Shown here: positions 1-64,000 of the stretch, in pieces
Position numbering within the stretch: the first letter of the stretch is position 1
How the letters are laid out: the number at the start of each line of letters is the position of its first letter
From: Neobacillus paridis
GTDB taxonomy: Bacteria; Bacillota; Bacilli; Bacillales; Cytobacillaceae
Reading direction: 5' to 3'
Assembly: GCF_016765675.1 (NCBI RefSeq)
Contig: NZ_JAESWB010000181.1
Location: forward strand, 186,001 to 250,000
Length of the DNA: 64,000 nt
The notes under the pieces: generated by a model
The model's database searches: none
Seen by the model: only the letters and a program-made list of their open reading frames with translations
What the model was told of the DNA's origin: nothing
Program-made: the position numbers and the translations under genes

Positions 1-745
1 AGAAGATTGACATTCTTTCTTCTTCTGATAATTCCGCTTCATATAGGCCATACCATACATCTGTATAAACAAAGTCGGCATCTTTCAGTGCTTCATCGGC
101 ATCTTCAGTGATTAAGAAGCTGCCGCCTGATACTTTGCAGTTTTCTTCCATAATCTTAATATGGTTTTCTCTTAATTGGAAACCTTTTGGTCCAAATTGG
201 GCAAAACGCATTCCCATTTTCGTTGTAATAAAGCCAAGGGAAGCACAAACTTGTGTAGCATCGCCAACAAAGACAACCTTGCAGTCTTCTAACTTTTTGC
301 CTTCCGGAAGATGCTCAATCATGGTGATAATGTCGCCCATTTCTTGGGTTGGGTGGTTATAGTCGGACATCCCGTTGATGACCGGAATCGTAGCATGTGT
401 TGCTAAATCGACGACAGATTTATGTCTTTCAACACGGGCCATTAGGATATCTACTAATCTGGAAAGCACTCGGCTTGTATCTTCAATCGTTTCATGGCCG
501 CCAAGTTGGATTTGACCTGGTGCTAAATATTGAGCATGGCCGCCAAGCTGTTCCATTGCTGTTTCAAACGATACACGTGTTCTAGTTGATGATTGTTGGA
601 AAATCATCCCTAATGTTTTATTTTTCAGAAGCTGTGGATAATAGCCGGCTTTAATACATTTTTTAAGTGCAAGTGATAGATTAGCAATGTTCATTAATTC
701 TTCCTTGGTAAAATCGTTCGTATCGATAAAGTCTTTTGCTGTCAT
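1..745 (-). CDS. ptcA: Putrescine carbamoyltransferase, 3' end cut by window edge
   Basis: Last enzyme of agmatine breakdown: phosphorolysis of N-carbamoylputrescine to putrescine and carbamoyl phosphate. The 248 residues visible carry the carbamoyl-phosphate loop QSSTRTR (51-57) and HPTQE (131-135) of the aspartate/ornithine carbamoyltransferase fold. Start is the ATG at 745, with AGGAGG 5 bases upstream. The C-terminal third, including the HCLP-type motif, lies outside the window. It follows carbamate kinase, agmatine deiminase and an antiporter in one direction, which favours putrescine rather than ornithine as substrate; by sequence alone ornithine carbamoyltransferase remains possible. 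Confidence 0.85.
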
Positions 746-818
746 GGTTTATTCCTCCTAAGTTTCAAAAACTATTTTTCTATTAGTAACGTATTTATAA
801 GGATTTATGATTACAAAA

Positions 819-1766
819 TCAGCCTACATTAGCTGTGATTAATGTTCCGGTGGAGCCTTTCATTGCCAGCGAGGCTTTTTCCAAAGAAGCAATCACGGCT
901 TTTTTATTTTTGCCGCTTTGGGCAAATTGGATCGCTGCCTGCACTTTTGGCAACATACTTCCCGGAGCAAATTGTCCTTCTTCACAATATTTGATTGCTT
1001 CTTCAATTGTAAGCTGTGCCAGCTCTGTTTGATCTGGTTTGCCCCAGTTGATCGCCACTCTGTCAACCGCCGTTAAGATAAAGAGATAATCAGCGTCGAC
1101 AAGCTCAGCTAATTTTGCCGAAGCAAAATCTTTATCAATAACAGCTGATACTCCTTGGTAATCGCCGTTTTCGTCCTTAATGACCGGTATACCACCTCCT
1201 CCACAGGCAATGACGATAAATTCCTGGTCAAGCAGGTTGACAATCGAATCACGTTCGACAATATCAATTGGTTTTGGCGATGGTACCATCTTGCGCCAGC
1301 CTCTGCCGGCATCTTCGGCATATACCTCGCCAGGATGGCTTTCCATTAAAGCCTTGGCAGTCTCCTCATCATAATAACTGCCGATTGGCTTGGTTGGATT
1401 GGCAAAAGCCGGGTCGTCTTGATCAACGACTACCTGTGTCACAATCGTTTCAACATGCCATGGCATCCCTTGTTTTCTCAGTTCTTTCTTAATCCCATTT
1501 TGCAAATGGAAGCCGATATATCCTTGACTCATGGCCGTACATTCTGGAAGATCCATTGGAGCCACTTTGCCGTCCAGCTGTGAAGATTTCTCAAAAGCTA
1601 GTTGGATCATGCCCACCTGCGGGCCGTTGCCATGGCTCACAATGATTTCATGCCCATCTTTTATCAGATTGACCAGTGCATGGGCAGCATCATCGATGGC
1701 CCGTTTTTGCTCCGAAGGTGAATTTCCTAGTGCATTTCCACCGAGTGCAATAACAATTCTTGACAT
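819..1766 (-). CDS. arcC: Carbamate kinase
   Basis: Converts carbamoyl phosphate and ADP to carbamate and ATP, the energy-yielding step of the agmatine (or arginine) deiminase pathway. The 315 residues match the family length. The amino-acid kinase glycine-rich N-terminus (LGGNALG, about 8-14), HGNGPQVG near 46-53 and a second ACGGGGIPV loop near 190 are visible. Start ATG at 1766 has AGAGGT upstream. The gene lies 73 bp before ptcA and 87 bp after aguA, without a clear terminator on either side, consistent with one operon; aguC would be the equivalent name in agmatine clusters. Confidence 0.93.
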   Translation of the reverse strand: MSRIVIALGGNALGNSPSEQKRAIDDAAHALVNLIKDGHEIIVSHGNGPQVGMIQLAFEKSSQLDGKVAPMDLPECTAMSQGYIGFHLQNGIKKELRKQGMPWHVETIVTQVVVDQDDPAFANPTKPIGSYYDEETAKALMESHPGEVYAEDAGRGWRKMVPSPKPIDIVERDSIVNLLDQEFIVIACGGGGIPVIKDENGDYQGVSAVIDKDFASAKLAELVDADYLFILTAVDRVAINWGKPDQTELAQLTIEEAIKYCEEGQFAPGSMLPKVQAAIQFAQSGKNKKAVIASLEKASLAMKGSTGTLITANVG

Positions 1767-1853
1767 TCAGTTTTTACCTCTCTCTACTTCAATATAGCTT
1801 TTGGGAGTTCACATCCCATTTCATTTTCGAAATGGGACGTGAGACATCATTTA

Positions 1854-2993
1854 TTATGCCAAAACCAATTCTTTCTCTTTCTTCACTCCTGCTGGGATTC
1901 CTGAAGGCTGCTGCTGGGTAATGCAGTGGATGTTGCCGCCGCCAAGCAGGATTTCACGCGCATAAACACCTACTACTTTATGTTCAGGATAGATTTCTCG
2001 AAACAATTCCAAGGCTTTCTCATCATTTGGATCGCCGAATAATGGAACGATAACGCCGCCGTTGGCCGTGTAATAGTTAGCATAAGAGGCTGCTAAGCGG
2101 TCGCCTTCAACACGCGGCAGGGTCCCGTCTACACTGTCTACCCCTTCGCTTTCTTCCTTAGTAATTAACACAGGAGATGGAACATACAATTTATGAACGA
2201 TTAACTTGCGGCCTTTGGCGTCCGTTGTATTGGTTAAAATGTCATAACATTCTTTAGAAATTTCATATTGCGGGTCGTCTTTATCATCGGTCCACGCTAA
2301 TACGACTTCTCCAGGGCGCACAAAATTACAGATATTATCAACATGGCCATTGGTCTCATCGAGATAAATCCCACGTTTCAGCCAAATTACTTTTTCCAGA
2401 TTTAAATACTCTTTTAACGTATCTTCGATTTCTTGCTTCGTTAAATGAGGGTTACGTCCCGGGCTAAGCAGGCATTCTTCCGTGGTAATTAATGTGCCTT
2501 CGCCGTCAACATGGATCGAGCCACCCTCAAGGACAAAGTTATTTAAGCGATAACGGTCTATCCCTTCAATATCACAAACCTTTTCGGCTATGCGGTCATC
2601 CTCGTCCCAAGGAAAGTAAAGTCCATCAACAAATCCGCCCCAAGAGTTAAAGGCCCAGTCAACACCGCGGACATCGCCGGTTTCATCATTGACGACAAAG
2701 GTTGGTCCTACATCACGCATCCAAGAGTCGTTGGATGCCATTTCGACAACCCGGATATTTTCAGGAAGCATATGGCGGGCATTGACATATTGTTCCTTGC
2801 TGACGCACATGGTTACTGGCTCAAATTGGGCAATCGCCTTCGCCACTTCAACGAAAGCATGTTGTGCCGGTTTTGCGCCATAGCGCCAGTTATCAGGTCT
2901 CTCCGGCCAAATCATCCAACAGCCGTCATGATGCTCAAATTCACCAGGCATGCGATATCCATCTTTTTTTGGTGTGCTAAGCAATGTTCTCAT
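1854..2993 (-). CDS. aguA: Agmatine deiminase
   Basis: Hydrolyses agmatine to N-carbamoylputrescine and ammonia in the cytosol. The 379-residue protein has the peptidylarginine-deiminase-type fold: WPERPDNWR near the N-terminus, [12 protein letters not shown] near 90, [12 protein letters not shown] near 160, and the nucleophile cysteine in GGGNIHC near residue 357. The ATG at 2993 is preferred to the upstream TTG at 3002 because AAGGAG ends 9 bases before it and the protein then begins as in relatives ([13 protein letters not shown]). The start overlaps the last 17 bases of the antiporter gene, suggesting translational coupling. Confidence 0.95.
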
Positions 2994-4380
2994 CGTGTCC
3001 AACTCCTTGTTTATTTTTTTGTTTTATACTGTGATTTACAATTAATTCCCCGACAATGATGGAAATGATGGTGCCAATCATCAGAGGAAGTTTGAACATA
3101 ATCTCGTCTTTACTTGCATTCAATGGTACGACGGTGAAAACAACCGAAACTATCAATAATACAAGCGGTACATAAGTAATGATCTTTAACATCGGGCCAT
3201 TTGCTTTGACTTTGAAAGGACGTTCCCGATCAGGATCGATTTTCCGCAGTTTTAAGAATGAAGGGAACATCAAAATATAAGATGCCAGCAGTGTAACCAG
3301 GTTAAGGGCAAAGAAGCTCCAGAAAATATCCTCCAGTCCTAACTGGGTCATCAGAGGTGCAATTAAGACCAGCACCGATGCCACGATACCATTGACAATC
3401 GGAGCGCCAATAGGCATCTCAGTCTTTTCGTTTTTCCATTTAAAAATCTTCGGAAAACAGTTGTTTTCACTGGCATATAGGGCAACATAGTTGACCCCGT
3501 AAGCCCAGGAAATTAAGTTCGCCGCTAAGGTAAACAGGAACATCAAGCCGACAATTGTTACAAACCAGCCGCCTTTTGCACCAAGTAAAATCGTGAAGCT
3601 GTCGATTAAGCCGCTATCGGTTGTCAGTTTGTCAAATGGAATGGCAACCCCAACTCCGAATGCTGCCAAAATATAGAATACTGCAATCATTAAGCCGCCC
3701 AAGACCAGTGCTTTCGGTATATCCTTCTGCGGATCATTCATTTCACTTGACATTGCTGCGACTACTTCAAATCCGAGGAAGTTAAAGATAATAACCGAAA
3801 TAAATGAAAGGCTGTTTATATCAAGTGAAGGCAACAGTGTTTTTGCGTTAAACGTATTAGCTACACCTTGTGTTACGGCGAAATAAATGCCGATTCCGCC
3901 CAGACTGATCATGATGAATACTTTGAATAATGCCGCTAAGTTCAAGATCCATTTGCTGTCACTGACGCGGAATAAACTGATAACGGTTACACCCCAAATA
4001 AATACCAATGAAATCATAATGGAACTGACTGTTCCGAATTCATAACCGCTAATTTGCGTAATGATGGTTGGAAATAATACGGCCAGTGATCCCATCCAGA
4101 GCGGATAGTTGATCCAATAATACCAGGCAACCCGGCCGCCATTCCTCGGGCCATATGCTCGTTTCACCCAATCAAAGATACCGCCTTCGTCATTGTAGGC
4201 CGTACCAAGCTCTGCCGAAACTAAACCATATGGTAAAAAGAAACCGAGTAACAGCAACGCCCACCAGAAAAATTGTGACGGCCCAATGGATGCGGCCGGT
4301 GCAACAGATTCAGCTACTAGAACAATTGTTACTGCAATCAGGACCGAGTCAAATAAACGAAGCTTTTTTTTATTTTCCAT
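2977..4380 (-). CDS. aguD: Agmatine:putrescine antiporter (APC superfamily)
   Basis: A 467-residue membrane protein with about 12 hydrophobic segments and APC-family features, such as the N-terminal segment [17 protein letters not shown] and [25 protein letters not shown] near 200-230. As first gene of the operon with agmatine deiminase, carbamate kinase and putrescine carbamoyltransferase, it most likely exchanges external agmatine for internal putrescine. The substrate is inferred from context; related carriers move glutamate/GABA or other amines. Start ATG at 4380 has AAGGAG 8 bases upstream. Control elements lie in the 390-bp gap before it. Confidence 0.82.
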
Positions 4381-4481
4381 CGTTTTTACTCCTTATGCAT
4401 TGGCTGACAAAATATCAAGCTATTAAATATCCGTTCCATTTAATCTTCTCCTTTCGTCAACCAAGCTAAATTTATTCCTTC

Positions 4482-4539
4482 AACATTCCTGCAGTAATGT
4501 TTACACCCTTATCTTAGTGCGGAATCAAGCACTTGGAAA
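4482..4539 (-). promoter_or_regulatory. Predicted agu operon promoter with start-site palindrome
   Basis: On the minus strand a weak -35 (TTTCCA, 4539-4534) and a -10 (TAAGAT, 4516-4511) are 17 bases apart. Just downstream, 4482-4502 is a palindrome of form ACATTNCTGCAGNAATGT that would cover the first transcribed bases. The same arrangement with the same spacing occurs at 55411-55467 before the amidohydrolase gene. A poor -35 combined with distal operators suggests regulation by the adjacent RpiR protein. The promoter call is inference; the conservation between loci is directly visible. Confidence 0.6.
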
Positions 4540-4636
4540 TAGATTTTGGGGCTTTAGAATCAAGGGCTCAATCCTTTAAAAAAGTTTCAATTGACGAAAC
4601 AAATTCCCGTAAATCAGCGGGTTTTACCCCCATGTC

Positions 4637-4672
4637 AAAAACATGTTTCAAACCATGAAACATGTTTCATCG
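4637..4672 (-). promoter_or_regulatory. Double RpiR-type operator upstream of the agu operon
   Basis: Two copies of the self-complementary core AAACATGTTT lie 20 bases apart and form a larger inverted repeat. The block is about 100 bases upstream of the predicted -35 element. An almost identical block in the same orientation relative to its target gene is at 55341-55374. The rpiR-like gene is next to each copy. Binding by the RpiR proteins is inferred. Confidence 0.6.
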
Positions 4673-4715
4673 ATCCAGGATGCAGCTAGTCATCTCGACA
4701 ATCTTAAGGCAATAA

Positions 4716-4755
4716 AAAAAGGCCTCAAACTATGAAGTCATAATTTGAGACCTTT
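4716..4755 (-). terminator. Rho-independent terminator of the RpiR gene
   Basis: A stem of about 18-20 bp (GGTCTCAAATTATGA on the minus strand, with G-U pairs) flanked by A and T runs, directly after the stop codon of the RpiR gene. Confidence 0.75.
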
Positions 4756-4772
4756 TTAAAAATACTTTTTTT

Positions 4773-5609
4773 CTATATTAACAGGGCTTCACCCAATTCC
4801 TCATTTAAACTGATATTGGAGATATGCTTGCTGGTTTCCTTATTCTCGGCAATTTCCTCCATATATTTATAGGCAAGTAATTCAATAATCGCAATCATTG
4901 AAATACGGGAAGTCATGTCAATGCCGCCAACCTGGATACAATCAGCAAACACATATAAATTAATATGGCTCATATTTTGGACAGGGTTATTATTTGCCGA
5001 TGTAATCGAGACAACGGTGGCTTTTGATTTTATATTTAATAGTTCAATTTCCCTGATCAATTCCTTATCTTCTCCGCCGTATGTCAAGAAAAACACGAGG
5101 TCTGTGTTACGGATGCCGTTTAGAAGCATTTGCCGGAAGTAGTGATCCTCAGGGAAAATAACTTCAAACCCAAAGCCGGAAAAAACATACTCAAAATAAT
5201 GGGCTACACTTTTGTTTAACCCCCGAGCCATCACGATCAATCTAGGCTTCTCCTTCAAAAGCTGAATAATTTTATCGACTTTGTCATTATCCAGTACACG
5301 GACAGATTCATAGATATTTTTTAAGTATTCTATTCGATAATCTTCCTGTGGCACCACAAAAGGGTTATGACTTTCCTTCATGTCCGTATCGGTATATTTA
5401 AGGATGGCAATAAATTCGCTGTATCCGGAAAAGCCGATTTTTCTGAGGAAACGTATGATCGTTGCCGGAGATACATAGCATTTGGCAGCCAACTCACGAA
5501 TGGTGCTCCCCCGTACCTCTTCCATATTCCGAATGATATATTTATACAAATCCTTCTCACTTAAATTTAATGAATGAATATGTTTCGCTGTAATTTCAAA
5601 AAAATCCAT
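4773..5609 (-). CDS. MurR/RpiR family transcriptional regulator (agmatine operon)
   Basis: The 278-residue protein has an N-terminal RpiR helix-turn-helix (STIRELAAKCYVSPATIIRFLRKIGF, about 35-60) and a C-terminal SIS domain (about 110-245; PRLIVMARGLNKSVAHYF, YGGEDKELI, SITSANNNPVQ). RpiR proteins usually sense phosphorylated sugars through SIS; the ligand here is unknown. The ATG at 5609 is chosen over the upstream start at 5624 because GGAGGT lies 7 bases before it and the paralogue begins identically (MDFFEIT). By eye about three quarters of residues match the paralogue at 54386-55165. Position and shared operators suggest control of the agu operon. Confidence 0.88.
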   Translation of the reverse strand: MDFFEITAKHIHSLNLSEKDLYKYIIRNMEEVRGSTIRELAAKCYVSPATIIRFLRKIGFSGYSEFIAILKYTDTDMKESHNPFVVPQEDYRIEYLKNIYESVRVLDNDKVDKIIQLLKEKPRLIVMARGLNKSVAHYFEYVFSGFGFEVIFPEDHYFRQMLLNGIRNTDLVFFLTYGGEDKELIREIELLNIKSKATVVSITSANNNPVQNMSHINLYVFADCIQVGGIDMTSRISMIAIIELLAYKYMEEIAENKETSKHISNISLNEELGEALLI

Positions 5610-5826
5610 ATTGCAGACCTCCAATATTCTGCGATTACAGTTTAAATATGTAAGCGATTGTATTTTTATTATACCACTTAGTAATACTTATTACATATTA
5701 CTCTATTAAAATTTTATGACAAAATTAGCAACATTCCAAATTCCAATAACCCCTTACTAAATTTATCAGTAAAACACAATCCGGCCTGTTTCATTTTCAC
5801 CACCGTGCCGACACCAACCGCCAGGA

Positions 5827-6540
5827 TTATCTTGCTAATTTATATGGCTGATTCCGGTTTCGCTGCAATTTTCGCAAATGAAAATATCCTATTGTTGTGG
5901 TCACCAATGCCCCCAAAGCATCAACAATAATATCTTCCATTGTGTCAGCAAGCGCCTCATGACCAAAAAGAATCGTTCCATCGGCGGTAATAAATTTTTG
6001 CATATTTGTCCCTAACAGGCTGTCAGCGACAAATTCGTAAATCTCCCAGACCGCCCCGCTGGCGAGAGCAAAGCAAAAGGAAAATAAGGCAACAAAAAAA
6101 GGACTTAACTCAATGTTAAGCTTATCCGTTTCATTAAAGAAATTTACCAGGACAAATCCCAATGCCCCTAACATAACAGCACTGAAGCAATGGAGAATCA
6201 AGTCCCAATAGGGAATTCTAAAATAAAAATTACGGACTTCCCCAAGATAAATCGCACAAAATAAAAAAATAAAGTAGATAATTTCCATTATGTCTGGTAT
6301 ATCAATATGAAACCGCCGCTCCACCCTTGAAGGAAGAAAGATCACGATACAGCCGAAAATACATTGTAAAATCATCAATACATAATCACTCTTCACTCTT
6401 TCAAACTTATGTTGGGCAGGGCCTGATGGGGTGATGAAAAACATAAAAATGGCGTAAATCACTGACATGATCAGTAAACTCAGTACAATACGAAATACCC
6501 AGGTTTTCCTTTTCGGATATTTTTTACTTTCCTCGATCAA
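5827..6540 (-). CDS. DUF2238-type integral membrane protein
   Basis: A 237-residue protein with about six hydrophobic segments and the conserved region EVRNFYFRIPYWDLILHCFSA (about 100-120) and SGAVWEIYEFVADSLLGTNMQ (about 165-185) typical of DUF2238/YjdF-like proteins. Function is unknown. Translation probably starts at the TTG at 6540, because GGAGGAG lies just upstream and no better ATG follows. It stands alone between the RpiR gene and ahpC, on the opposite strand from ahpC. Confidence 0.75.
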   Translation of the reverse strand: MIEESKKYPKRKTWVFRIVLSLLIMSVIYAIFMFFITPSGPAQHKFERVKSDYVLMILQCIFGCIVIFLPSRVERRFHIDIPDIMEIIYFIFLFCAIYLGEVRNFYFRIPYWDLILHCFSAVMLGALGFVLVNFFNETDKLNIELSPFFVALFSFCFALASGAVWEIYEFVADSLLGTNMQKFITADGTILFGHEALADTMEDIIVDALGALVTTTIGYFHLRKLQRNRNQPYKLAR

Positions 6541-6853
6541 TTCTTCTCCTCCTCTTTATCCTAAACAGTTTCCTGTTATGACCATTCTCATTTCTTAACT
6601 TCAAGCAGGGTAGCAGGCTCTTCATTCCTATTATATCGATTACAACTATAAGCGGGGAAAGATTTGTGTAGTCCGCCGATTATTAAAATTAGTGTGATTT
6701 TTAACATAATTAGGTTGATTATCTCTTTTAACCTGTTCTATTCTCAGTTATGCACTTGTACAGAAAAACTTTGTCCATAAAGGTGTATTCTTTTACAAAG
6801 TGGATAAACTATGTAACAATTAGTATCTAATTAAAATTATTATTACTTTTCGG

Positions 6854-6909
6854 TTGACAAATTAAATCGTAAGTTTATAATAATTAATATAAATTAAAAA
6901 TAATTATAG
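6854..6909 (+). promoter_or_regulatory. ahpCF promoter with PerR-box-like repeats
   Basis: TTGACA (6854-6859) and TATAAT (6876-6881) are separated by 16 bases, a near-perfect vegetative promoter. Two imperfect matches to the PerR box TTATAATNATTATAA overlap the -10 and the start region (6875-6889 with two mismatches; 6895-6909 with three). PerR control of ahpCF is known in B. subtilis; here it is inferred from the sites. Confidence 0.7.
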
Positions 6910-6981
6910 ATAACTTAATCCAATCATTATTGGACAAGCTATCTATGATTTAAAAATATCAAATCTAGGAGGAATTTCATT

Positions 6982-7545
6982 ATGTCCCTTATTGGAAAAG
7001 AAGTACAACCATTCACAGCACAAGCCTACAAAAACGGTGAGTTCATCGAAGTAACAGAAGCTGATTTCAAAGGTCATTGGAGTGTCGTTTGCTTCTACCC
7101 GGCAGACTTTACTTTCGTTTGCCCAACTGAACTGGAAGACCTTCAAGAGCAATATCCAAAACTTCAAGAACTTGGCGTGGAAGTATTCTCTGTTTCAACA
7201 GATACTCATTTCACACATAAAGCATGGCATGATACATCAGATGCTATCGGCAAAATTACTTATGCGATGATTGGTGACCCTGCACATGTCCTTTCCAACC
7301 ACTTTGAGGTATTAAGAGACGGGGAAGGCGTTGCTGACCGCGGTACATTTATCATCGACCCAGACGGTGTCATCCAAGCTGTTGAAATTAATGCAGACGG
7401 TATTGGCCGTGATGCCAGCCAATTGATTGACAAAATTAAAGCAGCACAATATGTACGCAACAACCCAGGTGAAGTTTGCCCGGCAAAATGGAAAGAAGGA
7501 GCGAAAACCCTTAAGCCAAGCCTTGATCTTGTAGGTAAAATTTAA
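6982..7545 (+). CDS. ahpC: Alkyl hydroperoxide reductase subunit C (2-Cys peroxiredoxin)
   Basis: Reduces hydrogen peroxide and organic hydroperoxides, recycled by AhpF. The 187-residue length is typical. The peroxidatic cysteine is C47 in FTFVCPTE and the resolving cysteine C166 in GEVCPAKW. Start ATG has AGGAGG 9 bases upstream. The gene precedes ahpF by 12 bases with a promoter carrying PerR-like boxes, so expression is probably induced by peroxide. Confidence 0.97.
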
Positions 7546-7557
7546 GGAGTGCATTCC

Positions 7558-9087
7558 ATGATATTAGATGCAGAAATTAAAGCACAGCTTGAACAGTATC
7601 TTCAATTAATGGAAAACGATATCGTGCTGAAGGTCAGTGCTGGCTCTGACGAATTATCAAAAGACATGTTAACTCTTGTTGATGAGCTGGCAACGATGTC
7701 GCCAAAAATTAAAATAGAGCATGCAACATTAGAGAGAACACCAAGTTTTAGCGTAAACCGTATTGGCGAGGATACCGGGGTCATTTTTTCCGGTATTCCG
7801 CTTGGACATGAGTTCACTTCCTTAGTGCTGGCTTTGCTGCAGGTAAGCGGCAGAGCTCCAAAGGTTGATCAGAAGCTAATCGATCAGGTAAAAAGCTTGC
7901 AAGGCGAATATCAGTTTGAAACATTCGTCAGCCTAACTTGCCATAACTGTCCTGATGTGGTTCAGGCGCTCAACATCATGAGCGTCCTCAATCCTGGTGT
8001 AACGCACACAATGATCGACGGTGCAGCCTTTAAAGAAGAGGCAGAAGCGAGAGGCATCATGGCGGTACCAACTGTTTTCCTTAATGGAGAAGAGTTTGGC
8101 AGCGGCCGGATGTCACTGGAGGAAATTCTCGCTAAGTTGGGTAGCACAGTTGATGCCTCCGAGCTTTCTAACAAGGAACCTTTTGATGTCTTGGTGGTCG
8201 GCGGTGGTCCAGCTGGTGCCAGTGCCGCGATTTATGCAGCACGTAAAGGCATCCGTACAGGTGTTGTCGCGGAACGCTTTGGCGGCCAAATTTTGGATAC
8301 ACTCGGAATTGAGAATTTTATTGGAACAAAATATACAGAGGGTCCGAAACTGGCTGCAAGCCTTGAGGAGCACGTGAAAGAATACAATGTTGATATTATC
8401 AATTCGCAGCGTGCCAAACGCATAGAAAAGAAAGACCTGATTGAAGTTGAATTGGAAAGCGGTGCTGTCTTAAAAAGCAAAACCGTCATCCTATCAACAG
8501 GTGCCCGCTGGCGTAATGTGAACGTGCCCGGCGAAGCCGAGTTTAAAAACAAAGGCGTTGCCTACTGCCCACACTGCGACGGTCCGTTATTTGAAGGCAA
8601 AGATGTTGCAGTTATTGGCGGCGGTAACTCCGGAATTGAAGCGGCGATTGATCTCGCCGGTATCGCCAAGCACGTCACAGTGATTGAATTTGCTCCAGAG
8701 CTGAAGGCAGATTCTGTCCTGCAGGATCGTCTGTTCAGCCTGCCAAACGTAACGGTCGTCAAGAACGCACAAACTAAGGAAATTACCGGAACTGATAAAG
8801 TGAACGGGATTACCTATGTTGACCGAGCTACTGGCGAAGAACATCATATTGAATTGCAGGGTGTATTCGTTCAAATCGGCCTCGTACCAAATACCGAGTG
8901 GCTCGAAGGAACGGTTGAACGTAACCGCATTGGTGAAATTATTGTTGATAAGCGCGGTGCTACAAGCCTCCCTGGCGTATTTGCTGCAGGGGATTGTACC
9001 GACAGTGCCTATAATCAAATTATTATTTCAATGGGATCAGGCGCAACGGCCGCTTTAGGTGCCTTTGACTATCTCATTCGTAATTAA
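7558..9087 (+). CDS. ahpF: Alkyl hydroperoxide reductase subunit F
   Basis: NAD(P)H-dependent flavoprotein that reduces AhpC. The 509 residues comprise an N-terminal thioredoxin-like double domain with the C128-x-x-C131 pair (TCHNCPD), an FAD-binding motif GGGPAGA near 216, the active disulfide C337-P-H-C340, and an NADPH-binding [10 protein letters not shown] near 358. The ATG at 7558 is preferred over the GTG at 7549 because AAGGAG (7544-7549) lies 8 bases before it and gives the length seen in B. subtilis. Confidence 0.97.
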
Positions 9088-9100
9088 TCTATTAATTTAA

Positions 9101-9345
9101 GAAAAGCGCAAGCACCTTCGGAACAAGCACAGCTTGTTCCTGTGAAACTTATTCTCTCAGTAGCTTTCCTTAGTGGCCAGCTCCGACAAACAAATGTTAT
9201 TTTACCCTAAAGGTTCGCTTTTTGACTTTTTGGGTAAAAGGTTATTTGACCTCGAGCTGCTTAAGGCTATCGCTTTGCGCAAGATACTCAAGGAAGACTA
9301 ATCGGGGATGAAAACTAGCTAGGCGCTAAAGCTGGATCCTAGAAC
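9101..9345. repeat. Dispersed intergenic repeat, copy 1
   Basis: Begins AAAGCGCAAGCACCTTCGG and continues with GAACAAGCACAGCT; ends near GGCGCTAAAGC. The first 55 bases recur, inverted, at 39837-39900. Internally TTTTACCC and GGGTAAAA (about 9200-9240) can form a hairpin. No reading frame is evident. It resembles the GCGCAAGCGCC-type repeats scattered in Bacillaceae intergenic regions. Confidence 0.6.
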
Positions 9346-9371
9346 AAAGGGGAAAAATAATAGGGGTAATT

Positions 9372-9402
9372 GGAGAGCAGGTACGGTCTGCTCTCCTTTT
9401 TG
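9372..9402 (+). terminator. Rho-independent terminator downstream of ahpF
   Basis: Perfect 9-bp stem GGAGAGCAG/CTGCTCTCC with a 7-base loop followed by TTTTTGG; 285 bases after ahpF with the dispersed repeat in between. Confidence 0.8.
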
Positions 9403-9405
9403 GTA

Positions 9406-9500
9406 TATCTGCAATTTTTTAAATATATCTGCAGATTTTGCGAAGTTATCTGCGATTTATATGAAGTTATCTGCGATTTTAAAATAAAACTGCAATTTTA
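9406..9500. repeat. Degenerate 21-bp tandem repeat
   Basis: Four to five copies of a unit beginning TATCTGCGATTTT start at 9406, 9426, 9447 and 9468, with a partial one near 9488. Units differ by several bases. An apparent open frame over this region is explained by the repeat and is not called a gene. Confidence 0.65.
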
Positions 9501-9634
9501 TATCCTGAAGGAATCTATCAGCGTTGGAATACCTATGGGAGAGAAGACAATATATTGTCCAATCTGTTTGACGGATTAAGTATTTCTGCAGAAGAACTGT
9601 TTTCTTATTAAAAACAGGAGCCAAAAAGGAAATA

Positions 9635-9664
9635 AGCTGATCTTATCAATTTGATCAGCTTTTT
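9635..9664. terminator. Terminator-like hairpin between converging units
   Basis: AGCTGATC/GATCAGCT stem with a 10-base loop, then TTTTTCG on the plus strand. It lies just past the 3' end of the minus-strand MarR gene. Confidence 0.6.
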
Positions 9665-9707
9665 CGTTAAGGATTTTAACAGATGTTTTAAACCAAAACC
9701 GAGAAAC

Positions 9708-10127
9708 TCATAATGCCCCGTTCAGTTTCTCATAAATTTTTAACAATTGCTCTAGCTCTTGCTTCGTCAACTTTTGAAAAAGATTTTCCCTAAGGGCAAC
9801 GCCTTCCTTATTGGCTTTATGTACCATGGCTATGCCTTTATCGGAAATGTCCAAATAGATTATGCGCCGATCGGACTCGTCCAGGACTCGTACGGCTAAA
9901 TTTCTCTTCACAAGTTTTTCCGACAGGTGGGTTAAGGTAGGTGGGGTTAATCCTAAAGACTTGGCAATATCAGAAGGCCGGCTTTTTCCATTTTCCAGCA
10001 GATGGGTGAGAACAAGAATATGGGAGATTCCGAGGTCTTCATTGAACTGTTTATTCCATTGAATGATTAGATTATCGGTCACCTTATCCATAAAATGAAT
10101 AAGCTCAAAAATTGTTTGTTCCTTCAT
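9708..10127 (-). CDS. MarR family transcriptional regulator
   Basis: A 139-residue winged-helix protein with the MarR pattern: ILVLTHLLENGKSRPSDIAKSLGLTPPTLTHLSEKLVKRNLAVRV (about 37-82) and the wing DESDRRIIYLDISDKG. It lies 67 bases downstream of a short-chain dehydrogenase gene in the same direction, with a perfect 11-bp inverted repeat between them. It probably regulates itself or the dehydrogenase; the ligand is unknown. Confidence 0.85.
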   Translation of the reverse strand: MKEQTIFELIHFMDKVTDNLIIQWNKQFNEDLGISHILVLTHLLENGKSRPSDIAKSLGLTPPTLTHLSEKLVKRNLAVRVLDESDRRIIYLDISDKGIAMVHKANKEGVALRENLFQKLTKQELEQLLKIYEKLNGAL

Positions 10128-10150
10128 CTAACTATTTCCCTACTTTCTAT

Positions 10151-10185
10151 AATATAGGCCCCTAATCTAGTTAAGGGCCTATATT
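10151..10185. promoter_or_regulatory. Perfect 11-bp inverted repeat before the MarR gene
   Basis: AATATAGGCCC (10151-10161) pairs exactly with GGGCCTATATT (10175-10185), 13-base spacer. It sits 24-58 bases upstream of the MarR start. It could be a MarR operator or a transcription-attenuating hairpin after the dehydrogenase gene; no strong T run follows. Confidence 0.4.
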
Positions 10186-10194
10186 AAGCACCCA

Positions 10195-10926
10195 TTATTG
10201 CGCTGAGAATCCGCCGTCAATTACAATTTCGGCACCGTTGATGTAGGATGATTCATCAGATGCCAAGAATAGGGCCGCATTAGCAATATCCTCCGGCTTG
10301 CCTAATCGCTGCAGCGGTGTTGCTTGGATTAACTGACCGAGAAGTTCCTTTGATGTACTTAAAGCTTTTGTCATTGGGGTTTCAATGATTCCCGGGAACA
10401 GTGCATTCACACGCACTCCCTGCCAGCCAAAAGTAGTTGCAGCAGCTTTTGAAATCGCCCGTACCGCTCCTTTCGATGCTGAATAATGATTATATCCCTG
10501 ACCGATTTGTGCGGTATAAGAAGAAATATTGATGATTGAGCCTTGCTTTTGCGCCGCCATATACGGTGCCACATGTTTCATGCCAGCAAAGGGACCAAAA
10601 CCATTAATCGCCAGCATTTTCTGCCAATCATCCAAATTGATCTCCTGGAATGGTTTTTCCGACGCAATCCCGGCATTGTTAACCAAGATATCAATTTTTC
10701 CAAAACGGTCGTTTACTTCCTTCGCTAATACCTGCCATTCTTCATCGGAAGCGACATTTAATTTCATCCCATAAACATTTTTCTTTTGATTAGCCTTTTC
10801 CAGAGCTGCCTCATTAATATCTGCAGCAATCACAATCGCACCCTCACTGCTAAATAAATCAACCATGCATTCCCCAATACCGGAAGCTCCGCCAGTAATA
10901 ATCGCTACTTTCCCCTTCAGTCTCAT
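10195..10926 (-). CDS. Short-chain dehydrogenase/reductase (SDR)
   Basis: A 243-residue classical SDR: NAD(P)-binding TGGASGIG (12-19), NNAGIA near 87, catalytic serine in NISS near 134, YSASKGA with the Tyr/Lys pair near 148-152, and the C-terminal INGAEIVIDGGFSAQ. D38 after the second strand (VIAADIN) favours NAD. Substrate is unknown; relatives oxidise 3-hydroxy acids, polyols or steroids. Start ATG has AAGGGAG upstream. Probably cotranscribed with the MarR gene. Confidence 0.88.
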   Translation of the reverse strand: MRLKGKVAIITGGASGIGECMVDLFSSEGAIVIAADINEAALEKANQKKNVYGMKLNVASDEEWQVLAKEVNDRFGKIDILVNNAGIASEKPFQEINLDDWQKMLAINGFGPFAGMKHVAPYMAAQKQGSIINISSYTAQIGQGYNHYSASKGAVRAISKAAATTFGWQGVRVNALFPGIIETPMTKALSTSKELLGQLIQATPLQRLGKPEDIANAALFLASDESSYINGAEIVIDGGFSAQ

Positions 10927-11040
10927 TCGTATTTCTCCCTTCCCCTTATTAAGATATCTAATTATTTAACATCTAAATATTAACAAATAATTATACGTTT
11001 TTCAACTTTGAGAACTTGTTAATATAGACTAAGATTACAC

Positions 11041-11082
11041 AAAAAACAACGGGGTCCAAAACTATAATCCCGCTGTTTTTTG
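11041..11082. terminator. Bidirectional terminator after sfsA
   Basis: AAAAAACAACGGG pairs with CCCGCTGTTTTTT around a 16-base loop; flanking A and T runs serve both strands. Confidence 0.65.
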
Positions 11083-11104
11083 TAATGTAAGGTTCCAGTT
11101 AATT

Positions 11105-11225
11105 AGTAAAAAAAGTGCGATACGTCAATTAAACATGGCTATCTAGCAGTAAAAAGGTGCTATCCGTCAGTTATACATGGTTATTTGACAGTAAAAAAAG
11201 CCTCATCCGACAGTAAATTCACTAT
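11105..11225. repeat. Degenerate 42-43-bp tandem repeat
   Basis: Units begin AGTAAAAA at 11105, 11148 and 11190 and share TCCGTCAGTTATACATGG-like cores with substitutions. Non-coding, between SDR and sfsA. Confidence 0.55.
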
Positions 11226-11237
11226 CAGATACCAAGG

Positions 11238-11932
11238 TCATAGGCGCGATAAGTAAACCGGAAGCGGCTGGTCCAAAACCAGTTCATCCTCTTTCACAAT
11301 CGCGTCATAGGCCAAAATCTGCACACCCTCGCTTGCTGCCTGGAATAAGGCAGCCGTGAAAGCGGGATCCATTTCCCGGTTTGGGGAAAACGCATGGCAG
11401 CCTTTCATTTGTACGACAAACAGAATCGCCCCTGTATATCCCTCATGAACTGCCTTTGCCAATTCTAATACGTGTTTTGCCCCTCTTGAGGTTGGGGCAT
11501 CCGGAAACAACGCAACTCCATTTTTCTCTAGCGTTACACCTTTTACTTCAATAAATCCTTTTTCATTTTGCTTTTCAAAATAAAGATCAAATCGGGAAGC
11601 GCCAAAGGTCACTTCTCTTTTAAGCGAGTTAACGCAACCTATTTCCTGTATTTTTCCCGCTTCTAGAGCCTCAAAGGCGGTCTGATTGGGAGCTTGAGAA
11701 TCAACGTTTACCCAGCCGCCGTTTTTCGCTGCTGCAATCAGCGAGAATCTTGTTTTCCTATTGGGATTGTCACTCTCCTCCAAGAGGACCTCAACATTAT
11801 GTTGCAGTAGTTCTTTTAAGCGCCGGTATTTTTGATATGAACCGTTTCTCTTACTCCGCTTATAAATACCTCGGCGATAAACCGGTTTATACGCTTGTCC
11901 AGCCGTCCATGGACTATTTTTCGATATTTCAT
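11238..11932 (-). pseudogene. sfsA: SfsA family protein, broken by a one-base deletion
   Basis: SfsA proteins (sugar fermentation stimulation, nuclease-like fold) normally start MKYRKIVHGR and run about 230 residues. Here the N-terminal 37 residues (11932 to about 11820, RINRFIAEVFISG..VHIKNTG) are in one frame and the remainder (RLKELLQHNVEVLLEES... to YLSRL, ending 11238) in another. At about 11818 GGC-GCT-TAA replaces the expected GGC-CGC-TTA, so one C is missing and a stop follows NTGA. Restoring it gives a full-length 231-residue protein, so the lesion is recent or a sequencing error. Confidence 0.8.
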
Positions 11933-12095
11933 GTCTTCACTTCCGTACGTTGCTTTATTGGGCTTCGTCAGAGATGCTATCATTTTTATGTTACTCATAT
12001 GCAGCCTATTTTTTCAAATTTAAAAAGATAAAGATCCCCTCATTCAATAAGGAGCTCCAAGCAATCTAATATGGGGAGATCATCCATGGGAACAC

Positions 12096-12405
12096 CTAGG
12101 CTTGCAGCATGACCAGAATCCCCACTAACGCCGACAATGCAAGACTATGGAAGAAAAACTGACAGCACTAGCTCCTTCCGTCCAATCCTCGTAAAAGGTT
12201 GCGACAACAATACTTTGGGCATCAATCATTTTCCCCCTCACCCCGCCAGTTGAGTTCGAGGCAGCAATCATAACCGGATCAAGCCCAAGTTGATGTGCGG
12301 TAATTGTCTGCATACTGCCAATCAAGGCGTTGGAGGAGGCATCACTGCCCGTTAGAAACACCCCAAGCCAGCCAATCATCGCTGCAAAAAACGGGGTGAT
12401 TTGCC
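12096..12405 (-). pseudogene. L-lactate permease remnant (C-terminal fragment, frameshifted)
   Basis: The minus strand encodes [39 protein letters not shown] and [17 protein letters not shown], diagnostic of the last fifth of LctP/LldP lactate permeases. After a frameshift near 12165 the tail [19 protein letters not shown] follows in another frame and stops at 12096. The remaining 400 or so N-terminal residues are absent; the homology ends where a 52-bp tandem repeat begins at 12406. This is a decayed gene. Confidence 0.8.
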
Positions 12406-12520
12406 CTTCATGGCGGAGATGAAGGACAGTTGACCGGGTTTCGTTGCGAGATTTGTCCTTCATGGCCGGAATGAAAGACAGCTAACCAAGTTTTGTCGCA
12501 GCTATTGTCCTTCATAAGGC
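12406..12520. repeat. 52-bp tandem repeat array B (two and a bit copies)
   Basis: Units begin CTTCATGGC at 12406, CTTCATGGC at 12458 and CTTCATAAGG at 12510, exact 52-base period. Each contains GACAG and a TTGACC or TAACCA segment about 24 bases in. The period and the internal TTGACC match arrays at 14734 and 18557. Confidence 0.7.
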
Positions 12521-12583
12521 CTTTTTATTGCTTTTATAAAATTGTATTTTCCTGATATGATAGAATCATTGGGAGGTTCTATG

Positions 12584-13765
12584 ATGAATACACAACGCTG
12601 GATGAGCAGACAGTTTTTTAGTTTTTATTTAACATGGGGGGTTTTTCTTCCCTATTGGACCGGGTGGATGATTCATACAAAGGGAATTACGATTTCCCAA
12701 GCCAGTTTGATTATGAGCTTGGGGCTGGTTGTCCGCGGACTATCGACCTTATTTGCCTTTCCTTATTTATCAGTGAAATTTAGCAGCCGAACTTTGCTAA
12801 AGGCAATGACCCTCGGTACGCTTATTGCCATTCTTGGTTACATACCGACAGCTACCTTCACCAGCCTGCTAATGATCACCTTACTTTTACATATTGTTTA
12901 TCCCACCTTGATGCCCGCTTTGGATAGTGCGGCCGGAGTCCTTGCACAGAGCAAGCAGCTGAGAGATTACGGAAAAAGCCGTTCTTGGGGTTCGATCGGC
13001 TTTGTCGTAGCCGGCATGATCTTAACTGTCTTTACAGGGAAGTTTGGGGACGAAGTGATTTTATGGGCGCTGTTAATCGGTACAAGCGTATTTGTGTTGC
13101 TTGGATTTATGCCTGCACCCGCAGTTTTATCAGAAAAACCACAAACTGAACAAGCAAAAAAAGGCGGCATGCTGCGATTATTTCGCGTTAAATACTTTGG
13201 CCTGGTGCTCGTCATTGTGATTTTACTGCAAGCGGCACACGCTTCTTATTACAGCTATGGATACATCTTCCTACAAGACATTCATGCGCCCCAATATTTA
13301 ATTGGCGTGATTTTAAACATTGCCGTCATCGCTGAAATCATTTTCTTTTCCATTGCCGACCGGGCTTTCGGGAAATTTTCAGCAGGCTCGTTACTTACAT
13401 TGGCGGCACTTGGATCGACCGTTCGTTGGATCCTGGTATTTGCCTTTCCCAATGTCGTGATGTTCTGCATTGCCCAAACATTGCATGCATGCTCATTCGC
13501 GACGGCACATTATGCCTTTATGAAATACCTCATTAAAAATGTCCCGCACGAACAGGTCTCAATGGCGCAAGGGATGTACTCGGCGCTGGCACTTAGCTGG
13601 AGTACAGCAGTTTTCACGATATTCGGCGGTTATTTATACGCAATCGAACCACAATACGCTTTTATCGGGATGATTACATGCACTATCCCGGCAATGTTAC
13701 TAGCGCTTGTTTATCAGAAAATGGCTAATCAAAAGGAAGCTCGAATCAAAAGATCTGCCAGTTAA
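12584..13765 (+). CDS. ywbF: MFS transporter, phenylpropionate permease type (YwbF-like)
   Basis: A 393-residue protein with about 12 membrane segments. RDYGKSRSWGSIGFVVAGM (about 128-146) is characteristic of the PPP/HcaT-like MFS branch to which B. subtilis YwbF belongs. The substrate is not known. The second ATG of the ATGATG pair (12584) is preferred since GGGAGG lies 7 bases upstream. Presence of ywbG/H/I-like genes in the same window supports the YwbF assignment. A strong terminator follows. Confidence 0.75.
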   Translation: MNTQRWMSRQFFSFYLTWGVFLPYWTGWMIHTKGITISQASLIMSLGLVVRGLSTLFAFPYLSVKFSSRTLLKAMTLGTLIAILGYIPTATFTSLLMITLLLHIVYPTLMPALDSAAGVLAQSKQLRDYGKSRSWGSIGFVVAGMILTVFTGKFGDEVILWALLIGTSVFVLLGFMPAPAVLSEKPQTEQAKKGGMLRLFRVKYFGLVLVIVILLQAAHASYYSYGYIFLQDIHAPQYLIGVILNIAVIAEIIFFSIADRAFGKFSAGSLLTLAALGSTVRWILVFAFPNVVMFCIAQTLHACSFATAHYAFMKYLIKNVPHEQVSMAQGMYSALALSWSTAVFTIFGGYLYAIEPQYAFIGMITCTIPAMLLALVYQKMANQKEARIKRSAS

Positions 13766-13772
13766 TCAAGAC

Positions 13773-13815
13773 GGGGGCCATTTTGAATAATATCAAAATG
13801 GCGCCCCTATTTTTT
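13773..13815 (+). terminator. Rho-independent terminator after the MFS gene
   Basis: GGGGCCATTTTGA-type stem pairing with TCAAAATGGCGCCCC, followed by TATTTTTTG. Confidence 0.8.
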
Positions 13816-13969
13816 GAACTTGGGAGCTCCAGCTGTCGTTAAATTTTTTGGGAGACGATGGACCTGGTTATATGACCTCTAATTAATAACGCTTTATTCA
13901 GAGGGGGGGTAGGTAACCTAGCTCATTGATTTTTCGAGCTATAATGCCCCAGGCTCTAAAATTAGCAAG

Positions 13970-14644
13970 CTACAGATTTGGTATTTGCCAATCAATTTCT
14001 TGCATGCCCAGTTTCCGCAAGATTGCATTCGTGCGGGAAAAGGGTCGGCTGCCAAAGAAGCCCCGATTGGCGGAAAATGGACTTGGGTGAGGCGACTTGA
14101 TGATATAATGCCGTGACGATGTGATCAATTGCTGTTTTTGTTGAGCAAAATTACCCCAAAGAATAAACACAACCGGCGTTTCTCTTTGATTCAATGTTTC
14201 GATCACTTTGTCCGTAAACATCTCCCAGCCAAGGCCTTTATGTGAATTGGGGATTCCCGCCCGGACGGTTAATACCGCATTGAGCATTAGTACCCCTTGC
14301 TCCGTCCACTTTACGAGATAACCGTTATTAGGAATATAGCATCCTAAATCAGTCTGCAGCTCCTTATAGATATTTTGCAAGGATGGCGGAATGCCTACGC
14401 CAGGCTTAACGGAAAAACTTAATCCATGTGCCTGCCCCGGTCCATGATAAGGATCCTGGCCAATAATGACGACCTTCGTGTCATTATACGGAGTGTAATG
14501 CAACGCATTGTAAATATCATACATGTCCGGATAGACCACACGCGTTTGGTATTCATGCAGCAAATTTTTTCGTAACTGTTGGTAATATGGTTTCTTGAAC
14601 TCTCCCTCAAGCAAAGGTGCCCAATCATTTTTTAAAATCGCCAT
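13970..14644 (-). CDS. ung: Uracil-DNA glycosylase
   Basis: Excises uracil from DNA at the start of base excision repair. The 224-residue family 1 enzyme has the water-activating motif GQDPYHG (62-68, D64), the [11 protein letters not shown] strand, and the leucine-loop region [17 protein letters not shown] near 185-201. The ATG at 14644 is preferred over the GTG at 14650 because GGAG lies 5 bases before it. Monocistronic. Confidence 0.96.
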
Positions 14645-14733
14645 TGTCACTCCACACTCATTTCTGTAGTTGATACCTCTGCTCCAATTATAAAATTAAA
14701 ATATTTCGAGTATCAACCTTTATGGACATCCAT

Positions 14734-14837
14734 TTCGGGCTGTTAGAGCCCGGCTACTTGACCGAATGCTACAAGACCAGCGCTTTTCGGGCTGTTAGAG
14801 CCGCCTTGCCAAAAGGGCAAGACCAGGCGAATACTTT
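14734..14837. repeat. 52-bp tandem repeat array C (two copies)
   Basis: TTCGGGCTGTTAGAGCC occurs at 14734 and again at 14786, a 52-base period. The first copy also has CTACTTGACCGA at the same internal position as in the array at 18557. The second copy has diverged. An open frame over this stretch is not called a gene. Confidence 0.65.
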
Positions 14838-14963
14838 TTCAAGGAAATTAATTGATTGCTTCAAAAATATTGTTACAAATCAATTGTATAGTTTTGAACA
14901 ATATTTGAAATGGACAAACATCCGCCTGTGATGGACATATTTTTTACCAAAACTATAAACATG

Positions 14964-15003
14964 AAAATGGAGCCTATTCTTAGCTGTAAGGCTCCATTTT
15001 TGT
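14964..15003. terminator. Bidirectional terminator after brnQ
   Basis: AAAATGGAGCC pairs with GGCTCCATTTTT, loop of about 17 bases; 35 bases beyond the brnQ stop. Confidence 0.75.
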
Positions 15004-15037
15004 TTTTCTTCATTTATTCGGAAGTTACAGGGGCACT

Positions 15038-16381
15038 TTAGGCTGCTTTCTTCTCCATTGTTTCCGTAGTCGACTTATATTTTTCCACAAGGCAACCTAT
15101 TGTAAAGCCAAGCAATCCGGGAATCACCCAGCCAAAGCCCATATTTTGTAAAGGAACATTCGATAATAATACTGAAAGGGAACCATGCAACCATTGTGAG
15201 TTGATGACTTCCACCAAGCTATATAAGCCGACTAGTCCAATGGTCATAACATACACCGGACGTTGATGAAAAGGTAATCGATCATGCGCCAGGCCCAAAA
15301 TAATTAAGGCAATAACCATTGGATACAATAAGCCCAAGATCGGTACCGATATTTTCAATATCTGAGATAGACCAAGATTCGCTACTAAGCCGCTGATTAC
15401 ACATAAAAGGATCGCCCATTGAATATACGATAATTTTTGGAAAAGGCTGGAGAAAAATTGAGCACATGATGTGATCAAGCCAATACAAACGCTTAAACAG
15501 GCTAAGGTAAAAATGACTCCTAATACAACTGTTCCACTAGTCCCAAACAATTGCTGTAATACCACGCTTAATACAATGGCTCCATTATCCACTTTTCCCG
15601 TTATCGAAGCTGAAGCCCCCAAGTAGGCAATAATCAGATAACAGATCGATAAAAGTAGCCCGGATATGAGTCCAAATCGGACGAGATAATTTACCTGCAA
15701 GGACGGCTTGGTAATGTTCTTATTTCTAAAAATTGTCGTAAAAAGGACTCCGTAAATTAACGGACACAGTGCATCCATTGTTTGATATCCATCTAAAAAG
15801 CCTTGTGAAATTGGATTCTCTTTATAAGCTAAAGCAGCTTCTTTAAATTGAGCCATGTCTGTAAATAACGCTTTGATAAAAATAACAATCATTAACACTA
15901 ACAAAGTCGGTGTTAAAACCTTCCCAATTCTATCTATTAATTTCGATGGCGATTTTGCAAACCAAAAGACGATACTAAAAAAGACCACTGTATAAACCAA
16001 AAGTGCTAACGGTGAGGAGCCAATTACATTAGGTAAGAAGGGTTTGACTCCCATTTCATACGCAAGGCTGCCTGCGCGAGGAATGGCCAGCCCCGGCCCG
16101 ATTGATAGATAAATGACGATTGGAAAAAGGAACGCAAAAACTGGATGAACCCTATTTAATAAAGATTCGAATGTGCCTGATTTGGCAATCGCGATAAACG
16201 CTAATACGGCAAGGCCCGCATCTGAAATAATAAAGCCAATAATCGCTGCCCAGACATTTTCGCCAGCAGCCTGTCCTAAATATGCCGGAAAAATTAAATT
16301 TCCTGCGCCGAATAATATCGAGAATAACATAAAGCCAATAAACAGGATTTCTTTATTGGTCAATCGATTCAATCGTGCCAC
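15038..16381 (-). CDS. brnQ: Branched-chain amino acid:cation symporter
   Basis: A 447-residue protein with about 12 membrane segments and LIVCS-family hallmarks: LFGAGNLIFPAYLGQAAG near 20-37 and RAGSLAYEMGVKPF near 100. It imports leucine, isoleucine and valine with sodium or protons. Monocistronic. A CodY-like site lies upstream, in keeping with CodY control of branched-chain uptake in Bacillus. Confidence 0.92.
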   Translation of the reverse strand: MARLNRLTNKEILFIGFMLFSILFGAGNLIFPAYLGQAAGENVWAAIIGFIISDAGLAVLAFIAIAKSGTFESLLNRVHPVFAFLFPIVIYLSIGPGLAIPRAGSLAYEMGVKPFLPNVIGSSPLALLVYTVVFFSIVFWFAKSPSKLIDRIGKVLTPTLLVLMIVIFIKALFTDMAQFKEAALAYKENPISQGFLDGYQTMDALCPLIYGVLFTTIFRNKNITKPSLQVNYLVRFGLISGLLLSICYLIIAYLGASASITGKVDNGAIVLSVVLQQLFGTSGTVVLGVIFTLACLSVCIGLITSCAQFFSSLFQKLSYIQWAILLCVISGLVANLGLSQILKISVPILGLLYPMVIALIILGLAHDRLPFHQRPVYVMTIGLVGLYSLVEVINSQWLHGSLSVLLSNVPLQNMGFGWVIPGLLGFTIGCLVEKYKSTTETMEKKAA

Positions 16382-16468
16382 CTCAATCTAAAATTGCTAT
16401 ATTAAAAACATTTTTATATTCTATCAAATATCTATTCAAGTTAGAATCATCTTCAAAAAAATACTAAT

Positions 16469-16483
16469 ATTTTTCAATAAATT
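16469..16483 (-). promoter_or_regulatory. Possible CodY-binding motif upstream of brnQ
   Basis: The minus strand reads AATTTATTGAAAAAT, 12 of 15 matches to AATTTTCWGAAAATT. In an AT-rich gap such a match can arise by chance. Confidence 0.3.
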
Positions 16484-16600
16484 AGCAAGAGTTCCCAACC
16501 AAAGAGATAGAAATTGGATATAGTTTGAATTAACAGACTAATCTGTAATACAATGAAATCAGCATACTTTTATCCCCAATTTTTGGAGGTATATAAATAT

Positions 16601-17545
16601 ATGAATCTCTTTTTTCGCCTTTTTGGCAGCCTTTTACTTTGGGTTAGTATGGCACTCATTGTGATCTTAATTGTTTTATTGCCGAGAGATACACAATCCC
16701 AACGAGTGGGTGTTAAAGATGTGATGTCCTACCATTTTACTTGGGATAACTATAAAAACAATATCTATCATTACGCAGAAGAAGTGAAAACGACAAAAAG
16801 CCTTGGAACGACGGTTTTTAACCAGCCTGTTGAGGTTGAACTGTGGCTTTACTTTAAACGCAGTATGGTCGTTTTGATTCCTGCCATGTTTCTCAGCATC
16901 CTTCTCGGTATTACAAAAGGTGTATTTGATTATCGGCTGCAGCGAAACAAACTAGGGCGTTTTTTCGGCAGGGGATCGACCTGGCTGGGGCAGGCCGTGC
17001 CTGATTTTTTTCTGGTTTTCCTTGTCCAGACCCTGTTATCTTTAGCAATGAGTCACGGTTTTCCACGATTGCGGATGTATGGGAATGAGGAATGGTACAG
17101 CTTTTTATTTCCGATCGTATTTTTAAGCATGTATCCAGCGTTTGTGATTGCCAGGTATACGTTTCAAGCATTAGAAGAGGAAGAAGAAAAGGGCTATGTT
17201 CATACCGCAAAGGCAAAAGGGGTTCCTGACCGTACCATCCTTTGGAAGCATATGCTAAAAAATTGTTATCCCAAATTGCTGCAGCACTATATGCCAATTA
17301 TTTTACTATTATTTTCCGGCATGTTCGTCGTAGAATTTTTAACATCGTACCATGGAATAGGTTATCGATTAATAGCAGCCATCCAATTGAAGAGCAAGTT
17401 TGCCGCTGGACAGGCATTGCCAATTGACGTGCCTGCTGTCATTGGCTTTAGTTTATTAGTGATGGTTCTGTTGCTGGCTGCCCAATGGACTGGCCAAATC
17501 TTGGAATATTTTCTTAATCCTAAAAAAGGGGGCAGGGCTTCATGA
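16601..17545 (+). CDS. ABC transporter permease, OppB/DppB type
   Basis: A 314-residue inner-membrane permease with about six hydrophobic segments and a binding-protein-dependent permease region around KAKGVPDRTILWKHMLKN, the EAA-type loop contacting the ATPase. ATG at 16601 is preferred because GGAGGT lies 10-11 bases upstream; the earlier ATG at 16553 has no ribosome site. It overlaps the next permease by 4 bases. No ATPase or binding protein gene is nearby. Peptide, nickel or another solute are all possible substrates. Confidence 0.75.
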   Translation: MNLFFRLFGSLLLWVSMALIVILIVLLPRDTQSQRVGVKDVMSYHFTWDNYKNNIYHYAEEVKTTKSLGTTVFNQPVEVELWLYFKRSMVVLIPAMFLSILLGITKGVFDYRLQRNKLGRFFGRGSTWLGQAVPDFFLVFLVQTLLSLAMSHGFPRLRMYGNEEWYSFLFPIVFLSMYPAFVIARYTFQALEEEEEKGYVHTAKAKGVPDRTILWKHMLKNCYPKLLQHYMPIILLLFSGMFVVEFLTSYHGIGYRLIAAIQLKSKFAAGQALPIDVPAVIGFSLLVMVLLLAAQWTGQILEYFLNPKKGGRAS

Positions 17546-18519
17546 GGAGAATACTCTCTTTATGGATTGGCATTATCGGCTGCGGTTTCATCGCCTTCAT
17601 TTTTTTGTTTGGACCGTATTTGCCCAATGTTGACCGAGATGTCACCCCTCATAGCTATATTGTCGGGCCGGAGAGCAATTTGGATTTTATCCTGCCGCCA
17701 TTTCCACCAAGTAAGGAATTCCCATTAGGTTCTGATAAGAAGGGACGAGATATCTACAGTGCCTTGATCATGGGCACCCGCAGTACCTTAACAACTGTGT
17801 TTACGATTTCGTTGATTACTTTTTTGCTGGCGCTTCCCTTCGGTGTCGCCGCCGCCCACGTGAAATTTTTCCGGGTCCTATTGCAGGGATGGAATTACCT
17901 ATTCTCCCGCATACCCGTATTCTTTTATCTTGTGATCATTTCAACGATTCCCTTCTTTATTCTTTCACCACACCGGGCGTTTTGGATGATCAGCTTTTTG
18001 GTTATTTTTGAATTAGGAAAAGTCGGGGAAGTGGTATATAAAGGGGTTTCACTTATTCAAAAAGAAACCTTTTATGAAGCAGGGATTGTATCGGGTTCAC
18101 GGGTTTGGGGCTTGTGGAAACGATATTATTGGCCAGGCTGCTACCCGCAGTGGGTCGCTTATTTTATCCAGCATTTGGGCAGCATGTTATTTTTGCTGGG
18201 GCAGCTTGGCATCTTTGGAATATTCATTTCACAGACTTTTTTACAGCAAATAGACGGTTCTTACTTAATTGATAACACTGCACTGATTTGGCCGATGTTT
18301 TTGTTTGATGTGTTAATTGATATGGATGCCTACCCATGGGTGCCATTATTCAGCTCGCTGATGATCACCTTATCGATGTTTTCCTTTGTCGCTTTAGGGG
18401 AGGGAATATTGGAATATCATTCAAGAAAATACAAGGGCTTGCTATTGCCAAGAAAACCGTTCTTTTCTTGGCGGCGGACGATGAAACGAGAAGCACTGGG
18501 GCAGGCCCGAAACCACTAA
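17542..18519 (+). CDS. ABC transporter permease, OppC/DppC type
   Basis: A 325-residue permease with the OppC-like N-terminus, the conserved LGSDKKGRDIYSALIMGTRSTL (about 72-93), about six membrane segments and an EAA-type loop (ETFYEAGIVSGSRVWGLWKRY, about 175-195). Starts with ATGA overlapping the stop of the previous gene, so the two are translationally coupled. The nearest downstream sequence is a tandem repeat array and not an ATPase, so the pair is orphan here and must borrow or lack its partners. Confidence 0.75.
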   Translation: MRRILSLWIGIIGCGFIAFIFLFGPYLPNVDRDVTPHSYIVGPESNLDFILPPFPPSKEFPLGSDKKGRDIYSALIMGTRSTLTTVFTISLITFLLALPFGVAAAHVKFFRVLLQGWNYLFSRIPVFFYLVIISTIPFFILSPHRAFWMISFLVIFELGKVGEVVYKGVSLIQKETFYEAGIVSGSRVWGLWKRYYWPGCYPQWVAYFIQHLGSMLFLLGQLGIFGIFISQTFLQQIDGSYLIDNTALIWPMFLFDVLIDMDAYPWVPLFSSLMITLSMFSFVALGEGILEYHSRKYKGLLLPRKPFFSWRRTMKREALGQARNH

Positions 18520-18556
18520 ATAGAGCGAGGATATCCCAAAAGGTAAATTTCTGTGG

Positions 18557-18838
18557 TCCGGGCACCTAGACTGCTTCTACTTAACCGAGACTAGGAAAAC
18601 ATCCGCTGTTCGGGCATCTAGACTGCCTCTACTTGACCGAGACTAGGAAAATATCTGCTGTTCGGGCATCTAGACTGCCTCTACTTGACCGAGACTAGGA
18701 AAATATCTGCTGTTCGGGCATCTAGACTGCCTCTACTTGACCGAGACTAGGAAAATATCTGCTGTTCGGGCATCTAGACTGCTTCTACTTGACCGAGACT
18801 AGGAAAATATCTGCTGTCAGGGTACTTAGGCTACTTCT
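18557..18838. repeat. 52-bp tandem repeat array A (five copies plus a degenerate sixth)
   Basis: CGGGCA cores occur at 18559, 18611, 18663, 18715 and 18767, then CAGGGTAC at 18819; exact 52-base period. Units read TTCGGGCATCTAGACTGCC, then CTACTTGACCGAGACTAGG, then AAAATATCTGCTG. The central copies are almost identical, the outer ones diverge, as expected for unequal recombination. No unique spacers, so not CRISPR. Non-coding in all frames inspected. Confidence 0.9.
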
Positions 18839-18913
18839 AGGAACAGTGAAAATTTCAGCCGCACAAGTTCGTAGTCAGGTCGTCTCTACAATACCAAATT
18901 ATAAAATTATACA

Positions 18914-18962
18914 AAGAGGCTGTCTCAATGGTGTCTGGCACACCTTTTAAGACAGCCTTTTT
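18914..18962 (+). terminator. Terminator-like hairpin before the M20 gene
   Basis: AGAGGCTGTCT pairs with AAGACAGCCT, then TTTTTCG. It ends the permease/repeat region. The loop contains GTGTCTGGCACACC, a member of a motif family recurring in this window. Confidence 0.6.
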
Positions 18963-19290
18963 CGTCCTCCCAGTTTTAACAGGAGGTTCTGGTTTGAAAG
19001 CTAAACGCTTGTTTCAGAAGTTATTTGTCAAATTACTAAATCAGTAATACCATTTGCGGCGTGTTTGTCCCTTGCTTAAAAATTCGATAATCAATATAAT
19101 TTATTCATGTTTGGTTACCGATGAAATAAGAACGGGACTTAAAAAAATTCCCGCACATCGAAATTTTTGACTATATGACATGATATCCATCCACGCTTAC
19201 GAAAGGGTGGGGGACTTGCCAATAAACTTAGGTGTTTGCTGACAGGTTCGAGCCAACAAGCCATCAAAGCTATATTAGGAGTGATTTCAA

Positions 19291-20412
19291 ATGGATCAAA
19301 GGAATTTAGCTTTAGCGATTCAATTACGGCATGAATTACATGAACATCCAGAGCTCTCCAATGAAGAAGTATGGACAAAGCAACATTTATTAGAATTCTT
19401 GCAAACTCATACGAGCAACCTGAAAATTGTTGATAAAGGAAATTGGTTTTATGCTATTTATCAGGCTGGCAATAATAAACCGAATATTGCCTTCCGAGCT
19501 GATTTTGATGCCTTGCCGATGGATGAGGTCATTGATCTCCCATGGGCTTCAAAATTCCCGGGAAAGGCACATAAATGTGGACATGATGGTCACTCCGCTA
19601 CATTAGCAGGCTTTGCCTTGGAAGTCGACCAAAAAGGGGCTGACAAAAACATTTTCTTCCTATTCCAGCCTGCTGAAGAAGTCGGCAATGGCGCGGTTCA
19701 ATGTCTGTCGATGTTAAAAGACGAAAAGATTGAAGAAATTTATGGTTATCACAATATGAGTGGGATGCCATTCCAATCGGTAAATGTCCTTGATGGCAAT
19801 ATTCAATGTGCTTCCACCGGGATGATTATTAAATTTGAAGGGGCACCGGCTCATGCAAGCCAACCGGAAACGGGGATTAATCCTTCGTTTGCGATTGCGA
19901 AAATCATTGATGCGATTCCTGGATTGACGGAAAACAGGAAAGATTTATTACTTTGCACCATTGTCCAAATTAACGTTGGGGAAAGAGCATTCGGCATGTC
20001 TGCGTCCAAAGGGGAACTGCTGTTGACGATTCGGGCCTTATATGAAGCAGATTTGGAAGAACTCCGCGGCAGCTTGGAAAAACTGGCTCATGAGGAAGCT
20101 GCAAAAGCTGGTTTAAAAGTTAAGATTGAATATAGTGACTCATTCCCTGAAACGAAAAATGATAAGGAGTGCGTGGATAAGGTTCGTGCTGTTGCCAAAA
20201 AGAAGGGGATCGCCCTTTATGAAATGAAAGAAGCACTGCGGCCTTCCGAGGATTTTGGTCACTATGCTAAAGTAGCCAAAGCGGCCTTCTTTTTCGTCGG
20301 AAATGGGGAGGATTATCCTCATATTCACACATCTGAATATGATTTTCGTGATGAAAATATTGAAATCGCCTGTGAGGTATTTAAAGGAATTGCAGGTATT
20401 AGCGAGGACTAA
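19291..20412 (+). CDS. M20 family amidohydrolase (peptidase-like)
   Basis: A 373-residue member of the M20D/amidohydrolase group that removes acyl groups from amino acids or related amides. Metal-site motifs: RADFDALPMDE (69-79), CGHDGHS (96-102), QPAEEVGNGA with the catalytic glutamate pair (129-130), YHNMSG near 155 in place of the usual LHVxP-like motif, and a C-terminal HTSEYDFRDENI. Start ATG has AGGAG upstream. Single-gene unit closed by a strong terminator. Physiological substrate unknown. Confidence 0.85.
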   Translation: MDQRNLALAIQLRHELHEHPELSNEEVWTKQHLLEFLQTHTSNLKIVDKGNWFYAIYQAGNNKPNIAFRADFDALPMDEVIDLPWASKFPGKAHKCGHDGHSATLAGFALEVDQKGADKNIFFLFQPAEEVGNGAVQCLSMLKDEKIEEIYGYHNMSGMPFQSVNVLDGNIQCASTGMIIKFEGAPAHASQPETGINPSFAIAKIIDAIPGLTENRKDLLLCTIVQINVGERAFGMSASKGELLLTIRALYEADLEELRGSLEKLAHEEAAKAGLKVKIEYSDSFPETKNDKECVDKVRAVAKKKGIALYEMKEALRPSEDFGHYAKVAKAAFFFVGNGEDYPHIHTSEYDFRDENIEIACEVFKGIAGISED

Positions 20413-20446
20413 CCGGATCTCGATTAAGCGCCAAATTTTCGAAATC

Positions 20447-20497
20447 AAAAGGGGCTGTCCAAAGGTTAGGCGTAAAAACCTTTGGGCAGCCCCTCTA
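20447..20497. terminator. Bidirectional terminator between M20 gene and mqo
   Basis: 17-bp stem: GGGGCTGTCCAAAGGTT (20451-20467) with AACCTTTGGGCAGCCCC (20477-20493), between two convergent genes. Confidence 0.88.
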
Positions 20498-20501
20498 TTA
20501 T

Positions 20502-22025
20502 CTAAAAATTGGCCGTTACCTGTAACTGAACTTTTTCGCTCAGGCCAAGTGCCCGTGCGGTTGAAGTCTGAACCTCGTGGAAAAGTTCGGGATTTTCTGC
20601 CAGTGACAGGCCATAAGATGGAATCATTTCTTTTATTTTTGGTTCCCACTCACTTAGATGCTGCGGGAAGCATTTTTTAATCACTTGAAGCATAACGTGA
20701 ACGGCCGTAGAAGCACCTGGAGAGGCGCCGAGTAATGCCGCGACTGAACCATCAGCGGCACTGACAACTTCCGTGCCAAATTCAAGCGTTCCTCTGCCGC
20801 CGGCAACTGTATCTTTAATAACTTGTACACGTTGGCCGGCGACGACGATATCCCAATCTTCGCTTTTGGCATTCGGAATAAATTCCCGCAATTCTTCAAT
20901 CCGTTTTTCTTTCGATAACAAAAGCTGTTGAATCAAGTACTTTGTTAATGGAATGTTCTTTGCACCAGCTGCCAGCATCGTGATCACATTGTTCGGTTTT
21001 ACCGACCGGATTAAATCCATATTTGAACCGGTTTTTAAGAATTTAGGTGAGAACCCGGCAAACGGTCCAAATAGCAACGATTTTTTATTGTCGATATATC
21101 GTGTATCAAGGTGCGGCACAGACATTGGCGGAGCACCAACTGCAGCTTTTCCGTATACCTTTGCATGGTGCTTCTTGATAACTTCCGGATTGTTGCATAC
21201 GAGGAATAGTCCGCTTACCGGAAAACCGCCAATATGTTTGCTTTCAGGAATACCGGTTTTTTGCAGTAAATGCAAGGATCCGCCGCCGCCACCGATAAAG
21301 ACGAATTTGGCCGAATGGCGTTCAATGCTGCCAGTATCGATATTCCATACCTTCAATTCCCATGAACCGCTTTCAGTTCGTTTTATATCCTCAACTTGAT
21401 GTCTATAGTTAATATCTACGTTTTGATTCTTTAAGTGGTCAAACAAACACCGCGTTAAAGCTCCAAAGTTAACGTCAGTGCCAGAGTCGATTTTTGTAGC
21501 CGCGATAGGCTCCTTCGATGTGCGACCTTCCATAATAAGCGGAATCCACTCTTTTAATTTTTTCGGATCATCGGAAAACTCCATCCCTTGGAACAAAGGA
21601 TTGTTCGTTAGCGCTTGAAAACGTTTTTTCAAAAATGATACATTTTTTTCCCCTTGTACTAAACTCATATGAGGCAGCGGCATGATAAATTCGTGTGGAT
21701 CACGTATCAATTTGCTGTTTACAAGATAAGACCAAAACTGCCTGGAAACCTGAAACTGTTCATTGATTCGAATTGCTTTACTAATATCAATGGAACCATC
21801 CGGTTTTTCGACAGTGTAGTTTAGCTCGCATAATGCAGAATGCCCCGTTCCCGCATTGTTCCACTCGTTAGAGCTTTCCTCCCCAGGATTATCGAGCTTC
21901 TCAAACACAGTAATGTTCCAGTCCGGTACCAATTCCTTCAAGAGCGTCCCCAAGGTGGCACTCATGATTCCGGCACCAATTAAGATAACGTCTGTCTCAG
22001 TTTGTTTGCTACTCATTTTCCCCAT
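20502..22025 (-). CDS. mqo: Malate:quinone oxidoreductase
   Basis: FAD-dependent, membrane-associated enzyme oxidising malate to oxaloacetate with quinone. About 507 residues, the usual family length, with FAD-binding [10 protein letters not shown] (17-26), the early [23 protein letters not shown] (about 49-71), and [12 protein letters not shown] near 245. Translation could begin at 22025 or at the ATG at 22016; ribosome-site purines support either. Monocistronic and convergent with the M20 gene. Confidence 0.95.
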
Positions 22026-22237
22026 CCTTATCCCCTAAGATTTGCAGAAAAGGTGCAGTTTCCCCCGGTTAGACGTCAAACATGCTAGAGCGCAACCTGG
22101 TCACGCATCTTTCCTGAATCATTTATAACCTTATTATAGTCTATCACTATTATTTATAGATTTGAAACATTTAATATAGTTAATAAGCTATTTATATGTT
22201 GAAAAAATAAGAGACCGCTGCAAGACTCAAACAAACA

Positions 22238-22281
22238 GAAAAACAAAGCTCAACCTATATTCTTCCATTGGTTGGGACTTT
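22238..22281 (-). terminator. Hairpin with T-run in the gap upstream of mqo
   Basis: On the minus strand AAAGTCCCAACC pairs with GGTTGAGCTTT and is followed by GTTTTTC. It lies about 220 bases upstream of mqo in a 500-bp gap otherwise without recognisable genes; it could be an attenuator of an mqo leader or a relic. Confidence 0.35.
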
Positions 22282-22532
22282 GTTCTAACATCATCTGTTT
22301 TAGTTGTTTTCAAAACCCTTATATGTATTATATAACAGTTCACAAATTTGTAAAATATTTTGTTGCATTTTTATAAAAATATGGTAGATTCTTCACATTT
22401 ATAACACATATTGAAAAATTATGCCTCCAATATTAAAACTCGCCAGAACTAACGCGGTACAAATCCCCCTTTGACCACAAAAACATATAAATAAATGAAC
22501 GTCTGATATTGCAATGGAAAGGAGGAAAAGGT

Positions 22533-22976
22533 ATGCCAAACGGGATGTATCAAGTTGAGGTGGATTTACCGATTCAAAAGGTTTGGGAGTTTGTTAAGGA
22601 TATGGATAACTGGGCGCCGCTTATACCAGGATATATTCAACATCGGAGATACACGAACCGTCAGTCCAGTTGGGAATTTAATAGTATTATTGGATTTATT
22701 AAGAAAAGAATCAGTCTGATGGTAACGATAAAAGAATGGGTGGAACCGACAAAGGTTAGCTTCAATTTAAAAGGCATCAATGAGAAATTCACAGGTGAGG
22801 GATTTTTCTTGGCAGAAGCAACTGCTCCTAACAAAACAAGAATAACGGGCCTGCTTGAAATCACTGCCAGTGGACCAATGGGGCCACTGGTCAATCAGGC
22901 ATTAAAGTCGTATCTTCCTAAAGTAACGGAAGAATTTGTTACCGCCATCGCTACCAGATTAACAGAGATGAACTGA
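22533..22976 (+). CDS. SRPBCC/CoxG-like START-fold protein
   Basis: 147 residues with the pattern of the polyketide cyclase/CoxG group: IQKVWEFVKDMDNWAPLIPGY near the N-terminus and a long amphipathic C-terminal helix (LVNQALKSYLPKVTEEFVTAIATRL). These small hydrophobic-cavity proteins bind lipids or cofactors; function here unknown. ATG at 22533 is chosen because AAGGAGG lies 7 bases upstream. Confidence 0.75.
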   Translation: MPNGMYQVEVDLPIQKVWEFVKDMDNWAPLIPGYIQHRRYTNRQSSWEFNSIIGFIKKRISLMVTIKEWVEPTKVSFNLKGINEKFTGEGFFLAEATAPNKTRITGLLEITASGPMGPLVNQALKSYLPKVTEEFVTAIATRLTEMN

Positions 22977-23009
22977 AAATAATTTATAATCTTAAGTCCA
23001 CTCACCAAA

Positions 23010-23057
23010 AAGGGGCCAGTTCACTTTTACCTTAACGTATGAAGGAACTGACCCTTC
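23010..23057. terminator. Bidirectional terminator between SRPBCC gene and ywbG
   Basis: GGGGCCAGTTC pairs with GAACTGACCCTT over a loop of about 20 bases. Confidence 0.7.
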
Positions 23058-23089
23058 CCATCTGCCATCAACTTCTTCATGGAGCTGCA

Positions 23090-23770
23090 TCAGCTTAGTA
23101 AGTAAGGAATCAGCAGCACACCCCAAACCAAGGTGATACAAGCGGCAAAAATCATCGCTAAGGAAGAGAATGTTGCCTCTTGTTTTCCGTATTCCATCGC
23201 CTTATTGGTACCGACACCGTGTGCTCCCATCCCCAAGGCGAGACCTCTGGCAATCGGGGTTTTAATGGACAGCCATTTGAGAACACTTGGGCCAACAACA
23301 CCACCAATGACACCGGTTATAATCACAAAAACAGTCGTCAGGGTTGGCAAGCCGCCAATTTCCTTTGACACCTCAATTGCGATCGGAGTCGTAATCGACC
23401 GTGGCAGGATGGAGATAATAAAATCATATTTTAAATGAATCAATTTTGATAACAGCAATGTTGTAAAAATCGCTACAAGTGTTCCAGCAGTAATGCTGAC
23501 AATGATGGTGCCAATATATTTTTTTACAATTGGCAGGTTCTTATATATAGGCACGGCAAAAGCTACCGTGGCAGGGCCAAGCATATGTGACAGCCATTTC
23601 GAATCCTGTAAGTACTGATTAGCTGAGACATGTGTGATGGAAATAAGTACAATCAATAGAATCGGCGCCAACAATAATGGATGAAAAAAAGGAATGGCTA
23701 TTTTTCCATAGGTTTTTTTGGCAAATATATAAATGATATATGTCGCTAACGTAAATACAACCATCATCAA
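23090..23770 (-). CDS. ywbG: LrgB/CidB family membrane protein
   Basis: 226 residues, about seven hydrophobic segments, with the LrgB signatures PRSITTPIAIEVSKEIGGLP (about 138-157) and ARGLALGMGAHGVGTNKAMEYG (about 178-199). CidB/LrgB partners of holin-like CidA/LrgA influence murein hydrolase activity and overflow-metabolite export. Its start overlaps the end of the CidA-like gene by 4 bases. Confidence 0.88.
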   Translation of the reverse strand: MMMVVFTLATYIIYIFAKKTYGKIAIPFFHPLLLAPILLIVLISITHVSANQYLQDSKWLSHMLGPATVAFAVPIYKNLPIVKKYIGTIIVSITAGTLVAIFTTLLLSKLIHLKYDFIISILPRSITTPIAIEVSKEIGGLPTLTTVFVIITGVIGGVVGPSVLKWLSIKTPIARGLALGMGAHGVGTNKAMEYGKQEATFSSLAMIFAACITLVWGVLLIPYLLS

Positions 23771-24138
23771 TGCTGTTCACTACTCCTCTTCCTGGCCGTA
23801 ATTTTTTCAGCAGTCAGGGCAGTCATCCCCATTACAATCATGGTACTAACAGCAATCAGTACAACAATTTCTACTCCCTGCATACTGATGATTTGCTGGT
23901 AATTGACAATTCCCACTGCTGAAGGAATAAAAAATAGCAGTAATTCTGCCATTAACCAAGTTGCCCCTTGTTCCACCCATTCGATTTTTATGATATGACA
24001 GCTTAGAGCGAGAAACAGCAGACCTAACCCGAACATGGAGGCGGGGATTGGCAGGGGTATGACTTGTTTTAATACCACACCCAAAAAGAGAAAAACATGT
24101 AAAAATAATACTTGTATAATAATGATTCCTAGTTTCAA
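23767..24138 (-). CDS. ywbH: CidA/LrgA family holin-like protein
   Basis: 123 residues, four hydrophobic segments, with the CidA motif IPLPIPASMFGLGLLFLAL (about 28-46) and FFIPSAVGIVNY (about 69-80). Probably starts at the TTG at 24138. Forms a coupled unit with the LrgB-like gene. B. subtilis YwbH is the closest named relative suggested by order and regulator. Confidence 0.87.
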   Translation of the reverse strand: MKLGIIIIQVLFLHVFLFLGVVLKQVIPLPIPASMFGLGLLFLALSCHIIKIEWVEQGATWLMAELLLFFIPSAVGIVNYQQIISMQGVEIVVLIAVSTMIVMGMTALTAEKITARKRSSEQH

Positions 24139-24258
24139 TGTAAGATAACCTTCCTTTATGTGTAAGTTTCCATAGCTGTATATGAACTAAGAGTCAATAT
24201 TACGACGTTTTCCGCCATTCGTAAAATACATATTAAGAATATGTTTCATAACTTTGAA

Positions 24259-25140
24259 TTATAATCTTTCGTTTAAAATGAATTCAATAAATGTCCTGCC
24301 TGCATTGGAAAGATAGCGTCCCTTTTTGGTAATGACAGCGAGCCGCCACATGACGGTTGGTTTCAGGCTGAGAATTTCAATGTCCTTGGCCAACAGCCGC
24401 TCACAGATGGACTGCGGCAAAATCGTTAATCCCAAATTGGCAGCAACCATCTCTGACATCAAATCCCACTGGGAGCTTTTAAACAGGATGTTGGGTTCAA
24501 ATCCAGCAATAATAAAAAAGTGATTGCGAATTATTTCGTTTAAGGCAAATTCCTCATGATAAAAAATAAATTCCTCATCCTTTAAGTCCTTTATATTTAC
24601 TTCCTGACGTGTCGCTAACGGATGGCTCTGATGGACAATCAGCTTCATTTCCTCCTCGACAATGGGGTAGACATTAAAGATCTGCTCATCTAGAGGCAGT
24701 ACGGCCACACCAAGCTCAAATTCACCTTCTTCGACACTCTTCACCACCCTGGCCCCACCATATTCGGTAATATCCATTTTAATATTGGGGTATGCCCGGT
24801 GAAATTTCGCCATAACCTGTGGGAAAAATAAGCTTCCAATAAAGGGTGGTAATCCAATGTTTAACTGTCCTATAGAGAGATTCGTCAAATCACTGAGGGT
24901 TAATTGCATTTCATCTACCAGTGCCGTCATTTTTTGGGCATATTCCAATACCACATTTCCAGCATCCGTTAAATGGCTTGTTTTATTGGAACGGATCATT
25001 AAATTTGTCCCCAATTCGTTTTCCAATGACATAATCGACTTACTCAAAGCCGGTTGAGAAATATGCAAATGTTCCGCTGCTTTGGTAATGCTGTTATGCT
25101 TGGCCACCTCAATAAAATACATTAGTTGTCTTAGTTCCAA
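24259..25140 (-). CDS. ywbI: LysR family regulator, CidR/YwbI type
   Basis: 293 residues. N-terminal LysR helix-turn-helix (ELRQLMYFIEVAKHNSITKAAEHLHISQPALSKSI) and a C-terminal co-inducer domain. The likely start is the TTG at 25140: GGAGGGA lies 6 bases upstream, and the protein then begins directly with LELRQL as in relatives. It precedes the cidAB-like pair by 120 bases on the same strand, matching the CidR-CidA-CidB pairing known from Bacillus and Staphylococcus, where CidR responds to acetate/overflow metabolism. Confidence 0.82.
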   Translation of the reverse strand: MELRQLMYFIEVAKHNSITKAAEHLHISQPALSKSIMSLENELGTNLMIRSNKTSHLTDAGNVVLEYAQKMTALVDEMQLTLSDLTNLSIGQLNIGLPPFIGSLFFPQVMAKFHRAYPNIKMDITEYGGARVVKSVEEGEFELGVAVLPLDEQIFNVYPIVEEEMKLIVHQSHPLATRQEVNIKDLKDEEFIFYHEEFALNEIIRNHFFIIAGFEPNILFKSSQWDLMSEMVAANLGLTILPQSICERLLAKDIEILSLKPTVMWRLAVITKKGRYLSNAGRTFIEFILNERL

Positions 25141-25400
25141 TGCAGATCCCTCCTGGTGTTTATCAATCATTCCTGGATTCATAATCTATGGTGTACCAAA
25201 ATATAAAGCTTAAATCAATAGGAAGTGCCTGCACCACCTAATTGTTTAGAAGAATTTCTTAAAATAACAGACAGTGTCAGGCACTTATATTTTTGGGGTT
25301 AGTGAAAGCCTCAGTAAGAAATGTAGGATATTGATCGCTAGTTTGTGTCACCAAGCCGCCCCATGCGCTCTTTTTCCCTTCCACTCTCTGGTTTGCAGAG

Positions 25401-25443
25401 AAAAAAAGTGCAGCGGATCGCCAAAACCCCACTGCACTTTCTT
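25401..25443. terminator. Bidirectional terminator after the APC fragment
   Basis: AAAGTGCAG (25405-25413) with CTGCACTTT (25432-25440), A run before and T/C run after. Confidence 0.7.
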
Positions 25444-25468
25444 AAACAAAATATCCCATAAATCTCTT

Positions 25469-25936
25469 TTACAAACCCTCCATAATGGGCGGGGCTTTTT
25501 TCAATACCTTCGTGCTGATGAGTGAATAAATCAATCCAATTGCCAGCCACGCAAAGCCTGTTGTTAAGGTGATTCCGGAAAGATGGATAAACAAATAAAA
25601 ACAAATGATAAACCCTAGGGCCGGAATTAGGAAATAGCGAATGAACTTTTTCTCCTTTTTACGGAAGTAATAATAAACGATGACAGACAGGTTGACGAAC
25701 ATAAAGCCGGTTAATCCGCCAAAATTCATTAATTCGGCAACAAGGGAAATCTGAAGCGATAGTGCCCCGACAACACTTATCGTACATATCAACAAAATAT
25801 TAAGAACTGGCGTTTTAAACTTTGGATGTAAATAGGTAAAAAACATCTTCGGCAGAACTTCATCACGGCCCATGCTGAACATCAGACGAGAGGCACTAGC
25901 TTGTCCGGTAATTCCCGGTGCCATATCCATACTCCT
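25469..25936 (-). pseudogene. Truncated APC amino acid/polyamine permease (C-terminal part)
   Basis: About 153 residues beginning APGITGQASASRLMFSMGRDEVLPK, followed by FFTYLHPKFKTP and four hydrophobic segments. This is the C-terminal 40 percent of a PuuP/PlaP-like APC permease; the first 280 or so residues are missing. The reading frame is intact to a natural stop and ends at a proper terminator, so the loss is a clean 5' deletion. The junction (about 25931-25948) is 16 bases from the stop of the next gene and contains GGCACCTGGT. A short product could still be made (AGGAG before the ATG at 25930) but is unlikely to transport. Confidence 0.78.
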
Positions 25937-25951
25937 ATGGCACCTGGTATA

Positions 25952-27106
25952 TTATGATGATTTTCGATCAAACACAAGGACATAGGTTTTTCGGTCATCG
26001 TCACTATATTTGACTACCACCGAAACAACTGTTTTGTTATCGGCTTCTAACTGAATGGTTTTTTTCGTGTCTCCTTCGATTTTTATCGTTGAACTGCTAT
26101 ATGCTGCCACAGGGGAAATGGTGACTTTCTTTGTTCCTTTCGTGACAGCAATATGGTAAGTAAATTCGTCCTTTACAAAAGAGCTATCCCACGTGCCTGT
26201 AGAAACGCTGAGAGAGAACAGCATCGCCTTAGTTGTTTTTTGTTCGGTACTGGTTGTGGTCTGTTCGGTTGTACCTGTTGTCGTTTTCTGTCCTGAAACA
26301 GCTTGGGAACCTTTTTGATTGTTTGCTATGCCTGTACCGGACGAAGAACCGGCGGCAGGTTTCTTAGTTGCCCCCGTGCCTGGGTTTGATTTTGCCGGTG
26401 ACGGATCATTACTCGCCGATCGTTTGACATGTAAGGTATAGGTTTTCGTTTTTCCGTTTTCTGCAGTAACGGTAATGCGGATATCGCTTTCGCCGGCAGG
26501 AATATCCACCGTAATACCATTGTTTGAAACTGACTTGTTGTTGACTTTAATGGTTGATGTTGTCACGGCGGCGGTCGGAACTAGTTTCAACTTCGTTTTG
26601 TCCTTCAACCCTTCAATATTATAACTTGTAATACTGGAAGAAAAACTAGGGGACAGCACCCCATTTGATAGTCTGATGTGTTTCAGCAAGTTATTTCCAT
26701 TTTGTTTTCTGGTAACGGTAAGCTTATAAGTACCAGAGGCACCCGTGCCGTCTTGGACGGTGATGATGAAAATATTTTCCCCCGTTTTTAGTGAATAAGT
26801 GCCATAAGTACCATTTCCCACAGGCTTCCCATTAACGGTAATTTGAGAGCCCGAATGATTGCTTTTTAAAAGCAAATTTATCTCCTGAACCTCATTATCC
26901 ACCGTAACAGAGTACGCCTTTACATCGGGGGAGAACGCCTGATCAAGCTGTAGTCCTTTCATTTCTAGCTTTGACAGCAGATTTTCCTCCAGTGCAGTTT
27001 GGACCTTTGTTTGACTTTCCGCATAAGTATGTGGGATGTAACTAACCGTTCCTAATCCGATCACCGAGGCAGCAAGTAAAATCTTTAATTTTCTCGGGTT
27101 TACCAT
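25952..27106 (-). CDS. Secreted protein with three cadherin-like beta-sandwich domains
   Basis: 384 residues: signal peptide 1-29 (KLKILLAASVIGLGTVSYIPHTYA), two adjacent cadherin-like beta-sandwich domains (PF12733 type; about 45-135 and 138-228, each with LxxLxxxxGxLxPxFxxxxxxYxv), a Ser/Thr/Lys-rich low-complexity linker (about 230-292), and a third domain (293-384, ending YVLVFDRKSS). No LPXTG, S-layer or membrane anchor is visible. Probably an extracellular adhesion or wall-associated protein; no enzyme domain. Start ATG has GGAGG upstream. Confidence 0.75.
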   Translation of the reverse strand: MVNPRKLKILLAASVIGLGTVSYIPHTYAESQTKVQTALEENLLSKLEMKGLQLDQAFSPDVKAYSVTVDNEVQEINLLLKSNHSGSQITVNGKPVGNGTYGTYSLKTGENIFIITVQDGTGASGTYKLTVTRKQNGNNLLKHIRLSNGVLSPSFSSSITSYNIEGLKDKTKLKLVPTAAVTTSTIKVNNKSVSNNGITVDIPAGESDIRITVTAENGKTKTYTLHVKRSASNDPSPAKSNPGTGATKKPAAGSSSGTGIANNQKGSQAVSGQKTTTGTTEQTTTSTEQKTTKAMLFSLSVSTGTWDSSFVKDEFTYHIAVTKGTKKVTISPVAAYSSSTIKIEGDTKKTIQLEADNKTVVSVVVKYSDDDRKTYVLVFDRKSS

Positions 27107-27225
27107 CAGCTAATCCTCCAATCAACTATTTATCTCAATCGTACATGTTGGATTAACTTTACCATTCCAAGCTTAACAAATTCTTAATTTTTGTCCGATA
27201 AAGTTAGCCATGGTATTATGGAACA

Positions 27226-27257
27226 CAAAAAGTGGGGGATGAAAGAACCCCCACTCA
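27226..27257. terminator. Hairpin downstream of ywqA (AGTGGGGGATGAA type)
   Basis: GTGGGGG/CCCCCAC stem with loop ATGAAAGAA; followed by TTTTTG on the minus strand, so it can terminate ywqA. The same sequence with few changes lies upstream of ywqA at 30970-30995, so it may instead be a dispersed palindromic element. The rest of the 27107-27425 gap shows nothing else. Confidence 0.6.
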
Positions 27258-27425
27258 AAGAACAGGGCCTGGCACGCACCGAAAAATGCCGATAGATTCA
27301 ACAAACTTCGGAGAGGGACAGTGGAATTGCACCCTTTGGAAAAATCCAAATTTATAAATGAGCCGAAAACGCTCGTGACTTTTGAGGGATTCAGCATGTC
27401 TTGGGGATCTATAGTGCAAATAGAT

Positions 27426-30400
27426 CTATATATTCAAGATCTCCCGTATATCCTCTTCCGTAATTCTCGACAGGGCCTGATCACCTGGTTCCATGACGGT
27501 TTCAATAAGTTCTTTCTTCCGCTCTTGGAGTTCATACATTTTTTCCTCAATGGTGCCCTTTGTAATTAAGCGAATGACTTGGACAACATTCTTTTGTCCC
27601 ATTCGATGGGCGCGTCCCGCAGCCTGTTCTTCGACAGCCGGGTTCCACCAAAGATCATACAAAATAACCGTATCCGCTCCCGTCAAGTTCAGTCCTGTGT
27701 TTCCAGCCTTCAAGGAGATAAGAAAGATGTCCACTTCCCCATTATTAAACCGTTCAACCAATTGAACCCGTTCCTTTGAACCGGTTTGTCCGTCTAGGTA
27801 AAAGAAGGTAATGCCGGCCGTTTCCAATGATTCACGAATGATCTGCAACATACTCGTAAATTGCGAGAAAATCAGTAATCTCCTACCATTTTCAAGAGCA
27901 TTTACAACAAGGTCCATGAGTTGTTGGAGCTTGCCTGAGTCTCCTTTATAATTTTCTAAAAATAATGAAGGATGGCAGCATAATTGACGGAGTCTTGTTA
28001 ACCCGGCAAGAATTTTCATTCGGCTTTTTTGAAAACCTTCTCCCTGAAGCGAATCTGCCGTTTCTGTTTTAATTTTCTCCAAATAGGCCAGATACAGCTC
28101 TTTTTGTTGTTTCGTAAGGTCGGAAACATGGACTGTTTCAATTTTATCCGGCAATTCCTTTAATACATCCCTTTTTACCCTTCGCAGTAAAAATGGCTTA
28201 ATCATTTTTGCTACCTTTTCCGTCGGCAGCTGGCGAAAAGCCTTTTGGTTCGGAAAGAAATCCGGCATAATCGTTTGAAAAATCGACCAAAGCTCATCAA
28301 TGGAATTTTCAATCGGCGTCCCGCTAAGCGCGAACCGGGTAGCTGCCTGAATATCCCGTACAGCCTTCGCTGTTTTGGTTGCATGATTTTTAATCGCCTG
28401 TGCTTCATCTAAGATCAACATGCGGAAGGCATGCTGCCGATAATAGTCACTGTCTTGACGCAGCGTTGGATAGGAGGTGATCCAAATATCGGGAGGGGTG
28501 GCACACTGCAGCATATCCGACCGTTCCCCTGGAGACCCAATCAAAACTTCCGCTCGTAAGGACGGTGCAAATTTCTCCAGTTCATTTTTCCAATTATAGA
28601 CCAGTGAAGCAGGCGCCACAATAAGCGATGGCTGATGATCCTCCTGTTTCTCTTGATCTGCTGCTAACAATGCGATGGCCTGCAGCGTTTTACCCAAGCC
28701 CATATCATCCGCCAAAATCCCGCCAAATCCGTAATATTGCAAAGTCCGCAGCCATTGATAGCCGTAGTTTTGATAATCCCTCAGCTCAGCCTGCAATGAA
28801 GCGGGAACCTCAAAGTCCAGTTCCTCCGGATTTTTTAGGCGGGTAAGCAATTGCCGAAATAATTTTCCAAATTTCGCCTTACTCCCTTTTTTTCCTGCAA
28901 CCAGTTCTTCCAGTTCCATCCCTCTATAAAGCGGCAGCCGGAAGGACTCTTGATTCAACTGCGCCGGCTTAATATGGAAATCATGCAGGATGTTCCGGAT
29001 GGGTTGGAATTCCTCTGATTCAAGTGGCACAAATGCACCGTTAGGCAGGCGGTAGTATTTCTTTTTTTCAATGGCAGACAAAAGGATCTGCTCAATATCC
29101 GCCTGCTCAATCCCATCCATTACAAAGCTGACGTCCAGCCAATTACCGGAAGAATCCACATCGACATGAGTCACAGGGCTCCGCTGTTCTGGAAGGATAA
29201 GGGATTTAACTTGTTTCGTTAAGAAAATATCTGCCATCTCCTCTAATCTTGGAAGGATTTCATATAAAAATTCAAAAATTTCCGCTTCCCCTTCCAAGTA
29301 AAGTAGCTGCCCATTCGACTTCAGCTGAGTCGATTCGAGGACATTCATAATCATTTGTTCCTTTTCACTGTCCCTCATTAAGATGGCATCCATCTCTGGC
29401 TTTACAGGCTGGTGCAAAAAGGGATTGATCATGTGGTCACCGTAATGGTACTCCAGCGTCACGTGCAGGAGATCATCGATACAGTCCACATATACCTTAG
29501 CTTTTAGTGGGAACTTCATTATTTTCGTTGAGATACTATCCGCAATCTCAAGTCGCCCCACCTCATTCAACACAGGACCGGCGTAAGAAAGAAGCGGCAC
29601 AATCTGCTCCTGACTAATGGGGATAACAGGGGTACTCGCCAGCTGGACAAGTTTCTTTACTTCTTTGACAAACGTTTGTTGTATCGCTGTGAGTTTATAA
29701 AGCGTATTGTCCTTCACCACATAACCATACAGATCAAGGTAATCAACAAACCCAAATTCAGAAACATCTAATTGAAAGGCTGCTTTGCTGCCTTTATCCA
29801 GTTGCATGGAAAAAGGAAGTTCATGTATATGGAAGTTCAACTGATGATAAACATTGTCCCTACTTTGAAATGTGATCGGCCTTGCCGCAAGCTTTTCTAC
29901 TAGCTGGTCCGCGAGCAAGGGAGAAATCGTTATCGCTCGTACATCTGAAGTCGTACCGTAAGCATAGGGAGATTGCAGGCTTCGGTACATTTCTTCATAT
30001 TTAATCGTCTCCTGCAGCAGGTCAATGATTTCCTGATCGCTATCAGTAAACGTATATTCAGTCGGGTCGTAGGAAAAAGTTTTCGTGAACGGATACTGAT
30101 TTTTCAACTTGATAGCCCGGAGAAAATCCACGATATTTTTCACCACATACGTTCGCTTATGGCCTACCTTCATTTCTAACGAGAGAACGGTGTGTTGATA
30201 CGTTTGTTTGACTTTACAAATCCACTCCACCAACAATAGCTGCTTTTCTGTCAAATCACCTTGGTAGATATTTTCCTGCTGGTTTGACAGCACAGCAATA
30301 AATTGATTGGTGAGCTGCTTTACATAAATGGATTGCCTTTCCTGCTGTTGTCTGGCATACTCCTCTTGCATCCTCTCCCGCTCTTCTAGAATGGCTTGAA

Positions 30401-30719
30401 GCTTCCTATCTCGGGAGGAAACAGGCCCGTCATCAGCCAACTGTTCTTGAATTTCAAGCATCACGGCGACCACGTGCTTACATTCCTGATCATACCTATC
30501 AAAGGCTGGGCAATTGCATTCGCACTCAAGACCAAGCGCACTCTCATAAACAACCACCCGGTAACGCTTTGACCCCTTGACCACCGCATACCAAGCTTCT
30601 CTACCAGGGTCGTAGGCCAGCTCTTTCACTTTGCCTTGCATATAATAGCTGTGCCCCTTACGATAATTAGACGAAGTAAAAAAACTTTTAATTTCTGAAA
30701 CCGTTAATGATTCAAACAT
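27426..30719 (-). CDS. ywqA: SNF2-family helicase with SWIM zinc finger (YwqA)
   Basis: 1097 residues. The N-terminal SWIM zinc finger is CECNC..C80-K-H82 (about 66-82), followed by a long helicase-associated bacterial SNF2 region, then the ATPase: motif I DDMGLGKT (about 665), DEAQAIKN (about 770), SGTPIENS, and the C-terminal lobe with LIFSQFTSML, SLKAGNTGLNLTGAD and QAAGRAHRMGQ. SNF2 proteins translocate on DNA; YwqA is linked to transcription or repair, role not settled. ATG at 30719 has GGAGG 6 bases upstream. Single gene. Confidence 0.93.
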   Translation of the reverse strand: MFESLTVSEIKSFFTSSNYRKGHSYYMQGKVKELAYDPGREAWYAVVKGSKRYRVVVYESALGLECECNCPAFDRYDQECKHVVAVMLEIQEQLADDGPVSSRDRKLQAILEERERMQEEYARQQQERQSIYVKQLTNQFIAVLSNQQENIYQGDLTEKQLLLVEWICKVKQTYQHTVLSLEMKVGHKRTYVVKNIVDFLRAIKLKNQYPFTKTFSYDPTEYTFTDSDQEIIDLLQETIKYEEMYRSLQSPYAYGTTSDVRAITISPLLADQLVEKLAARPITFQSRDNVYHQLNFHIHELPFSMQLDKGSKAAFQLDVSEFGFVDYLDLYGYVVKDNTLYKLTAIQQTFVKEVKKLVQLASTPVIPISQEQIVPLLSYAGPVLNEVGRLEIADSISTKIMKFPLKAKVYVDCIDDLLHVTLEYHYGDHMINPFLHQPVKPEMDAILMRDSEKEQMIMNVLESTQLKSNGQLLYLEGEAEIFEFLYEILPRLEEMADIFLTKQVKSLILPEQRSPVTHVDVDSSGNWLDVSFVMDGIEQADIEQILLSAIEKKKYYRLPNGAFVPLESEEFQPIRNILHDFHIKPAQLNQESFRLPLYRGMELEELVAGKKGSKAKFGKLFRQLLTRLKNPEELDFEVPASLQAELRDYQNYGYQWLRTLQYYGFGGILADDMGLGKTLQAIALLAADQEKQEDHQPSLIVAPASLVYNWKNELEKFAPSLRAEVLIGSPGERSDMLQCATPPDIWITSYPTLRQDSDYYRQHAFRMLILDEAQAIKNHATKTAKAVRDIQAATRFALSGTPIENSIDELWSIFQTIMPDFFPNQKAFRQLPTEKVAKMIKPFLLRRVKRDVLKELPDKIETVHVSDLTKQQKELYLAYLEKIKTETADSLQGEGFQKSRMKILAGLTRLRQLCCHPSLFLENYKGDSGKLQQLMDLVVNALENGRRLLIFSQFTSMLQIIRESLETAGITFFYLDGQTGSKERVQLVERFNNGEVDIFLISLKAGNTGLNLTGADTVILYDLWWNPAVEEQAAGRAHRMGQKNVVQVIRLITKGTIEEKMYELQERKKELIETVMEPGDQALSRITEEDIREILNI

Positions 30720-30759
30720 CAATGTCCTCCGTGCGGATTATAAATATTTATCCCGCCTT

Positions 30760-31015
30760 AACGGTCGGTAAGACCCCCACCTCGGAGAGTCAAAGTCTAG
30801 AAGGAATCTAGGTGGGGGATCAACTGCCCGTAAAGGTCCGATTGGTAAGATACAGTGAAACTTGCCGCTGCGTTTTTTTTCAGCGGCTTAGTTGAACCAA
30901 TCGGGTTCGTAATGAGTCTTATCAAGGCGATTGCCTTGATTAGAGTCAGTAGAACGGGACTAACCATCAGTGGGGGATGAAGAAAACCCCACTGATGGAA
31001 GTTTCACTTTATCGA
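30760..31015. other. Structured non-coding region, possible IS200/IS605-type remnant
   Basis: In the 600-bp gap between divergent ywqA and the P5C dehydrogenase gene. Contains CCCCCACCT (30774) pairing with AGGTGGGGG (about 30809-30818), GCCGCTG pairing with CAGCGGC around an eight-T run (about 30869-30888), AAGGCGATTGCCTT (about 30925-30938), and the hairpin CCATCAGTGGGG/CCCCACTGATGG (about 30965-31000). No gene is directed into it, so the hairpins are not simple terminators. Assignment to a mobile-element end or to an RNA is a guess. Confidence 0.35.
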
Positions 31016-31321
31016 ATTCTTTTAACTTACCAGTTATAATAGTAGCTTAAGATTTTAATACTATGTTACTAGACTTGCCAAAATATGTACATGATAAACC
31101 TTAATGGTTGTATTTTTAGAGCCTCTGTCACCATCCGAATTCTGTTGATGAATTTGGCAAAATCCTGATTGTTTGGAATAATGCTAGATACTGCAGGAGT
31201 ACAGATTGAGTAAGGGGCAAAAGAAAGCGCATTAGTAGAAAAATTATGTTATAATAATTAAATGAAATATGTAAATTTTTTAATAGCAATAGAGAATTTA
31301 AACAGGAAGGAACGTGAAAGA

Positions 31322-32953
31322 ATGAGTAACGGAATTTTTAAAATCCCAACACCTAAAAATGAGCCTGGTTATACCTATGCTCCAGGTACAAAAGAACGGG
31401 AAGCATTAAAGGCAGAATTAAAACGTCAATCTGAAATCGTGATCGATATTCCTGTGATTATTAATGGAGAAGATGTCAAGACAGATACAATAAAGCAAGT
31501 GGTTATGCCACATGATCATCAACATGTTTTAGCAAACTATTCGCAAGCAGGGGAAAAAGAGCTGCGTGATGCTATTGAAGCAGCGATGGCGGCGAAAGAA
31601 GCATGGGCCAATATGCCTTGGGAACACCGCGCCTCGATTTTCTTAAAAGCGGCTGATTTAATCTCTGGTCCATACCGCGATCTCATCAATGCTTCCACCA
31701 TGTTAGGACAATCCAAAACGGCCTATCAATCAGAAATTGATGCTGCCCAAGAATTGGTAGACTTCTTACGTTATGACGTTGACTGTGCAAACCAAATCTA
31801 TCAAATTCAACCAAGCAGCATGAAAAATATTTGGAATCGTACCGATTACCGTCCATTAGATGGCTTTGTATTGGCGATATCTCCATTTAACTTCACATCG
31901 ATTGGCGCGAACTTACCATCAGCACCAGCGATTATGGGGAATGTCGTTGTTTGGAAACCGGCAACAACTGCCCTACTATCAAACTACTACTTTATGCGTA
32001 TATTGGAAGAAGCAGGGTTACCAAAAGGAGTCATTAACTTTGTTCCTTCCCGTGGTTCACAAGTATCGGAAGTGGTATTAACAGACCCACGGATGTCCGG
32101 ATTCCACTTTACCGGTTCAACAAGCACGTTCCAAACCATTTGGAAAACAGTCGGCGAGAACATTGCCAACTATCAATCATATCCTCGTCTAGTTGGCGAA
32201 ACAGGCGGCAAAGACTTTGTCTTTGTTCATGAGTCTGCACAAGTAGACAAAGTGGTAGCCAATCTCGTTCGCGGTGCGTTTGAATATCAAGGTCAAAAAT
32301 GTTCAGCCGCTTCCCGCGCATACATCCCTGCCAGCTTATGGGAAGAAGTGAAAGCTGGTTTACTGAAAGAAACGGCGAAGCTTAAAGTCGGCGATATTCA
32401 AGACTTTACCAACTTCATGGGTGCTGTTATTGATAAACCAGCGTTTGATTCGATTACAGGCTATATCGACTATGCCGCCGCTTCTGAAGAAGCAGAAATT
32501 ATTGCCGGTGGCACTTATGATGATTCAGTTGGCTATTTCGTTCAACCAACCATCATTGTGACAACCAATCCAAACTTCAAAACAATGGTAGAAGAAATCT
32601 TTGGACCGGTATTAACCATTTATGTTTATGAAAATGATCAATTAGAAGAAACTTTAGAGCTTGTTGATACAGCATCTATCTATGCCCTAACAGGGGCCAT
32701 CTTTGCACAAGATCGTGAAGCGATTATTCACCTGGAGCGCCGTTTATCGGGCGCAGCCGGAAACTTCTATATCAATGATAAACCAACCGGCGCGATGATT
32801 GACCAGCAGCCATTCGGCGGCTCTCGCGGTTCCGGTACAAACGATAAAGCAGGTTCTGTCTTTAACATGGTTCGTTGGACCAGCCCGCGGGTGATCAAAG
32901 AAAACTTTGCTCCAACCGCAGAAATTGCCTATCCATTTATGGATGCCGAATAA
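31322..32953 (+). CDS. L-glutamate gamma-semialdehyde (P5C) dehydrogenase, group 1
   Basis: Oxidises pyrroline-5-carboxylate/glutamate semialdehyde to glutamate with NAD in proline catabolism. 543 residues from the ATG at 31322 (AGGAAGG upstream). Catalytic C327 (QGQKCSAASR) and general base E293 (GETGGKD). The blocks TMLGQSKTAYQSEIDAAQEL, NRTDYRPLDGFV and PFNFTSIGANLPSAPA match the eukaryote/Bacteroidetes/Actinobacteria-type ALDH4 (group 1), not the RocA type usual in Bacillus. No proline dehydrogenase gene is beside it. Confidence 0.88.
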   Translation: MSNGIFKIPTPKNEPGYTYAPGTKEREALKAELKRQSEIVIDIPVIINGEDVKTDTIKQVVMPHDHQHVLANYSQAGEKELRDAIEAAMAAKEAWANMPWEHRASIFLKAADLISGPYRDLINASTMLGQSKTAYQSEIDAAQELVDFLRYDVDCANQIYQIQPSSMKNIWNRTDYRPLDGFVLAISPFNFTSIGANLPSAPAIMGNVVVWKPATTALLSNYYFMRILEEAGLPKGVINFVPSRGSQVSEVVLTDPRMSGFHFTGSTSTFQTIWKTVGENIANYQSYPRLVGETGGKDFVFVHESAQVDKVVANLVRGAFEYQGQKCSAASRAYIPASLWEEVKAGLLKETAKLKVGDIQDFTNFMGAVIDKPAFDSITGYIDYAAASEEAEIIAGGTYDDSVGYFVQPTIIVTTNPNFKTMVEEIFGPVLTIYVYENDQLEETLELVDTASIYALTGAIFAQDREAIIHLERRLSGAAGNFYINDKPTGAMIDQQPFGGSRGSGTNDKAGSVFNMVRWTSPRVIKENFAPTAEIAYPFMDAE

Positions 32954-32961
32954 TTTAAATA

Positions 32962-33003
32962 GAAAGAGGTTGAAATGTATTCGTTTCAACCTCTTTTAAT
33001 TTT
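32962..33003 (+). terminator. Rho-independent terminator of the P5C dehydrogenase gene
   Basis: 13-bp stem AAAGAGGTTGAAA/TTTCAACCTCTTT with an 8-base loop and a T-rich tail. Confidence 0.88.
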
Positions 33004-33210
33004 TGCTCGATCATTTAGTTACGGTTTTTAGGAATTTATTTAAAAAGACACACCCATTTGTGGGACAGTTCACCACCTGTTTAACCGGTAATTTCTAAAC
33101 AGTTTTAAATAAATATATATTATATACTGAATGATATACACATGTTATATTTAATTCAAAGAACATGTTCCCCCTAGTACCGTCGTGGAAATTTTAATAC
33201 TGTGATTACT

Positions 33211-33600
33211 TTATAAAAAACGTTTTCTAATCTCAGGTGAAGGAAGCATGCAACTATCCTTTTTTCCGAACCATTTATATCTATTCTTTGCAATTACATC
33301 ATAAAAAAAATCGCGAAATCCACTTGGTAAAAACAGAAAAATTGAAAGGAATTTCCAAGCCCCATTTAGATTTTTACACACCCTTAATGCTGCTGAAGAC
33401 TTATAATAACATTGATTGTTTTCAACAAGTATAAAACTGTCAGTATTTTCATCAACATTATAATTTAATAAAATTTCTCTTCCTACACTGCTTTGAATTG
33501 ATGCGAACCTATATAAAGCTTTATCGTCTCGCTTAATTATGAATTGGACACTATGATCACAAAGGTTACATTCCCCATCAAATAAAATAATTTTATCCAT
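33211..33600 (-). CDS. DCC family thiol-disulfide oxidoreductase-like protein (DUF393)
   Basis: 129 residues with the DUF393 signature FDGECNLCDHSVQFIIKRD (7-25; Cys pair C11/C14) and FASIQSS near 33. The fold is thioredoxin-like; B. subtilis YuxK is a relative. Cellular role unknown. Start ATG has GGAGG upstream. Stands alone with AT-rich gaps on both sides. Confidence 0.85.
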   Translation of the reverse strand: MDKIILFDGECNLCDHSVQFIIKRDDKALYRFASIQSSVGREILLNYNVDENTDSFILVENNQCYYKSSAALRVCKNLNGAWKFLSIFLFLPSGFRDFFYDVIAKNRYKWFGKKDSCMLPSPEIRKRFL

Positions 33601-33732
33601 AATGGTCCTCCCCTAACAGAATTAAGGTATTATTAATATAATATTACTCTTGACCAAAATGATTAGATAGTACCTTTCCCTATTATAGTGCAATTTAATG
33701 GAAAATGATACCAAAATTTTAGGATGTATAAT

Positions 33733-34643
33733 ATGTTACGAAATTTAATACTTGCTATAATCTCAGCCTTTTTCTTGAGTTTGCTTCTTGCATCTTTTTC
33801 TTATACACCAGTTTTAAATCGCCTACCGTTAATAATAGTGAATTTACAGACCCTACTATAAATCATGATGATAATTATACGTATAGCATTGTTGCTAAAA
33901 AATTAATGGATAAGGATAGAATTAAGGAATTAGATGAATCAATTAAAAAGAATAATATTATTTTAACTGCCGAAGAGAAAGAAGACTCATATTATGATGA
34001 AATAAATATTGTGAAAGAAATAAGTAATATTAACATTCAGACTCAAGGATATAAATTTCTTTCACTTGAAACGGCAGCAGCCTCAACAAAACAATGGACT
34101 CTTAGATATACTACATTTTTAGCTGATTATTGGGTTGAAAACCCAAATCTATTTTCTAAATATCGCTGGTTTACTGGTGATGATAGAGGTTACAATGCAA
34201 CTGCTTCATCTTATAGAACAAGAGCAGATGTTAATATTTGTTTTTGTTCCGCAGGGAATTCAGTAGGATTAAATAGATCTGTTGGAACAACTCATGGTTA
34301 TGACAAAAATAAAAAATTTCTAAAAAGCGGAACAGCTTCCTCATCAGGAATAGATATAGAAAATCTAAATCTTGGTAAGTCAAAAATTACATTCAAGCTT
34401 ACTTACGCTGTTGGAAATCCATTGGTTACATCTTTAGATATCGATTACTATGTTAATGCTGAATTTTATAGTAATGGTAATTACAAATTATCAGGCGAAC
34501 ATGACCAAGCACCGCACCATGAAGTATACCTAAAGGGATCTAACAGTTCTTCATACCAGAAAATGCATCAAGCTGCTACTAAAGGGTTAGAATGGTTAGC
34601 TCCACCAATGCCTAATAAAAGCTGGGCAAAATCTAATTTTTAA
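33733..34643 (+). pseudogene. Secreted DUF3238-like protein, signal peptide and body in different frames
   Basis: An ATG at 33733 opens a signal-peptide-like stretch (LILAIISAFFLSLLLASF). About 20 codons later, near the T run at 33795-33799, the frame must shift for the rest to be read: TVNNSEFTDPTINHDD, then MDKDRIKELDES from 33906 to the stop at 34643. The body contains YRWFTGDDRGYNATASSYRTRADV and EHDQAPHHEVYLKG, resembling DUF3238 proteins (function unknown). Base composition is clearly more AT-rich than neighbours, suggesting transfer. The shift may be real or a homopolymer error. An internal start at 33906 would give a 245-residue cytosolic form. Confidence 0.55.
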
Positions 34644-35101
34644 TAATTTACCTAATAGGCACCAATAATAAAATAGAGGTTGCCTCAGAAGGTCTTTTAA
34701 TAATACCTTTTCCAAGACAGCTTTTTTTTAGTTTACAGAAACTACTGGAAATTGGTAAATAAAAAAGGAATCCAAATACTTGGAATTCTAGGACTAAGAA
34801 GGTCCCTTTTTTCTCATTTGCCGAGCAATAAGAACATATCTAGTAAAAACAATGATTGTGTGGCTAATTAACATATCATAGGAATGTCCTTAGAATCCCT
34901 TTCCTAGACTTACCAAGTCTTATTTAAAAACGAACGAAACTTATAAAGTAATAATTTAGTGTTTGGGGAGCACATGAAAGTTACGGGCCTCCCTTTTTTT
35001 GCCAAAATTCCCGTCAAAGGATGGACAAAAGATCCTTGAATAAGGCACGCCCCGAATAATGTCGAAGTTTCGACAACATGTGGGTGGTGCCAGGCACTTT
35101 T
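34644..35101. other. Non-coding gap
   Basis: No gene recognised. AT-rich. At 35084-35098 it contains GGTGCCAGGCACTTT, one of several TGCCAGGCAC-type motifs in this window, immediately beyond the 3' end of the LysR gene. Confidence 0.5.
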
Positions 35102-35977
35102 TCAAATACTTTCGATAAACCTTTTCGCAGCACGTGATAACGAAACATTTTTTAAATAGCAAATGCCAATGCTCCTTTTTGGAAGCTCATTTTCTAGCAA
35201 TACCTCGTATAATTCTCCTCTTTCTATGTAACCCTTTGAAAACTCCTTTATGACACACGAAATGCCTAAGTTTATTTTTGCAAATTCTATTAATAAATCA
35301 TATGACCCGAGTTCGAATACAGGCGAAACCTGAAATCCCCTCCTTTTCAAAAAGTTTTCTACAAAGATTCTTGAATTTGACTTTTTTTCAAGAAATATCA
35401 GCGGCATTTTCATTAAATACTCAAAACTAATCGGATTCTTCGTCATTCGTTTATATTTTTCTCCACAAACAAAAATATCTTGAATCTCCTTACATGGTAT
35501 AGCTTGGATGTGCTCATCTTGTATCGGTAAATTGCATATTCCTAAGTCCGCCCTGCCAGATTTAATAAAAGTACAAATTTCTGTTGATGTTCCATTCAGT
35601 ATCGTTAATTTGATTCCGGGGTATCTGAAGTGAAATTTCTCCAAATAGGGTAACAGAAAGTAACGTGAGATTGTGTCTCCAACCCCGATCCGTAATTCCC
35701 CGATCTTCAATTGTTTGAATTCTAATAATTTGCCTTCCGCTACATCAATCATTCCTATTGCTGAGTCCACATGCTCATATAATAGATTGCCTTCATTTGT
35801 TAATTCTACGCCCTTTGATGTTCGATAGAAAAGCTGTATATCTAATTCATTCTCCAGCTTTGAGATGGATTGGCTAATCGCAGATTGTGTCATATATAGC
35901 TCCTGGGCAGCTTTTGAGAAACTTTTATTTCGGCTTACAACGTTAAAAATACGATATAAATCTAATTTTCCAATCAT
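35102..35977 (-). CDS. LysR family transcriptional regulator
   Basis: 291 residues: helix-turn-helix LDLYRIFNVVSRNKSFSKAAQELYMTQSAISQSISKLE (5-42) and an effector-binding domain (about 90-285). ATG at 35977 chosen for the AAGGAGAG just upstream. Divergent from the CofE-like gene, 130 bases between starts, the usual layout for a LysR regulator and its target. Inducer unknown. Confidence 0.88.
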   Translation of the reverse strand: MIGKLDLYRIFNVVSRNKSFSKAAQELYMTQSAISQSISKLENELDIQLFYRTSKGVELTNEGNLLYEHVDSAIGMIDVAEGKLLEFKQLKIGELRIGVGDTISRYFLLPYLEKFHFRYPGIKLTILNGTSTEICTFIKSGRADLGICNLPIQDEHIQAIPCKEIQDIFVCGEKYKRMTKNPISFEYLMKMPLIFLEKKSNSRIFVENFLKRRGFQVSPVFELGSYDLLIEFAKINLGISCVIKEFSKGYIERGELYEVLLENELPKRSIGICYLKNVSLSRAAKRFIESI

Positions 35978-36107
35978 ATAAACTCTCCTTATATCAAATA
36001 TTATAAACATTAATTTTACTAATATCATTAAAAAGGTTATAGTTAAATCGAATTAAAAGGTAGTACTAAATTTAACAAAATAAGACTCTGATCAAGGAGA
36101 GATTATA

Positions 36108-37298
36108 TTGGAAAGAGTAGTTGGAACAGTAGTACGAGGACTTCGCGGACCGATCATTAAAAAAGGGGATAACATCGAAGAAATTGTGGTGAATACTGTA
36201 TTAAATACAGCAATGGCAGAAGGTTTCTCGATTGAGAATCGGGATATTGTCACGGTTACGGAATCGATTGTTGCCCGTGCGCAAGGGAACTATGCGACGA
36301 TTGAAGATATTGCAGCAGATATTAAGGGTAAATTTGGGGAAGAAACCGTTGGTGTGACTTTTCCAATTCTCAGTCGCAACCGTTTTGCTAACTGCTTAAA
36401 AGGGATTGCTAGAGGAACAAAGAATATCGTTTTAATGTTAAGTTATCCCTCTGATGAAGTGGGGAATCACCTGGTAAATATTGACGAACTGGATACAAAA
36501 GGAATCAACCCTTGGACAGATGTACTATCAGAAGCTGATTTCCGCAAGCATTTCGGTTATAACAAACATCCATTCACTGGTGTTGACTATATTGATTATT
36601 ATAAAAGTTTAATAGAAGCGGAAGGCGCAAATTGTGAAGTTATCTTCTCAAACAATCCAAAAACCATTTTAGACTTTACCAAAAATGTTTTAACTTGTGA
36701 TATTCATTCCCGTTTTAGAACAAAACGTATTTTAACAACCAATGGTGCTAAAAATGTTTATGGTCTGGATGATATTCTTAAGGAATCAATCAATGGTAGT
36801 GGATTTAACGAGACCTATGGCCTGCTTGGATCCAATAAAGCAACGGAAGACAGTGTCAAGCTATTCCCTAATAATTGTCAGCCAATCGTCGATAATATTC
36901 AGGCCAAGCTCAAAGAAGTGACAGGAAAAACAGTGGAAGTAATGGTTTACGGTGATGGGGCATTCAAAGATCCGGTAGGTAAAATTTGGGAGCTCGCCGA
37001 TCCGGTTGTATCGCCCGCTTATACTGAAGGACTTGACGGCACACCAAATGAAGTGAAACTAAAATACTTAGCAGATAACAACTTCTCTCACCTTAGTGGA
37101 AAAGAGCTGAAACAAGCTATTTCTGAATATATCCAAAATAAAAATGAAAACCTAGTTGGTGCAATGGAAGCCCAAGGCACTACCCCCCGCCGATTAACCG
37201 ACCTAATTGGCTCATTATCAGATTTGACTTCCGGCAGCGGGGACAAAGGAACACCCATGATCTATATTCAAGGTTACTTCGATAACTATACAAAATAA
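36108..37298 (+). CDS. Coenzyme F420-0:L-glutamate ligase family protein (CofE-like)
   Basis: 396 residues starting at TTG (36108) with AAGGAGAG upstream. The N-terminal VVRGLRGPIIKKGDNIEEIVV and DIVTVTESIVARAQGN (about 45-60) and later TNGAKNVYGLDD and VYGDGAFKDPVGKIWELADPVV match PF01996, the domain that adds glutamate to F420-0. It is about 150 residues longer than archaeal CofE. F420 synthesis is not otherwise visible, so the true substrate is likely different: an amide-forming glutamate (or similar) ligase of unknown acceptor. Divergent LysR gene probably controls it. Confidence 0.72.
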   Translation: MERVVGTVVRGLRGPIIKKGDNIEEIVVNTVLNTAMAEGFSIENRDIVTVTESIVARAQGNYATIEDIAADIKGKFGEETVGVTFPILSRNRFANCLKGIARGTKNIVLMLSYPSDEVGNHLVNIDELDTKGINPWTDVLSEADFRKHFGYNKHPFTGVDYIDYYKSLIEAEGANCEVIFSNNPKTILDFTKNVLTCDIHSRFRTKRILTTNGAKNVYGLDDILKESINGSGFNETYGLLGSNKATEDSVKLFPNNCQPIVDNIQAKLKEVTGKTVEVMVYGDGAFKDPVGKIWELADPVVSPAYTEGLDGTPNEVKLKYLADNNFSHLSGKELKQAISEYIQNKNENLVGAMEAQGTTPRRLTDLIGSLSDLTSGSGDKGTPMIYIQGYFDNYTK

Positions 37299-37338
37299 GA
37301 GCAGTTCTATTTTTTACCATTATTATAAGTTATACACA

Positions 37339-37785
37339 CTATTCTTTTTTAGTAAACAGTGAATGATCGGACCTTTCACGAGGTGTTAAATTGATAATGA
37401 AATAGCCAATTATTAGGATTAGAATAATTAAGGAATAAAATAAGGCATTTACAGGATGATCATGATCGACAATAATGATTCTTACCATTGCTGTAATCCC
37501 AATATATAACAAGTATCTTATCGGAAAATGGTAGTTTTCCTTAAAATACTTCACAATCATGGCAATAAACTCGAAATATAAGAAAAAGATTAGGATATTG
37601 GCAAGAAACAGCTTAAAGTCATTGTTGCCTCCATCGATTAAAATTTGTATAAAGACCATTAATTCCTTAACTAGTAAAACAGACAATATTACCCCAAGTA
37701 TAACAAGGGATATATTCAAAAATAATTGGAAAATCCTTGGAATGACATTTAAAATTGTTGTGATATTCTGTAATTTTCCCACCAT
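37339..37785 (-). CDS. psiE: PsiE-like phosphate-starvation-inducible membrane protein
   Basis: 148 residues, four hydrophobic segments, with ELMVFIQILIDGG and YHFPIRYLLYIGITAMVRIIIVDHDHP (about 87-113) typical of PsiE. Function unknown; induced by phosphate limitation in other bacteria. Lies 74 bases after pstS in the same direction, beyond a terminator, so read-through would allow Pho-controlled expression. Confidence 0.8.
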   Translation of the reverse strand: MVGKLQNITTILNVIPRIFQLFLNISLVILGVILSVLLVKELMVFIQILIDGGNNDFKLFLANILIFFLYFEFIAMIVKYFKENYHFPIRYLLYIGITAMVRIIIVDHDHPVNALFYSLIILILIIGYFIINLTPRERSDHSLFTKKE

Positions 37786-37803
37786 TCAAATCTGCCTCCT
37801 GCT

Positions 37804-37853
37804 ATAAAAGATGCCTGATCCTCAGCACATAAACGCAGCGGAACCAGGCATCG
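37804..37853 (-). terminator. Terminator between pstS and psiE
   Basis: Minus strand GATGCCTGGTTCC pairs with GGATCAGGCATC, followed by TTTTATAG. Confidence 0.75.
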
Positions 37854-37859
37854 AAATTT

Positions 37860-38783
37860 TTATATATTCTTTTGGTTTCCTTTAGCATCACGCTCTACGA
37901 GCATTTTTGTGACTGGTAGATATCCTTGCTCTTGCAGCAGACCATTTTGAATATGCTCAGACATCATAAAGTCGAGAAATGCTTTAGCCAGTCCTGTTGC
38001 TTCCCCCTTTGTATAAGAGTGCTGGTAGGCCCACACAGGGAACTTGCCGGATTGTACGTTTTCAGCAGTTGGCTCAATGCCATCAATGGCCAGCGGTGTT
38101 ACAGAACTATCTGTAAAGTAGGAAAATGCCAAGTAACCAATGGCTCCTTCTGTTTCACTAATAATCTTTTTGACGGTGTTCGAAGAATCCTCTGTAATTC
38201 CCTCAGCAGGTGTTGCCCCATCCAAGGCAAATTTATTAAAGACAGCACGTGTACCTGAAGAGTCGGGACGGTTTACAAGAACAATCTTTTGATCCTTACC
38301 GCCGAGCTCCTTCCAGTTTGTAATTTTTCCAGTAAAAACTTTAATTAAATCTGCTTTTTTAATATCCTTAATGCCAACGTTAGGGTTAACCGCAGCAGTC
38401 ATCCCTACGACGGCGACTTTATGATCTACCAGCTGGTCAGCCGGAATTCCCTCTTTTTCTTCAGCAAAAACATCCGAGTTGCCAATTTGAACAGATCCAT
38501 CTGCAACCTGTGAAAGGCCTGTACCTGATCCACCAGCATTTACTTGAATATCCACGTTTGGATTTTCAGCCATAAATTCTTCAGCAGCGGCTGCTACCAA
38601 TGGCTGCATGGCCGATGAGCCCGAAATGACCAACGAACCGGATAATTCTTTCTTTTCCTCTGTTTTAGGTGCTTCTTTGCTGGCATTACCTTCTGTCTTT
38701 GCATTGCCGCTTCCACAAGCAGCCATGACCACCATCAATGCGGAAAGTAAGACAAACAGGCTTAGATGTTTTAATCTTTTCAT
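37860..38783 (-). CDS. pstS: Phosphate-binding lipoprotein of the Pst transporter
   Basis: 307 residues. Lipobox VMAACGSG with C23 as the lipidated residue; linker rich in Lys/Glu; then the PstS fold with ISGSSAMQPLVAAAAEEF, NAGGSGTGLSQV, VNRPDSSGTRAVFNKF and EGAIGYLAFSYF. High-affinity phosphate capture outside the membrane. The usual pstCAB genes do not follow; psiE does. A Pho box lies upstream and an orphan PhoP-like gene is divergent. Confidence 0.92.
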   Translation of the reverse strand: MKRLKHLSLFVLLSALMVVMAACGSGNAKTEGNASKEAPKTEEKKELSGSLVISGSSAMQPLVAAAAEEFMAENPNVDIQVNAGGSGTGLSQVADGSVQIGNSDVFAEEKEGIPADQLVDHKVAVVGMTAAVNPNVGIKDIKKADLIKVFTGKITNWKELGGKDQKIVLVNRPDSSGTRAVFNKFALDGATPAEGITEDSSNTVKKIISETEGAIGYLAFSYFTDSSVTPLAIDGIEPTAENVQSGKFPVWAYQHSYTKGEATGLAKAFLDFMMSEHIQNGLLQEQGYLPVTKMLVERDAKGNQKNI

Positions 38784-38875
38784 TTGCTAAATTTCCCCCT
38801 ATTAACTTATGAATTTTTTGAATTACCTTACAGTGATTACTATAGTAAATAAGTATTAAGGGAGAATAAATTAAA

Positions 38876-38913
38876 GGTAAATGTTTAGTTAATAACTATT
38901 AATTCTGTGTAAA
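38876..38913 (-). promoter_or_regulatory. Pho box upstream of pstS
   Basis: On the minus strand four TT(A/T)A-type hexamers recur at about 10-11-base steps: TTTACA, TTAATA, TTAACT, TTTACC. This matches the PhoP direct-repeat operator TT(A/T/C)ACA of B. subtilis. It begins 93 bases from the pstS start. Confidence 0.65.
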
Positions 38914-39104
38914 TTTGGATCGACTTCGTCTGCCTTAGATAATTATTAGAATACCCCAATAATTACTAATTCTTAACATTCACTTTATACTGGATTAACA
39001 ATTGATTCATAAAATAAGATATGGTAAGCCAATGCTCGTCCATATCGATATTTTTTTCCACAGGTTATCTTGATCAATAAGCTTTAGCTTATATGGGGGA
39101 TCTT

Positions 39105-39827
39105 ATGAAAAATAAAATACTAGTTATTGATGATGAACCATCCATTATTACCTTGCTACAATATAACTTGGAACGTGCAGGGTTTTTAGTCATAACTGCA
39201 ATGGATGGGATGGAAGGTAAGAAACTTGCGATATCAGAAGAACCGGATATCATCGTATTGGATTTAATGCTTCCAAAACTGGATGGAATGGAAGTATGCA
39301 GGCAGCTCCGGCAAGAAAAGATCATGATTCCAATTATCATGATATCAGCCAAAGATGAAGAACTTGACAGAATTTTGGGGCTTGAGTTTGGCGCGGATGA
39401 TTATATCGTTAAACCATTTAGTCCAAGAGAGGTTGTAGCCAGAGTTAAAGCTATTTTAAGAAGGACAAAGAATCAGTTGGAAATTGCAAACAGAAATGAC
39501 ATGGATGTTCAGCAAATCAGCATTGGTGAAATTTCCATATTTCCCGATAATTTTGAAGCCTACTTCCGTGAAAATCTACTGGAATTGACATTAAAGGAAT
39601 TTGAATTGCTTCTTTATTTAGCTCAAAATAAAGGCAAAGTGCTATCCCGCGACCAATTGCTTCATGCTGTGTGGAAGAATGACTATTCCTGCGAAACTAG
39701 GATAGTGGATGTCCATATCTCCCATTTAAGAGAAAAAATTGGCGAGAAAAACAGAAAAACGGTTTATATCAAAACCTTTCGCGGAATTGGCTATAAATTA
39801 GATGATCCCAACGGTAATGACCACTAA
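39105..39827 (+). CDS. OmpR/PhoP-type response regulator without adjacent kinase
   Basis: 240 residues: receiver domain with phosphoacceptor D53 (VLDLMLP), acidic pair D9/D10 and K about 104 (VKPFSP), then a winged-helix DNA-binding domain (ELTLKEFELLLYLAQNKGKVLSR, DVHISHLREKIG, IKTFRGIGYKL). It is very like B. subtilis PhoP over the whole length. No histidine kinase follows. ATG at 39105 has GGGGGAT upstream. Divergent from pstS with the Pho box between, so it likely acts on pstS, activated by a distant PhoR. Confidence 0.85.
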   Translation: MKNKILVIDDEPSIITLLQYNLERAGFLVITAMDGMEGKKLAISEEPDIIVLDLMLPKLDGMEVCRQLRQEKIMIPIIMISAKDEELDRILGLEFGADDYIVKPFSPREVVARVKAILRRTKNQLEIANRNDMDVQQISIGEISIFPDNFEAYFRENLLELTLKEFELLLYLAQNKGKVLSRDQLLHAVWKNDYSCETRIVDVHISHLREKIGEKNRKTVYIKTFRGIGYKLDDPNGNDH

Positions 39828-39836
39828 GGAAGGCTG

Positions 39837-39900
39837 CTAAAAGAATAAGCCTCTCAGGAACTAGCTGTGCTTGTTCCGAAGGCGCTTGCGCTTTTTGTTC
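39837..39900. repeat. Dispersed intergenic repeat, copy 2 (inverted, partial)
   Basis: Inverse of the first 55 bases of the element at 9101: AGCTGTGCTTGTTCCGAAGG then CGCTTGCGCTTTT. Directly after the PhoP-like gene. Confidence 0.6.
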
Positions 39901-40054
39901 TTAAAACATGCCATTCTCGTTCGGGGAATTCTCAGGTATGGGTTGCCCCAGATCCCATAATTCCACAATTTGCTTACCATAGTGCCCCCTGTCAGGTTGC
40001 CAGCTAATTTCCCAATACGAATCCCCCCACCCTAAACGGTGAGGGGAGAAGAAG
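39901..40054 (-). other. Coding-like fragment downstream of cotD
   Basis: Minus-strand frame reading WGDSYWEISWQPDRGHYGKQ, continuing IVELWDLGQPIPENSPNENGMF to a stop at 39901. Composition looks protein-like but no start or ribosome site is convincing and the family is not recognised. A hairpin CCCCTCACC/GGGTGGGGG (about 40025-40046) lies between it and cotD. Probably the tail of a decayed gene or mobile element. Confidence 0.25.
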
Positions 40055-40372
40055 CTAGTATCCAAATGGCATTGTTGGACAACAGGGATTGACTGGAACA
40101 CCGCACATTGTATGTGTTTCACAGCATTCATTTACACATGATTCTGTGTGCGGGAAATAGTGTTGATGATTAATCATGTGTTTGTTTACTGTAGTTGTAT
40201 GAGAAGGGTGTACATGTGTTACTACTTTATTAAACAAATTTGTTTTTACATATTGTTGTGGTGGATCAAATAGTGGTGGATCGTACTGGGTAGGAAATGC
40301 TTTAGGTGGACAGTATATCGGCGGACATGGTTGTGGTGGGCATGGATAACCACCGAATCCAATATTTCTCAT
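40055..40372 (-). CDS. cotD: CotD family spore inner-coat protein
   Basis: 105 residues, rich in Pro, Cys, His and Tyr: repeated CPP/DPP segments at the N-terminus, then VVTHVHPSHTTTVNKHMINHQHYFPHT, the CotD core, and Cys-rich CVNECCETHTMCGVPVNPCCP. Assembles in the inner spore coat. Start ATG with GGAGG upstream. A sigma-K-like -10 element is 41-49 bases before it. Marks the organism as an endospore former. Confidence 0.9.
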   Translation of the reverse strand: MRNIGFGGYPCPPQPCPPIYCPPKAFPTQYDPPLFDPPQQYVKTNLFNKVVTHVHPSHTTTVNKHMINHQHYFPHTESCVNECCETHTMCGVPVNPCCPTMPFGY

Positions 40373-40412
40373 AAATAAATGACCTCCATAGGATTTTGTC
40401 TTGTTACATCAT

Positions 40413-40421
40413 TAGTCTATG
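40413..40421 (-). promoter_or_regulatory. Possible sigma-K -10 element of cotD
   Basis: CATAGACTA on the minus strand fits CATANNNTA. A matching -35 AC is not clearly placed. Confidence 0.35.
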
Positions 40422-40520
40422 TAAACCTTGTTTGTACGGACTGGTTTAGATACCTATTTTTGTAAATTAAAAAACGATAACCACAACCACCAAATTTAAT
40501 GGTTGTAGCCGAAAATTTTA

Positions 40521-40569
40521 TTGACAAAAGGTGCTATTCGGTACTACTATATAGTTGTAGCTAGTAATA
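40521..40569 (+). promoter_or_regulatory. PadR operon promoter with operator-like repeats
   Basis: TTGACA (40521-40526) and TACTAT (40545-40550), 18-base spacer. The -10 overlaps the perfect palindrome ACTATATAGT (40546-40555), and GTACTAC (40541) faces GTAATAC (about 40563). The GTAATAC half-site recurs at 41467 before the ABC genes, suggesting autoregulation by PadR. Confidence 0.55.
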
Positions 40570-40649
40570 CTGAATACCTGCCATTCAGAAAACATCCTTT
40601 ACAACGTACTTTAAACAAATAAACGGAAAATAGAAAGAGAGGTGTAAAA

Positions 40650-40991
40650 TTGGAAAATATCACAGAAATGCTGAAAGGCGTGCTTGAGGGTTGTGTTCTT
40701 GAAATCATCAGCCGTGGCGAAACTTACGGCTACGAAATCACGCAACAGCTGCGAAAACTTGGCTTCACCGATGTAGTTGAAGGCACAGTTTATACAATTA
40801 CCATGCGGCTTGAGAAAAAAAATCTAGTGAACATCGAGAAAAAGCCCTCCACAATGGGGCCGCCGCGAAAATTTTACACACTCAACGAAGCAGGCCAAGA
40901 ACAGCTTAAAATTTTTTGGGAAAAATGGGAGTTCATCTCAAGCAAGATGAATGAACTGAAAAAAATGAAACCAAAAGGAGAAGCCATATAA
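40650..40991 (+). CDS. PadR family transcriptional repressor
   Basis: 113 residues: MLKGVLEGCVLEIISRGETYGYEITQQLRKLGF and EGTVYTITMRLEKKNLVNIEKKPSTMGPPRKFYTLNEAGQEQL are the PadR winged-helix pattern. TTG start at 40650 with GAGAGG upstream. It overlaps the DUF1048 gene by one base. PadR proteins of this group repress an adjacent multidrug ABC exporter until a drug binds. Confidence 0.9.
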   Translation: MENITEMLKGVLEGCVLEIISRGETYGYEITQQLRKLGFTDVVEGTVYTITMRLEKKNLVNIEKKPSTMGPPRKFYTLNEAGQEQLKIFWEKWEFISSKMNELKKMKPKGEAI

Positions 40992-41323
40992 TGAGTATTT
41001 TGGAAAAAATTTTTGGCGATTTTAACGAAAAGAAAGCATGGCGTGAAATGGAAAAACGCGCAAAAGCCTTGCCTGAAGACTACTACAACGCCTATAAAGC
41101 GATGCAAAAGTATCTCTGGAACACTGGCGGCGTGATGGACTGGCAAGAAACAAAATTTATCTTTACCCACATCATCGAACTGCTTGAAGAAACCGCAGCA
41201 GATGGCAAGCGCGTTAAAGAAGTGACTGGCGACGACGTGGCAGCCTTCTGTGATGCTCTCGCCATTGATGCAAAATCATGGGTTGATAAGCAGCGCCAAA
41301 AACTCAACGATGCGATTAAATAA
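40991..41323 (+). CDS. DUF1048 family protein
   Basis: 110 residues, helical, charged: FGDFNEKKAWREMEKRAKALPEDYYNAYKAMQKYLW and DVAAFCDALAIDAKSWVDKQRQKLNDAI. DUF1048 genes typically follow PadR genes; function unknown. Start codon overlaps the PadR stop (ATGA), so coupled translation. Confidence 0.85.
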   Translation: MSILEKIFGDFNEKKAWREMEKRAKALPEDYYNAYKAMQKYLWNTGGVMDWQETKFIFTHIIELLEETAADGKRVKEVTGDDVAAFCDALAIDAKSWVDKQRQKLNDAIK

Positions 41324-41380
41324 TAGAACTTTGCTGAAGGAGGGAAGGGACTTTAAAAGGAATTTCAATAGATAAAACCG

Positions 41381-41436
41381 ACTGAATAGCTGGTTACAAA
41401 GAGGAATGTAACACCTTCACTATTCAGTTATATTTT
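41381..41436 (+). terminator. Nested hairpin between DUF1048 and the ABC genes
   Basis: ACTGAATAG (41381-41389) pairs with CTATTCAGT (41420-41428); inside, GGTTACA pairs with TGTAACACC-like sequence; followed by TATATTTTTAAT. Terminates or attenuates the PadR-DUF1048 message before the exporter. Confidence 0.65.
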
Positions 41437-41450
41437 TAATCCTGTAGTAA

Positions 41451-41473
41451 GTATTACAGAATATTAGTAATAC
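41451..41473 (+). promoter_or_regulatory. Second PadR-type operator before the ABC exporter
   Basis: Inverted repeat GTATTAC (41451-41457) / GTAATAC (41467-41473), 9-base spacer. Resembles the half-sites in the PadR promoter at 40541-40569. Confidence 0.5.
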
Positions 41474-41528
41474 CAAGTAGGGGAGCAAAGCAACTGGTGC
41501 TTCGCTGACTTTTAAAGGAGGAAAAAGG

Positions 41529-42290
41529 ATGAACCATGCAGCGATTTCTGTAAAAGGATTAAAAAAATCGTTTAAAGACAAGGAAGTTTTAAAAGGGGTG
41601 GATTTCGAGGTGCAGCGTGGCGAAATTTTCGCACTGCTAGGCTCAAATGGAGCAGGCAAGACGACGACGATCAACATCCTCTCGACGCTTATGAAGCCTG
41701 ATGGCGGCGAAGCAAGCATTTGCGGCTTTGACGTCCGCCGTCAACCGGATCATGTTCGCCAGAGCATCAGCCTGACAGGGCAGTTCTCGAGCTTAGACGG
41801 CATGCTCACAGGCAGGGAAAATCTGATAATGATCGCTAAGCTGCGCGGCGCTTCCAATCCCGCTCACGTCGCCGACGATCTGCTTGCAAAATTCAACCTG
41901 GTTGATGCGGCCAACCGACGGGCGGACCAATATTCCGGCGGGATGAAACGCCGGCTTGATATTGCCATGAGCCTGATTGGGAAACCAGCCGTTATTTTTC
42001 TCGATGAGCCGACGACAGGGCTTGACCCAGAAGCACGGATTGAAGTCTGGAATACCGTCAAGGAGCTTGCCGGCAGCGGCACGACCATCCTGCTGACAAC
42101 CCAGTACCTGGAAGAAGCCGAACAATTGGCGGACCGCATTGCCATCCTGCATGACGGAAAAATCATTACGACCGGGACCCTTTCCGAACTTAAAAAGATG
42201 TTCCCCCCGGCGAAAGTGGAGTATATCGAGAAGCAGCCGACATTGGAGGAAATTTTTCTTGCGATCATCGCCAAAAAGGAGGAGAAATAA
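41529..42290 (+). CDS. ABC transporter ATP-binding protein, DrrA-type
   Basis: 253 residues. Walker A GSNGAGKTT (38-46), Q-loop near 83, signature YSGGMKRRLDIA near 138, Walker B VIFLDEPTTGLDP near 158 and H-loop region near 193. The DrrA-like type drives export of drugs or lipids with the permease that follows one base after its stop. GC-richer than the neighbouring region. Ribosome site AAGGAGGAAAAAGG. Confidence 0.93.
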   Translation: MNHAAISVKGLKKSFKDKEVLKGVDFEVQRGEIFALLGSNGAGKTTTINILSTLMKPDGGEASICGFDVRRQPDHVRQSISLTGQFSSLDGMLTGRENLIMIAKLRGASNPAHVADDLLAKFNLVDAANRRADQYSGGMKRRLDIAMSLIGKPAVIFLDEPTTGLDPEARIEVWNTVKELAGSGTTILLTTQYLEEAEQLADRIAILHDGKIITTGTLSELKKMFPPAKVEYIEKQPTLEEIFLAIIAKKEEK

Positions 42291-43040
42291 ATGAGAAGCA
42301 AAACAGCTGTATTACTGGGACGTTTAATGCGCAACATTATGCGTAGCCCGGATACCATTATCACGGTGGCGATTACGCCGATTATGATGATGTTGTTATT
42401 TGTCTATGTGTTTGGCGGTGCTATCAAAACAGGAACGGACAATTATGTCAATTATTTATTGCCGGGGATCTTGCTGATGGCGATTGCATCCGGTGTTGCA
42501 TACACTTCCCTGCGGCTGTTTAATGATGTAAAGAGCGGGCTGATGGCGCGTTTCATTACCATGCCGATCAAGCGCTCGTCGATATTGTGGGCACACGTGT
42601 TGACCTCGCTTGTTTCCAATGCACTTACTGTCTTGGTGGTGATCCTTATTGCGCTCTTGATGGGCTTCCGTTCGGGCGCTGATATCCTGCATTGGTTCGC
42701 GGCAGCTGGAATACTTGGGCTATTTACGCTTGCGCTGACATGGTTGGCGGTCATTCCCGGATTGACAGCGAAGTCGATGGAAGGGGCGACAGCCTACTCA
42801 TATCCGCTGATATTCTTGCCGTTTATCAGTTCGGCCTTTGTCCCCACCGAAACGATGCCAAAAATTGTCCGTGTGTTCGCTGAGAACCAGCCCGTGACTT
42901 CCATCGTAAATGCCATTCGTGCCCTCTTGTATGGAGGGTCAATTGGCAATGGTATCTGGATCGCGCTTGCCTGGTGCGTCGGCATCATGGTTATCGCTTA
43001 CCTCTTCGCCAGTAAAGCCTTTAAGCGTCAATTAGGATAA
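42291..43040 (+). CDS. ABC-2 type transporter permease, DrrB-type
   Basis: 249 residues, six hydrophobic segments, with MRSPDTIITVAITPIMMMLLFVYVFGGAI at the N-terminus, the ABC-2 pattern of DrrB, and PLIFLPFISSAFVPTETMP near 178. Partner of the preceding ATPase. Likely efflux of a toxic compound; substrate unknown. Confidence 0.9.
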   Translation: MRSKTAVLLGRLMRNIMRSPDTIITVAITPIMMMLLFVYVFGGAIKTGTDNYVNYLLPGILLMAIASGVAYTSLRLFNDVKSGLMARFITMPIKRSSILWAHVLTSLVSNALTVLVVILIALLMGFRSGADILHWFAAAGILGLFTLALTWLAVIPGLTAKSMEGATAYSYPLIFLPFISSAFVPTETMPKIVRVFAENQPVTSIVNAIRALLYGGSIGNGIWIALAWCVGIMVIAYLFASKAFKRQLG

Positions 43041-43236
43041 GGATACCATGATAAAAATGAGTGATTGCATTCGTCAGGCGCTATGATGAACATTTCGCCT
43101 TAAATTCCGGAGACACCTCAAGGACCCCCAAAATGAGTAAGATAGGTGATGTCTCGGATCACTTATTCCAAGGTGGGGGTTGCCATACATGAATTTAAAG
43201 AACAGATGCTTTTCTTCCAAATAAAAGATAAAGGCC

Positions 43237-43275
43237 AAAAAGGTGCAAGTTTCTATTGATATTTGCATCCTTTTT
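43237..43275. terminator. Bidirectional terminator after the ABC operon
   Basis: AAAAAGGTGCAA pairs with TTGCATCCTTTTT. It ends 23 bases before the left attachment-like repeat. In the same gap CCCCC (about 43119) and GGGGG (43171) flank a larger imperfect hairpin. Confidence 0.7.
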
Positions 43276-43298
43276 GACTTTTTCCTTTTCCGGAAGAA

Positions 43299-43326
43299 AC
43301 CTCATTTACTTATGATACGGTTCACC
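43299..43326 (-). other. Left attachment-like site (att) of the rlmH island
   Basis: Minus strand reads GGTGAACCGTATCATAAGTA and on through AATGAGGT, identical over 28 bases to the end of rlmH at 51558-51585. It lies 5 bases from the M24 stop codon and has no coding role there. Confidence 0.65.
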
Positions 43327-43330
43327 GCAG

Positions 43331-44461
43331 CTACTTAGACCCTTTGATGATGACATCAGTTAGTTCTGTAGGGGCTGTTGTTAAAAATTCATACCCTCCC
43401 TTTGTCACAAGTATCGTGTCGGAGTGCCTGTAACCTCCAACTCCATCAATATAAATACCAGGTTCTATCGTGATCACCATATTTTCTTCCAAAATTTCAT
43501 CACTACCTTCTGCCACAAAAGGTGCCTCATGGTTCCCCAAGCCCACACCGTGCCCAGTCCGATGCAACAGATTTCCTCCCAATCCATTCTTTACAAGATA
43601 ATTTCTTGCCTCGGAATCAACATCTGCAGCTCTTACCCCGGCTTTCAATACATTCAATGACCTTTGTCGGGCATTCATCATGTAGTGAAATAACTCCTCC
43701 TCTTCTTTTGTTGGCTTTTCAAGGAAAAAGGTTCGCTCACATTCAGAGGCATAACCGTTTATTCTAAAATAAGCCATTGCCACGTTCGGTCCTTTCCCCA
43801 GTCGATCATCGAAGTTGGGAACACTATGCGGCATGGAACTAACGGGTGCTGGCCATACTGCCGTCAGGAGTGAAGTAGAGAGTGGATCAAATTGCTTTGT
43901 CCGCATAAGCTCGGATTGGATGCTTCCTGACAAAGCAAAAGATTCAACAACGGCAGCCCCTGTGTAAACTGATTTGAAAATCATTTCCATCGCTCTGTCC
44001 GATATTCCTGCACTCCATCTAATTTTTTCAAGTTCGTATAGACTTTTTGTTTTTCGTTGCTCAACGACTAGCTTGCTTGGAATCAGTTCCTTTGCTTTGA
44101 TTTTTAAAAATACCTCTGTTTTCACATTGTCCTCTATTCCTGTTCTTTCAAATCTTTTAATTAAATCATTCAATACCTCATACCAGTTTTCTCCCACAGG
44201 TGAAGGGTATTCCCAATAGGTGATAACCTTACAGTCTAGGATTCCTTTATACACATGTGCTTCTTCAAGTTTTGGCACCACTAATACTGGTTGTTGATTG
44301 GGAGATATAACAAGAAAAAATGGACGTTCTTCTGGCTTATAGGTAATATTTGTAAAGTACCAAATATCCTCTTCAGCCGTAATGATGTAGGAGTCCAAAG
44401 AATGTGTTTCCATTGTCTTTTGAAAGCGATCCATTCTATTTTGCAATTCATGTTTTAACAT
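43331..44461 (-). CDS. Creatinase-like M24 family protein (pita-bread fold)
   Basis: 376 residues: N-terminal creatinase_N domain (about 1-135) and C-terminal pita-bread domain (about 145-370). HRTGHGVGLGNHEAP (about 295-309) and ITIEPGIYIDG match M24, but metal ligands are altered: the first Asp position lies in AYFRINGY, the second is SECERT rather than SDxTR, and the last Glu in RIED is RHSD. This pattern resembles metal-independent creatinase or ectoine hydrolase rather than Xaa-Pro peptidase. It follows an MFS gene by 12 bases, so probably cleaves the imported compound. Confidence 0.75.
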   Translation of the reverse strand: MLKHELQNRMDRFQKTMETHSLDSYIITAEEDIWYFTNITYKPEERPFFLVISPNQQPVLVVPKLEEAHVYKGILDCKVITYWEYPSPVGENWYEVLNDLIKRFERTGIEDNVKTEVFLKIKAKELIPSKLVVEQRKTKSLYELEKIRWSAGISDRAMEMIFKSVYTGAAVVESFALSGSIQSELMRTKQFDPLSTSLLTAVWPAPVSSMPHSVPNFDDRLGKGPNVAMAYFRINGYASECERTFFLEKPTKEEEELFHYMMNARQRSLNVLKAGVRAADVDSEARNYLVKNGLGGNLLHRTGHGVGLGNHEAPFVAEGSDEILEENMVITIEPGIYIDGVGGYRHSDTILVTKGGYEFLTTAPTELTDVIIKGSK

Positions 44462-44473
44462 ATCAATTCCACC

Positions 44474-45721
44474 TCAAATTTTTTTATCAAGAGTGTTATC
44501 TTGATTAATTATTGAATTTTCATTTCGTACCAAGCGATTATTTTTAAGGGTTAGTCCCAAACCCAACGACAGGATATTTCCAAGAATCAAATAGTAAAAG
44601 GCCATTTCATACGATCCATCAAATAGTTTTATCAAAATCCCCATTACAGCAGGAGTAACAAAAGCGGCTAGATTGGCACCGGTATTTAGCAGACCGAAAG
44701 CAGATCCCATTATGGAAGAAGGGAGTGATTTCAATGGAATGGACAAGATCCCCATATAGGCAATCTGAAAAGTAAATCCGGCTAATACCTGAAATGTGAC
44801 GACCACTGCTATCGATTCAGCCGTAAACATAGCATAGATAAAGAAGGCGGAAAGAGCATTTCCAATGATGATCATTAGTCTCTCGCGATTATTAAAGACC
44901 TTATCAACCAGCCATCCTCCTGCTAAGTAGCCAAGCATAGTGGAAATAGCCGGTAGGGCTGAATAGATTCCTGTATTTAACAAATCAATTTTTCTTACAT
45001 TTATTAAATAAGAAGGTACCCAACTTATCAGACCCCACATAGCTGTATACAAGCCGAATAACGCAACTACCACTTTCCAAATGGCAGCTGTACGAAGCAA
45101 CTCTTTAATCGGTATATTCTTGTCTTGTTGATCTTTCTGTTGGCTCTTCTCTTTAACGGACGGAAGGGCAAAATAGTATATCATCGCAATACCTATTCCA
45201 ATTGCTCCAAAAAGAAAATAAACATTTCTCCAGCCAATTGAAGTAATCAGATACGCACCGGCAATGCTGGCAAAGAACGAACCCAAACCAATAGCGACAA
45301 GTAATATGGACTGAACACGAGACCTTTTTTCATTAGAAAAATGTTCACTCATTAGTTTTGTGGCTCCTCCTGGAAAGGCACCCTCACCAAGACCAAAGAT
45401 TAAACGAATAATTAGTAAGGATACAAGAGACCAAGCAAAACCGGATAATCCAGCAAATAGTGAAAAAGCAGTAATCGATATAATGATTGCTCGCTTAGAT
45501 CCAAACAAATCGGCCAGCAAACCACCGGGAAGTTGCATAAGGGTATACCCTAAATAAAAAATACTTAATATTATTCCCATAGAAGCCGCATCTAAGTGTA
45601 ATTCTTGTGCTATAGGGTGGATGGCAATGTTAATAAACATTCGGTCAAGAGAAGAAATAAACCACCCCAAGAAAAGTAATGCAATTAAAAATCTTTTATT
45701 CTCCGAAACCTTTCCTTTCAC
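44474..45721 (-). CDS. MFS transporter, anion:cation symporter type
   Basis: 415 residues, 12 membrane segments; WFISSLDRMFINIAIHPIAQELHLD near the N-terminus, LPGGLLADLFGSKR loop between segments 2 and 3, and GEGAFPGGATKLMSEHF are typical of the ACS branch (sugar acids, other organic acids). GTG start at 45721 with GGGAGG upstream. In an operon with the M24 protein, divergent from a LysR gene; substrate probably that of the M24 enzyme. Confidence 0.85.
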   Translation of the reverse strand: MKGKVSENKRFLIALLFLGWFISSLDRMFINIAIHPIAQELHLDAASMGIILSIFYLGYTLMQLPGGLLADLFGSKRAIIISITAFSLFAGLSGFAWSLVSLLIIRLIFGLGEGAFPGGATKLMSEHFSNEKRSRVQSILLVAIGLGSFFASIAGAYLITSIGWRNVYFLFGAIGIGIAMIYYFALPSVKEKSQQKDQQDKNIPIKELLRTAAIWKVVVALFGLYTAMWGLISWVPSYLINVRKIDLLNTGIYSALPAISTMLGYLAGGWLVDKVFNNRERLMIIIGNALSAFFIYAMFTAESIAVVVTFQVLAGFTFQIAYMGILSIPLKSLPSSIMGSAFGLLNTGANLAAFVTPAVMGILIKLFDGSYEMAFYYLILGNILSLGLGLTLKNNRLVRNENSIINQDNTLDKKI

Positions 45722-45848
45722 TTTCTTTCCCTCCCATTCTTTTTATTCTCTTGACTTTATTTTAAATAATCAGAATAATTAAGAGAAATACTTATAAATT
45801 GATGTATTAATACCTAATAGGTATTAATAATAAGAAGGAGGAAAGTAA

Positions 45849-46742
45849 ATGGAACTGAGACATATCCGATATTTTCTTGCTCTTGCGGAGGAATTGAATT
45901 TTGGTCGAGCCGCAGAAAGGTTACACATCGCCCAACCACCTCTTAGTAGGCAAATACAAGAGTTAGAGGAGGAAATTGGAGCCAAACTGTTTTATAGGAC
46001 AAAGCGACATGTTGAGTTGACAAATGCCGGAAAGGTGTTTCTAAACAAAGCATACCAAATCCTTGATCAAGTTGAACAAGCATGCGTTAGCACGCGATTA
46101 TCTTCTACTGGGGCAGAAGGTGAAGTAGTAATTGGGTTTAGTGGAACAGTACAGGATCTTATTCCAGTCATTCAAAAATATCATGAGCTTTATCCTCATG
46201 TTGGAATAACATTACACCAAATGAATACCGCCAATCAAATCAAAGCCTTAAATGAAAAAAGGATTGACATCGGTATTGTAGCGGCTCCAGTTAATAGTAA
46301 TAAAATTCATGTAAGGCCATTAACAAAAGTATGTTTTTTGGCTACGTTACCGGAAAAACATCCCCTTGCTAACAAACATTCCATTAACCTTCGTGATTTG
46401 GCGGACGAAACCTTTATCATGACACCTAAATCAGCAGGTGTATTGTATTACGAAACTTTTATGAGTATTTTCCAAATGGCCGGATTTGCACCAAAAATTA
46501 TGATTCAGGCCAATGACCTCCAATCTGTTTTGGCATTGGTCGCTGCTGGTATGGGGGTAGCATTGACACCTTCATCCAGTACTCCTTGCGGCGGGGTCAT
46601 ACAGCGTAAAGTGGAAGATATAAATGTATCTTTAGAAGCATCCATTGCATGGAGAAAGGATAATCACTCTGAGATATTAGACAAATTACTTAAATCCTTT
46701 TTTAATTTTTTTCATATTGAATTTGAAAATATAGTGAACTGA
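45849..46742 (+). CDS. LysR family transcriptional regulator
   Basis: 297 residues: helix-turn-helix MELRHIRYFLALAEELNFGRAAERLHIAQPPLSRQIQELE (1-40), effector domain 90-290. The N-terminus matches the BenM/CatM/CbbR-like branch. ATG with AAGGAGG upstream. Divergent from the MFS-M24 operon (127 bases between starts), so its probable regulator. Confidence 0.88.
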   Translation: MELRHIRYFLALAEELNFGRAAERLHIAQPPLSRQIQELEEEIGAKLFYRTKRHVELTNAGKVFLNKAYQILDQVEQACVSTRLSSTGAEGEVVIGFSGTVQDLIPVIQKYHELYPHVGITLHQMNTANQIKALNEKRIDIGIVAAPVNSNKIHVRPLTKVCFLATLPEKHPLANKHSINLRDLADETFIMTPKSAGVLYYETFMSIFQMAGFAPKIMIQANDLQSVLALVAAGMGVALTPSSSTPCGGVIQRKVEDINVSLEASIAWRKDNHSEILDKLLKSFFNFFHIEFENIVN

Positions 46743-46855
46743 GTGTTAATCCGTCTGGTATTAACACTCTACATCTTGACCTTGTTAAAATCGTCTCCAT
46801 CTCTTAAGGGAAATAACGATTTTAACCCAATTTACAAAATTAGTAAAAAAACCTT

Positions 46856-46876
46856 CTATTTGTGATACGGTTTAAT
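46856..46876 (-). other. Degenerate third att-like site
   Basis: Minus strand AAACCGTATCACAAATAG against AACCGTATCATAAGTAA at rlmH: AACCGTATCA is shared and the following AA.TA agrees. The change TCATAAG to TCACAAA is of the kind seen among SCC att variants. Confidence 0.45.
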
Positions 46877-46933
46877 GACTTCTAATACAACCCATTCATT
46901 TGGAAAACGTTCTTGTACCTCAATCCAACGCAT
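46856..46933 (-). pseudogene. 25-codon N-terminal gene fragment ending in an att-like site
   Basis: ATG at 46933 with GGAG upstream encodes MRWIEVQERFPNEWVVLEVI then KPYHK and a stop. It looks like the N-terminus of a small Bacillus protein family cut short. The last residues (PYHK-stop) come from the att-like sequence, as in rlmH (EPYHK-stop), as if recombination at the site replaced the rest of the gene. Confidence 0.5.
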
Positions 46934-46996
46934 CTAATCACTCCGTTCATGTATATTTGTCTTCATTTTATCATAAAACATTAAGCACTAAGTTAG

Positions 46997-47839
46997 CTAT
47001 TGGTCGCCCATTCTCCTTTCAAACCTTTCTTTCTCGCCATTATACCCATCCATATAGCCTTTTCTTACATGGCTCTTCAGCTGTTCAGGAGATTCCATTT
47101 CCTTTATGTCTGCTTGATCAAGTGTTATGATTTTTGCATATACATTTCCGTATTGATCCCGTAATTTTTCATCCTTATAAAAATTTATGCCATTGTTCGA
47201 ATCGAGCAGTATTGCTTCTTGTTTTTTAAGACTTTGAATAAATGTAAACAGTTGATTGGAATAATCTCCAATAGACGATTCTTTTGCCGTTGAATGAATA
47301 TAGATGCTTATCGGAACTTCAGCCTTTAACTTCTCATAATCCGGCTTTTGCTGAAACTTCCACCGTTTTTCTTGCGCATTGTCTACCGATGCAAACGCAA
47401 AGTAGCTTACATTTCCTTTTTCCGCTCCAAATGCTTTCTTAAGAGCAGGTTCCACTTCCTTTTGAACCCCTTCACTCAAGGCCCTAAATAAATAATTGTC
47501 GTATGGTTTGCATGTTGTTTTTCCTTTCGAAGTTGAATACAATTCACATGAAATCTCGGCAACCCATCCCTTCTCTCTGTCTTTTACCTTTACCGTAATA
47601 TAAGGGGGTGCTTCTTCCGGCTCTTCTGGAATGATTTCAAAACCTGTAATTTGAACAATATTGCCATATGTATCTTTTACATATTCAATTAGCATGGAAT
47701 CTTTTACCAACTGTTTCTCTTCATTCGTTAAATGTTCCTTATCTATTATCTTTTCGACTTGACGATCCGTTTTTGCACTACAACCCACTAATCCTAATAA
47801 AAGAGAAAGACAAATGAGCAACCATTTCGTTCTGTTCAT
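46997..47839 (-). CDS. Lipoprotein of unknown function
   Basis: 280 residues from the ATG at 47839 (GGAGG upstream). Signal peptide with lipobox LLGLVGCSAK (C about 20). The mature part is hydrophilic: an early EKIIDKEHLTNEEKQLVKDSMLIEYVKDTYG, a beta-rich middle (PYITVKVKDREKGWVAEISCELYS) and a C-terminal MDGYNGEKERFERRMGDQ. Two cysteines in the mature middle (SCELYS, TTCKPY) could bond. No family recognised. Sits alone in the right part of the rlmH island. Confidence 0.7.
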   Translation of the reverse strand: MNRTKWLLICLSLLLGLVGCSAKTDRQVEKIIDKEHLTNEEKQLVKDSMLIEYVKDTYGNIVQITGFEIIPEEPEEAPPYITVKVKDREKGWVAEISCELYSTSKGKTTCKPYDNYLFRALSEGVQKEVEPALKKAFGAEKGNVSYFAFASVDNAQEKRWKFQQKPDYEKLKAEVPISIYIHSTAKESSIGDYSNQLFTFIQSLKKQEAILLDSNNGINFYKDEKLRDQYGNVYAKIITLDQADIKEMESPEQLKSHVRKGYMDGYNGEKERFERRMGDQ

Positions 47840-48106
47840 AATCATCCTCCGATACTGGTAAATTAAAATTAGAAGGAAAAGGTCGTGCTTCAAAATATAA
47901 ACTGTTATAAAATAATGCTTTTTAAAATACCACATGCGTTTTTAAAACTCGCCATTATTATGAACCGGGTTCTTTTGCTTTATCAAAAAGGACCAAGGAT
48001 TCCATTAAACCCGTATGTCTCTTTTGTTATTCCTAATTGTAGTTTAAAGGAATCCAAAAGATCTCACTATTCAAGTGAGCTTCCTCTAACACTTCCTCCG
48101 AATGGT

Positions 48107-48694
48107 TTACTTCCCACTATCATCTTGAAAAACATGTTTAAGTTCTATGCTTAAATCTTCAAATATGTTGACCTTTATGGAATCTTCTTTTGTATAGAAA
48201 CCTGATGAAATAAAGCGATTGTTCTGCAACAGAAATACTTCCACGTATTCGTTTGAGGGGTCGACAATCCAATATTCTCTGACCCCAGCCTTTTGATAGT
48301 TATTGAATTTGATGACTCTGTCATTTCGAGCGGTGGAGGGAGAAAGAATTTCAATCACCAAATCGGGAGCACCAACAATATTTTGTGGGTTGATTTTATT
48401 ACGATCACATATGACCACAATATCTGGTTGAACCCAATCCTTGATCTTTTCGTTTGGTGTTGTTTGATTCGCAAAAAGGCACACATCGATGGGAGAACCA
48501 AATACACTGCACTCTTTTCCCCTTAAATACGTACCAAATTCAATTAATAACTCTCTTTGAACATGCTGGTGCTTTGGTGTCGGTGCTGGCGACATACTAA
48601 TAATTTGCCCGTCAATCACTTCATATCGAATTTCTTCCGAAGACTCAAGATAATCAGCATATGAGTAATTAGACTGTGGTTGATTCATGCTCAT
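48107..48694 (-). CDS. Uma2 family endonuclease-like protein
   Basis: 195 residues with the PD-(D/E)XK-type Uma2 pattern: YEVIDGQIISMSPAPTPKHQ near 24-43, QPDIVVICDRNKI near 90-102, PDLVIEILSPSTARNDRVIKFNNYQKAGVREYWIVDP (about 110-146) with the E-x-L-S core. Uma2 genes are common in cyanobacteria and scattered in Bacilli; nuclease activity is predicted, role unknown. Start could be 48694 or the in-frame ATG at 48688. Confidence 0.82.
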   Translation of the reverse strand: MSMNQPQSNYSYADYLESSEEIRYEVIDGQIISMSPAPTPKHQHVQRELLIEFGTYLRGKECSVFGSPIDVCLFANQTTPNEKIKDWVQPDIVVICDRNKINPQNIVGAPDLVIEILSPSTARNDRVIKFNNYQKAGVREYWIVDPSNEYVEVFLLQNNRFISSGFYTKEDSIKVNIFEDLSIELKHVFQDDSGK

Positions 48695-48727
48695 TCCATT
48701 CACCCTTTCTCCATTTTCATCCTTCAA

Positions 48728-49079
48728 TAGTTCCCCTTACCTCACCGGTCATTAGTTCGGGGAGTAGGGTGCCCCCCATTTTTTCTAACCTTTTTGATTC
48801 AATTCTTGCTGCATTTATTACAGGTTAAGAATGTATTCAGGGTCGTTCAATCGTTCACCCCTACTGTCTTTTGTCTTTATTTTATCGTATTTTTGTTGAC
48901 CATTACAATGAGGGATAATCTTTGCCTAGATGAAAAAGATACAGTGGCGCAATACTCCATCAAGCATTGGATCTGACCATGTTGTTGGGGGGCCTATTCC
49001 AATGTCGCAGTTCAATTGAATTTGGTCCTCGTTTTGTCGGATGGTATGTAAAGAAATAGCCGTCAACTTATGGTTGACC
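48728..49079. other. Non-coding gap
   Basis: No gene recognised between the permease and the Uma2 gene. GC-rich pairing stretches near 48735-48780 (CCCCTTACC, GGGGAGTAGGG, CCCCCC) may form a hairpin; function unclear. Confidence 0.4.
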
Positions 49080-50444
49080 CTATGCAGATAATTTAATATT
49101 TTTTTCTTCCTTCTTCCTATTTGAATGCCATGTAAATAATAGAATAAACCATAGAGGCGTCAACAATAGGGCAGGCCGTGTAACTTCAGCAAACAGCATA
49201 ATAATGAGAATGATGGCAAACAAGATTAGGACAACGTAATTAATAAATGGTGTGAATGGTGCTTTAAATTTTGATTCTGCCTGTAAATCTGAACGTGTTT
49301 TCTTATATCTTAAATGACAAATCAGAATGACACCCCAAACCCAAATAAAACAAATCGCACTAATGGTCGTCACGATTTCAAAAGCTTGTTCTGGAATAAG
49401 CTTAGTCAAAAGGGCTCCCACCGATAGGACTACCGTGGAGATCCATAATGCGTTACCTGGGACATGATTTTTATTTAGTTTTGTAAACTTAGATGGAGCC
49501 TGGTTATTATTACTTAAACTATATAGGATACGACTTGTTGAAAACATTCCGCTATTACAAGCAGAAGCTGCTGAGGTTAATACGACAAAATTAATAATTC
49601 CTGCTGCAATCGGAATTCCAACTAAACTAAACGTTTTAACAAAAGGACTTTCTGCTGCATTTAATTCCGTCCATGGGTTAATACATAAAAGGACAAGAAG
49701 TGCGCCAACGTAGAAAAATAGAATCCTTAAAGGAATTTTATTGATAGCCGATGGAATATTTTTTTCCGGGTTGGATGTTTCCGCTGCCGAGACACCTACT
49801 AATTCCACACCGACAAATGCAAATACAACCATTTGGAATGAAAGTAAGAAGCCTGATATTCCGTTTGGAAAAAGTCCCCCTTGTGCCCAAAGATTTTTAA
49901 TCGTAACCATACCTTGATTTGTCTTGAATCCCATCACCAGTAATATAATCCCAATAACAATTAATCCGAGAATCGTTATTACCTTTATTAAAGCAAACCA
50001 AAACTCCAATTCTCCAAAAATCTTTACAGTTAGTAGATTGAGTCCTAGTAAAATGATCAAACAGACAATTGCAGGGATCCATTGTGGAATATGGAACCAA
50101 TATTGTACATAAACACCAACGGCAATCACATCACTCATAGCAGTCATTATCCAACAAAACCAATAGGTCCATCCGGTTACAAAAGCATATCGTGGTCCAA
50201 GATAGTCTTCAGCAATATCTGTAATAGATTGATAACCTGCTTTAGACAACAGGAGTTCTCCTAGTGCCCTCATAACAAAAAAAACGGCGATTCCTACGAT
50301 TAAATATGCAAGGATGATGGATGGGCCCGCGAGTTGAATGGCTTTACCGGACCCTAAGAATAATCCCGTACCAATGGTACCGCCAATTGCGATTAGTTGT
50401 ACATGCCGATTTGATAAATCCCTCTTTAATTCTTGTTGTGCCAA
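49080..50444 (-). CDS. Amino acid permease, CycA/AapA-like, glycine-riboswitch controlled
   Basis: 454 residues, 12 membrane segments, APC superfamily AAT branch: LSNRHVQLIAIGGTIGTGLFLGSGKAI (about 9-35), FAFVGVELVGVSAAETSNPEKNIP (about 217-240). Related carriers import D-alanine, D-serine, glycine and similar. The glycine riboswitch in the leader supports glycine (or serine/alanine) as substrate. ATG at 50444 with AGGAGG upstream. Confidence 0.85.
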   Translation of the reverse strand: MAQQELKRDLSNRHVQLIAIGGTIGTGLFLGSGKAIQLAGPSIILAYLIVGIAVFFVMRALGELLLSKAGYQSITDIAEDYLGPRYAFVTGWTYWFCWIMTAMSDVIAVGVYVQYWFHIPQWIPAIVCLIILLGLNLLTVKIFGELEFWFALIKVITILGLIVIGIILLVMGFKTNQGMVTIKNLWAQGGLFPNGISGFLLSFQMVVFAFVGVELVGVSAAETSNPEKNIPSAINKIPLRILFFYVGALLVLLCINPWTELNAAESPFVKTFSLVGIPIAAGIINFVVLTSAASACNSGMFSTSRILYSLSNNNQAPSKFTKLNKNHVPGNALWISTVVLSVGALLTKLIPEQAFEIVTTISAICFIWVWGVILICHLRYKKTRSDLQAESKFKAPFTPFINYVVLILFAIILIIMLFAEVTRPALLLTPLWFILLFTWHSNRKKEEKNIKLSA

Positions 50445-50483
50445 TCCTAACTCCTCCTAATAAAATATTTTAGTTTAAACCAT

Positions 50484-50518
50484 AAAAAAAGAGATTGGAG
50501 GATATCCAATCTCTTTTC
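50484..50518 (-). terminator. Terminator in the leader between riboswitch and permease
   Basis: Minus strand AAAGAGATTGGATATCCTCC then AATCTCTTTTTTT: GAGATTGG/CCAATCTC stem followed by seven T. Lies about 60-90 bases downstream of the riboswitch aptamer, so it is the likely expression platform. Confidence 0.75.
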
Positions 50519-50574
50519 CAAAAGAATAATAAATAATATTTGGTATGCTAAATAGTATCAACACAACAAATAAA

Positions 50575-50668
50575 TATTCAGTACTCTTCTGTCCTTTTGC
50601 CTGAGATTGTGAACCCTTCGGCGCCGCAAAATTCCTGCGATCTCTCCAGAAGCTGCTCCTGCTATAGT
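50575..50668 (-). ncRNA. Glycine riboswitch (single aptamer)
   Basis: Minus strand carries the conserved glycine-aptamer blocks in order: GGAGAG (50647-50642), GCGCCGAAGGG near 50624-50614, and CTCAGGCAAAAGGACAG (50605-50589). Only one aptamer is visible; no second GGAGAG/CAGGCAAAAGGAC set follows before the terminator. It is upstream of an amino acid permease rather than gcvT, consistent with uptake control by glycine. Confidence 0.85.
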
Positions 50669-50806
50669 GTGACCCATAGCAATCATAGCCTGCTAATGAT
50701 TAAATTTAATTCACTATTTCTAAATAATTTTTAATTTTAGTAGTAGTTATATAGTTTGTCAACACATAAATTAACATCCCATACTGCTCTGTATTCATTT
50801 TTATTC

Positions 50807-50844
50807 AAAAAAACCTCCCTATAAAAATCATAGGGAGGTTTTTT
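50807..50844. terminator. Bidirectional terminator after the GIY-YIG gene
   Basis: AAAAAACCTCCCTAT pairs with ATAGGGAGGTTTTTT, 7-base loop. Confidence 0.85.
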
Positions 50845-50885
50845 ACACTTACGTTATTGGAAAATCTATTGCCTGTATGAAATTT

Positions 50886-51242
50886 TCACCTAAAAAACAC
50901 CTTGTCTATATTGTACTTCGACTTGAATTCATTAATAATATACGTTTCATAAATCTCTCTATGTACAGGGTCTTCGATAATACAAACATCGATTTTTGCA
51001 ACTTCATTCCTATGCATTTTAATTGGGGATACTGTATCTTCAAAATGCTTTTTAATTCTTTGCCGCAATTTCCTTGCCTTACCAACAAATAATAGCTCTT
51101 GGTTATGACTGTAGAACATAAAAATGCCACCCTTATCTCTAGGAATGAGGTGGAATTCTGTAAATCCATAAATATTACTTAATTCCGGGTTCTTCTGTTT
51201 AGTAATGGAAACATCTGGTTTTGGAATGGTTATGTTTATCAC
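50886..51242 (-). CDS. GIY-YIG nuclease family protein
   Basis: 118 residues. GGIFMFYSHNQELLFVGKARKLRQRIKKHF (about 37-66) is the GIY-YIG core with GIF replacing GIY and FVGKA replacing YIG(K)A; then EDPVHREIYETYIINEFKSKYN with the catalytic-type Glu. GTG start at 51242 with AAGGAG upstream. Small stand-alone members act on DNA in repair or mobile elements; role here unknown. Nearest cargo gene to the rlmH att site. Confidence 0.7.
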   Translation of the reverse strand: MINITIPKPDVSITKQKNPELSNIYGFTEFHLIPRDKGGIFMFYSHNQELLFVGKARKLRQRIKKHFEDTVSPIKMHRNEVAKIDVCIIEDPVHREIYETYIINEFKSKYNIDKVFFR

Positions 51243-51557
51243 TTTCGTTCACTTCTCCTTCGGTATTGGTTAAAAGTCTACACAGACTTCTTTAAGCATA
51301 TTTACATCCACCTTATGGAGTTCAACTGAGAAAAACAACATTTACAAATAGGTTTTCTATCATTACTGTTATGCAGTCGTATTTTGCATTCCAATTAATG
51401 AAAACTTTTAAATATCTTTCTCAACTTCTACCCCTGCATCATTCTTAGTAATAACCTTGGTTAAGCGTCTCATTTCTAAATGTACCCAACAAGGACATTA
51501 TAAATATAATTTACTTTTCTAAAGCCCGCTCCATTACTTTTTCACCAATATTTTAAC
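51243..51557. other. Non-coding stretch between GIY-YIG gene and rlmH end
   Basis: No gene, repeat or promoter recognised. It forms the element-side flank of the right att-like site. Confidence 0.4.
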
Positions 51558-51585
51558 ACCTCATTTACTTATGATACGGTTCACC
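51558..51585 (-). other. Right attachment-like site, within rlmH 3' end
   Basis: 28 bases identical to 43299-43326. Encodes GEPYHK and stop of RlmH plus eight bases beyond. In SCC elements the conserved att core sits in these same last codons of orfX/rlmH. Confidence 0.65.
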
Positions 51586-52044
51586 CCTAATAATCCGAAA
51601 CGCCCGATAGATCTGCTCAAGCAAAATCAATCGCATCAGCTGATGGGGGAAGGTCATCCGCGAGAACGACAGCTGTTCATTCGCCCGCTGCAAGACTTCG
51701 TCACTCAGTCCCAGTGATCCGCCGATGACGAAGGCAATTTTACTTTTACCGTAGGTGGCCAGTTGATCCAACGACTCGGCCAATTCTTCTGATGAGCGCA
51801 TCTTCCCCTTAATCGCCAAAGCAATTACATAGGTATCCGCACTAATTTTGGTGAGAATTCGTTCGCCCTCCTTTTGCTTCACCTGGAGCATTTCCAATTC
51901 ACTTAACTCCTCCGGGGCCTTTTCGTCTGCAACTTCAACCATCTCCACCTTGGCATAGGCGGAAAGCCGCTTGAGATACTCCTCTATCCCCAGCTTCAAG
52001 TACTTCTCTTTTAATTTTCCAACCGTAATAATTGAGATATTCAC
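51565..52044 (-). CDS. rlmH: 23S rRNA (pseudouridine1915-N3)-methyltransferase
   Basis: 159 residues from the GTG at 52044, giving [19 protein letters not shown] as in relatives (an upstream TTG at 52053 is possible but unneeded). SPOUT fold: SAM-binding [15 protein letters not shown] (about 100-114) and C-terminal [24 protein letters not shown]. Methylates pseudouridine 1915 in ribosome helix 69. Its 3' end is the att-like site of the neighbouring island and remains intact. Confidence 0.96.
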
Positions 52045-52090
52045 AATCCACAACCCTTTTAAATGGAATTAAGCACAGCTTACAAACAAC

Positions 52091-52257
52091 TTATCCACAG
52101 AAGTTATCCACATATGCACATTTTTTATCCACATCTTGTATGAAATCACTTGTTCGCCACAAAATATACAGCCCTGTTTGAGCAAAATTCACAACTTGTT
52201 GATAAGTTATCCACATCAATTTTTGTTAATACCGGAAATGTTTCATATTCATCCACA
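52091..52257 (+). promoter_or_regulatory. DnaA-box cluster between rlmH and htrA
   Basis: Four perfect TTATCCACA boxes at 52091-52099, 52104-52112, 52125-52133 and 52207-52215, and one single-mismatch TCATCCACA at 52249-52257, all in the same orientation. B. subtilis has origin-proximal DnaA-box clusters that titrate DnaA and restrain initiation; this cluster near the origin-side wal block fits that role. No AT-rich unwinding element is obvious, so it is not called an origin. Confidence 0.8.
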
Positions 52258-52368
52258 ATGATATCTAAACCCAGCTCGACATGTTCCTCACAGCAATAAA
52301 TCATTTTACTCTTTCACCTTTCCTCATTATTGACATTGACTACCCGTACTATATCATACTGCATTAAG

Positions 52369-52404
52369 AAAAACAGGAAAGTGAGTCAAACACCTTCCTG
52401 TTTT
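52369..52404 (-). terminator. Rho-independent terminator of htrA
   Basis: AAAACAGGAA pairs with TTCCTGTTTT, then TCTTAATG on the minus strand; 10 bases after the htrA stop. Confidence 0.85.
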
Positions 52405-52413
52405 CAACCATTC

Positions 52414-53652
52414 CTATTGTATTTTATCTGAAGTTAACGTTAAACTTGTTTCCCGCAGCTTGCCATTGCGGTAATATTTGATGGTCATTTTCTCGCCGAT
52501 ATTCTTTTTCGTATACAAGTGTTGGCGAAGATCAATGACATCATTGATTTTTTGACCATCCATCTCGACAATGACATCCAACTCTTGAAGTCCGGCGCGT
52601 GCCGCCGGTGAGCCCGGCACAACTTGGCGAATCGCCACACCATAGGTTATATCGCGCGGGAGCTTTAACGCCTCCTGCTGATAGTAGGCAGGAATTTCAT
52701 CCACTGATTTTAAGTCCAAGCCCATATAAGGCCGTTTGACACTGCCATATTTCTCAAGATCATCAATAATTGGCTTGGCGGAATTAATTGGAATCGATAA
52801 ACCAATCCCTTCAACCGCATTCTGAGCAATTTTCATTGAGTTAATCCCGACGACCTGACCAGCCATATTAATCAAGGCTCCGCCGCTGTTACCCGGATTA
52901 ATCGCGGCATCCGTCTGTAAAACCTCCGATTGCCAGTCAACCACACCATCCTGATCAATGTCAACTGGTATTGTCCGGTTTAGCCCGGAGATAATTCCTT
53001 GGGTAACCGAGCCAGAAAAGGTCGGACCAAGCGGGTTGCCGATCGCAATCACCGGTTCTCCTATTTTTAAACTGTCAGAATCGCCAAATTCCGCGATTTT
53101 TTTTACTTTGTTTGCATCTATTTGAAGGACCGCCAAGTCAGACCAAATATCACTTCCCAATAGCTTGGCTGGCAGCTTTGTTCCATCAGATAGACTGACT
53201 TCCAGCCTTGTTGCACCTTCAACAACATGATGGTTTGTGACAACATAGGCTTTTCCGCCGGCCTGTTTATAAATAACTCCTGAACCGGTTCCTGCTGTTT
53301 CATCAGAATTATCGCCGTTATCACTATCCGACCAAAAGCTCGTTGATTGGATATTGTTGATTCCGACAACAGCTGCAGCGGTTTTATCAATGGCGTTGGT
53401 GGTATTGGTTTTTACATCATAGGCAACCTGCTTATGTATCGTCTGTTGTCCGGTATTATCTGTAGTTGTTTCGGCAGTTTTTTGATTTGGCTGCACTGTA
53501 TAGGGAAGAAGCCCATTGTTGGAAAGAGCGGGAATGGCAATGATAACCAAGATGGCACCTAAAATGGCGCCTACCAGGCTGGCAATAAAGATTCCACCCT
53601 TACCTTTCTGTCCACTGGAGCGGTTCGGTGAATGATCATCATAATAACCCAA
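52414..53652 (-). CDS. htrC: HtrA/DegP-like membrane-anchored serine protease (YyxA/HtrC type)
   Basis: 412 residues: cytosolic N-terminus, membrane anchor about 21-43, low-complexity linker, trypsin-like domain with H142 (TNHHVVEG), D172 (WSDLAVLQ) and S256 (NPGNSGGAL), and a PDZ domain (about 310-405). Degrades or refolds damaged exported proteins. TTG start at 53652. In B. subtilis this gene directly follows yycJ (walJ); here a MarR/RpiR/amidohydrolase module separates them. Confidence 0.93.
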   Translation of the reverse strand: MGYYDDHSPNRSSGQKGKGGIFIASLVGAILGAILVIIAIPALSNNGLLPYTVQPNQKTAETTTDNTGQQTIHKQVAYDVKTNTTNAIDKTAAAVVGINNIQSTSFWSDSDNGDNSDETAGTGSGVIYKQAGGKAYVVTNHHVVEGATRLEVSLSDGTKLPAKLLGSDIWSDLAVLQIDANKVKKIAEFGDSDSLKIGEPVIAIGNPLGPTFSGSVTQGIISGLNRTIPVDIDQDGVVDWQSEVLQTDAAINPGNSGGALINMAGQVVGINSMKIAQNAVEGIGLSIPINSAKPIIDDLEKYGSVKRPYMGLDLKSVDEIPAYYQQEALKLPRDITYGVAIRQVVPGSPAARAGLQELDVIVEMDGQKINDVIDLRQHLYTKKNIGEKMTIKYYRNGKLRETSLTLTSDKIQ

Positions 53653-53778
53653 ATTACATCATTCCTCTCTTACGATATGATTGATACTTTTTATTTTGGC
53701 TTATTAATATAATTATACTCAGGCCAAAGGGAAAATACTGATTGAAAAAGGCACAGAGTGTTCTCACCTTTGCATATT

Positions 53779-54225
53779 TTAACTTTCGTTATTTTCCTTA
53801 AAAAGGCTACTAAGCTTTTCCATTGTTTGAACCATTTGCTCCAGTTCTTCCACTTTTATCTGAGAGCAGTATTTTTTAATAAATGTCTCATCAGCTTCGG
53901 CAATTAATTGAGCATATTTTTTCCCTTCCTCCCCAAGAAAGATAAAAGATTCACGAAGATTGTTTGGATTACTTTCACGAACTATAAATTTTCTTTTACC
54001 TAACTTTGATAAAACTTGGCTAACTGCACTTTTTGTAATTGAAAAATTTGCCGCGATATCATTTGCTCTCACCCCTTGATTCCGCATGATATAGAGAAGT
54101 ATATTTTCTTGCTGAACAGTTAAGTTGTATTCATCTATTTTTTGTGCACCTTTGTTATATTGCAGGTAAAACTCGTAAACGGCTTGATTTAATCTATTGA
54201 AAATTTTTCGATAATCCGCAAGCAT
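53779..54225 (-). CDS. MarR family transcriptional regulator
   Basis: 148 residues: QQENILLYIMRNQGVRANDIAANFSITKSAVSQVLSKLGKRKFIVRESNPNNLRESFIFLGEEG (about 38-102) is the winged helix. ATG with AGGAGG upstream. Divergent from the second RpiR gene (160 bases between starts). Target and ligand unknown. Confidence 0.85.
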   Translation of the reverse strand: MLADYRKIFNRLNQAVYEFYLQYNKGAQKIDEYNLTVQQENILLYIMRNQGVRANDIAANFSITKSAVSQVLSKLGKRKFIVRESNPNNLRESFIFLGEEGKKYAQLIAEADETFIKKYCSQIKVEELEQMVQTMEKLSSLFKENNES

Positions 54226-54385
54226 GGTCGTCCTCCTGAAAAAAGAATGATTGACTAAAATTTTGAAAGTAGTTACATTTAGTTTAGTTAAGTTAAATAA
54301 ACTATATAATTCTTTTTTAAATCAAATGATAAAAAGCTGAAAATATAATGAAAACCTTTCCTATTGATTATTGGGGGCGGAAAAA

Positions 54386-55165
54386 ATGGACTTTTTTGAA
54401 ATTACATCAAAACACCTTAATACTCTGAATAATAATGAAAAGGAACTATATAATTATATCATTCGAAATATCGAAGAGGTAAAGAGAAGCACAATACGTG
54501 AATTGGCCGCAAAATGCTATGTATCCTCTGCTACCATGAGCCGTTTTTTAAAAAAAATTGGTTTTTCCGGCTACAGTGAATTTACTGCCATTTTAAAATA
54601 TACAGATTCAAACTTTATCAAAAACACGAATCCATTTACTGTCTCACAGGAAAATTATCGAATTGAGTATTTAAAAAATATTTATGAATCCGTTCGTGTA
54701 CTTGATGAGGAAAAAGTGGATAAAATTATTCATCTTCTTAAAAATAAGCCAAGGCTCATCGTAATGGCACGCGGTTTAAACAAAAGTGTTGCCCATTATT
54801 TTGAATATATTTTTTCTGGCCTCGGTTTTGAAGTTGTTTTTCCAGAAGACCACTACTTTCGCAAGATGCTATTAAGCGGAATTCGAAACAATGACCTTGT
54901 CTTCTTTTTATCGTATGGCGGAGAGGATAGAGAATTGATTTTGGATATTGAACAATTGAATATTAAATCAAAAGCGACTGTTATCTCGATCACATCAGCA
55001 AATAATAATCCTGTACAAAACATGAGCCATATTAATCTGTATATATTTTCGGATTATATCCATTATAACGAAATAGATTTGACATCAAGAATCTCCATGA
55101 TTAGTATTATTGAATTAATTTCTTATAAATATATGGTCGAAATAATGGAGCAATCAGCAAAGTAA
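54386..55165 (+). CDS. MurR/RpiR family transcriptional regulator (paralogue)
   Basis: 259 residues; HTH at about 35-60 (STIRELAAKCYVSSATMSRFLKKIGF) and SIS domain about 110-245. Strikingly similar to the RpiR protein at 4773-5609, with identical stretches such as YRIEYLKNIYESVRVLD and PRLIVMARGLNKSVAHYFEY, but lacking its last 20 residues. ATG at 54386 preferred (purine-rich GGGGGCGG upstream; same MDFFEIT start). The amidohydrolase gene lies downstream behind a copy of the same operator pair. Confidence 0.88.
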   Translation: MDFFEITSKHLNTLNNNEKELYNYIIRNIEEVKRSTIRELAAKCYVSSATMSRFLKKIGFSGYSEFTAILKYTDSNFIKNTNPFTVSQENYRIEYLKNIYESVRVLDEEKVDKIIHLLKNKPRLIVMARGLNKSVAHYFEYIFSGLGFEVVFPEDHYFRKMLLSGIRNNDLVFFLSYGGEDRELILDIEQLNIKSKATVISITSANNNPVQNMSHINLYIFSDYIHYNEIDLTSRISMISIIELISYKYMVEIMEQSAK

Positions 55166-55274
55166 AAATTACCCCTTCACGGAATTTATTTAAAAGCGAC
55201 CTCGGTCTTTTCCATGGCCTCTTTTTAGCAAACAGGAAAGCATAAATTCACCTACGCCTCATGCCCCTTTACGG

Positions 55275-55297
55275 ACTCGCCAATCGGCGAGTTTTTA
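55275..55297 (+). terminator. Rho-independent terminator after the second RpiR gene
   Basis: ACTCGCC/GGCGAGT with AATC loop then TTTTATTT. Confidence 0.8.
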
Positions 55298-55340
55298 TTT
55301 ATGATCCCTTTTCATTGATACATTCATTATTTTTCTTTCA

Positions 55341-55374
55341 TCGAAACATGTTTCATGATTTGAAACATGTTTTA
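55341..55374 (+). promoter_or_regulatory. Double RpiR-type operator upstream of the amidohydrolase gene
   Basis: CGAAACATGTTTCATGATTT followed by GAAACATGTTTT: two AAACATGTTT cores 20 bases apart. It matches the reverse complement of 4637-4672 at nearly every position. Confidence 0.6.
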
Positions 55375-55410
55375 ATAGAAGAATGCCGAAAACTATAGCT
55401 CAAAAATCTA

Positions 55411-55467
55411 TTTCCTTTGTAAACGCTTAACCTTAGTATATAGGTGAAACATTCCTGCAGAAATGTC
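55411..55467 (+). promoter_or_regulatory. Predicted amidohydrolase promoter with start-site palindrome
   Basis: TTTCCT (55411-55416), 17 bases, TAGTAT (55434-55439), then AACATTCCTGCAGAAATGT (55448-55466). The preceding AAAATCTATTTCC block is also shared with the agu promoter. A cre-like TGTAAACGCTTAAC at 55419-55432 (12 of 14) lies in the spacer and may be fortuitous. Confidence 0.55.
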
Positions 55468-55586
55468 TAAATAATGTGTAGGGGGGCTTTAACCAGAGGA
55501 TAAGGACTATATGTTGGAACTTGCTAAACAGAACGAACTAGCCTTACAGAAAAGCTTATTTTCTTATACTAAAGGGGGCTTAACAA

Positions 55587-57367
55587 ATGAAAGGTATTCT
55601 ACAAAATCGTAGTCTAGCATTTTTAATCATCATTCTTTTGGCAATATTACCAGTATTAAGCGGCTTTACCAAAGACAGTCCAAAATCAACGAAAACATCT
55701 GGTGAAAAAGCTTCTCTAGTTCTTAAAAATGGGATTGTCTATACAATGGAAAAAAGCCAGCCAACAGCTCAGGCAATTGCTGCAAAGAACGGCAAAATCA
55801 TTTATGTGGGCAGTACAAAGGTGTCCAAAAATATGTGGATAAAAACACCAAGGTTATTGATTTAAAGGGAAAGATGGTTGCTCCGGGATTTATGGATGGC
55901 CATACGCATATAGAGTCACTTTGGGTTACAAAGCTTTTTCAAGTAGATCTTACCACTTTGAAAAGTAAGCAAGAATACATTAAGGCTGTATCCGATTTCA
56001 GAAAGAACCATCCTCATGATAAGATCATTTTAGGTAACGGCTGGCAAAATGGCCCATTTAAACTAGCGGATGGGACGAATCCAGGGCCACAAAAAGAGGA
56101 TCTTGATGCAGTGGTTTCCGATATACCAGTCATTCTCTATTCGATTGATCAACATTCTGTGTGGGTAAACTCTAAGGCACTTGAAATGGCCGGAATTACG
56201 AAGAATACCAAGGCGCCTAAAGGCGGAATGATTGAACACAATGCCGATGGCTCTCCACGGGGTGTTTTACGGGAAGGTGCCACGAATTTGGTCAATAAAG
56301 TCAGTGATTTGTTTAAGTTAACTAAAGAACAATATAAACAAGCCATTTTGAAATATCAAGAGGAAATGCACAGCTATGGGATGACTGGCGTTATGACCTT
56401 TCAATTAAAGGGTGTCCCGGTTATTGATGCAATCGGTGAATTGGAAAAGGAAGGAAAGTTGACGATGCGTGTCTCCGGCGCCTATTTTGTCGACCCGGGG
56501 GACAATCCTAAAGAAGTGGTTAAAACGATAAAAGCTGCTAAACAAAAATATCATTCTGATTGGCTGCAAGTACACACGGCTAAACTATTTGCCGATGGGG
56601 TAACCGAAGGAAAGACCGCTCTATTCCTTGAACCATATACAAAAAATGCAGGAATGGGTCCAAACTTTCGTGGCGATTCAGTTTGGAAAGTGGATGAATT
56701 CAACAAAATGGTTGCGGCTATGGACAAAGCTGGGATACAGGTTCATATCCATGCGATTGGTGATGGTGCTGTCAACATGAGCCTCAACGCAATTGAAAAA
56801 GCTGCCAAAGCCAATGGCGTACGGGATTCTCGTCATACGATCACACATATTTCGGCAATCTCAGATAAGGATATTCCTAGAATGAAGGCCTTAAAGGTCA
56901 TTGCATCATTACAGCCATTCTGGTTTTATAAAGACCAATATTATGAGTTGGAAAAATCTATGGTTGGTGAAAAACGAGCTTTGGCATTTTACCCGGCAAG
57001 GAAGATGTGGGATAAAGGAGTAACGATTGCCGGCTCCAGCGACTACCCACCGACTCCTGACTACCGCCCGCTTAATTCGATCGAGACAGGAGTCACCAGA
57101 AACAGCCCATATCCGGGTGAGCAAGATAAGAATATGGTTCGTAATGCTTCGCAGGCGCTTACCGTTCGGGAAATGCTTCAGGCAGTGACCAAAAATGTTG
57201 CCTACCAAATATTCCGTGAAAAGGATCTGGGAACATTGAAAGTAGGCAAGAAAGCCGACATGGTCGTGCTTGATCGGGATATTACTAAAATCAAGCCTAA
57301 GAACATCTCCGAGACATCTGTAGATTACACTATCGTTGGTGGAAAAATTGTCTTTAAAAGAAAATAA
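55587..57367 (+). pseudogene. Secreted amidohydrolase (Amidohydro_3 type), frameshifted near 55818
   Basis: The first 92 codons (signal peptide, ASLVLKNGIVYTMEKSQPTAQAIAAKNGKIIYVGSTK) and the remaining 510 codons (VIDLKGKMVAPGFMDGHTHIE to the end) lie in two frames. One A missing in the AAAG run at about 55817-55820 would explain it: restored, the text reads GSTKGVQKYVDKNTKVIDLKG. The body has metal motif HTHIE, HIHAIGDGAVNMSL, THIS and SSDYPPTPDY, as in YtcJ-like secreted amidohydrolases of about 590 residues. Substrate unknown. Start ATG at 55587 has AAGGGGGC upstream. Confidence 0.8.
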
Positions 57368-57450
57368 TTAACGAAGCCTAATATCATTCTGTAGAAGATC
57401 AATATTATTCCAGATCCAGAAAAATAAACAGGTCAATTAACTTTACAAAA

Positions 57451-57582
57451 GGGGCTGTCCGAAAAGTGGTTTTTCAGCCCCAAAATTAAAAATAGAAAAA
57501 CCCAAGAATGTTGATAATATCAGCATTCTTGGGTTTTTATTTTCGGTGTTTTTTACTCAAAAATGGACTTTCGGACAGCCCC
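57451..57582. repeat. Nested-hairpin element, MITE-like or composite terminator
   Basis: Ends are 15-16-bp inverted repeats: GGGGCTGTCCGAAAAG (57451) and CTTTCGGACAGCCCC (ending 57582). Inside is a second perfect stem, AAAAACCCAAGAATG/CATTCTTGGGTTTTT (about 57496-57538), and the left arm alone forms GGGGCTG/CAGCCCC. Lies between the inserted amidohydrolase and walJ. No coding capacity. Confidence 0.6.
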
Positions 57583-57661
57583 TTCACTTTACTTTAAATT
57601 AATCAATCTTTTGTCAAATACCTTTATTAAACAATTACGATGGCATTCTCATTTTTCGATT

Positions 57662-58456
57662 CTATACTGCCGTTAAAATGGTCGGGGTCTTCGGGTCTGT
57701 ATCATAAAGCCCAAATTGTTCGCCTACAATGATCCCGCGGCTTTCTAATGTTTGGGTCACCGACATTCTTGCCAAATCCTTCATATTATTATCCATGCTT
57801 AAGTGGGCAAGATACACTTTTTTTGTCCGGTCGCCAATGACCTCACTCATCGCAAGTGCCGCGTCTTCATTGGAGACGTGTCCGACATCACTTAAAATTC
57901 TTCGTTTAAGATTCCACGGATAGCGGCCCATCCTGAGCATTTGCACATCATGATTCGATTCAAACACATACACATCGGCATTTGAGATGATTCCTTTCAT
58001 TCGGTCGCTGACATATCCGGTATCAGTAATTAACACCAGTTTTTTTCCGGAATGATGGAAGATATAAAACATTGGCTCTGCAGCATCGTGCGAAACACCA
58101 AATGATTCAATCTCAATCGAACCAAAACTTTTTACCGATTCCATGTTAAACACAAACTTCTGCTCGGTTGGAATGACGCCGACTGCGTGTTCCATGGCCT
58201 GCCATGTCTTTTCATTGGCATAGACCGGTAATTTATATTTGCGTGCCAAGACGCCGATTCCTTTTATATGGTCACTATGTTCATGGGTGACAAAAATCGC
58301 AGAAAGCTTGCTGGGATCACGGTCAATTTGTTGAAAAAGAGCATCCATCTGCTTTCCGCTAAAACCCGCATCTACCAAAAAGGAATGTTCGTCTGACTCG
58401 ACGTAAAGGGCGTTGCCCGTACTGCCGCTGGCCAGGATGCTGTAACGTAAAGACAT
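57662..58456 (-). CDS. walJ: WalJ (YycJ) metallo-beta-lactamase-fold exonuclease
   Basis: 264 residues. Metal motif THEHSDH (57-63; H58, H60, D62, H63), [14 protein letters not shown] near 140, and [10 protein letters not shown]. YycJ-type proteins are predicted 5'-3' DNA exonucleases tied to replication/repair and cell division. Last gene of the wal operon, 6 bases after yycI. Confidence 0.93.
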
Positions 58457-58462
58457 GCTAAC

Positions 58463-59263
58463 TCACTCCACACTCATTTTTTCATCACTATTAAAATCAA
58501 TAATCTGACCTTCGAAGGCATTGACAAACAAACTTTCCTTGCCATTTACCTCAAAGCGCCAGGTTGGGGCCAAAACTTGGGATGCTGCTAACTGAATGAG
58601 TGTCGAATAACCAAGCTCAACCTTGGTAATTTTACTTTTCGGCTTCAGGAGTCCCTTTTGATGCAGCGTTTCAATTACCTTTAATGGAGAAAGAATTTCC
58701 TCCTTCTTAGCTGCCATACCTTCTATTCCTTCCAAATAACTTTGTTGATAGGCAACAACCTGATTCTTCACATTAAACTTAAAAGAAATCATCCCATTAA
58801 TATTATGATATAATGGGAGGTTGTCATATTGTTGAAAATAGGTAATCGTCTGCTGCTTATCATTTTTTTCCCAAAATTGATATTGATCGCCATATAACAC
58901 GTGACCCTTCAAAAAAGCCGTCAGTTCCGCAGGTTCAAACTTTGAACTTAATTGCAGCGGTTTTTCCAAATTTGCAATTAAAACAGTACTCGGTTCCTTT
59001 GAAGCAATCCTTTGTCCTGTTAATTTCTTCGTATCCTCTGCGGTAAAAACTTTAGGTGTCGCACCTAAATATTTCGCTTTAATTAATGTTTTTGGCAGCT
59101 CGCCAAAGGTAATTTCGTCCGCCTTCAATTTTTCTTCAAACGAAGCATCGCTCATAATCTCATATTTATTGGCATCACGGATTTTCAGGAATTGATATAA
59201 AAGGTAGACATCCAGGACCAAAAACGTAATGATAAAAATGGTTTTAATTTTACTCCAATCCAT
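58463..59263 (-). CDS. yycI: WalI (YycI), regulator of WalK
   Basis: 266 residues from the ATG at 59263 (MDWSKIKTIFIITFLVLDVYLLYQF: N-terminal membrane anchor), extracellular part about 30-266. Works with YycH to modulate WalK. Purine-rich GGGGGGGACCGGG upstream. Start overlaps the yycH stop by 14 bases. Confidence 0.93.
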   Translation of the reverse strand: MDWSKIKTIFIITFLVLDVYLLYQFLKIRDANKYEIMSDASFEEKLKADEITFGELPKTLIKAKYLGATPKVFTAEDTKKLTGQRIASKEPSTVLIANLEKPLQLSSKFEPAELTAFLKGHVLYGDQYQFWEKNDKQQTITYFQQYDNLPLYHNINGMISFKFNVKNQVVAYQQSYLEGIEGMAAKKEEILSPLKVIETLHQKGLLKPKSKITKVELGYSTLIQLAASQVLAPTWRFEVNGKESLFVNAFEGQIIDFNSDEKMSVE

Positions 59264-60572
59264 GTCCCGGTCCCCCCCCATCTTTCGTTGTAATCATTTC
59301 CCATTGATTATCGTAGCGATAGTACCAGGCGGGCTTTAAGAGGATCAGCTTACTCCCCTCCGGATCCTTTTCCATGTGATAACCTAATACGATTTGTTCA
59401 AGAAGCTCCGGTTTATAGTTTGGCCTATCTTTTACCATTTCCAGCGCTTCATATCCTGACGAACTGATAACGCTTTTGGCCTCTGTTGTTAATTGCAGCT
59501 CCAAGGAAATGTTCGGACGAATATATTTATTAAGTTCATTTCGGCCCCACACCTCGGTGATTTCCGAAAGTCCTACATCATTGAATACTGGCAAGCCATC
59601 CTTGCTATACAATCGAAAGGTAACCATTCGCTTATATTCATCCTTGGCAGCATAGCGGAATTGATCAGTCCACCCGCCGTGTTCATTGACAAAATCAATG
59701 CTGCGCTTCACCAAATCATAAGCATTTTCCGTATAATTATCCTCTGCTGTTGGATTTACATAAGACAACATGTTTTTATCATTTATAATCGTCAATTTAC
59801 TTGAGTCATTTGTATACTCTTCCCCGTTGGTTAGTATACTTTTTTTGACAAAACTTGGGTCACTAAAGAGCGCTTCCTTAAATTCCTCAGAATCAAGGGT
59901 TTTCGGCACATACTTGTACATAATCATTTTTGTTTCATTCTTAGGAAGAAAAATCGTCCGTGTATTTGTCGGATTATAAGCAAAATAGACAGGATACTCA
60001 TCACCATTTTTAAAAAAGCTGCGATAAAAAGCATTAAGATTAGCCAGTGAAATATTACTAATGTAAACATCGCGATTTTTCGAGGAAACAAAATAGACAA
60101 TCCCGTTTTCTTTTTCGGAATGTTCCACATTAATCACAATTCGATCAAAGTTAAACGATGGGACTTTCCTTTGTTTGATGTTTAGGACACTTCGATATAA
60201 TTCAATTGGTACTTCATCGGGAAAAATGATTTCAGCATTACCGCTGCCATGGACCAACTGATTAAAATTATTCACCTTGTCTGTATAATTTTTTAAATCG
60301 AAAAAAGTCCATTTGCTTAATTCCTTGATGACTTTTTCCAATTCTCCATCATTATACGTGCCATAATGCTTGCCATTAATATGAAACATTGCTAGGTCGG
60401 GACGGATAATTTTCTTGACTTCCTGTTTTTTACTCAAGGTTACTTCATTGACATAATTACGGCTTTTCATTGTTTCGTAATCAGGCTGATATGTCCAAAG
60501 ATTCCAGGTTAATAAAATACTGACCAAGACTAAGATTGTCAGAATAACCGATTTGATTGTTTCGTATCTCAT
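59250..60572 (-). CDS. yycH: WalH (YycH), regulator of WalK
   Basis: 440 residues from the ATG at 60572; N-terminal membrane helix (KSVILTILVLVSILLTWNLW, about 5-24) followed by a large extracellular region. With YycI it contacts the transmembrane helices of WalK and tunes its activity. Overlaps the walK stop by 4 bases. Confidence 0.93.
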   Translation of the reverse strand: MRYETIKSVILTILVLVSILLTWNLWTYQPDYETMKSRNYVNEVTLSKKQEVKKIIRPDLAMFHINGKHYGTYNDGELEKVIKELSKWTFFDLKNYTDKVNNFNQLVHGSGNAEIIFPDEVPIELYRSVLNIKQRKVPSFNFDRIVINVEHSEKENGIVYFVSSKNRDVYISNISLANLNAFYRSFFKNGDEYPVYFAYNPTNTRTIFLPKNETKMIMYKYVPKTLDSEEFKEALFSDPSFVKKSILTNGEEYTNDSSKLTIINDKNMLSYVNPTAEDNYTENAYDLVKRSIDFVNEHGGWTDQFRYAAKDEYKRMVTFRLYSKDGLPVFNDVGLSEITEVWGRNELNKYIRPNISLELQLTTEAKSVISSSGYEALEMVKDRPNYKPELLEQIVLGYHMEKDPEGSKLILLKPAWYYRYDNQWEMITTKDGGGPGHGLE

Positions 60573-62395
60573 GACCATTCATCCTCTTCAGTACTCTCAT
60601 ACGGCAGCGAAAAAGCAATGGTTGTTCCTTTCCCTTCTCTGCTTTTTGCCCAAATTTTGCCGCCATGAACCTTTATGATTTCCTTGGCAATGGCTAGTCC
60701 AAGTCCTGTACCGCCCAATTTACGGGTTCTAGCTTTATCGACGCGATAAAACCGATCAAATATTTTTCCAAGACTCTCTTTTGGAATGCCAACACCTTCA
60801 TCTGTCACACTAACAATGATATTGTCGCCTTTTTCTTTGATCGCGAAGGTGATCTGTCCGCCTTCTGGTGAATACTTTAAGGCATTTGAGATAATGTTGT
60901 AGAGCACCTGTGTCATCTTATCTTCATCCACTTCCACAAAGATGGCATGGTTCGGCAGCATCCGTTTAAAGGTGACATTTTGCTGCTTAGACATTTCGAA
61001 CCGGTCAATAATACGGTCATAGAAAACGACAAAATTGACCCATTCCTTATTGAGTTTATAGTCGATACTATCCATTTTCGATAGCTGCAACAGATCATTG
61101 ACAAGACGGATCATTCTTTCCGTTTCGGTTCGTGTCACCTCTATAAACCCCGGAGCAATTTCCTTATCGCTCCAGGCGCCATCAGCCAATGCTTCCAAGT
61201 AGCTGCGCATCGTCGTCAACGGTGTCCTTAACTCATGTGAAACATTGGCGACGAATTCTCTTCGTTCAGCATCAATTTTCTCCTGTTCGGTAATATCGTG
61301 GAGGACAGCAATTAATCCATTGACAAAACCGGTTTCTTTTTGAATCACAGAAAAATTGGCCCGAAGAATATATGGTCCATTTTTTGTACTATAATCCAAA
61401 ATTAAGGAATCCTTTTCTTCTAGTAGATCCTCAAACGTATTGGTGCCTTCCAAGCCTAGAACGGAGACAATCGGCTGGGAAAGAACTGTTTCACGTGAAA
61501 CATCCAGCATTTCGGTAGCAGGATCATTTATCAAGATCACACGGCCTTTCCGATCCGTGGCAATCACGCCATCCGTCATGAACGACAAGACCGATGACAG
61601 CTTTCTTCGTTCCCCCTCTGTCATCGCTTGGGCTTCCTGCAGTTTTTTGGTTAAATGATTAAAGGTTGTCGCAAGCGTGCCAATTTCATCGTTACCGTAC
61701 ACTCTAACCTTCCGGGAAAAGTTCCCCTTCGCCATTGCCAACGCCTGTTTCTTCATATCAGCGATAGGCTTTGCCACTGTTTGAGCCAGCAAAACTCCGA
61801 GCACTGCGGTAATTGATAAAGCAATTGCCGTCCCTTTGGCAAAAATACTATTTATCGTCTTCATTTGGGTAAAAACACTTTCTATTTTTGCCACTAAATA
61901 AATGGCGCCAAGAACTTTATTGCCGGACTTGATGGGGGTGGAGAGAACCCAAATCCGATGACCAGTCTGGGGATCAATTTGAATCACACTTTGGTCCTCT
62001 TCCAACACCATTGATTGTTTAATTCGCAGTTCTGTCGTTCGCTGCCCGACAACTCCTTGATTATTAGTCTCAGATGTCCCCAAAATTTTCAGCGACCGGC
62101 CTTCAATTACCTGCACTTCTGAAATATCCACTGCTTTAAAATCACGAAGAATTTTGCCGATACTATCTTCAAGTGTCGGATCTTCAGGTGTTCTTTCTTT
62201 TTCCATTTCCTCACGAATATTATAAGCAAGCAAATTTACCCGTTCTTTAATCGATGTTTGAAAATTGGTCCTGAGGGTTGTCTCAAGCTGTTTGACAAAA
62301 TAAACACCGATTACTTGCATTGCTACTAAAATAAGGAGGACATAGATGATCACAATTTTAACATGTATAGAGCGAAAGAAACCAACCTTTTTCAC
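60569..62395 (-). CDS. walK: Sensor histidine kinase WalK
   Basis: 608 residues: two membrane helices (about 8-30 and 184-204) flanking an extracellular PAS-like domain, HAMP (about 205-257), PAS (about 265-365), HisKA with H387 (NVSHELRTPLT), and HATPase with NALKYSPEGG and DEGVGIP/GGTGLGLAI. Essential regulator of cell-wall metabolism; phosphorylates WalR. GTG start at 62395, 6 bases after walR. Confidence 0.97.
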   Translation of the reverse strand: MKKVGFFRSIHVKIVIIYVLLILVAMQVIGVYFVKQLETTLRTNFQTSIKERVNLLAYNIREEMEKERTPEDPTLEDSIGKILRDFKAVDISEVQVIEGRSLKILGTSETNNQGVVGQRTTELRIKQSMVLEEDQSVIQIDPQTGHRIWVLSTPIKSGNKVLGAIYLVAKIESVFTQMKTINSIFAKGTAIALSITAVLGVLLAQTVAKPIADMKKQALAMAKGNFSRKVRVYGNDEIGTLATTFNHLTKKLQEAQAMTEGERRKLSSVLSFMTDGVIATDRKGRVILINDPATEMLDVSRETVLSQPIVSVLGLEGTNTFEDLLEEKDSLILDYSTKNGPYILRANFSVIQKETGFVNGLIAVLHDITEQEKIDAERREFVANVSHELRTPLTTMRSYLEALADGAWSDKEIAPGFIEVTRTETERMIRLVNDLLQLSKMDSIDYKLNKEWVNFVVFYDRIIDRFEMSKQQNVTFKRMLPNHAIFVEVDEDKMTQVLYNIISNALKYSPEGGQITFAIKEKGDNIIVSVTDEGVGIPKESLGKIFDRFYRVDKARTRKLGGTGLGLAIAKEIIKVHGGKIWAKSREGKGTTIAFSLPYESTEEDEWS

Positions 62396-62401
62396 AAGTC
62401 A

Positions 62402-63112
62402 TTACTCCTGTTCGGGATTCCGTAAATAATATCCCACCCCGCGTCTAGTGACAATCCATGCTGGGTGGCTTGGGTTATCTTCGATTTTTTCACGGAGACG
62501 CCTTACTGTAACATCAACGGTTCGAACGTCACCGTAATAATCATAGCCCCAAACGGTTTGCAGCAAATGCTCCCTAGTCATGACTTGACCAATATGCTGC
62601 GCCAGATAGTAAAGCAATTCAAACTCCCGGTGCGTTAATTCAATTGTTTCCCCGCGTTTGGATACAATATAGGCATCCGGATGGATCACAAGCGTGCCAA
62701 TTGAAACTTCATTCGTATCATTTTCTGTCTCGGATTGAGAAATCACTTGCTGATGGCGGCGCAGGTTTGCTTTTACCCGGGCAATCAGTTCTCTTGTGCC
62801 AAATGGCTTTGTCACATAGTCGTCAGCACCTAGTTCAAGCCCCAAAACTTTATCAATTTCTGAATCCTTGGCCGTCAACATAATAATTGGCATTTCATAA
62901 TTTTTCCTTATTTCCCTGCATACTTCCATACCATCTTTGCCAGGAAGCATAATATCGAGAAGGATGAGGTCAGGTTGTACTTCTTCTACTAAATTAAGTG
63001 CCTCATTGCCGTCATATGCACAATAAACGAGATACCCTTCTTTTCTCAGATTAAACTGGAGGATATCTGCAATTGGCTTTTCATCATCAACTATGAGAAT
63101 CTTCTTTTCCAT
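62402..63112 (-). CDS. walR: Response regulator WalR
   Basis: 236 residues from the ATG at 63112 (AGGAG 7 bases upstream). Receiver with D53 (LLDIMLP) and K about 102, then OmpR-type winged helix ([66 protein letters not shown]). Controls autolysins and wall synthesis genes. First gene of walRK-yycHIJ. Confidence 0.97.
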
Positions 63113-63351
63113 ACCGTTACTCCTCTCCATAATGTGAAACTCTAATCTATCTTACATATTGCGAAAAGTCATAACTATTCTATTTTACTTTACCATTATT
63201 TTCGCCTAAATTCATCAATTAGAAGTATTTAACAACGAAAAGTGAAGTACCTAGCTGATTTTCTCTGACGTCAGATTAAAATGAAAAAGCCTCCGGCATT
63301 ATGAGCCAGAGACATTGATTGCGCCCGCATTAGCGTGGAATCTCTCTAATT
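63113..63351. other. Gap between the M23 gene and walR
   Basis: Presumed walR promoter region. An imperfect hairpin-rich segment (63283-63345, AAAGCCTCCGGC...) may end the M23 gene transcript; no confident terminator or -10/-35 pair was assigned. Confidence 0.4.
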
Positions 63352-64000
63352 TTATCTGTTTATATATTTCAAAGGGTTGACTAGGCCACCGTTTTTATAT
63401 ACTTCAAAATGTAAATGGACACCTGTGGAATTTCCCGTGGAACCCATAATACCGATTGCCATCCCTTTGGAAACGGCTTGCCCAGCTTTTACCTTAAGCG
63501 ACGACATATGGCCATATAATGTGCGAAATCCATTCCGATGATCGATGATGATTCGATTTCCATAGCCGCTTCCCCAACCAGCAGCCACCACTACACCATT
63601 ATCGGCTGCTTTAATGGTTCTGTCACTTGGCCTTGCAATGTCAATTCCTTTATGCAATTTACCCCAGCGATACCCCATTTGACTGGAAATATAGCCGCCA
63701 ACTGTCGGCCAGGCAAAGTCTCCTTCACCTCGGGAAGGAATAACCTTCGTTCCCTTGACAACAACACGGTTTACCGGCTGCTTAAGAGTTTGTTGGCTAA
63801 CTTTTTCCTTATAGGTTTCGGTGCCGTTTTGTTCGGTAATATTATAGATTACCGATTGCAGCCCATCCTTGCCTTCTTGGGTTATTTTTGTATGCCCTTT
63901 GGTTAAACTTGAGTTTTCAACCGTTTTGGTAGCAAACGGAATGGTTTCTTTTTTCTTTGTTTCCTTTTCCACGATTACCTCCAATAATGGGGTAAGTGTG
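63352..64000 (-). CDS. G5-domain M23 cell-wall endopeptidase, 5' end outside the window
   Basis: The visible 215 C-terminal residues read on without a stop to the window edge. A G5 domain (about 63760-63990; EKETKKKETIPFATKTVENS, GKDGLQSVIYNITEQNG) is followed by a peptidase M23 domain with zinc ligands H (LHKGIDIARP), HxH (VHLHFEV) and GHMSSL. Cleaves peptidoglycan cross-links outside the cell. M23/G5 proteins often lie upstream of walRK in Bacillaceae. Confidence 0.9.
   Translation of the reverse strand, partial: TLTPLLEVIVEKETKKKETIPFATKTVENSSLTKGHTKITQEGKDGLQSVIYNITEQNGTETYKEKVSQQTLKQPVNRVVVKGTKVIPSRGEGDFAWPTVGGYISSQMGYRWGKLHKGIDIARPSDRTIKAADNGVVVAAGWGSGYGNRIIIDHRNGFRTLYGHMSSLKVKAGQAVSKGMAIGIMGSTGNSTGVHLHFEVYKNGGLVNPLKYINR

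Follow-up and report, generated by a model that had tools for sequence, protein, structure and literature searches.

Accessory DNA between SCC-type attachment sites at the 3′ end of rlmH in Neobacillus paridis, probably in two ccr-less segments

The DNA downstream of rlmH in Neobacillus paridis raises the question of whether an 8.3-kb island there is a cassette of the staphylococcal cassette chromosome (SCC) type and, if so, whether it is one cassette or several. We analysed a window of 64,000 nucleotides (the whole stretch presented here), the draft assembly to which it belongs (4.63 Mb, 424 contigs) and the genomes of relatives. The island at 43.3–51.6 kb is, in our judgement, quite probably accessory DNA lying between SCC-type attachment sites at the rlmH 3′ end, most likely as two ccr-less segments and not one cassette, with the cassettes of the genus apparently driven by CcrB-like recombinases and mostly in trans.

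Attachment sites at rlmH

An earlier note had described a perfect 28-bp repeat bracketing 8.3 kb, its right copy being the end of rlmH. Both statements hold: the two direct copies, 43299–43326 and 51558–51585, are identical at 28 of 28 positions, and the open reading frame of rlmH places the right copy at the end of the gene (GEPYHK and stop). The island is thus inserted at the 3′ end of rlmH, as SCC elements are, and TATCATAA, the core of SCC-type direct repeats, is present in both copies. A third, weaker copy inside the island, which the note had not mentioned, suggests that it consists of two segments. Under a first-order Markov model of the island, a match as good as this arose in 1 of 1,000 simulations; the short open reading frame MRWIEVQERFPNEWVVLEVIKPYHK lies before the copy and ends inside it. 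The gene and sites are as follows.

51565–52053, minus strand: rlmH, its 3′ end being the attachment site (162-amino-acid open reading frame; all 60 genomes searched have the protein)
51558–51585, minus strand: site 1, the right 28-bp copy at the rlmH end, from the repeat comparison
46856–46873, minus strand: site 2, the weaker internal copy, oriented as sites 1 and 3 (one mismatch to the degenerate 18-base core)
43299–43326, minus strand: site 3, the left 28-bp copy, with an outer flank like other site-adjacent flanks in relatives

Abundance of the sequence genome-wide had been named as fatal to the cassette idea and is not seen: across the whole assembly a 23-base core (up to three mismatches) occurs only at the 43299 and 51558 copies (reversed control pattern, 0). 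Base composition is no evidence for an island, because its G+C content of 37.0% (window, 40.3%) falls inside the range of same-size windows (36.2 to 43.3%).

Sites across the genus

In a set of 16 genus genomes that are largely complete, the site pattern was found 128 times (reversed pattern, 5). Every genome has it, at 4 to 16 sites each, often in head-to-tail arrays both behind rlmH and elsewhere on the chromosome. The rlmH-downstream stretches of relatives (n = 34) hold 90 sites (reversed control, 1), with at least two in 25 of the 34, and the site-to-site units measure 0.4–14 kb (smallest, 0.44 kb). When the survey was widened to the order, 174 of 199 genomes gave one match or more, but rlmH itself usually supplies one; three or more matches occur in 43 of the 199 (hand count), compared with at most two for the control. 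The C reported as essential for CcrAB (PMC6222049) is kept in 145 of 148 sites. These data support the view that the sites have the anatomy of SCC-type att sites and that those of the window belong to a genus-wide set. Just two strong copies occur in the window genome, as would suit a duplication of the rlmH end that arose by chance or homologous recombination and has nothing to do with cassette chromosome elements. We regard such an origin as very unlikely: all 16 genus genomes searched repeat the core in the same orientation, six genus genomes carry CcrB-like genes close to rlmH, and the sites of the relatives refute the idea in its general form.

No second target gene was found among 150 distinct sites, of which 38 are rlmH ends and the rest lie mostly behind short in-frame stretches (the rlmH-end filter overlooked one further rlmH end, L121). 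A full rlmH tail is present in 40 of 172 sites and a short rlmH-like remnant in 4 (0 in either shifted frame), and longer rlmH 3′ fragments lie at second places in 3 of 60 genomes (G024, G033 and G004). With sites near rlmH excluded and the origin taken as 45 kb upstream of rlmH, 34 sites point along replication and 8 against it in 8 of the 16 genomes (G010 gave none), which is weak evidence for a preferred direction because the sites are clustered.

Unit ends and shared units

End repeats match across 65 site-to-site segments of relatives with a mean of 7.08 of 10, a value reached in 0 of 2,000 shuffles (mean, 6.31; s.d., 0.14), whereas the arms across a single site score 6.4 (n = 35), near the shuffled mean; inverted repeats in relatives therefore pair across the unit and not across the site. 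On this pattern of pairing a palindrome or terminator reading was rejected. More generally, the position of the sites between genes, with T-rich stretches after them, would suit terminator-like or REP-type repeats, but unit ends pair better than shuffled ends where single-site arms do not, half of the site consists of rlmH codons and the site is the start of shared units, so that we regard such repeats as a highly improbable explanation. In the comparison meant to place the crossover, letters 14, 17 and 19 (right of the core) go with the right arm, whereas the left arm is followed by letters −7 and −5. A weak tendency towards the right arm is seen for letters 5 and 8, but the pairs G005/G025 and G008/G031 have the right unit in common and differ at letter 8.

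Units whose start coincides exactly with a site are found again in other species and in other array slots, at identities of up to 98% compared with 78–95% for rlmH. Slot 4 of G008 and slot 1 of G019 are 95.4% identical over 3.7 kb (surrounding rlmH DNA, 78.3%), slot 3 of G010 and slot 1 of G013 97.6% over 5.8 kb, and a unit of G005 and G025 98.1% over 5.5 kb, the rlmH identities in the latter two pairs being 95.0% and 82.8%. Presence and absence of units is also seen from slot to slot in relatives. These alignments support the interpretation that site-bounded units change place between array slots and species in relatives. In the window, the end repeats of the two segments do not match (scores of 4 and 5 of 10), so that the segments lack the inverted repeats found at both ends of SCC elements. 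The proposal of a single SCC-like cassette thus stands only in part: site anatomy, genus-wide sites and units that change place in relatives speak for it, whereas the third site splits the island and neither segment has matching ends.

Cargo and left flank

Pfam searches bore out the cargo previously read from the translations, the lipoprotein having no Pfam match, and the riboswitch proposed before the permease proved to be of the glycine class.

50886–51242, minus strand: GIY-YIG protein (PF01541)
50579–50659, minus strand: glycine riboswitch (RF00504, 50.9 bits)
49080–50444, minus strand: amino-acid permease (PF00324)
48107–48727, minus strand: Uma2 protein (PF05685)
46997–47935, minus strand: lipoprotein-like open reading frame, the last gene before site 2
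45849–46742, plus strand: LysR regulator (PF00126 and PF03466)
44474–45721, minus strand: MFS carrier (PF07690)
43331–44461, minus strand: M24 creatinase-like enzyme, ending 5 bp before site 3 (PF00557 and PF01321)
41529–43040, plus strand: ABC transporter of the left flank, at a great distance from rlmH in relatives

In relatives, a site lies within about 8 kb at 11 of 20 GIY-YIG-homologous loci (control loci, 1 of 20), and L102 has the gene as a 443-bp single-gene cassette. The GIY-YIG and permease genes, which share one segment in the window, form two adjacent cassettes in reverse order in G002, the permease DNA being 94% identical. DNA 97.6% identical to the lipoprotein-like open reading frame stops 43 bp before a site in G029; the homology between the window and G029 breaks off 103 bp before it would reach site 2.

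Conservation of the ABC transporter extends to 32 relatives (rows printed E = 0), and the gene lies 2.4–3.3 Mb from rlmH where both are on one contig (G005, G019, G031 and G033). Blocks of the left flank are scattered in relatives; comparison with their DNA gave scattered gene matches only, and G029, where different genes follow the array, showed no collinearity. The predicted empty site, one 28-bp copy joining rlmH to the 43.2-kb flank, was not found with 41.5–43.3 kb in 61 genus genomes or with 30.0–43.3 kb in 11, the left flank not being collinear with those 11 relatives.

The island might instead be a decayed composite—old cassettes with worn or rearranged ends, now fixed chromosome without active boundaries, in which site 3 would be a relic or the product of recombination between array copies that placed the ABC transporter region by rlmH. 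The unmatched ends of both segments, the weakness of site 2, the different arrangement of the GIY-YIG and permease genes in G002 and a left flank normally far from rlmH all favour this, but an old relic need not have kept sites 1 and 3 identical at all 28 positions, and sites of this kind are seen in use in relatives. We consider decay a serious possibility, somewhat short of probable.

Recombinases and proposed mechanism

As had been noted, no ccr gene lies inside the island, and no CcrB-like recombinase (E ≤ 1e-50) was found in the draft genome either. The genome encodes four large serine recombinases, none on the contig of the window, which score 78–130 bits against the CcrB equivalog NF047343 (NCBI cut-off, 900 bits); the best recombinase of relatives reaches 436 bits, and 0 of 61 genus genomes exceed the cut-off. 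The suggested search beside rlmH succeeded in relatives, where 6 of the 61 genus genomes have CcrB-like genes no more than about 12 kb from rlmH, and failed in the window genome; such genes also lie near rlmH in 13 named Firmicutes genomes, all below the NCBI CcrB cut-off. Most relatives (49 of 61) are likewise without a CcrB-like gene, which counts against the reading given below, and the CcrB-like actor is a proposed one.

With no ccr on it, the island is at most a pseudo-SCC, and it is site-flanked, at rlmH and ccr-less as such elements are; it is best read as pseudo-SCC-type DNA without ccr that, if it moves at all, would do so in trans. In the two-segment reading that we prefer, the segments would run from 51.56 to 46.87 kb and from 46.86 to 43.3 kb. 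CcrB-like large serine recombinases would cut and join inside the core GAACC(G/T)TA(T/C)CATAA(G/A)TA, the site restoring the last rlmH codons, and cassettes would stack head to tail behind rlmH. Recombinase genes would arrive and vanish on separate elements, so that most cassettes would move in trans; the island may have been mobile in its present form. This reading draws on the repeats, their position at rlmH, the genus-wide sites, the end repeats that match within cassettes and the recurrence of the same units across slots and species. Against it stand the unmatched segment ends, the draft without a ccr-like gene, the missing empty site and the G029 homology that stops before site 2.

Relation to known systems

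The locus is not the first case outside staphylococci: SCC-like islands at rlmH, tandem composites included, have already been published (PMC10061031, PMC10581047, PMC6222049). Pseudo-SCC and composite SCC of Staphylococcus and Macrococcus are alike in rlmH-end insertion, direct repeats with a TATCATAA-type core, absence of ccr and tandem units with extra site copies; described pseudo-SCC units measure 6.7–26.6 kb, with three adjacent units in M. goetzii and M. bohemicus (PMC10581047, PMC6008420). By contrast, units in relatives of N. paridis go down to 0.44 kb, sites occur at other chromosomal places and the window's own end repeats are unmatched. The Rice-laboratory islands of Bacillota, with Pol-SSB primases, likewise follow rlmH and have repeats of the last rlmH codons on their flanks; some are tandem composites (Paenibacillus pinistramenti), large serine recombinases are present, and empty sites were found for three. 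They were, however, picked as recombinase/primase-bearing elements (PMC10061031); the consulted portions of that paper make no mention of ccr-less small-cassette arrays. The ECC of Enterococcus (21–78 kb, ccrABEnt, circularisation shown, several attR sites in 16 of 32 elements) share the rlmH site and TATCATAA core and feature inverted repeats, but have fewer than five site matches per genome (PMC6222049), compared with 4 to 16 in our 16 relatives, and the window genome is without ccr. The Dehalococcoides ssrA islands with DsiB, a CcrB-like integrase, likewise form tandems downstream of an essential gene, and many of them have no integration module; their target is ssrA and their site is unrelated to rlmH (PMC3146451). 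This density of small cassettes was not found described in the portions of the SCC literature searched.

Implications

We tentatively propose, as an idea that may well prove wrong, a genus-wide gene-cassette system run by serine recombinases. Cassettes of one to three genes, each with matched end repeats of its own, would form head-to-tail stacks at rlmH and at other chromosomal sites, some of them founded by rlmH 3′ fragments, with the sites tending to point along replication. CcrB-like genes that arrive and later disappear would mobilise the cassettes in trans, and species would exchange them. Such a system would have an integron-like function evolved from SCC-type elements, the likeness of the arrays to an integron being by analogy only, and arrays that lie far apart may recombine and so rearrange the chromosome, the left flank of the window being a possible case. 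Shared units that occupy different slots offer natural before-and-after pairs for tests of crossover and trans mobilisation. SCC is known mainly for carrying methicillin resistance. Should a Bacillales genus as a rule have arrays of very small, ccr-less, matched-end cassettes, then cassette chromosome elements may serve Firmicutes generally as a system of gene exchange, of which the staphylococcal elements would be a special case.

Architecture of the island behind rlmH

The source of the window (C92:186001–250000) is a draft genome of 4.63 Mb in 424 contigs. An earlier note had described an island bracketed by a 28-base repeat at the end of rlmH. Both the repeat and its position were borne out, and a genome-wide search limited the core of the repeat to these two copies (reversed-pattern control, 0). 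A weaker third copy lies inside the island, and a match of this kind arose in 1 of 1,000 simulations under a Markov model of the island.

51565–52053, minus strand: rlmH
51558–51585: site 1, 28-base repeat at the rlmH end
46856–46873: site 2, weaker third copy, oriented as sites 1 and 3
43299–43326: site 3, exact second copy of the 28 bases at 51558–51585

Outward from rlmH, the order is site 1, a GIY-YIG gene, a glycine riboswitch with an amino-acid permease, Uma2, a lipoprotein-like open reading frame and site 2 (segment 1), followed by LysR on the opposite strand, an MFS carrier, a creatinase-like enzyme and site 3 (segment 2). A AAAAACCTCCCTATGATTTTTATAGGGAGGTTTTT-type palindrome between the GIY-YIG and permease genes (50795–50845) is possibly a terminator or a worn unit boundary. 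The MFS gene stands between the creatinase-like gene and LysR (43331–46742), unlike in the relatives G026 and G014 (extracted stretches L176 and L177), where these two are adjacent and no MFS gene intervenes.

The flank downstream of site 3 opens with ATGAGGTTT, resembling the start of a unit (the DNA between two sites), and its first ~100 bases resemble post-site DNA of the relative G008 (75.7% over 103 bp). The ABC transporter beyond site 3 (41529–43040) is kept in 32 relatives and, wherever its position relative to rlmH is known, lies far away (2.4–3.3 Mb in the four relatives in which one contig carries the two). Given the unit-like start of the flank and a transporter that is normally far from rlmH, site 3 may be either the start of a third unit or the mark of a rearrangement between two arrays. 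Among the genomes compared, this transporter adjoins the rlmH island in this genome only. An empty site for the window island, sought in relatives as a check, was not found there.

Sites across the genus and order

A 23-base core (≤3 mismatches) was matched in 44 of 60 genomes (the window's own, 35 others of the genus and 24 of the order), with no control matches across all 60. A second pattern (≤2 mismatches) yielded 128 sites versus 5 for its reverse in 16 largely complete genus genomes, or 4 to 16 per genome, to which each rlmH may contribute one. The stretches downstream of rlmH (≤20 kb each) in 34 of 35 relatives, G020 being left out, held 90 sites (at least two in 25 and at least three in 17 of the 34; reversed control, 1 in 653 kb). 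Attachment-type sites are a feature of the whole genus. In the wider order, 174 of 199 genomes had at least one match and, by our own count from the table, 43 had at least three; the highest count outside the genus was 7, and arrays were smaller than in the genus. Paired cores at L132:16584–16627 and L321:5198–5231 stand head to head, as opposed to the usual head-to-tail. Fragments of the rlmH 3′ end, each ending at a site, lie distant from rlmH in G024:C34:393–545, G033:C1:5782826–5782999 and G004:C23:75838–76016, and are possible seeds of secondary arrays.

A typical inner site consists of a unit end (for example, AAACCTCATTTAGATACGTTACGGT), the core GAACCKTAYCATAARTAR and then the opening bases of the unit that follows (such as ATGAGGTTTTT); the arms flanking the cores fall into types. 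Across 65 site-to-site segments (63 from relatives and 2 from the window; those <250 bp left out), start and end arms of one unit matched at a mean of 7.08 of 10, compared with 6.31 (s.d. 0.14) after shuffling, a value equalled in none of 2,000 shuffles. The two arms meeting at a single site scored 6.4 (n = 35), similar to shuffled arms. Because arms match within a unit and not across a site, the inverted repeats are a property of units, as they are in SCC elements, and do not form site hairpins. In G001, for example, the element that runs from rlmH to the following site has matching arms CGGCGAAAT and TTTCGCCG. The window's own segments scored only 4 and 5 of 10, a result that speaks against intact cassettes.

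Some of the cargo is shared with arrays of relatives. GIY-YIG gave 30 homologous matches (E ≤ 1e-30), and 20 of these loci were compared with 20 controls taken from the surroundings of the conserved ABC transporter (~16 kb each). Sites were present in 11 of 20 versus 1 of 20 (25 versus 1 in total; reversed pattern, 2 and 2), an association that is not independent of rlmH, since 2 of the 11 positive loci sit in rlmH arrays. In G018, GIY-YIG is the sole gene of a 443-bp unit, and in G002 the permease and GIY-YIG occupy adjacent units in the order opposite to that of the window, which suggests that segment 1 arose by fusion of units that were once separate. For the lipoprotein DNA, identity is 97.6% in G029, where it likewise ends just before a site.

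Units in different slots and species

Site anatomy is visible in the sequences, as are the outcomes in relatives. In G008, the fourth unit behind rlmH corresponds to the one that comes immediately after rlmH in G019 and G031 (95.4% and 94.5% identity over 3.7 kb, with the match beginning only a few bases from the site; rlmH side, 78.3%). The first unit in G013 is the third in G010 (97.6% over 5.8 kb; rlmH, 95.0%), so that G010 has two extra units between it and rlmH. G005 shares a 2.46-kb unit with G008, site to site (89.8%; rlmH, 78.0%), and 5.5 kb from the site onward with G025 (98.1%; rlmH, 82.8%), the latter homology stopping short of the far site. As units are more similar than rlmH, boundaries fall exactly at sites and neighbours differ, the best explanation for these sequence patterns is that units are passed from one species to another in a site-specific manner. 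The G060 array has eight sites within 14 kb from rlmH on (L317, G060:C2:815510–831894), with one to three genes per unit by our own gene reading. Two open reading frames at L317 5011–6796 putatively resemble, by the same reading, a plasmid-type partition pair.

Candidate recombinases

The island was said to contain no ccr gene, and this holds for the whole draft genome, in which a search of 61 genus genomes detected no CcrB-like recombinase at E ≤ 1e-50; its four large serine recombinases scored 78–130 bits with the NCBI CcrB model (cut-off, 900 bits). Such matches occurred in 12 of the 61 genomes, none above the cut-off. In 6 of the 12 (G001, G005 (in pieces), G022 (split), G066, G067 and G071) the CcrB-like gene lies within ~12 kb of rlmH, and G001 has two large serine recombinases 10 kb from rlmH (317 and 436 bits). 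An alignment of five CcrB-like recombinases, used as query, retrieved at least 80 loci in named genomes; rlmH was present in the surrounding DNA of 13 among those listed, all within the first 17, including Terrilactibacillus tamarindi, Alkalihalobacterium chitinilyticum, Rossellomorea aquimaris, Bacillus kwashiorkori and Paenibacillus pinistramenti. In several of these loci the recombinase gene is convergent with rlmH and overlaps its end. The CcrB-like genes in L232, L233, L247, L187 and L188 are likewise convergent, their 3′ ends running antisense into rlmH; such an overlap would account for the conservation of the recombinase tail.

The recombination mechanism of CcrAB and CcrC systems is established for SCC. 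By analogy with these enzymes (action in SCC-type elements summarized in the available portions of PMC10581047 and PMC6222049), a recombinase would most probably pair two cores, cut inside them and swap strands; a unit would leave as a circle or enter behind rlmH, the core restoring the last rlmH codons upon insertion. We infer which enzyme acts, that it acts in trans and that the window's own sites are active.

Relation to known elements

The earlier note was headed as an SCC-like island at rlmH outside the staphylococci; rlmH islands have been published for several Bacillota and such an island is therefore not new. The available portions of these papers describe islands of several Bacillota that lie behind rlmH and carry repeats of its final codons, together with tandem composites and three empty sites that were confirmed (PMC10061031); SCC-like islands that sit at rlmH in organisms including Macrococcus, Enterococcus and Bacillus cereus (PMC10581047); composites of three pseudo-SCC units (PMC6008420); and ECC, with <5 site hits per genome (PMC6222049), whereas this genus has 4 to 16 (16 genomes). 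Within the available portions of the literature searched, which had subscription papers and preprints outside its scope, we did not meet very small ccr-less units at such density across a genus, a measurement of how well arms match or the exchange of units between slots and species. The window holds a real, perhaps worn, pseudo-SCC-type locus, and the SCC-type cassettes of this genus are unusually small and numerous.
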